From contig JACWAJ010000002.1 of the NCBI GenBank assembly GCA_014874355.1, forward strand, positions 1-34,117: a DNA stretch of 34,117 nt, given 5' to 3'. Below the pieces are notes generated by a model, which worked only from the letters and a program-made list of their open reading frames with translations, had not been told where the DNA came from and did not search any database. Of the stretch, positions 1-34,117 are shown piece by piece. This DNA is from a bacterium. GTDB taxonomy: Bacteria > Chloroflexota > Dormibacteria > Aeolococcales > Aeolococcaceae. The position numbers and the translations under genes are program-made. The stretch's first letter is position 1; each line of letters begins with the position of its first letter.

Positions 1-177
1 ACCCGGAAGATCTACAACCGGGCGGTCTTTGACCGCCTCCTGATCCGGGACGGGCGCATCGTCGAGCCGAAATACGCCGAGCCATTCGGGATCGTCTTTG
101 GTTTAGAGAAGTTCGAACAACGAAGTCTGGAGCGGGAGACGGGGCTCGAACCCGCGACCCTTACCTTGGCAAGGTAA
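1..177 (+). CDS. C-terminal fragment of a probable site-specific (serine) recombinase
   Basis: The window opens inside an open frame of 58 codons ending at a TAA that lies within the antisense of the tRNA-Gly gene. The first ~40 residues (beginning TRKIYNRAVFDRLL and containing YAEPFG) resemble the extreme C-terminus of actinobacterial serine recombinases, which often end with a beta-rich segment of the type 'N-x-A-x-F-x-x-L-x-I...AEPF'. The catalytic domain lies outside the window. The last ~15 residues (GLEPATLTLAR) are only the translation of tRNA antisense sequence, so the ancestral protein probably ended earlier or was fused to this sequence by integration. It could be the end of a live integrase gene on a mobile element or a remnant. 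The family call is from memory of the C-terminal pattern and is moderate at best. Confidence 0.45.
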   Translation, partial: TRKIYNRAVFDRLLIRDGRIVEPKYAEPFGIVFGLEKFEQRSLERETGLEPATLTLAR

Positions 178-202
178 TGCTCTACCACTGAGCTACTCCC
201 GC
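131..202 (-). tRNA. tRNA-Gly (anticodon GCC)
   Basis: Read on the minus strand, the acceptor stem GCGGGAG pairs with CTCCCGC, followed by discriminator U as expected for bacterial tRNA-Gly. The D-arm is GCTCAGTGGTAGAGC, the anticodon stem TTACC/GGTAA encloses the loop TTGCCAA (anticodon GCC), and the T-arm contains GGTTCGAGCC. No CCA is encoded. The 3' half overlaps the end of the recombinase-like frame on the other strand. Confidence 0.95.
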
Positions 203-214
203 TTGCGGGATAGG

Positions 215-220
215 AGTATA
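215..220 (-). promoter_or_regulatory. -10 box of tRNA-Gly
   Basis: TATACT on the minus strand lies 12 bases upstream of the tRNA 5' end. No good -35 is visible at the expected distance. Confidence 0.45.
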
Positions 221-273
221 GCGGCGCCCTCGCCGACCATAGCTCCGTGCCGCTTGGACCGGCACAGATCGCA

Positions 274-1653
274 TTACTGGAACGGCAGCGGCTCGAAACG
301 GGCGGTGAAGTGGCGCAATACCGGGGGCTCGTCCACGATCTTGTAGCCGGGGAGTTCGCCGGCCTGGGCCAACACCTTGCCGCACACCTCGATGACGTAG
401 TCGATGTGGCTTTGCGTGTAGGTGCGCCGCGGGATCGCCAGCCGGACCAGGTCCAGCTCGGCAGGGTGTTCGGAACCGTCTGGGTGGCGGCCGAACATCA
501 CTGTGCCGATCTCACAACTGCGAATGCCGCCGGCTTCGTAGAGAGCAACCGCCAGCGCCTGACCGGGGTACTGGAGCGGTGGGATGTGCGGCAGCAGCGC
601 GCGGGCGTCGATGTAGACGGCATGTCCTCCCGCCGGCTGGACGATGGGTATGCCGAGTTTCACCAGCGCATCACCGAGATACCCTGTCGAGCGAATGCGA
701 TAGCGCAGGTAGTCGTGCTGCACGACCTCCTGCAAGCCTTGGGCGATGGCCTCGAGGTCGCGGCCGGCGAGCCCGCCGTAGGTGGGGAAGCCTTCGGTCA
801 GAATGAGCAGGTTGCGGCACTGCTCGGCTAGCTTGTCGTCGTTCAGCGCCAGCCAGCCGCCGATGTTGGCCATGCCGTCCTTCTTGGCGCTCATCGTCAT
901 GCCGTCCACCAGTGATGCCATGTCGCGCACGATGTCGCGCACCTCTCGATCCTGCTGTCCGGGTTCGCGCTCGTGGATGAGCCAGGCGTTCTCGGCGAAG
1001 CGGCAGGCGTCGAGGAATAACGGCACGCCGTGGTGATCGCACACCTTGCGCACGGCGCGCAGGTTTGCCAGAGAGACCGGCTGGCCGCCGCCTGAGTTGT
1101 TGGTGATGGTGACGAACACGACCGGAACCGAGCCGGTGTGGGCGGCAAGGAACCTGTCGAGGGCGTCGACGTCCATGTTGCCCTTGAATGGGTGTTGGGC
1201 CGTCGGGTCGTGCCCTTCGGGGATGAGGAGGTCGACCGCCTCCGCGCCGGTGAACTCGACGTTGGCGCGAGTCGTGTCGAAATGGGTGTTGCTCGGCACT
1301 GACTGGCCGGGTCCGGTCAATGCGGTGAAGAGGATCCTTTCCGCAGCCCGTCCCTGATGCGTCGGGATGACGTGCCGGAATGGGAACAGGTCCTGGACGC
1401 TTTCGAGAAACCGGAACCAAGACGGTGAGCCCGCGTAGCTTTCGTCGCCATGCTGGATGCTCGCCCACTGGTCGCGAGACATTGCGCCGGTGCCGGAGTC
1501 GGTCAGCAGGTCGATCAGGACATCCTCGGATCGCAGCGCGAACAGGTTGTAGCCCGCGGCTTGCACTGCCCGCCGGCGCTCGACCGGCGTTGTCATCTTC
1601 AATGGCTCTACGGCGTGAATCCGGAACGGCTCGATGAGGGTCTTGAAAGGCAT
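274..1653 (-). CDS. tnaA: Tryptophanase (L-tryptophan indole-lyase)
   Basis: A PLP enzyme of 459 residues that cleaves L-tryptophan to indole, pyruvate and ammonia (E. coli TnaA has 471). The N-terminus MPFKTLIEPFRI aligns with the MENFK..LPEPFRI start of E. coli TnaA, followed by the shared stretch SEDVLIDLLTDSGTGAMS. The PLP lysine is in MSAKKD (Lys258). Two residues separate it from the sister enzyme tyrosine phenol-lyase: it has FDTT (Asp126, equivalent to E. coli Asp137) where the lyase has TTT, and EIG (Ile382) where the lyase has the substrate-binding Arg. The C-terminus LRHFTARFEPL is also family-typical. An alternative ATG three codons upstream (1662) is possible; neither start has a clear Shine-Dalgarno. 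The gene begins 32-41 bases after the MFS transporter stop on the same strand, so the two are probably cotranscribed. Confidence 0.93.
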   Translation of the reverse strand: MPFKTLIEPFRIHAVEPLKMTTPVERRRAVQAAGYNLFALRSEDVLIDLLTDSGTGAMSRDQWASIQHGDESYAGSPSWFRFLESVQDLFPFRHVIPTHQGRAAERILFTALTGPGQSVPSNTHFDTTRANVEFTGAEAVDLLIPEGHDPTAQHPFKGNMDVDALDRFLAAHTGSVPVVFVTITNNSGGGQPVSLANLRAVRKVCDHHGVPLFLDACRFAENAWLIHEREPGQQDREVRDIVRDMASLVDGMTMSAKKDGMANIGGWLALNDDKLAEQCRNLLILTEGFPTYGGLAGRDLEAIAQGLQEVVQHDYLRYRIRSTGYLGDALVKLGIPIVQPAGGHAVYIDARALLPHIPPLQYPGQALAVALYEAGGIRSCEIGTVMFGRHPDGSEHPAELDLVRLAIPRRTYTQSHIDYVIEVCGKVLAQAGELPGYKIVDEPPVLRHFTARFEPLPFQ

Positions 1654-1694
1654 GGGGGACATGATGCGCGACTTGGGGATCGGTTGGCCAGCCT

Positions 1695-2891
1695 TTACTT
1701 CTCTCCGGTGGGCAGCAGCAGTGCCGCGCCGCCCATGACCAGCCCTGCCAGCGCAATGGCGGCAAACGGGGCTCGTGGGGAACCGAATAGGTCGATCGCG
1801 ATGCCTCCCCACACCGGGCCAAGGAAGGCGGCGATGCATGCCACCGTCCACAGCAGCGCCGAGAACGGCGCAATGCGGGTTTCGTCGGCGAGGATCGCCG
1901 GAAAGGCGACAGTGCCGGAGAAGGTCACCGCACTGCCGGCACCGATCAATGTGACCCAAAGAGGTCCGAGGGCGGGCGTTGCGAGCCAGCCGGCGCCGCC
2001 AATGATTACGGGGACCGTACCCAGCAGGTAGAAGCTTCGAGAGCGCACGAAGGGGCGGCGCAGGGAAGCCAGTACGAGTGCGACTGGCAGTGCTGAGATG
2101 TTGACGACGAAGAGGTCCAGCTCGGCGGCAGCGCCTTCGGCTCCGCCGGGCGCCGAGGCGCCAATCCACGTGTTGGCGGTGAAGAAGCAGAGGTTGGCGC
2201 AGCCCAGCATGGTAGCCACCGTCCAGAACTGGCGCGAGCGGAGCAGGATCCGCAACCCGCCCGGCTGTGTCCCGGGGGCGTTTGCCGGATCGGACGGGCG
2301 GGTCAGCCACCAGGCGAGCGCCAGAGCTGAAGGCAGCGCCCAGAAGGCAAGGCTTTGGCGCCAGCCTCCCAGGTGAGGGGCGAGGAGGGGAAGGGGGATG
2401 GTGGCGGCCACCACCTGTCCCACAATGTAGCCCAGCGTTACGACGAGCGAAGCCTGCTGCACCCGTTGTGGGATCCAGGCACGCAACACCCTGGGTATGG
2501 CCGGTTGCGCGATACCGATGCCAACTCCCAGGACTAGCGTTCCTGTGAAGAGGAAGACGACTCCGGCGTCAGGACCCAGCGGCGCACTGCGGATCAGGCT
2601 GCCCAGGGTGACCAGTCCTAGCCCGATCGCAACGGTGCGGTGGCCGCCCAGCCGGCGCGCGAGGCGTGCACCCGGCAGAGCGGCGAGGCCGAAACAAAGG
2701 ATTGGGAGCGACGTCAGTAGACCCTGCGCGGCATGTGAGAGCTGCAGGTCGCCGCCGATGCGGTCGAGCAGTGGTGGCACGCCGAGAACGGTGGCTCGCA
2801 GGTTGAACCCTGCCCATGCCGCCAGGAGCAGAAGGCTGGTGGTGTGCCACCTCTTGTGTGTTCGTGAGATCGAGACGGCTGTCGTGGACAT
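1695..2891 (-). CDS. MFS transporter, CynX/NimT-like
   Basis: A hydrophobic protein of 398 residues with about twelve predicted membrane helices in two halves. The first helix (LLLLAAWAGFNLRATVLGVPPLL) and the Arg-rich loop after helix 2/3 (ARRLGGHRTV) match the cyanate/nitroimidazole branch of the major facilitator superfamily. The start MSTTAVSISRTHKRW is preferred because the frame upstream, to 2954, has no membrane or signal character and overlaps the divergent promoter region. The gene lies directly upstream of tnaA on the same strand. Import of tryptophan or export of a product is a reasonable guess from context, but the sequence does not show substrate specificity. Confidence 0.8.
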   Translation of the reverse strand: MSTTAVSISRTHKRWHTTSLLLLAAWAGFNLRATVLGVPPLLDRIGGDLQLSHAAQGLLTSLPILCFGLAALPGARLARRLGGHRTVAIGLGLVTLGSLIRSAPLGPDAGVVFLFTGTLVLGVGIGIAQPAIPRVLRAWIPQRVQQASLVVTLGYIVGQVVAATIPLPLLAPHLGGWRQSLAFWALPSALALAWWLTRPSDPANAPGTQPGGLRILLRSRQFWTVATMLGCANLCFFTANTWIGASAPGGAEGAAAELDLFVVNISALPVALVLASLRRPFVRSRSFYLLGTVPVIIGGAGWLATPALGPLWVTLIGAGSAVTFSGTVAFPAILADETRIAPFSALLWTVACIAAFLGPVWGGIAIDLFGSPRAPFAAIALAGLVMGGAALLLPTGEK

Positions 2892-2901
2892 GGGATGAGT
2901 A

Positions 2902-2907
2902 AGACTA
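2902..2907 (-). promoter_or_regulatory. Possible -10 box for the transporter-tnaA operon
   Basis: TAGTCT on the minus strand lies 10 bases before the transporter ATG, which would give a very short or absent 5' leader. No matching -35 is seen. Confidence 0.25.
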
Positions 2908-2972
2908 CAGGGGGTCGGGAAGGGTTCGCGCGGATGGTGTAATACATTCGTCATGTCCGCTCTGCCATCCTC

Positions 2973-2998
2973 GTCACTTCTGTCAACCGCAAGTCAAC
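2973..2998 (+). promoter_or_regulatory. Repeated GTCA(A/C) half-sites upstream of the HtrA-like gene
   Basis: GTCACT (2973), GTCAAC (2982) and GTCAAC (2993) occur in the same orientation. The last two are 11 bases apart, one helical turn, the usual geometry of OmpR-family response-regulator sites. They sit directly before the preferred start at 3010, followed by TGAC at 3002-3005. If translation instead starts at 2953 they would be coding sequence. Confidence 0.2.
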
Positions 2999-3009
2999 TT
3001 GTGACACAA

Positions 3010-4050
3010 ATGATCAGTTTCCGCCGGATCTCCTTCGCCGTCATGGCAGCCACCATGTCGATCACCGTCGCCGCCTGCTCGACCACTGCGACCAAATCGC
3101 CGCGCACGTCTCCAACCCCATCGTTGCGTCCGGTCACTGCACCGGCCGGAAATGCCGCCGTCCTCCAGGAGGCTTTCGTCAGCGTGGTCAAGAAGGTCGG
3201 GCCCTCCGTCGTACAGATCGAAACCAGCGACGGCCTGGGCTCGGGCATCATCTACGACTCCCAGGGATACATCGTCACCAACGCCCATGTGGTTGGGAGT
3301 GCGACGAGCTTCAAGGTCACGTTTGCCGATGGCAAGGTGCGCCAGGCGACTTGGGTCGGGACTTTCGTGCCTGACGATCTGGCCGTGATCCACGTTGACG
3401 CCACCGGCTTACCGGCGGTGAGCCTGGCCGATTCCAACACCCTGCAAGTCGGCGATATCGTCATGGCCATTGGTAACCCTCTGGGGCTACGCAGTTCGGT
3501 CACCGAGGGCATCGTGTCCGCAGTCGGTCGGAATGTCGACGAAGGCAATGGCAATACCCTCCCCTCCACGATCCAGACGAGTGCCGCCATCAATCCGGGC
3601 AACTCGGGAGGTGCCCTCGTAGACCTGAATGGTGACGTCGTTGGCATCCCGACGCTGGCGGCGGTCGACCCCCAACTCGGCGGCAGTACCGCGCCAGGTA
3701 TCGGGTTTGCCATTCCGAGCAACATCGTTCGCGACATTGCCGGTCAACTCATTCAGAACGGGCACGTAGTCAATTCGCACCGTGCGTATCTCGGAGTCCG
3801 GGTGTCAGATCTGGCGAGTGGTGGAGTTGCCGTGATCAGTGTGGAATCCAACGGTGCCGCGGCCAAGGCCGGGGTTGTTGCCGGAGATCACATCACCGCC
3901 ATCAACGGCGAGGCAGTCGACTCGGTGGGTACGCTTACGGGCATCCTGGCAGGGTTGCAACCGGGCGACACAATCACTGTCGCGGTGACCCACCAGAACG
4001 GCAACACAGCGACGCTTCACGCAACTCTGGGTGAGCTACCGGGTAGCTGA
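3010..4050 (+). CDS. HtrA/DegP-like serine protease lipoprotein with PDZ domain
   Basis: A trypsin-like (S1C) protease of 346 residues. The N-terminus is a lipoprotein signal: MISFRR, a hydrophobic stretch, then the lipobox VAAC with Cys23 as the expected lipidation site, followed by a Ser/Thr/Pro linker. The catalytic triad is visible as His93 (VTNAHVV), Asp123 (PDDLAVI) and Ser199 (NPGNSGGAL). A C-terminal PDZ domain covers roughly residues 255-340 (AYLGVRV, then GDHITAINGEAV). It should degrade or refold damaged proteins on the outer face of the membrane. Start 3010 puts the charged residues directly before the hydrophobic segment; an in-frame ATG at 2953 would add 19 residues and is the alternative. 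Many actinobacterial HtrA proteins are anchored by a transmembrane helix, so a lipid anchor is a variation worth noting. Confidence 0.88.
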   Translation: MISFRRISFAVMAATMSITVAACSTTATKSPRTSPTPSLRPVTAPAGNAAVLQEAFVSVVKKVGPSVVQIETSDGLGSGIIYDSQGYIVTNAHVVGSATSFKVTFADGKVRQATWVGTFVPDDLAVIHVDATGLPAVSLADSNTLQVGDIVMAIGNPLGLRSSVTEGIVSAVGRNVDEGNGNTLPSTIQTSAAINPGNSGGALVDLNGDVVGIPTLAAVDPQLGGSTAPGIGFAIPSNIVRDIAGQLIQNGHVVNSHRAYLGVRVSDLASGGVAVISVESNGAAAKAGVVAGDHITAINGEAVDSVGTLTGILAGLQPGDTITVAVTHQNGNTATLHATLGELPGS

Positions 4051-4082
4051 ATTGTCTTGTCCAAGCAAAAGTGTGGGGCTCT

Positions 4083-4102
4083 CCCGTCTTCGCCGGGGAC
4101 GG
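4083..4102. terminator. Possible weak hairpin between convergent genes
   Basis: CCGTC (4084-4088) can pair with GACGG (4098-4102); alternatively CCCG (4083-4086) pairs with CGGG (4094-4097). There is no T-run. It lies between the ends of the protease and SCP2 genes. Confidence 0.2.
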
Positions 4103-4108
4103 CAGGGG

Positions 4109-4423
4109 TTAGCGCAATACCGATTGCAGCTTCATGGCGAGGGCCATATCGCCCTGGATCTTGAGCTTGCCACTCATGAACGCCTGGGTCCCATCGAGTT
4201 TGCCCATTGCAAGGTCGACGAAATCGCCGGATGTCATGGTGATTGTGATGTTGGGGTTGGTTGCGGCTCCCGGGCCGACATCGGCATGGCCGTCTTTGAA
4301 CTCTATGTGGTACGGCTCGCCATCCAGGTCGAACGAGTAGGTCGCATTGGTACCGCCCATCTTGGATGGGTCGGACTCGATTCTGCTGCTGATCTCAGCA
4401 AAGACATCCGTGGGTGTGGGCAC
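4109..4423 (-). CDS. SCP2 sterol-carrier-domain protein
   Basis: A single-domain protein of 104 residues that fits the SCP-2 lipid-binding fold. Characteristic features are the central YSFDLDGEPYHIEFKDG segment, the TNPNITITMTSGDFVDLAMGKL stretch and the terminal FMSGKLKIQGDMALAMKLQSVL, which is the most recognisable signature (gKlki.Gd...a.kl). The start is GTG with AAGGAG about ten bases upstream. Proteins of this kind bind hydrophobic ligands such as acyl or sterol-like molecules; the ligand here is unknown. It ends 58 bases from the convergent protease gene and is transcribed in the same direction as the glycosyltransferase gene upstream. Confidence 0.87.
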   Translation of the reverse strand: MPTPTDVFAEISSRIESDPSKMGGTNATYSFDLDGEPYHIEFKDGHADVGPGAATNPNITITMTSGDFVDLAMGKLDGTQAFMSGKLKIQGDMALAMKLQSVLR

Positions 4424-4517
4424 TGGCTTATCTCCTTGACGATCGGCCGGTCAGACGTTACTGCGTTGCAGTGTAGAGAATTGTGCAGAGCCTGACCACG
4501 GGGGTACGCCACGCTTC

Positions 4518-5684
4518 TTAGGCGTTGGCGGGATCGCTACCCAGTGCGGGGGATGTGGTCATGGAGCGAGCAGTCTCCAGTCCAAGCATTTGCCTGTAGG
4601 CACGAACATAATTTTGTGCCATCACCCGAGGGCTGAACCGCCTGCGTGCCGATTCGGCACAGCCGAGCCGGTCGATGTCTTCGACATGACGCACGGCATC
4701 CACCATCTCGTCGGTGTCGTGAACCAGGGCTCCGGTAACTCCCGGTACGACGATTTCCGGTGCTGCACCACGCGGAAACGCGATGACCGGCGTTCCGCTG
4801 GCCTCGGCTTCTGCCATGGAGAGCCCGAACGGTTCTTCCCATTCCAGTGGTGCCAGGTATGCACGGGCTCGGCTCAGCAGCCGGGCCTTCTCTGCGCCAC
4901 AGACGTTCTCGATGTGAATCACCCGATCGCCATCGATGGCGGGAGCCACGTACCGCTCGTGGTACTCGGCGGCTTCTGGTGTCTCCTCGATCTTACCGGC
5001 CAAAATCAGGCGAAGCCCCGTGCGTCGAGCCACTTCTATGGCGTGCCGCTGCCCCTTGGCATCGCAGATGCGCGCCAAACAAAGGAGGTAGTCCTCAGTC
5101 GTGTCTGCTCCGCCGACCACGAGATTGTCGATGTCGACCGCGTTATGTACAACTGTGAGCCAAGGCAGGTCAGGCGCACCGGCACGTTGGGATTCACTGA
5201 TGGCGATCAATAGGGCATCACCGGGCAGTGATTGGTACACGGTCTCGATGGGCTCGGGGATGGGGCCATGCACGGTGTGCACCAACCTCCCCGCGTCCAG
5301 CAAGCTGAGGCCTACGAGGCAAGTTGCGCCGACGTGGTCGTGAATGATGTCGAACGACCCAGCGTTGTATCGCAGTTCAGAGAGTACGCGACCCGCATAC
5401 GCCTGCTCCCGAAAGGCGCCCTCAAGGCTTCCAAGGGCATGTCCCCAGCCTGCGGGGGCTAGGCCCCGAGCGCCAGGTGAGCCCTCGGTGGCGAATAGGA
5501 CGGTGTGGTGCCCTAGCCGCCGGAGTTCACGAACCAGTAGCGCAACGACTAACTCAATCCCTCCGTAACCCACAGGTGGTACCGGATACCAAGGAGGTGC
5601 GACAACCGCGATCCTGAGCGCCTCTTGCGGAGCGGAATGGGCAACCGTTCGGAGGGAGATACGGCGGGTGGGAACGGGATTCAC
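4518..5684 (-). CDS. Glycosyltransferase family 4 protein
   Basis: A protein of 388 residues with the two Rossmann halves of GT-B enzymes. The N-terminal half opens with RIAVVAPPWYPVPP-VGYGGIE, the glycine-rich acceptor-side loop typical of GT4. The C-terminal half carries the nucleotide-sugar site: the E-x7-E motif within EEPFGLSMAEAEASGTPVIA, then PRGAAPEIV. The start is GTG and is followed by ~20 residues before the first beta strand. Donor and acceptor cannot be read from the sequence; proteins with this N-terminal motif are often annotated as glycogen-synthase-like or as making glycolipids. It is divergent from the GNAT-like gene, with 156 bases between them. Confidence 0.82.
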   Translation of the reverse strand: MNPVPTRRISLRTVAHSAPQEALRIAVVAPPWYPVPPVGYGGIELVVALLVRELRRLGHHTVLFATEGSPGARGLAPAGWGHALGSLEGAFREQAYAGRVLSELRYNAGSFDIIHDHVGATCLVGLSLLDAGRLVHTVHGPIPEPIETVYQSLPGDALLIAISESQRAGAPDLPWLTVVHNAVDIDNLVVGGADTTEDYLLCLARICDAKGQRHAIEVARRTGLRLILAGKIEETPEAAEYHERYVAPAIDGDRVIHIENVCGAEKARLLSRARAYLAPLEWEEPFGLSMAEAEASGTPVIAFPRGAAPEIVVPGVTGALVHDTDEMVDAVRHVEDIDRLGCAESARRRFSPRVMAQNYVRAYRQMLGLETARSMTTSPALGSDPANA

Positions 5685-5840
5685 GCCTAATGATTACCTG
5701 ATATTGGAGTTTCGTGCCGCAACAATCTAGAGGTATTGCGGCGACTTGGTCACGTTTGTAACGGTTGCGGATAGATGCGGGAACAGTCCTCTCACGCAGT
5801 TTCGAAAAAACGGAGTTGACTATGGGCGTAGGATTGGTGT

Positions 5841-6413
5841 ATGAGCGATGCCACTTTGGGGACAGGGTGGGCTGGATCCGGTCGCATGGCGTCCAAGGCA
5901 CCAGATCCAGATGCAATGGTCGAGATTCGTGCGGCGACTGCCGCCGATGCAGATGCACTACGTGGCTTTCTGAATCACCTGGCTTCGGTGACGAGACGTC
6001 AACACACCTCGGCTGTGGTTGCGCACTTGTCAAAGCAAGACATGCAGCACTTGTGTGACCCGTTTCCTATGCTCCGGCTTTCGCTCATAGCCAGTCGTGG
6101 CGATGTGATCGCGGGTTTTGCCACGTGTCAGAGACGGGGTTGCGGGCCGACGGTCGACATCTACGCGCTCGCTGATGAGTGCGAATCTCGCCGGGACGTG
6201 CTCACGATACTCGTGCAACGCCTAACAGAGGTGGAGTGGCATATGGGGATCCGCACACTGGTCGCGTCGATCCCATCTGATGATCGAGAACTGCTCGATA
6301 TTCTCACGGAATCTTGCAGTGGCTTCGTGACCCCCTCCGAGCACGCTGGTGTTGTCACGGTCAGCGTTGAGTTGCATGCCCCGCTCGTCGGATCGCCGGC
6401 GAATTACAACTGA
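5841..6413 (+). CDS. GNAT-like protein of uncertain function
   Basis: The frame encodes 190 residues, or 175/165 if translation starts at the in-frame ATGs at 5886 or 5916. The segment MVEIRAATAADADALRGFL looks like the first strand and helix of a GNAT acetyltransferase. The middle (LSLIASRGDVIAGFATCQRR) and TVDIYALADECESRRDVLTILVQRL resemble the beta4-alpha3 part, but the acetyl-CoA loop (R/Q-x-x-G-x-G/A) is not evident, with ECESRRD in its place. It may therefore be a degenerate or non-catalytic family member. TTGACT (5816) and TATGAG (5840), 18 bases apart, could form a promoter that would start the transcript past 5841 and favour a downstream start. It lies just upstream of tRNA-Thr on the same strand. 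Confidence 0.5.
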   Translation: MSDATLGTGWAGSGRMASKAPDPDAMVEIRAATAADADALRGFLNHLASVTRRQHTSAVVAHLSKQDMQHLCDPFPMLRLSLIASRGDVIAGFATCQRRGCGPTVDIYALADECESRRDVLTILVQRLTEVEWHMGIRTLVASIPSDDRELLDILTESCSGFVTPSEHAGVVTVSVELHAPLVGSPANYN

Positions 6414-6444
6414 GACGTCCGACCGAAAGAGTTCGTCACCTTGG

Positions 6445-6450
6445 TATCGT
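6445..6450 (+). promoter_or_regulatory. -10 box of tRNA-Thr
   Basis: TATCGT lies nine bases before the tRNA 5' end. The same hexamer precedes tRNA-Arg further along the window. Confidence 0.4.
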
Positions 6451-6459
6451 GACGGCGGC

Positions 6460-6534
6460 GCCGACGTAGCTCAGTGGTAGAGCTACCGCCTTGTAAGCGG
6501 TAGGTCGGGAGTTCGACTCTCCCCGTCGGCTCCA
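6460..6534 (+). tRNA. tRNA-Thr (anticodon TGT)
   Basis: The acceptor GCCGACG pairs with CGTCGGC, followed by discriminator U and an encoded CCA. The D-arm is GCTCAGTGGTAGAGC, the anticodon stem ACCGC/GCGGT holds the loop CTTGTAA (anticodon TGT), and the T-arm is GGGAGTTCGACTCTCCC. It ends four bases from the convergent rlmB stop. Confidence 0.96.
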
Positions 6535-6538
6535 TGTT

Positions 6539-7273
6539 CTATCGGGGGGCGAAGCTGCGCTGGCGTGCGACCTCGTACAAGAGTATCGACCCGGCGACGG
6601 TGGCATTCAGCGATGACACTTTGCCGGCCATTGGAATCGAGACCACGACGTCACAGTGGCGCCGCGTCAAGGGATGCATACCGTCGCCCTCGGCTCCGAC
6701 AACGATGACTATCGGGACGGTGTAATCGAACGTGTCGTAGCGTTGCGTCCCATCCTCCGCCAGTCCGATGCGCCAGATACCTGCTGCTGCGAGGCGTTGC
6801 AGTGCGTGCACCATGTTGGGTACGACCGTGATTGGCACATGTTCGGTGGCACCGGCGGCGGCCTTGGCGGCGGCCGGGGTTACCGACACTGAACGGTGCT
6901 TGGGGATGATGATTCCATCGGCACCCACGGCATCAGCGGTTCGGGTCAGCGCGCCGAGGTTATGCGGATCCTGAATCCCATCGAGGGCAAGCAGTAGCTG
7001 GGGTGTTATGGACTGGTCGAGCAGGGTGTCCAGCGACACGGGCGGGCGCGTGTGGAAGTAGCCGGCGATGCCCTGGTGGTGCTCAGAGTGAGCGATGTCA
7101 TCCAGGTGTGACCTGGACGTCTCTTCTATGAGGATGCCACGAACACTGGCCAGGCTGAGGATCTCCCGAAGGCGAGGTTCACCGCGCACACCACTGGCGA
7201 TGACGAGCTTGCGGACTCCGCGCCCGGCACGGAGCGCCTCGAGAACCGGATTCTTGCCGTAGAGGATGTCCAC
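6539..7273 (-). CDS. rlmB: 23S rRNA (guanosine-2'-O)-methyltransferase, RlmB/TrmH family
   Basis: A protein of 244 residues starting at GTG. The N-terminal substrate-binding domain begins DILYGKNPVLEALRAG, the hallmark of RlmB-type SpoU enzymes. The catalytic knot domain shows the three SpoU motifs: motif 1 with DGIQDPHNLGALTRTADAVG, motif 2 with VVGAEGDGM, and motif 3 with IPMAGKVSSLNATVAGSILL. It methylates the ribose of a guanosine in 23S rRNA (G2251 in E. coli) using S-adenosylmethionine. The gene starts 11 bases after cysS, the usual actinobacterial order, and closes this five-gene operon. Confidence 0.93.
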   Translation of the reverse strand: MDILYGKNPVLEALRAGRGVRKLVIASGVRGEPRLREILSLASVRGILIEETSRSHLDDIAHSEHHQGIAGYFHTRPPVSLDTLLDQSITPQLLLALDGIQDPHNLGALTRTADAVGADGIIIPKHRSVSVTPAAAKAAAGATEHVPITVVPNMVHALQRLAAAGIWRIGLAEDGTQRYDTFDYTVPIVIVVGAEGDGMHPLTRRHCDVVVSIPMAGKVSSLNATVAGSILLYEVARQRSFAPR

Positions 7274-7284
7274 GCCGAGTTAGT

Positions 7285-8700
7285 CTAACCTCGATGCCAC
7301 CGCTGCCCTTGAGGCGTGTCGTCTACGACGATTCCACGCTTGGCGAGTTGGTTTCGCAACTGGTCAGATGCCGCCCAATCACAGCTTGCTCGCGCCGCGA
7401 TGCGCTCGTCGAGGAGACGTGCATCCTCTACGTCCAGTGGTGTCTCCCGTTCCTTGTCCACGAGAGGCAGAACGCCCAGTACATCATCGACGTCGCGGAT
7501 GAACGAGCGGATATCTCCGAGTACTGAATCGCTCACCAGATTTCCGTCGAGGAGTTGGTTGAGCGTCCGGACAGCCTGGAAGACCGCGCCCAGCGCCTCG
7601 GGCAGATTGAGGTCGTCGTCCATGGCCCGCTGGAACGCCGCATCCGCGCGTTCCAGCACTCGCTTTGCATCGGGAGGGGCGATGACCGCGGGGTGATGCT
7701 CCGCGACGCGATCGCGGAAGGCGACCCAGCGATCGACGGCTTCAGTCGCCATGTGCAGTGCGTCATCCGAGTAGTTGAGGCTCTTGCGATAGTGGGCGCC
7801 GGCGGCGAGCAGGTACCGCAGCGCCGATGGTCGAGCCTGCCCCGACTGGACGATGTCGTGCACGGTTGAGAAGTTACCTAGCGACTTTGCCATCTTCTCG
7901 CCACCGATGCGCAGGTGGGCGGCGTGACACCACAGGCGGACGAACGTACTGCCTGTGGCCCCTTCCGATTGCGCGATCTCGTTCTCGTGGTGAGGGAAGA
8001 TGTTGTCGACTCCGCCGCAGTGGATGTCGATGTTCTCGCCGAGAAGCGACATGCTCATGGCCGAGCATTCGATGTGCCAGCCAGGCCGTCCGCGACCGAG
8101 CGGTGTGTCCCAGCCGATCTCCCCTGGGGCGACCGATTTCCAGAGCGCGAAGTCGCGGACGTCATCCTTGTCGTACTCGTCGGCATCAACGCGGCCGCTG
8201 GCACCCGCAGCCAGCCCCTCCGTGTGCAGCCCAGAAAGACGGCCGTATTTGGGAAAAGCGCCGACTCGGAAGTAGACCGAGCTGTCTGCGCGGTAGGTCA
8301 AACCGCGCTCATCGAGACGTCCGATGATGTCCAGCATCTGAGCGATGTACTCGGTCGCCCTGGGGTAGTGGTGTGCCGGACGGATGCCGAGGATGTCACG
8401 GTCATTGAAGAATGCGTCGATCCACGGCTTTACCTCTTCGTCGAGACTGTGGCCATTGGCGGTTGCGTTGCAGATGATCTTGTCATCAACATCGGTCAGG
8501 TTCATGACGTGGGTGACGCGGTCAAAACGTCGGTCGAGCCACCGTCGCAGCACATCTTCGAAGACGAAGGTCCGGAAATTACCGATGTGGGAGAAGGCGT
8601 ACACGGTGGGCCCGCAGGTGTAGATGCGGACGTGCCCTGGTTCAACGGTTTTTACATCGCGAACCTGGCGCGACATGGTGTCGAACAGGTGCAGTCCCAT
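7285..8700 (-). CDS. cysS: Cysteinyl-tRNA synthetase
   Basis: A class I aminoacyl-tRNA synthetase of 471 residues, close to the usual length. The ATP-binding HIGH-type signature is SHIGN (residues 37-41) and the KMSKS-type signature is KMAKS (269-273). The zinc ligands are visible as Cys29 (YTCGPTVY), Cys212 (HIECSAMS) and the His/Glu of FPHHENEIAQSE (about 237-241). The downstream helical region (SLNYSDDAL onward) and the C-terminal DWAASDQLRNQLAKRGI-type segment are typical. It charges tRNA-Cys. It lies 17 bases downstream of ispF in the isp-cysS-rlmB block. MshC, the mycothiol paralogue of this family, is shorter and lacks this C-terminal anticodon part, so cysS is the better call. Confidence 0.95.
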   Translation of the reverse strand: MGLHLFDTMSRQVRDVKTVEPGHVRIYTCGPTVYAFSHIGNFRTFVFEDVLRRWLDRRFDRVTHVMNLTDVDDKIICNATANGHSLDEEVKPWIDAFFNDRDILGIRPAHHYPRATEYIAQMLDIIGRLDERGLTYRADSSVYFRVGAFPKYGRLSGLHTEGLAAGASGRVDADEYDKDDVRDFALWKSVAPGEIGWDTPLGRGRPGWHIECSAMSMSLLGENIDIHCGGVDNIFPHHENEIAQSEGATGSTFVRLWCHAAHLRIGGEKMAKSLGNFSTVHDIVQSGQARPSALRYLLAAGAHYRKSLNYSDDALHMATEAVDRWVAFRDRVAEHHPAVIAPPDAKRVLERADAAFQRAMDDDLNLPEALGAVFQAVRTLNQLLDGNLVSDSVLGDIRSFIRDVDDVLGVLPLVDKERETPLDVEDARLLDERIAARASCDWAASDQLRNQLAKRGIVVDDTPQGQRWHRG

Positions 8701-8717
8701 GGGCCAGGGATTATCCG

Positions 8718-9212
8718 TCAGAGCGGTCGCAGCAGCGCGACCGCAGTTGCCGCGATGCCTTCGCCGCGGCCGGTGAAGCCCATGCCGTCGGTGGTCGTGG
8801 CGGTCACGACTATCCGATTCCTGTCGGTGGACAGCGCTTCAGCCATGGCCTCGGCCATGCCGCTGAGGTACGGCTGCAGGCGGGGTTTTTGCGCAATGGC
8901 GATCACCTGGGCTGACACCAGGGCAAAGCTTGCGTTATGGAGCTTGGCGGCTATCTGCTGGAGTAATGCCGTTCCCGAGAGATCACGCCATGCGGGATCG
9001 GTGGAGGGGAAGTGCCGGCCCAGATCCCCGAGACCGGCGCCTCCGAGCAGGGCGTCTCCCAAGGCGTGGGCGACCACATCCCCATCCGAGTGTCCGAGCA
9101 GCCCGGATCCGAAGTCAATGCGGCGGCAGCCAAGCATGAGTGGCCGGTCAGGGATCAGGCGATGGGCGTCTACGCCATGACCGATGTGTAGGGATACTTG
9201 CTCGGGTGTCAT
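8718..9212 (-). CDS. ispF: 2-C-methyl-D-erythritol 2,4-cyclodiphosphate synthase
   Basis: A protein of 164 residues, standard for IspF. It converts the CDP-methylerythritol phosphate to the 2,4-cyclodiphosphate with release of CMP in the MEP isoprenoid pathway. Zinc and active-site residues are visible: the GHGVDAHRL motif near the start, GHSDGDVVAHALGDALLG, the LGDLGRHFPSTDP loop, and the closing TTDGMGFTGRGEGIAA signature. The ATG overlaps the ispD stop as ATGA, so the two are translationally coupled; a longer upstream frame to 9272 would only duplicate the ispD end. Confidence 0.95.
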   Translation of the reverse strand: MTPEQVSLHIGHGVDAHRLIPDRPLMLGCRRIDFGSGLLGHSDGDVVAHALGDALLGGAGLGDLGRHFPSTDPAWRDLSGTALLQQIAAKLHNASFALVSAQVIAIAQKPRLQPYLSGMAEAMAEALSTDRNRIVVTATTTDGMGFTGRGEGIAATAVALLRPL

Positions 9213-9892
9213 GGCTCCACGCGGACCTCTTCCCGAGCGAGAGCCCGCAGTATCACCAGGTCTCCGGGCCAAGTGACCTTGAATCCGAGTGGATCGCCGT
9301 CAACAATGACCACTTTGCCACCGCAGTGTTCGACAAGGCCGCAGTCGTCCTCGGCATGAAAATCGTCGTCAAACGCTCGGTCGTGGGCGATGCGTAGCAC
9401 TTTGGTGATGAACGCCTGAGGTGTCTGGACGGCAACCAGTGTGGTGCGATCGAGGGTCGCAACGACCCGGTTGCCGTCAATGCGCTTGATGGTGTCGATG
9501 CACTCCAGCGCGGCTGTTGCCGCACCGCTTGCCGTTGCCGCTGCGACGACAGCGGGAAATACCCGGGGCGGACACAGTGGCCTGGCGGCGTCGTGAACAC
9601 ACGTCACCTCCGTGTCGGCGCAGCGCTCCAGTCCGGCACGGACCGAATCCTGCCGAGTGCTGCCGCCTCCCACAATTTCGAGATTGGATATTCCCAGTTC
9701 GATTGCGAGTTCGCGTATATGCGACCGGCGTTCCCTGGACGCCGCGACGACGATGGGCGTGAAGATGTCGCACCTGGCGACACTCCGCAGCGTCCAGTAG
9801 AGCAGGGGCTTGCCTGCGACGTCGACGAAGAGTTTGTCCTCACCAAATCGCGTGCTGCTTCCCGCTGCAGCAAGGATGAGCGCGGTGTTCAG
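9209..9892 (-). CDS. ispD: 2-C-methyl-D-erythritol 4-phosphate cytidylyltransferase with apparent CTG start
   Basis: The protein (about 227 residues) transfers CMP to methylerythritol phosphate in the MEP pathway. The CTP-binding loop is intact near the start: NTALILAAAGSSTRFG, then EDKLFVDVAGKPLL. Downstream are GGGSTRQDSVRAGL, VHDAARPL, QTPQAF and AEDDCGLVE, all typical. No ATG, GTG or TTG exists in frame between the upstream in-frame TGA and this loop. The only sensible initiator is CTG at 9890-9892, which overlaps the upstream gene's TGA as CTGA, exactly where an ATGA coupling signal would be. A GTG much further in (9671-9673) would delete the nucleotide-binding loop. The gene is followed by ispF with an ATGA overlap. 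Confidence 0.88.
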   Translation of the reverse strand: MNTALILAAAGSSTRFGEDKLFVDVAGKPLLYWTLRSVARCDIFTPIVVAASRERRSHIRELAIELGISNLEIVGGGSTRQDSVRAGLERCADTEVTCVHDAARPLCPPRVFPAVVAAATASGAATAALECIDTIKRIDGNRVVATLDRTTLVAVQTPQAFITKVLRIAHDRAFDDDFHAEDDCGLVEHCGGKVVIVDGDPLGFKVTWPGDLVILRALAREEVRVEP

Positions 9893-11049
9893 CGGTCGCC
9901 TGCCTGTGGGGCTCGCGTTGGACCGCTGTGTGACCGCGTTTCTCCGGTGATCTCGGCGAAGATCATCCGTCCCGCAGCCGTCTGGAGGACCGATGAGACG
10001 GTTGCGGTGACGGTCTTGCCGATGCGGTTGTGTCCGCCTTCGACAACCACCATTGTGCCGTCTCCGAGATAGCCGACCCCCTGGTTGGGTTCCCGACCTT
10101 CCTTGTCGATGGCAATCTCGATCACCTCACCTCTGGCCGCAAGGGGCTTGAGTGTGTTGGCCAGCTCATTGAGGTTGAGCACGCGCACCCCCTCTATTTG
10201 CGTCAGACGGTTGAGGTTGTAGTCCTGGGTCATCAACGCCGCATTGCGCAGGCGTGCCAGTTTGACAAGACGCGCATCCACGTCGGGGGTTTCGGGGAAG
10301 TCGATCGGCAGGATCTCGCATACGACTTCGTCGCCTCGTTTCAACGCGTCCACGACATCTAGCCCGTGGCGGCCGCGAGAGCGCCGGACGGGGTCGGCGG
10401 AGTCGGCGACGCGCTGGAGTTCCTCCAAGACGAAGCTGGGGATGATCAGTCGTCCCTGGATGAAACCCGTCTTGACCACATCCACGATGCGGCCGTCGAT
10501 GAGAACCGACGTGTCTATGACAATCGGTGCTCCATCCTGAGGCTTGGGTTTGTCTCCAAATCCGGTTTCACTGCTGAACTCGCTTTGGCGCGGTTCCAAA
10601 AACAGGTTGAGTACGTTCCCACGGCGCAGTCCGAGGTGCACGCCGACAGGGGTAAGTACGATCGCCAGGGAGACGGAGATGATGAAGCCGATCCCAAAGG
10701 GCAGCGCACCGAGGAGAACCGCCACCAGGGCTGCGATCACCAGGGCTAAGGACAGCCCCAAACCCGCTCCGACGATCTGGCCCGGAGGGACGGTTTCGAC
10801 GAACCGGATGATCCATAGAAAGGCGTCGATAGACACTCGCGGCGCGGCAAGCGCAAGGAATGCGGCACCCCCAGCTGCAATTAGAACTACGGTGGCGCGA
10901 CGCTGCACGGGGTCGGGGCTGAAGAATTGCGGGGCGTTCGTGAGCACAAACTCCCCATACATGACCCCGCCCAGCAGTCCCAGGCACGCTCCAATGATTC
11001 GGGCGATTGATCGTGTTCGGTGCACGCGGGGGATCAGTAACTTGGACAT
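9889..11049 (-). CDS. Membrane-anchored PIN/TRAM-domain protein (YacL type)
   Basis: A protein of 386 residues. Four hydrophobic segments occupy about residues 15-165 (for example GACLGLLGGVMYGEF and IVGAGLGLSLALVIAALVAVL). A PIN nuclease-like domain follows at about 190-310, with acidic residues in VIDTSVLIDGRIVDV, PSFVLEEL and MTQDYNLNRL. A C-terminal TRAM domain, a likely RNA-binding beta barrel, covers about 320-375 (GEVIEI...GVGYLGDGTMVVVEGGHNRIGK). This is the conserved neighbour of ispD in actinobacteria and firmicutes (YacL). Nuclease activity is inferred from the fold. It is the first gene of the run leading to rlmB, and its TGA overlaps the ispD CTG. Its own promoter should lie in 11050-11285, which holds the quasi-palindrome. 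Confidence 0.9.
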   Translation of the reverse strand: MSKLLIPRVHRTRSIARIIGACLGLLGGVMYGEFVLTNAPQFFSPDPVQRRATVVLIAAGGAAFLALAAPRVSIDAFLWIIRFVETVPPGQIVGAGLGLSLALVIAALVAVLLGALPFGIGFIISVSLAIVLTPVGVHLGLRRGNVLNLFLEPRQSEFSSETGFGDKPKPQDGAPIVIDTSVLIDGRIVDVVKTGFIQGRLIIPSFVLEELQRVADSADPVRRSRGRHGLDVVDALKRGDEVVCEILPIDFPETPDVDARLVKLARLRNAALMTQDYNLNRLTQIEGVRVLNLNELANTLKPLAARGEVIEIAIDKEGREPNQGVGYLGDGTMVVVEGGHNRIGKTVTATVSSVLQTAAGRMIFAEITGETRSHSGPTRAPQAGDR

Positions 11050-11097
11050 CGGTTCGATTGAACCACAGTGACTGCCTGCAAGGAGCCTGTCTTAAGT

Positions 11098-11242
11098 AAT
11101 GCGCCGCTGATGCGCCGCACTGGCCGCCGAGGTCAAGGAGGCGCCCGAGGATCGCAGCCCGTGTACTTGAAGTACTCGGGCGAGAACCGGAGAAGCCGAC
11201 GCAAAGATCGGCGAGTCGGGGTAGATGCAGCGGCGGCGCATT
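11098..11242. repeat. 145-base intergenic quasi-palindromic element
   Basis: The outer arms are AATGCGCCGCTG (11098-11109) and CAGCGGCGGCGCATT (11228-11242), inverted with a three-base insertion. The left arm contains a second copy, ATGCGCCGC, at 11110-11118. The exact middle holds the perfect inverted repeat GTACTTGAAGTAC (11163-11175), flanked by CCCG and CGGG. An alternative 8-bp stem pairs CGCCCGAG (11142-11149) with CTCGGGCG (11175-11182). The symmetry centres agree within one base (11170 and 11169). The element fills most of the gap between the HisA-like gene and the PIN/TRAM gene. It has no recognisable coding content. It could be a non-autonomous mobile palindrome or a structured RNA. 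Confidence 0.5.
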
Positions 11243-11285
11243 GCTGGGACGGGCTCCAAGGTGGCGTGCGGGGCAGTTTCTGTGG

Positions 11286-12023
11286 TCAGGCGGGTGGCGC
11301 TGTCAATTCGCGGCCGTGGAAAATCTTGAGTGCTTCGCCAATGTCAAGTGATAGCTGGCCGTCGGCAAGACTGAGGACTACCGCAGCGGCGCCGGCGGCT
11401 GCGGCTTGTGCCAAGTTGGCAAGACTCTGGGCACCCCCAAAGGCGAGCAGTGGACCGGGGTAGGCAACGATGCAATCGCGCAGTGATTCCAGTTCGGCAC
11501 CGACAAAGCGAGTGTCATCTTGCAGGCTGGTGCGAAGTACTCCGGCCGCCGGCCAGGTCGACCAGCGGCGAAGGTGGATCGTGGCGTCGCCGGCGTCCCT
11601 GGTCCACCCCGGCGAGTGCGCCACACCACCCATGACATCGAGCCCGAGGATGATGCGGCCGGGGAATGCTCGGCAGACCTCCCCGGCAATGTCAGGGCGG
11701 TAGACGGCGATCGTGCCGAGGACCGCTGTCGTGGCTCCGGATTCGAGCCAAAACTCGGCCGCGGTGCGGCTGCGGACGCCGCCGCCGGCGTCCACCGCCA
11801 CATCAGCGTCGCGCATCACGTCGATTGCTGCGCGTATCGCCTTGCGACTACGTGGATCGTCGACGCCGCGGGCGGCATCGCCATTGATGAAATGGATGCG
11901 CTCAGCGCCGGCCTCGATGAGCTGCAGGGCGCAGTCCTTCGGGTCGGTGGGGTAGACACTGCGGAGTTTGGGTGCGAGCAGGCACTTGCCCGCGTTGACC
12001 TGGATGGCAGGTATGACGATCAT
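11286..12023 (-). CDS. HisA-like (beta/alpha)8-barrel protein with altered active site
   Basis: A protein of 245 residues aligned along its length with HisA/PriA, the isomerase that opens the ProFAR ring in histidine synthesis. The start MIVIPAIQVNAGKC matches the family opening, but the catalytic Asp of PAIDL is Gln (position 8). The first phosphate loop GGGVRS and the second catalytic Asp (LDVMGGVAHSPGW) are kept. The TD-x(3)-DGT motif reads RTSLQDDT, the inner HVVDL strand reads HFINGD, and the second phosphate motif GRA reads LSLADG. It is not in a his operon here. It may be a repurposed or inactive paralogue; less likely it is the organism's only HisA. A TACACT -10 box eight bases before the ATG suggests leaderless translation. 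Confidence 0.75.
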   Translation of the reverse strand: MIVIPAIQVNAGKCLLAPKLRSVYPTDPKDCALQLIEAGAERIHFINGDAARGVDDPRSRKAIRAAIDVMRDADVAVDAGGGVRSRTAAEFWLESGATTAVLGTIAVYRPDIAGEVCRAFPGRIILGLDVMGGVAHSPGWTRDAGDATIHLRRWSTWPAAGVLRTSLQDDTRFVGAELESLRDCIVAYPGPLLAFGGAQSLANLAQAAAAGAAAVVLSLADGQLSLDIGEALKIFHGRELTAPPA

Positions 12024-12031
12024 CGCAACGG

Positions 12032-12037
12032 AGTGTA
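12032..12037 (-). promoter_or_regulatory. -10 box, leaderless type, for the HisA-like gene
   Basis: TACACT on the minus strand lies eight bases before the ATG, so transcription would start at or next to the start codon. No Shine-Dalgarno is present in that space. Confidence 0.45.
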
Positions 12038-12078
12038 AGCCACAGCCAGCCTCTTGACGGTGTGTGCCGGAGGATGCG

Positions 12079-12104
12079 TTGACCCAGGGCGCAAGCCCTA
12101 GACT
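12079..12104 (+). promoter_or_regulatory. Promoter, leaderless type, for the reductase-glycosyltransferase pair
   Basis: TAGACT (12099-12104) lies eight bases before the ATG at 12113. TTGACC (12079-12084) is the nearest -35-like hexamer, but the 14-base spacer is short. Confidence 0.5.
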
Positions 12105-12112
12105 CGCATGCC

Positions 12113-12868
12113 ATGTATGACCCCGACAAGTACGCCCTGGCCACCGTGGTTGAGCGCCGCGATGTGGCGTCCGACCTGTGGGTTATGCGTATCGCCCCCG
12201 AATGCCCGCTGCCGTTCCGTCCTGGCCAGTACGCCACTCTCTGCCTGATACTCGACGGTCGTACCGTCGAGCGCCCCTACTCGATCGCGTCTGCCCCGGA
12301 CGAGGATACGGTGGAACTGTTCATCGAACGGGTTCCCAATGGGGAACTCTCAGCCCCGCTGTGCAAGCTCCCCGTGGGCGCAGAGGTGGCGGTCCGCCGG
12401 CGCTGCAAGGGACTGTTCCTGAAGGAATTCCCGCTGCAACTGGAGCCTCATCTCTTTGTGGCCACCGTCACCGGAGTCGCGCCGTTCGTCAGCGCCATTC
12501 GCGGCCAGCAGCGTCTGGCCGCCAAGGACGTGCTGCCAGAGGGGTTTGCTGTCACGCTCATCCAAGGGGCTAGCACGTCTGCGGAGTTGGGCTATGTCGC
12601 CGAGTTGACACGCCTGGCCAATGAACTTCCTTGGTTGACATACATACCAACGATCAGCCGGCCTTGGGAAGAGCCTGGCTGGGAGGGTGAGACCGGGCGC
12701 GTGGAGGACGTCTTGCGCAAGTACGCCGACGCGGCCGGTGTGCGCCCAGGCCATGGTGGTGTCTTCCTCTGCGGCAACCCGCAGATGGTTCGCAATGCGC
12801 GTGCCATCATGCGACGCTCTGGTCTTGCGGGCAAGACCGTTCGCGAGGAACAGTACTGGCCTGAGTGA
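12113..12868 (+). CDS. Ferredoxin-NADP(+) reductase family oxidoreductase
   Basis: A protein of 251 residues with the two domains of the ferredoxin reductase fold. The FAD domain (about 1-100) has RPGQYATLCL and the flavin-binding RPYSIASAP signature. The NAD(P) domain has VATVTGVAPFVSAIR, where the usual GTG-x-APF carries Val in place of the first Gly, then the CGNPQMVRNAR motif near the end. The chain closes with EEQYWPE, an aromatic C-terminus as in Fpr-type enzymes. It most likely passes electrons between NADPH and ferredoxin or flavodoxin. The partner is not encoded in the window. It is followed after 22 bases by the glycosyltransferase gene, though that gene also seems to have its own promoter. 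Confidence 0.83.
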   Translation: MYDPDKYALATVVERRDVASDLWVMRIAPECPLPFRPGQYATLCLILDGRTVERPYSIASAPDEDTVELFIERVPNGELSAPLCKLPVGAEVAVRRRCKGLFLKEFPLQLEPHLFVATVTGVAPFVSAIRGQQRLAAKDVLPEGFAVTLIQGASTSAELGYVAELTRLANELPWLTYIPTISRPWEEPGWEGETGRVEDVLRKYADAAGVRPGHGGVFLCGNPQMVRNARAIMRRSGLAGKTVREEQYWPE

Positions 12869-12877
12869 CCCTGGCCG

Positions 12878-12883
12878 TAGACT
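12878..12883 (+). promoter_or_regulatory. -10 box, leaderless type, for the MshA-like gene
   Basis: TAGACT, identical to the -10 upstream of the reductase gene, lies seven bases before the ATG at 12891, in the short gap after the reductase stop. Confidence 0.4.
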
Positions 12884-12890
12884 TGGATGC

Positions 12891-14111
12891 ATGGTGACTA
12901 GGCAAAGGGGCGTGGTGGCGGTGATTTCGGTGCATGCCGACCCGCTGGCTGTGCTCGGGTCCGGGCAGAACGGAGGCATGAACCTGACCGTTCGCCGTCT
13001 TTGCTCGAGCCTCTCAGAGATGGGTGTGGCCACCGACGTGCTCACCCGCCTGTCGGCTTCCGGTCAGGCATCGGTGCAGCCGATTGCGCCGATGTCGCGA
13101 GTACTGCGGCTTCCCGCCGGCCCGCTGCAGACGCTTGCTGCGGCCGAGGCGGTTGATCATGTCTCCGAATTGGTGACTTCCATTGACGACCACGCGAACC
13201 ATGCGGGTGTCGACTATCGCGTCATTCATGCCCACCACTGGGTCAGTGGTCTCGTCGCTGAACGGTTAAGCCGGTTGTGGGGAGTGCCATGGGCGCAGTC
13301 GTTCCACACCTTGGCGAAAACCAAACGGGAGGGCAGGTATGCCGTCGAGCCAGGTCGCGAGCTGATCGAATCACGCCTGTGCCGGGACGCCGACCACTTG
13401 GTGGCCGTAAGCCAATCGGAGGCGCGTGACCTGGTTGAGTTTTACGCCGTGGATCCGCAGCGTATTGATGTGGTCGAACCGGGTGCGGATCGGTCCATAA
13501 CAACTCCCTGTCGCGTGGCGGAGATGCGTGCTTTGCTCGACCTTACGGGCAAACGGGTGATTTTGTTCGCGGGGAGGCTGGATCCGCTCAAGGACATTGA
13601 CACGCTTCTTGGTGCGACGGCCGGTCTGGCCATGCGCGAAGGTTATGCGGACGTTGTAACCCTGCTCGCCGGCGACGATGCCGTGGACGGTGAACGGGAA
13701 CGCCTCACCGCGCAGGCACATGCGCGCGGAATTGGAGATCGGGTGCACTTCCTGGGTTCTGTCGATCACGACGACCTGATCGACTACTACTCCTTAGCGG
13801 ATGTCTGTGTCGTGCCCTCTCGCATCGAAAGCTTTGGACTGGTTGCTCTCGAGGCACAGGCGGCTGGAACTCCTGTGGTGGCGGCCGATGTCGGTGGTCT
13901 ACGCGAGATTGTCGTCCACGGAAAGACGGGGTTCCTGGTCGCGCCTGGCGATGTCACCGGTTTCTGCCGCCAGATCGCGAGAGTTCTGGACGATGTCGAA
14001 CTGCGTAGCCATTTGGGTGATGCCGCCCGGAGGCGGGCCGCTGCGTTTACATGGGCGCGCGGTTCGGCCCGCCTTGACAGCGTCTACGCCCGACTTGAGG
14101 CGGCGGGGTAG
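12891..14111 (+). CDS. MshA-like GT4 glycosyltransferase
   Basis: A protein of 406 residues with GT-B architecture. The opening VAVISVHADPLAVLGSGQNGGMN closely follows MshA and sucrose-phosphate-synthase-type enzymes (SVH.SPL..PG..D.GGMN). Later motifs are HAHHWVSGLVAERL, FAGRLDPLKDIDTLL (the Arg/Lys pair that binds donor phosphates) and ESFGLVALEAQAAGTPVVAADVGG (E-x7-E). MshA adds N-acetylglucosamine to inositol phosphate in mycothiol synthesis; whether this enzyme is the mycothiol enzyme or a paralogue cannot be decided here because no other msh gene is present. An in-frame extension upstream overlaps the reductase gene and lacks protein-like features, so ATG 12891 is preferred. It is convergent with pepN, with 11 bases between them. 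Confidence 0.78.
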   Translation: MVTRQRGVVAVISVHADPLAVLGSGQNGGMNLTVRRLCSSLSEMGVATDVLTRLSASGQASVQPIAPMSRVLRLPAGPLQTLAAAEAVDHVSELVTSIDDHANHAGVDYRVIHAHHWVSGLVAERLSRLWGVPWAQSFHTLAKTKREGRYAVEPGRELIESRLCRDADHLVAVSQSEARDLVEFYAVDPQRIDVVEPGADRSITTPCRVAEMRALLDLTGKRVILFAGRLDPLKDIDTLLGATAGLAMREGYADVVTLLAGDDAVDGERERLTAQAHARGIGDRVHFLGSVDHDDLIDYYSLADVCVVPSRIESFGLVALEAQAAGTPVVAADVGGLREIVVHGKTGFLVAPGDVTGFCRQIARVLDDVELRSHLGDAARRRAAAFTWARGSARLDSVYARLEAAG

Positions 14112-14122
14112 ACCACCAAAGC

Positions 14123-16795
14123 CTACGAGACGACCCCGTCGGAGGGTCCCCGGGGACTGGGGGCTGTGAGCGCGTCTTTGCGTTGGGCCTGCAGTGCCCG
14201 TTGCACACCGTCCTTGGCTTCCCGGAGCATCCGGTCGGCACCATAGGGGAGCTTGCGGTGTAGCAGCGCCTGGGTCTTGCGAACGGTGGACTCGTTGATG
14301 GCGTAGTTCGGGAAGAGCCCGGAAGTGATGTCCTCCGCCTCGTTTTCCTCGCGGGTGGCCCAGAGATCTGGAACTGCGGCGAGGTACTTGTCGACGTAGG
14401 GCTCCAGGAGTTTCTCCTGCCCCGGCTGATGGAAGCCACCCATGTAGCGGCCGCCCACGGCCTCCCCCATGCAAATGGCACGTATCGTCGCCAGGGGCAG
14501 GTTTCGATCCTTGAGGATACGCTCGAAAGCTGTGGCTTTCGCTTCGGGGGTGGGGATCGCGGCCAAACCTGCGGCCTCACGGCGCTGCGCGACATCACTC
14601 GGGTCTCGCAGGTATTCATCGTGGATGCGCCTGGCGTCGACGCGGCCCGCCGCCGCAAGCCGGAGCACGATCTGCCAGCGGATGTCGGCGTCAGCGGCGA
14701 CTTCGATGCCGTTGACAGTTTGGCTGCCGGCGAGCATGGCGGTGAGGTCATCCAAGTGCCGGCCGGTCTCGGCGGTGCTGACGTACGTTCTCAGCCATGC
14801 CAACTGGCCGTCGCTCCCGGGCTTCGCGGCGTAAATGGCATCGTGAGCAACGTCGGCGAGTTGGGCTCGCGCGACCTGGCGATGGTCGGGGGCACAGTAG
14901 CTGTTGGCGGCCATGGTGGCTTGCGAGAGCAACCGTTCCAGGATGGTGACGGCGGTTTCTTGGCGGGCATGATGTGCCACCAGGTCAACGTAGCTGCGTG
15001 CCGGCAACTCTGCGTCGCGGGTCATATCCCAGAGCGCCGTCCATGTCACCGTGCGGGCCAGGGGATCGGTGATGTCGCCGACGTGCTGGCCGAGGGTCTT
15101 GAGCGACATGTCGTCAAAGCGAACCTTGGCATAGGTGAGGTCGCCATCATTGACGAGGATGAGGTCGGGTCGCTTCTGTCCGATGACGCGCGGATCGAGA
15201 ACGTCGGTGTGTGGACCGTTGATGTCGAACTCGACGGAATCCCGTAAGACCAGCTTGCCGTGGGCATTGAGGTCGTAGAGCCCGATGGCTATGTGGTGGG
15301 TTCTGAGTGTCGGATACTTGCTCGGCGCGCTTTGTTCGATGGCGAGGTGGGTGATTCGACCGTCACGCCCAGCCTGGATGGTCGGTTTGAGTGTGTTGAC
15401 CCATGCCTTGCCCATCCAGTCTCGTCCCCACGCGTTGAGATCATGACCTGCTGGGTCGGCCCCGGCGAGAGCGTTGAGGAAGTCTGCCTGGGTTGCGTTG
15501 CCAAACCAGTGTTTGGCGAAGTAGTCGCGCAAACCGGCAAAGAAGGCGGGTTCTCCAATCAGCGCGAAGAGCTGTCGGATCACGCACGCCCCCTTTGCAT
15601 AGGTGATCTGATCGAATAGCTGGTTGACCTCCTCAGTGGTGGTCACCTCGGCCTTGACCGGGTGGGTAGAAGGCAACTGATCCTGGGCCAATGCCGCTGT
15701 CTTCTCGGTCTGAGCAAATTCCAGCCAGGCGTCTTTGGAAAACTCCCGGCTCTTGGAGAGGGTGTAATAGGCCATGAAGGTGGCAAACGTCTCATTGAGG
15801 TGGAGGTCGTTCCACCATTGCATGGTCGTGACATCGCCGAAGCCGTAGACGTGGGCCATCTCGTGGAGAATGACTTCTGCAAGGCGGCGCATTTGCGAGT
15901 GGCTGGCGCGGCCCTTGGGGATGTAGCTGTCATTGAATGTGACGCAGCCGGGGTTCTCCATCGCGCCGGCGTTGAATTCGGGCACGAACGCCTGGCCGTA
16001 CTGGGCAAACTGGTAGGGGAACCCGAACGCCTTCTGGAACAGATCGAGACCTTCCTTGGTCTGCGCGAACATCCACTTGGCGTTGCGGTCGAGGACGTCT
16101 CTCTGCGATTGCCGCGCCATGACGAACAGCGGGAGACCGTGGTGGGAATCGGTTCGAACCACGTAGGGCCCTGCGGTCACATGCGTGAGGTATGGCGGCA
16201 GCGGCTTGGTGGTGGCGAACCGGGTGAGTGTGCGGCCTTTGCCAAGATCCTGAACTTGCGTTGTCGAGCCCTGTGACTGACCTTTGGGATCCTGCCAGCC
16301 TTCGTTACTGGCCACGACCCATTCCGACGGCGCTTTGACGTCGAGGGTGAACGTGGCCTTGATGTCGGGTTGGTCGAAGCATGCGTAGACACGGTGGGCG
16401 TCGAAGGGCTCGAAGTGCGTGTAGAGGTATGTCCGGTTGTCAGACGGATCGACCTTACGGTGCAGCCCGACACCGTTTTGCATGTAGGTGGTGCCGGCAA
16501 CGACCTCCACCTGGTTGCGCCCTGCCATCAGATGGTCGAGCGCGATGCGGTTGTTGGCAAACGCTCGAGGATCAACCTTACGTCCGTTGATCTTGATCGC
16601 AACGACGCTGCCGGCGGTCAGGTTGAGAAATGTGCTGGCGTCAGCCTGCGCGCAGTCGAAGTCGATACGAGTGGTGCTGAGGTATGTCCGCTTTGCCGGA
16701 TCGTCGCTGAGATCCAGGGAGACGTGGTATTCGACCTTGCCGACCAGTGCTGACCGCTGCTCGGCTTCTGCCCGAGAAAGGATGTCGGCGGCCAT
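14123..16795 (-). CDS. pepN: Aminopeptidase N (M1 family)
   Basis: A cytoplasmic zinc aminopeptidase of 890 residues that removes N-terminal residues from peptides. Visible features are the exopeptidase motif GAMEN (277-281), zinc motif HEMAH (311-315), distal zinc ligand in LNETFATF (Glu335) and the tyrosine of ITYAKGACVIRQL, which stabilises the transition state. The C-terminal half is the helical ERAP1-like domain. One oddity: HEMAH and the distal Glu are separated by 19 residues, one more than the usual 18, because MWFGD is replaced by VYGFGD. The start ATG has AGGTAA seven bases upstream, and the gene begins 14 bases after the PIN-domain gene, so the two form an operon. Confidence 0.94.
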   Translation of the reverse strand: MAADILSRAEAEQRSALVGKVEYHVSLDLSDDPAKRTYLSTTRIDFDCAQADASTFLNLTAGSVVAIKINGRKVDPRAFANNRIALDHLMAGRNQVEVVAGTTYMQNGVGLHRKVDPSDNRTYLYTHFEPFDAHRVYACFDQPDIKATFTLDVKAPSEWVVASNEGWQDPKGQSQGSTTQVQDLGKGRTLTRFATTKPLPPYLTHVTAGPYVVRTDSHHGLPLFVMARQSQRDVLDRNAKWMFAQTKEGLDLFQKAFGFPYQFAQYGQAFVPEFNAGAMENPGCVTFNDSYIPKGRASHSQMRRLAEVILHEMAHVYGFGDVTTMQWWNDLHLNETFATFMAYYTLSKSREFSKDAWLEFAQTEKTAALAQDQLPSTHPVKAEVTTTEEVNQLFDQITYAKGACVIRQLFALIGEPAFFAGLRDYFAKHWFGNATQADFLNALAGADPAGHDLNAWGRDWMGKAWVNTLKPTIQAGRDGRITHLAIEQSAPSKYPTLRTHHIAIGLYDLNAHGKLVLRDSVEFDINGPHTDVLDPRVIGQKRPDLILVNDGDLTYAKVRFDDMSLKTLGQHVGDITDPLARTVTWTALWDMTRDAELPARSYVDLVAHHARQETAVTILERLLSQATMAANSYCAPDHRQVARAQLADVAHDAIYAAKPGSDGQLAWLRTYVSTAETGRHLDDLTAMLAGSQTVNGIEVAADADIRWQIVLRLAAAGRVDARRIHDEYLRDPSDVAQRREAAGLAAIPTPEAKATAFERILKDRNLPLATIRAICMGEAVGGRYMGGFHQPGQEKLLEPYVDKYLAAVPDLWATREENEAEDITSGLFPNYAINESTVRKTQALLHRKLPYGADRMLREAKDGVQRALQAQRKDALTAPSPRGPSDGVVS

Positions 16796-16809
16796 GGGAT
16801 TACCTCAGT

Positions 16810-17367
16810 TCAGATGTTTTCCAGACCGCCCCTGACCGGCTTCGTTGCGGGTGGCAGTGCCTTGGGCAGAGTGGGCGATTTACCCTCTTTGGGAGCTGGG
16901 GCAGGCCGCTTGCCCTTGGGCGGCGCGGGCTTTCCCGGCTCTTTCGGGGCCTTGGCCACGCCGATGATGACGAGGAACTCTTCGGGGGTCACGATGCGTA
17001 TGCCCTGGTGTTCTTTCAGTTCCAGCAGGTGATGGTCGGTGGCCACGATGAGATCGGCCTTGGCGCAGACTGCGGCGGCGACCACATGGTCGTCGAGGAC
17101 ATCTGCCGCGACGACTTTGGGTACATCACGCGGCTCGACAAGAGTGACGTTGGCCAAGCTGGCAATACCTGTGGCCAGTATCCAGGCCCGCAACTCTGTC
17201 TGGTGGAAGCGCTCGCCCTGGGCGATGGCTTTGAGTTCGCCGAGGATAGACGGACTGGTGATGAGCTGAACGCGGCCGTACTTGACCTGCTTGAGCGCTT
17301 TGTTCGAAGCCGATTGGGCGTCGAAAAGACCGTCTACAAGGACCGTGGTGTCGAAAACGACGCGCAT
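16810..17367 (-). CDS. PIN-domain protein with Pro/Lys-rich tail
   Basis: A protein of 185 residues. Residues 1-130 form a PIN domain of the 'putative toxin component' class: MRVVFDTTVLVDGLF (first Asp), PSILGELKAIA (Glu), then DDHVVAAAV and DLIVATDHHLLEL (further acidic residues). The family is expected to cleave RNA with a divalent metal. The last ~45 residues are a low-complexity tail rich in Pro, Lys and Ala (KPAPPKGKRPAPAPKEGK), unusual for a compact PIN toxin and perhaps a nucleic-acid or membrane-surface binding tail. No antitoxin-like gene is next to it. The start at 17367 has GAGGGGG six bases upstream; an upstream in-frame start at 17403 is less likely. It is followed by pepN. Confidence 0.8.
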   Translation of the reverse strand: MRVVFDTTVLVDGLFDAQSASNKALKQVKYGRVQLITSPSILGELKAIAQGERFHQTELRAWILATGIASLANVTLVEPRDVPKVVAADVLDDHVVAAAVCAKADLIVATDHHLLELKEHQGIRIVTPEEFLVIIGVAKAPKEPGKPAPPKGKRPAPAPKEGKSPTLPKALPPATKPVRGGLENI

Positions 17368-17560
17368 TGATGACCCCCTCATAGCGCCTACACCGATCGC
17401 CACAGACTCGGGTTACGACAGAGATCGGCGACGAAGTTATACATGACGTGTGCCTCGATGACGCGGTGTGTGGCCGAACAGTAGCAGAACGGATGGGGGT
17501 ATTCCAAGGGGGGGGGAAACCAGCTTTGCCCGTGTTGCGTTGCACATCTGGAAGTGGTGA

Positions 17561-17566
17561 TACGAT
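17561..17566 (+). promoter_or_regulatory. Candidate -10 box upstream of the small ORF and nuo operon
   Basis: TACGAT is preceded by TTGCAC at 15 bases distance, slightly short for a -35 spacer. A transcript from here would carry a leader of about 60 bases to the small ORF at 17634. Confidence 0.35.
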
Positions 17567-17588
17567 CGTCCGCAACGGGCACGATCGC
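17562..17588. promoter_or_regulatory. Candidate operator: paired ACGATCG palindromes
   Basis: ACGATCGT (17562-17569), itself a perfect palindrome, overlaps the candidate -10 box. ACGATCGC follows at 17581-17588. Together they also form the inverted repeat CGATCGT-N11-ACGATCG. The location over and just after a -10 box is where a repressor would bind. Confidence 0.3.
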
Positions 17589-17633
17589 GACCCCCAACTT
17601 CTTTGATCACGTTGCAGCACGGGGAGGCCTCCG

Positions 17634-17825
17634 ATGGGTGACAAAGCCATGGAGTTGACCGGTCGCGCGATGCGTGGCTCGGAAGCCCGGCGAGAAGACT
17701 GTTCCGTTCGCTGTGTCGGAGTGCCTTCGCGGCTGGTCCGGCGGCAGGAGGCGATCTGGCGCATCCTCGACGCGGCCTATCGCCGGGATCTCTGCGGGCG
17801 TCGCGAACCGGGGGTCGACCTCTAG
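17634..17825 (+). CDS. Small hypothetical protein (63 residues) upstream of nuoA
   Basis: I do not recognise this protein. It begins at ATG with a strong ribosome-binding site, GGGGAGG, about six bases upstream. The product is basic, with three cysteines (CSVRC near residue 23-27 and one at 54) and a helix-like C-terminal half (RRQEAIWRILDAAYRRDL). There is no signal peptide or membrane segment. It ends 53 bases before nuoA, on the same strand. It may be a genuine small protein, a leader peptide for the nuo operon, or a chance frame in GC-rich DNA; the ribosome-binding site is the main support. Confidence 0.35.
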   Translation: MGDKAMELTGRAMRGSEARREDCSVRCVGVPSRLVRRQEAIWRILDAAYRRDLCGRREPGVDL

Positions 17826-17856
17826 CCGGTAGCCCCGCCCGGGCTCTGCGGCCGGC
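17825..17856. terminator. GC-rich nested hairpin between the small ORF and nuoA
   Basis: The outer stem is GCCGG (17825-17829) with CCGGC (17852-17856); the inner stem is AGCCC (17831-17835) with GGGCT (17841-17845). There is no T-run. It begins at the last base of the small ORF stop codon and could terminate or attenuate transcription before nuoA. Confidence 0.3.
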
Positions 17857-17863
17857 GGTTTGC

Positions 17864-17869
17864 TAGCAT
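17864..17869 (+). promoter_or_regulatory. Possible -10 box directly before nuoA
   Basis: TAGCAT lies nine bases before the nuoA ATG, with no Shine-Dalgarno between, which suggests leaderless or near-leaderless expression. No -35 is apparent because the hairpin occupies that position. Confidence 0.35.
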
Positions 17870-17878
17870 CGCCGCGCG

Positions 17879-18235
17879 ATGCTCGACGCGTATATCCCCA
17901 TTCTCGCCTTCTTCGGTATCTGCGTCGTCTTCGCAGCCGGAGTGCCTTTGTTGAGCGCCTGGCTGGGGCCGCGCAAACCGTCCCCTGAGAAGTCGATGCC
18001 CTACGAATCCGGCGTGGTGCCGCAGATCGGGGCGCGGCAGAGATTCTCGGTCAGCTTCTATGTCACAGCCATGCTGTTCATCATCTTCGACGTTGAGTCG
18101 ATCTTCCTCTTTCCCTGGGCCACCATCGTCAGGCAGCTCAAGATCTTCGGATTCGTGGAGATGGTCGTTTTCATAGCCACGCTGTTCATCGGGCTGGTCT
18201 ACGTTTGGCGCAAAGGTGCATTTCGATGGGAGTGA
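17879..18235 (+). CDS. nuoA: NADH-quinone oxidoreductase subunit A
   Basis: A small membrane-arm subunit of 118 residues with three predicted helices (about 4-28, 60-85 and 88-110). The loop after helix 1 carries the conserved [20 protein letters not shown] segment, and [12 protein letters not shown] marks helix 2. It lines the junction between the hydrophilic arm and the quinone cavity of complex I. It opens the nuo operon, and its last ten bases overlap nuoB. Confidence 0.96.
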
Positions 18236-18765
18236 GCGCTATCGATGACGGTACGGTGGACTTGCCCCGGCTGGGCACAACCGAGTTCGAGCGTACCGCG
18301 GCAAGGTCTGGCATCCTCACAACCACGGTCGAGAACGTCATCCAGTGGGGACGCTACAGCTCGCTGTGGCCGGTGCTCTTCGGACTGGCCTGCTGCGCCA
18401 TCGAAATGATGGCGACGGGTGCTTCTCGCTATGACCTCGCACGGTTCGGGATGGAGCGTTTCAGCGCTTCGCCACGCCAGGCCGATCTCATGATCGTTTC
18501 CGGACGGGTGAGCCAGAAGATGGTTCCGGTGCTGCGCCAGTTGTACGACCAGATGCCTGAACCCAAGTGGGTGATCAGCATGGGTGCGTGTGCGTCCAGT
18601 GGAGGCATGTTCAATAACTACGCCATAGTCCAGGGGGTCGACAAGGTCGTTCCAGTTGACGTCTACATCCCCGGGTGCCCGCCGCGGCCAGAGAGCCTGC
18701 TGGACGCACTGGTCAAGCTCCAGAAGAAGGTGGCCGCCGAAAAGCCCGCCTCCTTGCGTGGCTGA
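18226..18765 (+). CDS. nuoB: NADH-quinone oxidoreductase subunit B
   Basis: A protein of 179 residues holding iron-sulfur cluster N2, the last electron carrier before quinone. The four ligands are visible: the adjacent Cys pair in [10 protein letters not shown], then [13 protein letters not shown] and [16 protein letters not shown]. The start ATG inside the nuoA end (TTTCGATGGGAG) gives the normal N-terminus; a start 21 bases upstream would only add nuoA-overlap residues. nuoC follows after nine bases. Confidence 0.96.
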
Positions 18766-18774
18766 GAGATTCGC

Positions 18775-19356
18775 ATGATCCCTACTGCCCAGACCACTCC
18801 GCTGCGTCCGGCCGCGGGCGGCCGTGCCCTGACCGTTCTTCAGGGCACGATGCCGGATGCGGTCCTTCGCAGTGAAATCGAGTTTGGCGAGGTCACGATC
18901 TGGGTTTCGGCCGACCGGCTGGTCGAGGTGGCGACGCTCCTGCGCGACCATACCGATGCCCGGTACTCGCTGGCGCTGTATGTGACCGCCGTCGACTACC
19001 CCGACCGCGAACCGGCCGAGCCACGGTTCGATGTGGTGTACCAGTTGCGCTCGCTGACGCATAACGACACTTGCAAGATCATCGTTCAGGTGCCTGCGGC
19101 CGCTCCGCAAGTTCCCTCGTTGGAACGCCTTTTTGCGACTCTCGACTGGCATGAGAGGGAGACGTACGACCTCCTCGGCATAGTTTTCGAGGGTCATCAC
19201 GACCTGCAACGCATTCTCCTGCCGGTCGATTGGGAGGGCCATCCGCTGCGCAAGGACTATGTCTCCTTCGGCGAACCGGTCGCCTTCACGCACAACCTCG
19301 AATGGGCGCTACCGGCCGCCGAGCGGCCAGACGGCATGCCCGGGGGGAGCCGCTGA
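18775..19356 (+). CDS. nuoC: NADH-quinone oxidoreductase subunit C
   Basis: A protein of 193 residues of the 30-kDa subunit family, separate from NuoD rather than fused. The signature ERETYDLLGIVFEGHHDLQRILLPVDWEGHPLRKDY lies near residues 126-161. It helps form the connecting module beside the quinone site and binds no cofactor. The first ~25 residues are variable. Its TGA overlaps the nuoD ATG as TGATG. Confidence 0.95.
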   Translation: MIPTAQTTPLRPAAGGRALTVLQGTMPDAVLRSEIEFGEVTIWVSADRLVEVATLLRDHTDARYSLALYVTAVDYPDREPAEPRFDVVYQLRSLTHNDTCKIIVQVPAAAPQVPSLERLFATLDWHERETYDLLGIVFEGHHDLQRILLPVDWEGHPLRKDYVSFGEPVAFTHNLEWALPAAERPDGMPGGSR

Positions 19357-20600
19357 TGCCGATCACCCTTCCGCCAGGGACTGCGCCTGGACTGCTGACG
19401 CCCGGCATCGACTCGGTGGAGGCTGTGGACCTTGGTGGCGGCACCATGGAACTCAACATGGGGCCGCAGCACCCTTCGACACATGGGGTACTGCGTCTCC
19501 TGCTCGACCTCGATGGTGAGGTGGTGCGCCAGTGCCGTCCGGACATCGGCTTCCTTCACACCGGGTTCGAGAAGTCGTTCGAATCGCACACCTATCAACA
19601 GTGCATCCCTTACACGGACCGGATGGACTACTTGGGGCCGCCGATCAACAACCTCGGCTTTGCTCTGGCCGCAGAGCGCCTGCTGGGCATAGATGTGCCA
19701 CTCCGGGCGCAGTACCTGCGCGTCATCATGGCCGAGCTGGCACGTATCGGCAGCCACCTCCTGTGGTTTGGCACGACCGCTCTCGATGTCGGTGCGATGA
19801 CGCCATTCGTCTACTCCTGGCGCGAACGCGAGCGCATCCTCGACATCAACGAACTGGTCAGCGGTGTGCGGATGCACACATCGTTCATCCGTGTCGGCGG
19901 TCTGCTGGCCGACGTTCCCGACGACTTCTATGCGATAGCACAGTCGGTTGTCGATACGTTCCCCAAAGCCATCGACGAGTACGAAGTTCTTATCTCCGGC
20001 AACCCGATCTTTCGCGAGCGCACTCGCAATATCGGCGCCATCAGTGCCGCTGACGCCCTCAACTACGGCATGACGGGTCCGTGCTTGCGCGGCAGTGGTG
20101 TCCCGTACGACGTGCGCAAGCAACAGCCGTACAGTTCCTACGACCACTTCGACTTCGATATCCCTGTGGGGGTTAGGGGCGACATATACGACCGCTACCT
20201 CTGCCGCATGCAGGAGCTACGCGAGTCTCTCAAGATCGTCGATCAGGCGCTCAATAATCTGCCGTCAGGCCCGGTCAACACTCCCGACCGTCGGGTTGCC
20301 GCGCCACCGCGTAATGAGATCAATACCTCGATGGAGTCGTTGATCCGCCACTTCAAGCTCTCCACCGAAGGCTTTCGGCCACCCAAGGGGCAGGTCTACC
20401 AGGCCGTCGAGTCGCCACGGGGCGAACTTGGCTTCTACATCGTCAGCGATGGCAGCAACCGGCCATACCGGGTCAAGGTTCGCGCGCCTTCCTTCAGCAA
20501 CCTGACTGCGTTGCCGCATATGGTCAAGGGCGAATTGCTCGCCGACCTGGTCGCTGTCATAGGTTCCATCGACATCGTATTGGGAGATGTCGACCGATGA
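19356..20600 (+). CDS. nuoD: NADH-quinone oxidoreductase subunit D
   Basis: A protein of 414 residues of the 49-kDa family, which forms most of the quinone-binding cavity. Key segments are MELNMGPQHPSTHGVLRLLLDLDGE (the conserved beta hairpin with the quinone-binding His), DIGFLHTGFEKSFES, YTDRMDYLGPP, the LRGSGVPYDVRKQQPYSSYDHFDF stretch, and the C-terminal LPHMVKGELLADLVAVIGSIDIVLGDVDR. ATG 19356 is chosen because it gives the usual ~30-residue lead-in, with GGGGGGAGC upstream; earlier in-frame codons lie in nuoC. It overlaps nuoE by four bases (ATGA). Confidence 0.96.
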   Translation: MPITLPPGTAPGLLTPGIDSVEAVDLGGGTMELNMGPQHPSTHGVLRLLLDLDGEVVRQCRPDIGFLHTGFEKSFESHTYQQCIPYTDRMDYLGPPINNLGFALAAERLLGIDVPLRAQYLRVIMAELARIGSHLLWFGTTALDVGAMTPFVYSWRERERILDINELVSGVRMHTSFIRVGGLLADVPDDFYAIAQSVVDTFPKAIDEYEVLISGNPIFRERTRNIGAISAADALNYGMTGPCLRGSGVPYDVRKQQPYSSYDHFDFDIPVGVRGDIYDRYLCRMQELRESLKIVDQALNNLPSGPVNTPDRRVAAPPRNEINTSMESLIRHFKLSTEGFRPPKGQVYQAVESPRGELGFYIVSDGSNRPYRVKVRAPSFSNLTALPHMVKGELLADLVAVIGSIDIVLGDVDR

Positions 20601-21199
20601 CCCTCTCCGCCGCGAGCAGAAGCGAGATCCAGGGGTACAAGGCCCGGTATCCGGAGCCCCGTTCGGCGGTGTTGCCGTCGCTATGGGTGGTGCAGCACGA
20701 ACTGGGCTATCTTCCTGTGCCGGCCATGCGTGAGATTGCGGGCATACTCGGTCTTGAGCCAAGCGAAGTGCAGGCGGTGGCGACGTTCTACTCCATGTTC
20801 TTGGACAAGCCCGCAGGCGAGCATTCGGTGGTGGTATGCCGGAACGTGTCCTGTGCCTTGCGTGGCGCGGATGAACTGGCCGCGCATGTGGAGCGGACGC
20901 TGGGGTGTCCGTCGGGGGGCACGACGTCAGACGGGCAGTTCACATGGGAATCGACGGTGGAGTGCCTGGGCGCCTGTGGCGGCGCTCCGGCCATTCAGGT
21001 GGACCATCGCTTCCACGAGAACGTCACGCCGGAAGTCATGGACGCCATCCTTGGTCGTTCCCGGTCGCAGCCAGCTCCAAGTGTTGGCGGTGAGTCCGAG
21101 GCTGCATCGACTAAGCAGCGAGGTGAACCAAAAACGGCGCCACGTGCTAAGCGGACGTCGCGTCCCAAGCGGGCGCATATAGATCCCGGCGATCTGTAG
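20597..21199 (+). CDS. nuoE: NADH-quinone oxidoreductase subunit E
   Basis: A protein of 200 residues with a thioredoxin-like [2Fe-2S] domain (cluster N1a) in the NADH module. The four cluster cysteines are in VVVCRNVSC and ECLGACGGAP. The N-terminal helical part contains ATFYSMFLDKP. The last ~45 residues (after GRSRSQPAPS) are a Ser/Lys/Arg/Pro-rich tail not needed for the fold; such tails vary between actinobacteria. nuoF follows after 15 bases. Confidence 0.94.
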   Translation: MTLSAASRSEIQGYKARYPEPRSAVLPSLWVVQHELGYLPVPAMREIAGILGLEPSEVQAVATFYSMFLDKPAGEHSVVVCRNVSCALRGADELAAHVERTLGCPSGGTTSDGQFTWESTVECLGACGGAPAIQVDHRFHENVTPEVMDAILGRSRSQPAPSVGGESEAASTKQRGEPKTAPRAKRTSRPKRAHIDPGDL

Positions 21200-21214
21200 A
21201 GTCGCCGATCTGAG

Positions 21215-22510
21215 ATGGCGGAATACAAGCTGCTCACCCATGCGTTTGGAACCAAGGACCTCCCGACGCTAGGCGTCTACGAGAAGTTGGGAGGCTACCA
21301 GGGCCTGCGCGAAGCAATCTCCAAGTTCACCCCCGACGAGTTGGTGGCACAGGTGAAACAGAGCGGTTTGCGCGGACGTGGGGGGGCCGGCTTTCCGACC
21401 GGCCTGAAATGGTCGTTTCTGCCCAAGGACGTCTTTCCTCGCTACCTCTGCTGCAATGCCGACGAGTCAGAGCCGGGTTGTTTCAAGGACCGCTGGCTCA
21501 TCGATAACAACCCGCATCAACTGATTGAGGGCGTGCTGATTGCCGCCTACGCGTTGCAGGTTGAAACGGCCTTCATCTACATCCGGGGCGAGTATCGAGA
21601 TCAACGGTTGCTGCTCGAACGTTGCATCGACGAGGCGCGGAGCAAGGGCTACCTAGGCCGTGACATTCTGGGCAGCGGGTGGAACTGCGGCATCATCGTG
21701 CATGGCGGCGCCGGCGCCTACATCTGTGGCGAGGAGACGGCGCTTCTCGACTCTTTGGAGGGTTTTCGCGGTCAGCCGCGGCTCAAGCCGCCCTTTCCTG
21801 CACTGAAAGGCCTGTACGGCATGCCGACCGTCATCAACAATGTCGAGACGCTTTCCAACCTGCCGCATATCGTGCAGCGTGGGGCGGCGTGGTTCGCGGC
21901 ACTGGGTACCGAGAAAAGCACGGGCACACGTCTCTTCTGCTGTTCCGGCCACATCGGGCGGCCCGGGACTTACGAGATGGAGTTGGGCACACCGATTGCG
22001 GAACTGCTCGAAAACCACTGCGGCGGGATCTGGAAGGGCCGCAAGTTGAAGGCATTCCAGCCCGGGGGTGGTTCGATGCAGGTACTCCTGCCCGAGCACC
22101 TCGCCCTGCCGCTGGACATGGATGTGATCCAGCAGGCTGGTTCTGCGCTGGGTGCGGGCGCCATGGTCTTCATGGACGAGACCACGTGCCTTGTCAACGT
22201 GAGCATGCGGTTGGTCGACTTCTACAAACACGAGTCCTGCGGCAAGTGCACCCCATGTCGGGAGGGGACTTACTTCGAGTCTGCACTCATGCACCGTCTC
22301 GAGGCCGGACAGTTGACGTTGGCAGAACTGGCAACCCTCGAAGACATCTGCGACAACATGAACGGCAAGTGTTTCTGCCCTCTGGGCGACACCGCAACCT
22401 GGTTTGTGATGTCCGCTTATCGTGCGTTCCGCGACGAGTTCGAGGCGCATTGTGGTGCCGGTACTTGCCCTGTTGCTGCCGCCCAAGTGACTGCGCTGGT
22501 GCCCGCGTAA
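21215..22510 (+). CDS. nuoF: NADH-quinone oxidoreductase subunit F
   Basis: A protein of 431 residues that oxidises NADH using FMN and passes electrons to cluster N3. The NADH-binding loop is SGLRGRGGAGFPTGLKW, followed by NADESEPGCFKDR for FMN binding, GAGAYICGEETALLDSLEG, and the [4Fe-4S] ligands ESCGKCTPCREG with GKCFCPLGD. Length and order are standard. It partners NuoE and NuoG; nuoG starts four bases after its stop. Confidence 0.97.
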   Translation: MAEYKLLTHAFGTKDLPTLGVYEKLGGYQGLREAISKFTPDELVAQVKQSGLRGRGGAGFPTGLKWSFLPKDVFPRYLCCNADESEPGCFKDRWLIDNNPHQLIEGVLIAAYALQVETAFIYIRGEYRDQRLLLERCIDEARSKGYLGRDILGSGWNCGIIVHGGAGAYICGEETALLDSLEGFRGQPRLKPPFPALKGLYGMPTVINNVETLSNLPHIVQRGAAWFAALGTEKSTGTRLFCCSGHIGRPGTYEMELGTPIAELLENHCGGIWKGRKLKAFQPGGGSMQVLLPEHLALPLDMDVIQQAGSALGAGAMVFMDETTCLVNVSMRLVDFYKHESCGKCTPCREGTYFESALMHRLEAGQLTLAELATLEDICDNMNGKCFCPLGDTATWFVMSAYRAFRDEFEAHCGAGTCPVAAAQVTALVPA

Positions 22511-22514
22511 GCCG

Positions 22515-24458
22515 ATGGCCAACAAGACCACGACCCCATCCAGCTCCGAAGGACTTGCCGAAGCCGAGAAGGTCACAGTGACCATCGATGGTCGGGAAGT
22601 GGCCGTGCCGCGCGGCAGTTTGGTGGTCGACGCCGCTTCTTCCCTGGGGATCCACATCCCGATCTACTGTGCTCATCCCAAGCTGGATCCGGTGGCGGTA
22701 TGCCGCATGTGCCTGGTTCGGGTCGGCAAGATGCCGCGACTGCAACCTGCATGTGCGACGGTTGTCAGCGACGGCATGGTGGTGACGACACAGAGCCCGG
22801 AGGTGGCCAAGGTGCGAGAGGGGATGTTGGAGTTCCTGCTCTTGAACCATCCACTCGACTGCCCGGTTTGTGATCGCGGTGGGGAATGTGATCTGCAGGA
22901 CTTCGCCGTCCGCTACGGGCCGCAAACATCGCGATTTCCCATTACGCAGAAGTCGCATGCTGCAAAGGCCGTTGTCCTCAGTGACAAGATCGAACTCGAT
23001 CAGGAGCGTTGCATTCTTTGCTGGCGGTGCACCCGGTACTACGACGAGATTACCGGCGAGAAGGAGCTGGTCTTGGTACGTCGCGGCATCGACACAGTGA
23101 TCGATTCCTTCAATGGCGAACCGCTTACCTCTGACTTCCAGGGCAATCTGCCGGAGGTGTGTCCGGTGGGGGCGCTGACCCACCGTCAGTACCGCTTCCA
23201 GGCACGGCCATGGGATCTGCAGCGCACCAAGGGGATTTGTCCGGAGTGTTCCTACGGCTGCAACATCAATATTGACGCGCGTGATTTCGAGATCAAGCGC
23301 TTTGCCTCACGCGACAACCCTCAGGTTGAGGATATGTGGCTGTGCGATCGCGGTCGTTACAGTGTCGAGAAGTGGAGCCACGGATCCCGCGTACGCCACC
23401 CGTTGATTCGTGCCGGTGGCGAGGTGCGCGAGGTTGGGGTTGACGAAGCGGTGGCCGAAGCTGCCAGGCAACTCGGAGAGGTTTTGCGGTTACACGGTGG
23501 CGGCGCCATTGGCGTGATCGGGTCGCCGATGTTGACCAATGAGGAACTCTGGCTGCTGCAGCGACTCGCTCGCGAAACCCTCGACTGCCACAACTGCGAC
23601 CACCAGTTGGATGAATTGGGCAACGTCTCTGCCGATGAACACTCTCTGGGTATAGCCGAGATCGAGGATTGCGAAACTGTTGTTGTGCTGGGTGCCGAAC
23701 CCGAGGCTAACACTCCGGTGCTGACGCTCCGGTTGCACAAGGCGCAACTGCGTCGAGGGGTCGAGGTGCGGCGCGTCGAGCATGATGCGTCCCCGGCATC
23801 GTTGGGCATAAAAGGGAAGCGTTTGGTCGGCGTTATCGCCGACGAGGTGCACCGTGCGTACGCGGCCGATATGGCCGATGCGCTGGCAAGTGGCAACACC
23901 CTTGTCAAGCGTTTGACCGTCACGCGTGGCGTCAACGGACGCGGTGCCAAGGACATGGGCATGTTGCCCACCCAAGGACCGGGCTACTCTCGGGTTACTG
24001 GGGGCAAGGACGGGCGGCAGATCCTCCATGCGGCGTCGGCGGGAGCCATCAAGGCGCTGCTGCTGGTGGGCGCGGAAACCGTGTTGCGCGGAGCCGGCAT
24101 TCTGGCTGAAAAGGCACTGGCCAAGGTGGATGTGATCATCGCCATCGAACCGCGGGCCGGCATCGTTGCCAACGCCGCCAGTGTGGTCATACCCGGGCAC
24201 ACCTATTTCGAGAAGCGGGGCAGCGTTACGAATGTCGAAGGTCGTGTCCAACGCGTCTCGCCGGCACTGCCACCGGCGACGGCGGCGCCCCAGGAGACGC
24301 GTGTGCTGGCAATGCTCGCCGCGGCTCTCGGTGCGACGGGTTGGGGCACCGGTGATCCGTTCGAAGTCAACACCATGCTTAGCCAGGCAATCGACGCCTA
24401 TCGGGGCGCGGGCAATGGTGGACGTGCTCTTTGGAAACGCCAAGGGGAGCCGCGATGA
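22515..24458 (+). CDS. nuoG: NADH-quinone oxidoreductase subunit G (short form, with N7 motif)
   Basis: A protein of 647 residues carrying the electron wire of the NADH module. In order: the [2Fe-2S] cysteines (IYCAHPKLDPVAVCRMC and QPAC), the His-Cys3 cluster (HPLDCPVCDRGGECDL), a [4Fe-4S] set (CILCWRC with CPVGAL), then C-x2-C-x3-C-x27-C (from GICPECSYGC to WLCDRG), the off-path N7 cluster found in only some bacteria. The rest is a molybdopterin-oxidoreductase-like domain with no expected cofactor. Actinobacterial NuoG is usually nearer 800 residues, so the C-terminal part looks shortened. It overlaps nuoH as ATGA. Confidence 0.94.
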   Translation: MANKTTTPSSSEGLAEAEKVTVTIDGREVAVPRGSLVVDAASSLGIHIPIYCAHPKLDPVAVCRMCLVRVGKMPRLQPACATVVSDGMVVTTQSPEVAKVREGMLEFLLLNHPLDCPVCDRGGECDLQDFAVRYGPQTSRFPITQKSHAAKAVVLSDKIELDQERCILCWRCTRYYDEITGEKELVLVRRGIDTVIDSFNGEPLTSDFQGNLPEVCPVGALTHRQYRFQARPWDLQRTKGICPECSYGCNINIDARDFEIKRFASRDNPQVEDMWLCDRGRYSVEKWSHGSRVRHPLIRAGGEVREVGVDEAVAEAARQLGEVLRLHGGGAIGVIGSPMLTNEELWLLQRLARETLDCHNCDHQLDELGNVSADEHSLGIAEIEDCETVVVLGAEPEANTPVLTLRLHKAQLRRGVEVRRVEHDASPASLGIKGKRLVGVIADEVHRAYAADMADALASGNTLVKRLTVTRGVNGRGAKDMGMLPTQGPGYSRVTGGKDGRQILHAASAGAIKALLLVGAETVLRGAGILAEKALAKVDVIIAIEPRAGIVANAASVVIPGHTYFEKRGSVTNVEGRVQRVSPALPPATAAPQETRVLAMLAAALGATGWGTGDPFEVNTMLSQAIDAYRGAGNGGRALWKRQGEPR

Positions 24459-25516
24459 AGGCGTCCCAATACTTGTTGGATAGTGGCCTTCGCGTTGGCA
24501 ATGGGGTGGCGGCCGACCCTGTGCTCGTGTTCGCAGTCAAGGCGGCTATCGTTGTGCTGGGGCTTACTCTCGCTGCCGCCTTTCTGACCTGGGCCGAGCG
24601 TAAGGTGGCCGGGCGAATCCAGCTGCGCTACGGACCCAATCGCGTCGGGCCGTATGGCTTGTTCCAGCCGATCGCAGATGTCCTCAAGCTGCTCTTCAAG
24701 GAGAACTTGGCACCGGCGACGCGAGACAAGCTGCTTTTTCTGGTGGGGCCGAGTCTTGCGGTGGGCACTGCCATACTGGCCTTTGCGGTCATTCCGCTAA
24801 GTGCGGTCAACCATGGCATCGGGGCCGGTTATGACCTGCACTGGGACATCAGCCACCTGAACATCGGATTGCTGTTCATCTTGGCAGTCACGTCGCTCGG
24901 AGCCTATTCGATATTCCTTGGGGGTTGGTCGGCCAACAGCAAGTACTCGCTGCTTGGTGGTTTGCGGTCGACAGCGCAACTCATCTCGTATGAGATGGCG
25001 GTTTCATTTTCCCTCATTGGAGTGGTGATCCTCACCGGTTCACTTGATCTGGAAAAGATCGTCACGCAGCAGAACCATGCATGGTTTGTCGTAATGCAAC
25101 CGCTGGCGTTTCTGCTCTACTTCACGGGAGCGCTGGCGGAAACCAACCGTGCTCCTTTCGACCTGCCCGAAGCGGAGCAGGAACTCGTGGCCGGTTACCA
25201 CACCGAGTATTCCTCGTTGCGTTTCGGTCTCTATTTCCTTGGCGAGTACGTGAACGTGATCACGGTCTGCGCCATCGCCACAACGCTGTTTCTCGGGGGC
25301 TGGCTGCCCATCGTGCCGTTCTTGAGTTTCATTCCTGGGGTCCTGTGGTTCATCGGCAAAGTCGCAGTGCTGATCCTGGTGGTGATGTGGATCCGCTGGA
25401 CGCTCCCGCGCCTTCGCTACGACCGGCTGATGAGTCTTGGCTGGAAGGTCCTTCTGCCACTGGGCCTTCTCAACATCGTCATCACCGGGGCGGTGGTGGC
25501 GTTCCAGGCGGCATGA
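24455..25516 (+). CDS. nuoH: NADH-quinone oxidoreductase subunit H
   Basis: A membrane subunit of 353 residues with eight or so predicted helices. Conserved signatures are TWAERKVAGRIQLRYGPNRVGPYGLFQPIADVLKL (about 47-85) and ALAETNRAPFDLPEAEQELVAGYHTEYSS, which carries the acidic residues that couple the quinone site to proton movement. The ATG overlaps the nuoG stop and has AAGGGGAG upstream, so it is preferred over an earlier in-frame ATG inside nuoG. Confidence 0.96.
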   Translation: MKASQYLLDSGLRVGNGVAADPVLVFAVKAAIVVLGLTLAAAFLTWAERKVAGRIQLRYGPNRVGPYGLFQPIADVLKLLFKENLAPATRDKLLFLVGPSLAVGTAILAFAVIPLSAVNHGIGAGYDLHWDISHLNIGLLFILAVTSLGAYSIFLGGWSANSKYSLLGGLRSTAQLISYEMAVSFSLIGVVILTGSLDLEKIVTQQNHAWFVVMQPLAFLLYFTGALAETNRAPFDLPEAEQELVAGYHTEYSSLRFGLYFLGEYVNVITVCAIATTLFLGGWLPIVPFLSFIPGVLWFIGKVAVLILVVMWIRWTLPRLRYDRLMSLGWKVLLPLGLLNIVITGAVVAFQAA

Positions 25517-25524
25517 GGTAGCCA

Positions 25525-26154
25525 GTGTTTAAAGAAATCATCAAGGGCATGGCGATCACGCTCCGCTACGGGCTGAGCCGACCCATCACCGTGCAATGGC
25601 CTGAGGAGCAAAAGCCGGCGACTCCGCGGCACCGTGGACGACATATCCTGCACCGCTACTACAACGGGCTCGAGAAGTGCATTGGATGTGAACTCTGTGC
25701 GGCCGCATGTCCGGTGGGTTGCATCTATGTGGGCCCGGCGGAGAATGACCCCTTGAACCCCGTTTCTCCAGGCGAGCGATACGCCAAGCGCTACGAGATC
25801 AACCTCATGCGGTGCATTTTCTGTGGCTACTGCGCCTCAGCCTGCCCAACCGAGGCGATCACGTTAGGGCCGCAGTGCGACTTCGCCAACTACCGGCGTG
25901 AGCGCACCGTGCTGACCAAGCAGGAACTGCTGGAAGCCTGGCCTAAGTTCGAGCGCTCTCGCGGAGACATGAATCAACGTGGTGCGGGTGCAGACCAGCG
26001 CTCCACGGGCAAGTCGTTGAATCCAGGCCCGAGCCCGCGGTTGGCGTGGGAAGCTCAAGCCGACGAAACCCACGAGGCGCCGCTGCCAGGCCACGGCGGC
26101 ATTCCCGTCAATGTGCCAGGGGTCATCGATCCGAGTGAGGAGAGTCGGGCATGA
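25525..26154 (+). CDS. nuoI: NADH-quinone oxidoreductase subunit I
   Basis: A ferredoxin-like protein of 209 residues carrying clusters N6a and N6b. The two [4Fe-4S] motifs are [12 protein letters not shown] and [12 protein letters not shown], with CPxE/CPxG endings correct for two clusters. The start is GTG with GAGGTAG upstream. After residue ~145 comes a polar, Pro/Gly-rich tail of about 60 residues, longer than in proteobacteria; tails of this sort are common in actinobacterial NuoI. It overlaps nuoJ as ATGA. Confidence 0.95.
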
Positions 26155-26741
26155 CCGCACTGATCATTGTCGTCGGAATCCTTGCCGTGGTCGGCGCTGT
26201 CGGTGTCGTTCTCTCGACGCAACCTCTCTACTCTGCGCTAAGCCTCGTGTTTTCAATCGGGATGCTGGCAATCCTGTACCTCATTCTCAATGCGCAACTC
26301 CTCTTCGCCGTACAGCTAATCGTTTATGCGGGTGCGGTGATGGTGCTTTTCGTCTTCATCATCGCGCTACTGAACCCGAAGGCTGAGGACAGGCCGATAC
26401 TTGATGTTCGCGCCGTGGTCGCGTTTGTGGCTGTCATTACCATTACGGCCGCTCTGTTCGCGACGGCTCACAACGGCATCACCTACTCAGGCAGCAATTT
26501 CCGTGGGGCGGTGGTGGGGGCTTCCCACAACGACCAAGATCCTGCTTACACAAAACACGCATTCGATTTCAAACCCGCAGACGTCAACAGTGGTCAGGCG
26601 GGTAACGTACAGACCGTTGGCGGTCAGTTGTTCACTGTGTTCCTCTTGCCATTTGAGATAACCTCGTTGCTCCTGCTGGTTGCAGCCATAGGTGCGGTCT
26701 ACCTGACCCGTCGCGTTCCGAAGACTGAGGTTGACACATGA
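26151..26741 (+). CDS. nuoJ: NADH-quinone oxidoreductase subunit J
   Basis: A membrane subunit of 196 residues with five predicted helices. The family core is [23 protein letters not shown] (helix 3, about 58-80), with the tyrosine and glycine-rich bend seen in all NuoJ. A 60-residue loop lies between helices 4 and 5. It sits between NuoA/H and NuoK in the membrane arm. It overlaps nuoK as ATGA. Confidence 0.95.
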
Positions 26742-27073
26742 TCCTGAGTGCCGACCCCTTCCTTTTGGCCCCCGACGCATTTCCTCCGCTGTTGGGGTTG
26801 AGTGCATTGCTTTTCTCAATTGGCGTTGCGGGTGTTCTCGTGCGGCGTAATCCGCTCGTCGTTTTCATGTCGATCGAGTTGATGCTCAACGCCGTCAACC
26901 TTGCGTTCATCTCTTTTGGACGTTTTCTCAACAGCGAAGAGGGACAGATCTTCGCGTTCATGGTCATCGTCGTTGCTGCCGCTGAGGTTGTCGTGGGCTT
27001 GGCCTTGATCACGCAGATCTTCCGCATCGGCCGCCGTCTCGACGTCGATGATCTCAATGAGATGAAGCTGTGA
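26738..27073 (+). CDS. nuoK: NADH-quinone oxidoreductase subunit K
   Basis: A small proton-channel subunit of 111 residues with three helices. It has the family's two buried glutamates: one in [15 protein letters not shown] and one in [17 protein letters not shown]. The first ~15 residues ([15 protein letters not shown]) extend the usual N-terminus. It overlaps nuoL as GTGA. Confidence 0.96.
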
Positions 27074-29019
27074 GAGTCGACACTGTGCAGGTCCTGTGCG
27101 GGCTGATCCTGCTTCTGCCCCTGGCGGGGTGTGTGCTGAACGGTCTGGTCGGCCCGAGGGCAGGCCGCAAGTTCGTAAATCTCGCGGGCACGCTCAGTAT
27201 TCTGGCCTCGTTCATCGTGGCATGTGTGATGTTCGGCCATGTCATTGCCGCCGACGCGGCGCACAAGGCGATCACCGTCCATATGTGGCAATGGCTCGAT
27301 CTGGGTACGGGTGCGAACCTTTCGGCGGGTGTCGATTTCACGCTCGACCCCCTGAGCGCGCTGATGGTGATGGTGATAACCGGTGTCGGGTTCCTCATTC
27401 ACGTCTACAGCGTTGGCTACATGAAACATGACGATGGTGTGGCGCGATTCTTCGCCTACATGAACTTCTTCATCTTTTCGATGTTGCTGCTCGTGCTCGC
27501 AGCCGACCTGGTAATCCTCATCGTCGGCTGGGCGCTGGTTGCGCTCTCGAGCTACCTGCTCATTGGTTTTTGGTATCAACGCCCGTCGGCGGTCCTGGCT
27601 GCGCGCAAGGCATTTATCACGCAGGTCATTGGCGACGTGGCTCTGGTCGTGGCCGCGTTCATGATCGCCGGCAAAGTCAACTCCTTGAGTCTCCCGACTA
27701 TTTTCGGTGGCGTTGGCGCCTTCGACAAAGGCGGGGCCTATGTCACCGGCATCTGCATCCTGCTGGCGATTGGAGCCTTTGCCAAGAGCGCGCAGTTCCC
27801 ACTGCATACCTGGCTGCCAGATGCCATGGAAGGCCCCACGCCGGTGTCGGCATTGATTCACGCCGCCACCATGGTCACCGCGGGCGTCTACCTCATAGCC
27901 CGCTTCCATCCGCTCTTCGACATCGCCCCCACGGCGCAACTGATCGTGGCTTGCGTTGGAATGGGTACCGCCTTGATGGCGGCCATTACTGCGCTGAGCC
28001 AGATCGACATCAAACGGGTCATCGCCTACTCGACGATGTCCCAGATCGGGCTCATGATCTTTGCGGTGGGTATGGGTGCGTACTCGGTGGGGATGTTTCA
28101 CTTCACCACCCATGCCATATTCAAGGCGCTGCTCTTCCTGGCCGCCGGCAACGTCATTCATGCGCTGGGTGACGAGCAAGACATCCGGCTCATGGGCGGG
28201 CTGGCGGGCAAGATGAAGTGGACCGCGGCCATATTCGCCGCCGGTTCAGTATCACTTGCGGGCTTTCCGCTGGTGTCAGGTTGGTTCTCCAAGGAGGCGC
28301 TGCTCGGCTTTGGGGCCAACGGAGGCGGCTTACTCCTGGCGCTGTACTTCGTGGGCGTGGCCGTCAACATCCTTACAGGGCTATACGCCTTCCGGTTGTA
28401 CTTCACAGTCTTCCAGGGCAAACCCCAAACCGCGCGAGTTTTTGCGGCCAAAGAAGCCCCCATGGTCATGCTCGCGCCGGTTGCGGTTCTGGGTGTCGGC
28501 GCGCTCTTCTTTGGCTGGATCGAGTGGCCGTTCCCGGGCTTGTGGCACCTGATGAGCGATTTCCTCAGTCCTGTGTTTCATACGGCAGCGAGCGGCCCGC
28601 TGGCCCAGGAACCCGGCTGGACGGTTGCGTCGCTGGCTCTAGTCGTGGGCACACTGGCAAGCCTCATTGGCATTGGCGGGGCTTTCCGGCTGTGGTATCA
28701 GCACCGTCCTGATGCGGCAGTGGTTGCAGACCGACTGCCCCGCCTCGTGTCGTTGCTGTCCTTACACAAGTTCTACTTCGACGAGATGTACGACGCGCTC
28801 CTGGTCCGCCCTCTCTGCGCACTGGCCCGCGTCATGCGCAAGACGGTGGAACCGGGTGGCATGGACCGCTGGGTGCGTGGCACTTCCGGTTCCGTTTCCG
28901 AAATGGGCTTTATCGCTCGCGATACTGAGACCGGTCTAATTCGCGACTACGCCGTCTACATGGTGGCTGCTGCGGTGCTTGGTGTCGTGGCTTCAGCTCT
29001 TTTGTGGTTTGTCAGATGA
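27070..29019 (+). CDS. nuoL: NADH-quinone oxidoreductase subunit L
   Basis: The largest proton-pumping subunit, 649 residues with about 16 predicted helices and the lateral amphipathic helix near the C-terminus. Family signatures include [26 protein letters not shown] (about 95-120), [57 protein letters not shown] (with the channel Lys and His) and FSKEALLG. The start is GTG overlapping the nuoK stop. It overlaps nuoM as ATGA. Confidence 0.96.
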
Positions 29020-30587
29020 CCAATATCCCCTGGCTCAGCATTGTCATTTTCCTGCCGCTAACAGCGTCGCTTGCGCTTCAACTGGTCCCCGGCAGAGCGC
29101 GTGGCCTCATCAAGGGTTTGACCATTGCAGCGACCCTGGCGACAGCCGTACTCGTGGCCTGCCTGGTGGCGAACATGAGCGGCAGTCCCGCCCAGGGGAC
29201 GCCGTTGCCGCTGCACTATGATGAGAACCAGAGTTGGATCCCCGACCCGGTCAATGCTCACTACCACCTGGGCCTAGACGGCCTGGCGGCATGGATGCTC
29301 GCCTTGAATGCCGGGGTATTCCTGCTGGGTGCGCTGGTGGTTTCGCGGCGCGATGTCGATCGCATGAAGCTCTTCTGCGGGTTGCTGCTGCTCACCGAGA
29401 CGGCTACTGCCGGAGTAATCCTAGCCGCCGACATGCTGCTCTTTTACTTCTTCTGGGAGGCGATGCTGATCCCACTGTATTTCCTGCTCAGCAACTTCGG
29501 CAGTGAAAAGCGTGGTCGGGCAACTCTCAAGTTCATCATCTTCACAGTGGCCGGCAGCCTGCTCATGCTGCTCGCGATCATCTACCTGAAGGTAAATTCA
29601 CCGGCCAACTCGTTCGACCTGGAAGTTCTACTCCGAACCCCCGGTCCGGCCGGCGATGCCGTGAACTTCTATGGCATCCACCTGTTCACGCCACAGCAAT
29701 TTGCCTTCCTAGCATTTGCTATCGCGTTTGCCATCAAGCTGCCGCTGGTGCCCTTCCACACCTGGCTCCCCGATCTCTACGAGTCGTGTCCACCGGCGGC
29801 ACTGGTCTTCTTTGCCGGAGTCGTCAGCAAGCTCGGGGCCTTCGGTTTCATCCGTTACGCCATAACCCTTTTCCCCGGACCTGTACACGATTTCCAATGG
29901 TTACTGCTAACGCTGTCGGTGATAACGATCATTTACGGAGCACTGATGGCGTTGAGTGAGTCCGACATCAAGCGTATCGTCGCCTACGCGTCGATATCGC
30001 ACCTCGGCGTCATCGGGCTGGGCATCTTCGCGCTGAATGCCAATGGCATCAACGGAGCCATCATTCAGATCGTCAACCATGGCATCATTATCGCCAGTCT
30101 GTTCCTGGTACTTGGGATCATTGAGCAGCGCACCGGAACTCGGGATCGCCACGAATTGGCAGGTCTCGAAAAACAGATGCCCTATCTCTACTTCTTCTTC
30201 CTGGTAATAACTCTGGCGGCACTGGGAATGCCGGGTCTTAACAGCTTTGCCGGCGAGTTCACCATCATGCTCGGCGCCTTCCAGACGTTCTGGCTGCTCC
30301 CGGTTCTGGCGGGTATTGGTGTGGTACTCGCGTGCTGGTACATGTTGCGTCTGCACCAGGGCCTAATGCATGAGCCACTGCAACCGCGTACCGACGGGGT
30401 GCGCGACATCAGCTTCGTCGAAGGCTGGGTGTTGGTACCTCTGATCGCGCTGATGATCGGAATCGGGGTCTATCCCAAACCGGTTGGTGACATCGCCAAC
30501 CTGAGTACACACCAGTACGTCACGCTGTCCAGTGGGCCGGACGCGCCGGCATTTACGCCAATCGCGAATTCTGGCGGGCCAGGATGA
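29016..30587 (+). CDS. nuoM: NADH-quinone oxidoreductase subunit M
   Basis: An antiporter-like proton-pumping subunit of 523 residues with about 14 helices. The essential Glu lies in FYFFWEAMLIPLYFLLSNFG, and the channel Lys in AIKLPLVPFHTWLPDLYESCPPAALVFFAGVVSKLG. ESDIKRIVAYASISHLGVIGLGIF follows. ATG 29016 overlaps the nuoL stop (ATGA) and is preferred over a start 12 bases earlier. It overlaps nuoN as ATGA. Confidence 0.96.
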   Translation: MTNIPWLSIVIFLPLTASLALQLVPGRARGLIKGLTIAATLATAVLVACLVANMSGSPAQGTPLPLHYDENQSWIPDPVNAHYHLGLDGLAAWMLALNAGVFLLGALVVSRRDVDRMKLFCGLLLLTETATAGVILAADMLLFYFFWEAMLIPLYFLLSNFGSEKRGRATLKFIIFTVAGSLLMLLAIIYLKVNSPANSFDLEVLLRTPGPAGDAVNFYGIHLFTPQQFAFLAFAIAFAIKLPLVPFHTWLPDLYESCPPAALVFFAGVVSKLGAFGFIRYAITLFPGPVHDFQWLLLTLSVITIIYGALMALSESDIKRIVAYASISHLGVIGLGIFALNANGINGAIIQIVNHGIIIASLFLVLGIIEQRTGTRDRHELAGLEKQMPYLYFFFLVITLAALGMPGLNSFAGEFTIMLGAFQTFWLLPVLAGIGVVLACWYMLRLHQGLMHEPLQPRTDGVRDISFVEGWVLVPLIALMIGIGVYPKPVGDIANLSTHQYVTLSSGPDAPAFTPIANSGGPG

Positions 30588-32104
30588 TGGCCTTACTTGC
30601 GGCGGTGCCGACCCTGACTCCACCAACGGGCAGTGACATTGTGGGCCTGCTGCCAGAAGTAATCCTCGGTGGCGCCTTTGTTATCTTGCTGCTGCTCGAC
30701 CTGATCACGCCCGCATCCCGGCGAACCTGGCTGGCGGCGTTTAGTGTCGTGGCGATTGTGGCGGCGTTTGGCACCACGGTGTGGGGCTGGTTTGATGCCT
30801 ACAACAACCCCCATGTGCATGGGGTGTTCTTTGGTGCCTTCGCCTACGACCGTTTTGGGCTCTTCATCAATGGTGTGCTGCTGACGAGTGCTCTGTTGGT
30901 CGTTGTCATCAGTCCGCAATATCTCAACCGGCGTGGACTTCACTACGGCGAGTACTACTCCCTCATTCTGGCGGCGACCACGGGCATGATGTTGCTTGCC
31001 GGCGCAGCCAGCCTGATGGTCATCTTCCTGTCGGTTGAACTGCTCTCTATCTCGCTGTACATACTGAGCGGCTTTTCGCGTACCGATGAGCGTTCCCAGG
31101 AGGCGGCACTGAAATACCTCCTGCTGGGCGGATTCGCGTCGGCCTTCCTCCTCTATGGCATGGCGCTCGTCTACGGCGAAACCGGACACACGCAACTGGA
31201 ACAGATCGCCATCGCCATTCATTCCGGCATTGCGACTGTCGACCCATTGCTCCTGATTGGTGTTGTGTTGATGCTCGTCGGGTTTGCATTCAAGGTGAGC
31301 GCGGCACCGTTCCACATGTGGACGCCTGACGTCTATCAGGGTGCGCCGACATCGGTGACGGCCTTCATGAGCGTGGCAACCAAGGTAGCTGCGTTTGCGG
31401 CACTGATTCGGGTCTTCAGCTTTGCCTTTCCCGACCTTTATCCGCAGTGGCAAACGGCGGTGGTGTTCGTCTGCATCCTCTCGATGGTTTGGGGCAACCT
31501 CGCCGCGTTGTCACAGACGTCTTTGAAGCGGATGCTGGCCTACTCGGGCATTGCTCAGGCCGGGTACATCCTGATCGGCGTGGCCTCGAGCCCTCACGAT
31601 GCCGGCGGAACTATCGGTGCGCTCTTCTATCTTGCCGCCTACTCGCTCACCAACCTGGGTGCGTTTGCCGTCATCACCATCATGTCGGGTCGCGGTGAGG
31701 ATCTCGACCGCTACGCAAGCATCCGCGGTCTGGCTCACCGCCGACCCTATGTTGCCGCGGCAATGGCGTTGTTCATGCTGTCGCTGGCGGGGTTCCCACC
31801 GACCGCCGGATTCTTCGGCAAGTTCCTGGTCTTCTCGGCGGCCATCAAGAGTGGTCTGATGCCCCTGGCCCTCTGGGGCATTGCCACCAGCGCGGTTTCG
31901 ATCTTCTACTACCTGCGTGTCGTGTTGCTCATGTACGCAAAGCCAGATGCCGATGCCAAAAGCTATGAGTGGTCTAAGACGACTGTGTCAGGAGGAGCTG
32001 TCGTGGCATTCACCACGGCCGGGACGCTGGTCTTCGGTGTCTTTGTGACACTTCTCTACACGGTTGCCACGGCCGCACAGCAGGGAGCTCTGCCACGGCT
32101 TTGA
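30584..32104 (+). CDS. nuoN: NADH-quinone oxidoreductase subunit N
   Basis: The third antiporter-like subunit, 506 residues with about 14 helices. Signatures are LSVELLSISLYILSGFSRTDERSQEAALKYLLLGGFASAFLLYG (functional Glu at its start), FKVSAAPFHMWTPDVYQGAPTSVTAFMSVATKVAAFAA (channel Lys), and SQTSLKRMLAYSGIAQAGYILIG. It closes the operon. Its stop codon lies inside the palindrome that starts the downstream tandem hairpin region. Confidence 0.96.
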   Translation: MMALLAAVPTLTPPTGSDIVGLLPEVILGGAFVILLLLDLITPASRRTWLAAFSVVAIVAAFGTTVWGWFDAYNNPHVHGVFFGAFAYDRFGLFINGVLLTSALLVVVISPQYLNRRGLHYGEYYSLILAATTGMMLLAGAASLMVIFLSVELLSISLYILSGFSRTDERSQEAALKYLLLGGFASAFLLYGMALVYGETGHTQLEQIAIAIHSGIATVDPLLLIGVVLMLVGFAFKVSAAPFHMWTPDVYQGAPTSVTAFMSVATKVAAFAALIRVFSFAFPDLYPQWQTAVVFVCILSMVWGNLAALSQTSLKRMLAYSGIAQAGYILIGVASSPHDAGGTIGALFYLAAYSLTNLGAFAVITIMSGRGEDLDRYASIRGLAHRRPYVAAAMALFMLSLAGFPPTAGFFGKFLVFSAAIKSGLMPLALWGIATSAVSIFYYLRVVLLMYAKPDADAKSYEWSKTTVSGGAVVAFTTAGTLVFGVFVTLLYTVATAAQQGALPRL

Positions 32105-32123
32105 GTCAAAGCTGCCCGGGCAG
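32098..32123. terminator. Tandem palindromes between nuoN and tRNA-His, likely bidirectional terminator
   Basis: GCTTTGAGTCAAAGC (32098-32112) is a 7-bp inverted repeat around one base and contains the nuoN stop. It abuts CTGCCCGGGCAG (32112-32123), a perfect 12-base palindrome. On the minus strand the second one is followed by CTTTGA, a weak T-stretch. The location between convergent transcripts fits a shared terminator. Confidence 0.4.
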
Positions 32124-32128
32124 GCCTC

Positions 32129-32206
32129 TGGGGTGGCCAGAGGGATTTGAACCCTCGACCTCCAGGGCCACAACCTGGCACTCTAACCAGCTGAGCTATG
32201 GCCACC
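32129..32206 (-). tRNA. tRNA-His (anticodon GTG)
   Basis: The acceptor GTGGCCA pairs with TGGCCAC; an extra 5' G (position -1) faces discriminator C, the identity mark of tRNA-His. The anticodon stem CCAGG/CCTGG holds the loop TTGTGGC (anticodon GTG), the T-arm is GAGGGTTCAAATCCCTC, and CCA is encoded. It is convergent with nuoN and downstream of the SDR gene on the same strand. Confidence 0.95.
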
Positions 32207-32220
32207 CCGGGGGCGAGGCG

Positions 32221-32242
32221 ATTATAGGTACTGCTATGTCAA
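32221..32242 (-). promoter_or_regulatory. Consensus -10 box of tRNA-His with an oddly close TTGACA
   Basis: A perfect TATAAT (32221-32226, minus strand) lies 14 bases before the tRNA. A perfect TTGACA (32237-32242) precedes it, but only ten bases separate the two hexamers. The TTGACA overlaps the stop codon of the SDR gene. Confidence 0.5.
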
Positions 32243-33135
32243 ACGTCGGCGAGCAGGCTCTTGGTGGCTTGAACTACACGCGTTTGTAACGCCTCTTTGT
32301 ACGACTTCCTTGAGGACGGCTTCGTTCGACCCGTCGACTGAAAGTAGCCCCCGGCTGAGCCTTCCACCTGCGGCGATGTGGCGACGTAAGCCAGGCCTTG
32401 TCCGGCTGACAACGGCGACTTGGCGAAGATTCTGGAGCCGACCCCGACAATTCCGCCACCCGACATGTTGGTGCGTACGAAACCGGGGTTGTAGGCGTTG
32501 ACGAAAACCGACTCCGGCTTCCATTTACGCGCCAGCGCATAGGTCGCCAGCAGGCTGAGCAGTTTGGAACTCGAATACACGTTTAGCTCCGAGTAGCCGT
32601 TTGCGCGCTGAAGATCGTCGAGATCAACCGATCCGTACCGATGCATGAACGAGTTGACGTTGACGATCCGCCCACCGCCATCGCCTGCCAGATTGGTCTT
32701 GAACAGCCGGCTGAGCAGATACGGCGCCAGGTGGTTGACCGCCAGAGTCGTCTCAAACCCCTCGGCGGTTACTGTGCGATGGGCCAGCTTGACGCCGGCA
32801 TTGTTGACCAGAGTGTCCAATTTGCGGCCGCTCTTGGCAAACTCACCGGAAACCCGGCGCACGTCTTGCATGAGCGATAGGTCGGCTACGATCAACTCGA
32901 CGTTGTCGTTGCCGCTGGCATTTCGGATGGCCTCGACCGTCTGCGCGCCACGCCGGGGATCACGGGCCACCACGATCACCGAACAGCCGGTGCGCGCAAG
33001 CTGCTCTGCAGCAGCCCGGCCGATCCCGGCGGTGGCACCGGTGATCATCACCAGGCGGTCGGCAGCGGGCTTGGCTGGCGGCTTTTGTGGCTGCGCCGGG
33101 GTGGCGGGCGTTACTATCGGTGTCTCGTCTGCCAT
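32239..33135 (-). CDS. SDR-family oxidoreductase (retinol-dehydrogenase-like)
   Basis: A short-chain dehydrogenase of 298 residues. After a ~25-residue Pro/Ala/Lys-rich lead comes the NAD(P) loop TGATAGIG (about 32-39), then NNAG, the catalytic Ser in VNVNSFM and the YSSSK motif (Tyr-x3-Lys). An Arg-rich stretch after beta2 (VARDPRRG) points to NADP(H). The chain layout resembles the retinol dehydrogenase/WWOX-like group; the substrate cannot be read from the sequence. The start has AGGAGAGG upstream; a frame extension to 33207 is non-coding in character. The gene reads into tRNA-His. Confidence 0.85.
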   Translation of the reverse strand: MADETPIVTPATPAQPQKPPAKPAADRLVMITGATAGIGRAAAEQLARTGCSVIVVARDPRRGAQTVEAIRNASGNDNVELIVADLSLMQDVRRVSGEFAKSGRKLDTLVNNAGVKLAHRTVTAEGFETTLAVNHLAPYLLSRLFKTNLAGDGGGRIVNVNSFMHRYGSVDLDDLQRANGYSELNVYSSSKLLSLLATYALARKWKPESVFVNAYNPGFVRTNMSGGGIVGVGSRIFAKSPLSAGQGLAYVATSPQVEGSAGGYFQSTGRTKPSSRKSYKEALQTRVVQATKSLLADV

Positions 33136-33194
33136 GGCCTCTCCTGAGTTCGTCTTGTCTGAGCGGGCGAGTTTAGCGGTTGGCCACGTACTCT

Positions 33195-33200
33195 TATCGT
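33195..33200 (+). promoter_or_regulatory. -10 box of tRNA-Arg
   Basis: TATCGT lies 12 bases before the tRNA, the same hexamer as upstream of tRNA-Thr. The position also lies between the divergent SDR gene and the tRNA. Confidence 0.4.
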
Positions 33201-33212
33201 TAGTCAAGCGCG

Positions 33213-33288
33213 GCCCCTTTAGCTCAGCGGATAGAGCACCCGCCTTCTAAGCGGTTGGTCGTAGGTTCGATTCCTACAAGGGGCGCCA
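33213..33288 (+). tRNA. tRNA-Arg (anticodon TCT)
   Basis: The acceptor GCCCCTT pairs with AAGGGGC, followed by discriminator G and encoded CCA. The D-arm is GCTCAGCGGATAGAGC, the anticodon stem CCGC/GCGG holds the loop CTTCTAA (anticodon TCT), and the T-arm is GTAGGTTCGATTCCTAC. A T5 run follows two bases after the CCA. Confidence 0.96.
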
Positions 33289-33298
33289 TTTTTCGGCT

Positions 33299-33312
33299 CC
33301 GACTCAGGTCGG
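33299..33312. terminator. Short hairpin between tRNA-Arg and the convergent gene
   Basis: CCGAC (33299-33303) pairs with GTCGG (33308-33312) around a four-base loop. It overlaps the stop codon of the phosphodiesterase gene. A T-run lies before it on the plus strand rather than after it, so termination is uncertain. Confidence 0.25.
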
Positions 33313-34117
33313 GCTGCTCCCGTCAAGGTTCAGCCCACGCCGCATGAATACGTCGCGAAGCATGGTGGGCCGGTCGGTCATGATCCCGTCGACGCCGAGA
33401 TCGAGGAGGCGCGTCATCGCGGTCTCGTCATTGATGGTCCAGACGTGTACCGGCAGATCCATGCGATGGGCCACGCTGAGCAGGCGCCTGTCGATAAGGC
33501 GGATGCCGTGGCGGTAGGGCGGGAGCTGGATGCAGTCGGCGCCGGCCCTGGCCATGCCGAAGAAACGTGATGTGATCCGCGCCCGTGCCACCGCAGCCGG
33601 TCCCATCGAGGTGCATACCCGGCGTTTCGCAAGCCGGCGGATGCGGGCTAGGCGGTGGTCGGAGAAGGCGCCGAGGCAGACGCGATCGAAGGCGTCGAAC
33701 CTGGCCAGCAGGTGTAGCAGTGGCGCCACTACGGCGTCTGTCTTGACGTCGATGTTGATGCGTAGCTGCGGCCAGCGCTCAAGCAGCGTCTCCAGGCGGG
33801 GAATGCGGACGCCCTGGCCTCGGTAGGGGAATCTGGCGTCACCCCCGCTCAGGGTGAAGTGGAACCCGGCATCGGCTGCCTCGATGGCCTCGATATCGAG
33901 ATCGGCGATGCGGCCGGAGCGGTCGGTGGTGCGGTCCAGACTCGAGTCATGACAGATGACGACGGTGCCGTCCCGGGCAACGTGGACGTCGGTCTCGACA
34001 TAGCGGTAGCCCAGTGCGACGGCGGTGCCGAACGCCACCAGCGTGTTCTCCGGTGCCTCGGCAGCACCGCCCCGGTGGGCGAATCCGATGGGGGAGGCGG
34101 TATCGAGGAACGGGTGG
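33304..34117 (-). CDS. Glycerophosphodiester phosphodiesterase, 5' end outside the window
   Basis: The gene runs off the right edge, with 270 residues visible. The sequence still inside the window upstream of an internal GTG (34038) continues the family start: GFAHRGGAAEAPENTLVAF, with the catalytic His, Arg and Glu of the GDPD signature. It is followed by ETDVHVARDGTVVICHDSSLDRTTDRSG, carrying the metal-binding Glu/Asp and second His. The C-terminal barrel shows NIDVKTD, VHVWTINDE and LGVDGIMTDRP, as expected. The enzyme hydrolyses glycerophosphodiesters to glycerol 3-phosphate and an alcohol. Only a few residues before HPFLDT are likely missing. It is convergent with tRNA-Arg. Confidence 0.92.
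   Translation of the reverse strand, partial: HPFLDTASPIGFAHRGGAAEAPENTLVAFGTAVALGYRYVETDVHVARDGTVVICHDSSLDRTTDRSGRIADLDIEAIEAADAGFHFTLSGGDARFPYRGQGVRIPRLETLLERWPQLRINIDVKTDAVVAPLLHLLARFDAFDRVCLGAFSDHRLARIRRLAKRRVCTSMGPAAVARARITSRFFGMARAGADCIQLPPYRHGIRLIDRRLLSVAHRMDLPVHVWTINDETAMTRLLDLGVDGIMTDRPTMLRDVFMRRGLNLDGSSPT

Follow-up and report, generated by a model that had tools for sequence, protein, structure and literature searches.

The question raised by this locus is whether a palindrome lying between two genes is a mobile repeat or a structured regulatory RNA. An initial annotation, made from the letters alone, had described a 145-base quasi-palindrome with a central hairpin at positions 11098-11242 of a 34,117-nucleotide stretch of bacterial DNA (the whole of which we call the window), and had proposed either a MITE/REP-like element or a structured regulatory RNA, at a place where the promoter of the PIN-isp-cysS-rlmB operon should be. 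As that annotation had it, the element is intergenic. It occupies the gap between a HisA-like ORF upstream (11286-12023, minus strand) and a PIN-TRAM protein ORF downstream (9889-11049, minus strand), the latter being the start of an ispD-ispF-cysS cluster. The HisA-like ORF scores 98 bits with Pfam His_biosynth, far under every NCBIfam HisA cut-off, so it might encode a HisA that has diverged or is otherwise unusual. The window also carries four tRNA genes recognized by Rfam (131-202, 6460-6531, 32132-32205 and 33213-33285).

All described components of the palindrome were recovered, namely the outer arms (11095-11113 and 11227-11245, 84% complementary), the central inverted repeat (11157-11168 and 11170-11181), the tandem copy of ATGCGCCGC in the left arm (at 11099 and 11110) and the alternative stem CGCCCGAG/CTCGGGCG (11142-11149 and 11175-11182). 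For the plus strand of 11098-11242 the folding energy is -75.6 kcal/mol, compared with -57.4 +/- 4.0 for shuffled sequences (z -4.5, with 0 of 200 shuffles as good), and the minus strand gives z -3.9. The two mutually exclusive stems that had been proposed are both present in the sequence, but only the inner hairpin belongs to the conserved structure.

The palindrome is real, but its extent had been drawn too narrowly, since alignment with other copies, together with boundary comparison and direct repeats, extends the element to 11083-11256 (174 bp, plus strand), with ends GAGCCTGTC...GACGGGCTC. When folded as DNA, this 174-bp unit gives z -5.5 on the plus strand and -3.7 on the minus strand, and on neither strand was any of 200 shuffles as good. 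The element is flanked by a 4-bp direct repeat, CAAG, at 11079-11082 and 11257-11260, which is presumably a target duplication. Its left terminal inverted repeat, or outer arm (11083-11107, plus strand), resembles IS1182-family ends, CAGCCTGTCTCAGTAA, with changes, and the right one (11232-11256, plus strand) was delimited by arm pairing and alignment with copies; relative to the shared IS-like end, the ends of the window copy carry a few changes. Between them lies a conserved, covarying core (11109-11233, plus strand), which scores 130.8 bits with covariance model R1 and 105.1 bits with R2, scores that are not independent in that the window sequence is among the building sequences of both models. 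The apical hairpin of the core (11157-11181, plus strand) was found by inverted repeat search, folding and RNAalifold.

The initial annotation had regarded a single-copy sequence with no compensatory changes in its stems as the contrary outcome. Searches of the whole genome and of relatives clearly returned a multi-copy element instead, and covariance analysis just as clearly returned compensatory changes (described below). In its own genome (1.45 Mb, 76 contigs), a DNA search with a limit of E = 10 yielded 29 matches. Of these, 20 (window included) reach E<1e-15, and contig ends account for 11 of the 20, so that copies of the repeat help explain the breaks in this assembly. Covariance-model searches gave at least 34 matches with R1 and at least 32 with R2 at E up to 0.01, some clipped by contig ends; these counts may be too low, because the models scored 110 (R1) and 150 (R2) first-look candidates. 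The element is thus one of about 30 copies in its own genome. Core lengths vary by single bases among copies, so a reading frame is not kept and the element has no coding capacity.

We compared 21 own-genome copies with both ends. All are 172-184 bp long, and their ends fall into about seven types: CAGCCTGTC-like, TGCACCGTC, GAACGTGTTT, GGGCTCGT-like, GAGCCTATCC, AGCCTGGATCC and GAGCCTGCTGC. Exact direct repeats of 2-4 bp flank eight of the copies (CAAG, CTAG twice, TTA twice, TAA twice and TA once), and are absent in the other 13. The uniform length combined with changing ends would be easier to reconcile with ends that diverged in a shared architecture than with ends that were exchanged freely.

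One of these end types has a partner in the same genome. A search for the sequence CTAGCAGCCTGTCTCAGTAA, allowing up to three mismatches, found 20 sites in the own genome, 13 of them exact, compared with none for a reversed control. Between two of these sites, C32:1-20 and C32:1468-1487, lies a 422-aa ORF encoding an IS1182-family transposase (NF033551, 365 bits against a cut-off of 270). The left end of this IS (C32:1-1487) is identical over 20 bases, and the right end has three mismatches. The own genome has three PF01609 loci in all, and the other two do not carry any of the other end types; no IS matching the remaining end types was found in this genome, leaving one of about seven types with a partner. 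At a second own-genome transposase locus (L271, G000:C60) we observed CTAG-containing 20-bp inverted ends (1085-1104 and 2756-2775) that are 95% complementary.

The window copy can be read as a MITE because of its copy number, its IS-like inverted ends and its direct repeats. It is short, multi-copy and non-coding, its ends match an autonomous IS in the genome, and target-site duplications are seen as CAAG in the window copy and CTAG in two others. In addition, an insertion in genome G022 is absent at the matching site in G031 and G011 (all genus g12), where the flanks join at CCTTAAC, with TTA duplicated; this empty site belongs to a g12 copy whose ends differ from those of the window copy, the window's own genus having a single genome among the relatives. 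That the window element is a 174-bp non-autonomous transposon (MITE) is therefore well supported, and the MITE part of the earlier proposal stands.

A transposon of this kind would not by itself lead one to expect what we found in the core, as MITEs usually are deletion products of one IS that lack a conserved fold. RNAalifold predicted 30 pairs from 15 sequences, with double changes in 15 of the pairs, and 25 pairs from 44 sequences, with double changes in 24. The 44 sequences (alignment A4) are hand-picked copies, an earlier step having removed 6 of 56 collected copies as near-duplicates. Among 89 matches, both sides change in 22 of 25 pairs; 93.8% of 2061 cells pair, compared with 72.3% after shuffling and 25-40% with slid partners, and double-change cells number 402, compared with 117 in shuffled data. 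These 89 matches lie in 78 of the 80 loci that a pattern scan of named genomes had picked out in other genomes, and their rows were aligned to the model and are biased towards it. Since the scan pattern preset some loop letters in these rows, conservation of loops is better judged on A4, in which the unpaired positions G29, A40, G70, A91 and C92 are invariant. Alignments of copies also show GA/GA internal loops recurring between the core stems.

The covariation also has a direction. There are 79 G.T pairs and 11 A.C pairs among the 44 sequences, and 90 G.T and 34 A.C among the 89 (one fixed G.T pair excluded). This asymmetry identifies the folding strand as the plus strand as given. A core of about 100 nt is kept by compensatory changes and read on one strand, and according to the covariation this core would be a structured single strand, either RNA or ssDNA. 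In the own genome, the core is found inside about seven differently sequenced terminal repeats. The persistence of a covarying core across genera, families and classes despite wholly different ends suggests that the fold itself is under selection. It is a structured element with no match in the RNA-family library and no description in the literature searched: Rfam returned only tRNAs in a scan of the window and, in six loci at E up to 5, nothing at the element, and our literature search was of limited depth.

The core extends well beyond the genome in which it was noticed. A first DNA search of 61 genomes (own included) gave matches in nine, and outside the own genome these mostly covered the middle of the element, not its ends; in other genera, the arms are unrelated in sequence and yet mutually complementary. 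At the family level 20 of 32 genomes are positive, and in a sample of the phylum 28 of 251 genomes are positive, belonging to families f1, f3, f4, f21 and f32. A pattern scan of a named collection (84,980 species) gave at least 120 stretches. Among the 80 listed, 77 have record titles that name Chloroflexi, Chloroflexota, Ca. Dormi(i)bacter(ae)ota, Anaerolinea or one of two candidate genera, Amunia and Changshengia, and the remaining three are two contigs of a 'Deltaproteobacteria' MAG and one of Nocardia. The covariance model, applied to all 80 listed loci and to none of the further 40 stretches, confirms 78; it rejects the Nocardia locus (L197) and, of the two Deltaproteobacteria contigs, L173. 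As far as searched, the core is restricted to Chloroflexota, including Ca. Dormiibacterota, and it is kept there in many soil bacteria that are uncultured. Two loci of a named Ca. Dormiibacterota MAG (L189 and L196) match L101 and L119 of G008, a genome from the same family as that of the window, and this assigns the window to the Ca. Dormiibacterota group. Viral contigs gave no matches to the core pattern. Phage and plasmid records gave short partial matches, covering at most 23% of the query among the matches listed, which we took as chance.

Taken as a whole, these observations are probably best explained by a MITE with IS1182-like ends, moved in trans, that carries a selected core folding on one strand. 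An IS1182-type transposase would bind the ends of the element and move it in trans, duplicating about 4 bp (CTAG or CAAG). The core strand, as RNA or ssDNA, would form a long hairpin in which tandem G.A mismatches recur, and may be recognized in this form by some factor. Such recognition would account for the persistence of the core even as the ends were altered to match different transposases; elsewhere among the lineages the terminal ends would have been lost or never been present. Several points call for caution. An exact direct repeat is missing in 13 of 21 copies, and an IS was matched to one end type. Fitting alignment A6 to the model favours the model, and several loop letters in A6 were fixed by the scan pattern. 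Finally, copies in relatives that lack terminal repeats require either another route of moving or purely vertical inheritance.

These copies in relatives motivate the strongest alternative, in which the real unit would be the core, as a structured single-strand element in its own right (an RNA like a bacterial SINE, or an attC-like ssDNA hairpin) spread or maintained by machinery of its own, and the IS ends would be later vehicles. Terminal repeats are lacking, by a score threshold, in 68 of 112 distinct copies (117 minus identical cores), and copies without them occupy orthologous gaps in related genera. The secY-adk gap is filled in 4 of 4 aligned loci, in the same orientation and alignably, with closing stems that differ and yet remain complementary (adk being identified from its start in the alignment alone). 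The strand asymmetry of G.T over A.C pairs likewise counts in favour of such a unit, as do tandem arrays in genome G058, which with 83 matches has the most of any single genome. In these arrays (L272, at G058:C232 437-1187, L273 and L274), a 128-bp unit that includes the core recurs up to 4.9 times, and a 50-bp unit of the right arm 2.6 times. The arrays look as if the left and right halves of one hairpin had been amplified separately. The 3' end of the element is also frequently found right against the stop codon of a gene that runs towards it. (At the locus of L122, several species of g12 keep an element directly behind one and the same stop codon. Compared with L122, L320 and L321 show that in some g12 species a short GC-rich hairpin has been inserted into the element, and this hairpin may represent another small repeat family.)

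Other features speak against an independent core. No dedicated recombinase is known, Y1 transposases being the sole such family sought and none being found over the cut-off in 12 host genomes. Orientation flips within the same gap: one of five aligned loci is flipped in the rpsJ-rplC gap, the rplQ-truA gap has two of its four aligned loci in each orientation, and at least one of five is flipped in the atpA-atpG gap. (Profile searches bear out the identity of the neighbours S10, L3, L17, SecY, AtpA, AtpG, S13, S11, S4 and TruA.) Within one ribosomal-protein operon, L120 has two copies of opposite orientation, at 1517-1642 after the S13 gene and at 2703-2826 after the S4 gene, and L086 has a copy after the S4 gene in an orientation other than that in L120. 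Furthermore, the orientation of 20 copies of two genomes does not follow gene strand (11 opposite, 9 same), and there is no signal of GC skew or replication strand (12 with, 8 against). Among 117 copies with flanks, 103 are intergenic; convergent gene pairs flank 26 and divergent pairs 9, and in co-directional gaps 45 are antisense and 15 sense, an antisense preference to be read with caution, as only copies with flanks were chosen, some loci represent one place that appears in both a named and an unnamed record, the gene finder is a GC3 heuristic and the 20 copies of two genomes show no bias of that size. On balance, we regard an independent core with its own machinery as rather unlikely. A broader formulation is somewhat more plausible, though still tentative: a class of mobile elements across Chloroflexota in which a single-strand-folding core of about 100 nt with tandem G.A mismatches would be the unit of selection. 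Such elements would sit without terminal repeats in gaps of ribosomal-protein, secY and ATP-synthase operons, expand in tandem and repeatedly change their transposon ends, in a SINE-like manner, as RNA or ssDNA bound by a putative host or mobile factor.

Complementarity could also arise without selection, if hairpin-templated repair (quasi-palindrome correction) acted on an otherwise dead repeat, and the near-perfect complementarity of arms that differ greatly in sequence is what such repair would leave. However, it would erase mismatches too, whereas five unpaired positions are invariant in the 44 sequences and G.T is tolerated above A.C, so we consider this explanation improbable.

The regulatory RNA reading fares worse still. 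A leader, attenuator or terminator acting in cis on the PIN-isp-cysS-rlmB operon would suit a gap directly upstream of the PIN-TRAM ORF and the strong structure on both strands. However, other copies adjoin many unrelated genes in both orientations, no position and orientation fixed at orthologous genes was found across copies, the covarying strand is antisense to the PIN-isp-cysS operon, and Rfam gave no match. Because position and orientation vary, a regulatory role specific to this operon is disfavoured, and we consider the regulatory RNA of the initial annotation very improbable. Least probable of all is the strict REP part of the original proposal, in which a Y1 (HUH) transposase would mobilize a population of the REPIN-RAYT kind: its palindromic, intergenic and abundant copies (up to 83 matches in one genome) and an asymmetry that recognition of a single strand would account for are outweighed by ends that match a DDE-type IS, by the direct repeats and by the lack of any Y1 transposase (PF01797) over the cut-off in 12 host genomes, where one fragmentary match of 25 positions was seen.

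Of known systems, IS1182/IS5-type MITEs are like the window element in being short, non-coding, intergenic and multi-copy, with IS-like inverted ends and direct repeats. Unlike them, it has a covarying core common to copies with unrelated ends in several families of the phylum, and this fold departs from the usual view of bacterial MITEs as passive deletion products of single ISs. Correia, ERIC, RUP and BOX repeats are likewise structured intergenic bacterial repeats of 100-200 bp; to our knowledge, their sequences are unrelated to the element and none keeps one core in many end types. In integron attC sites, as here, one strand folds, structure is kept while sequence varies, and the site often lies right after a stop codon. 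Unlike attC sites, the element has copies inside ribosomal-protein operons, no attC boxes were noticed (short of a systematic scan), and no cassettes were seen between the tandem copies of the G058 arrays. REP/REPIN sequences with RAYT (PMC3733652) share the abundance of intergenic palindromes that are possibly read as single strands, and differ in being 20-40 bp long, compared with a 174-bp element with DDE-type ends and no Y1 transposase in 12 host genomes. The alignments and coordinates assembled here would permit annotation of this repeat family, and the persistence of its fold makes directly testable the idea of SINE-like bacterial elements in which structure, as RNA or ssDNA, drives spread or host benefit.
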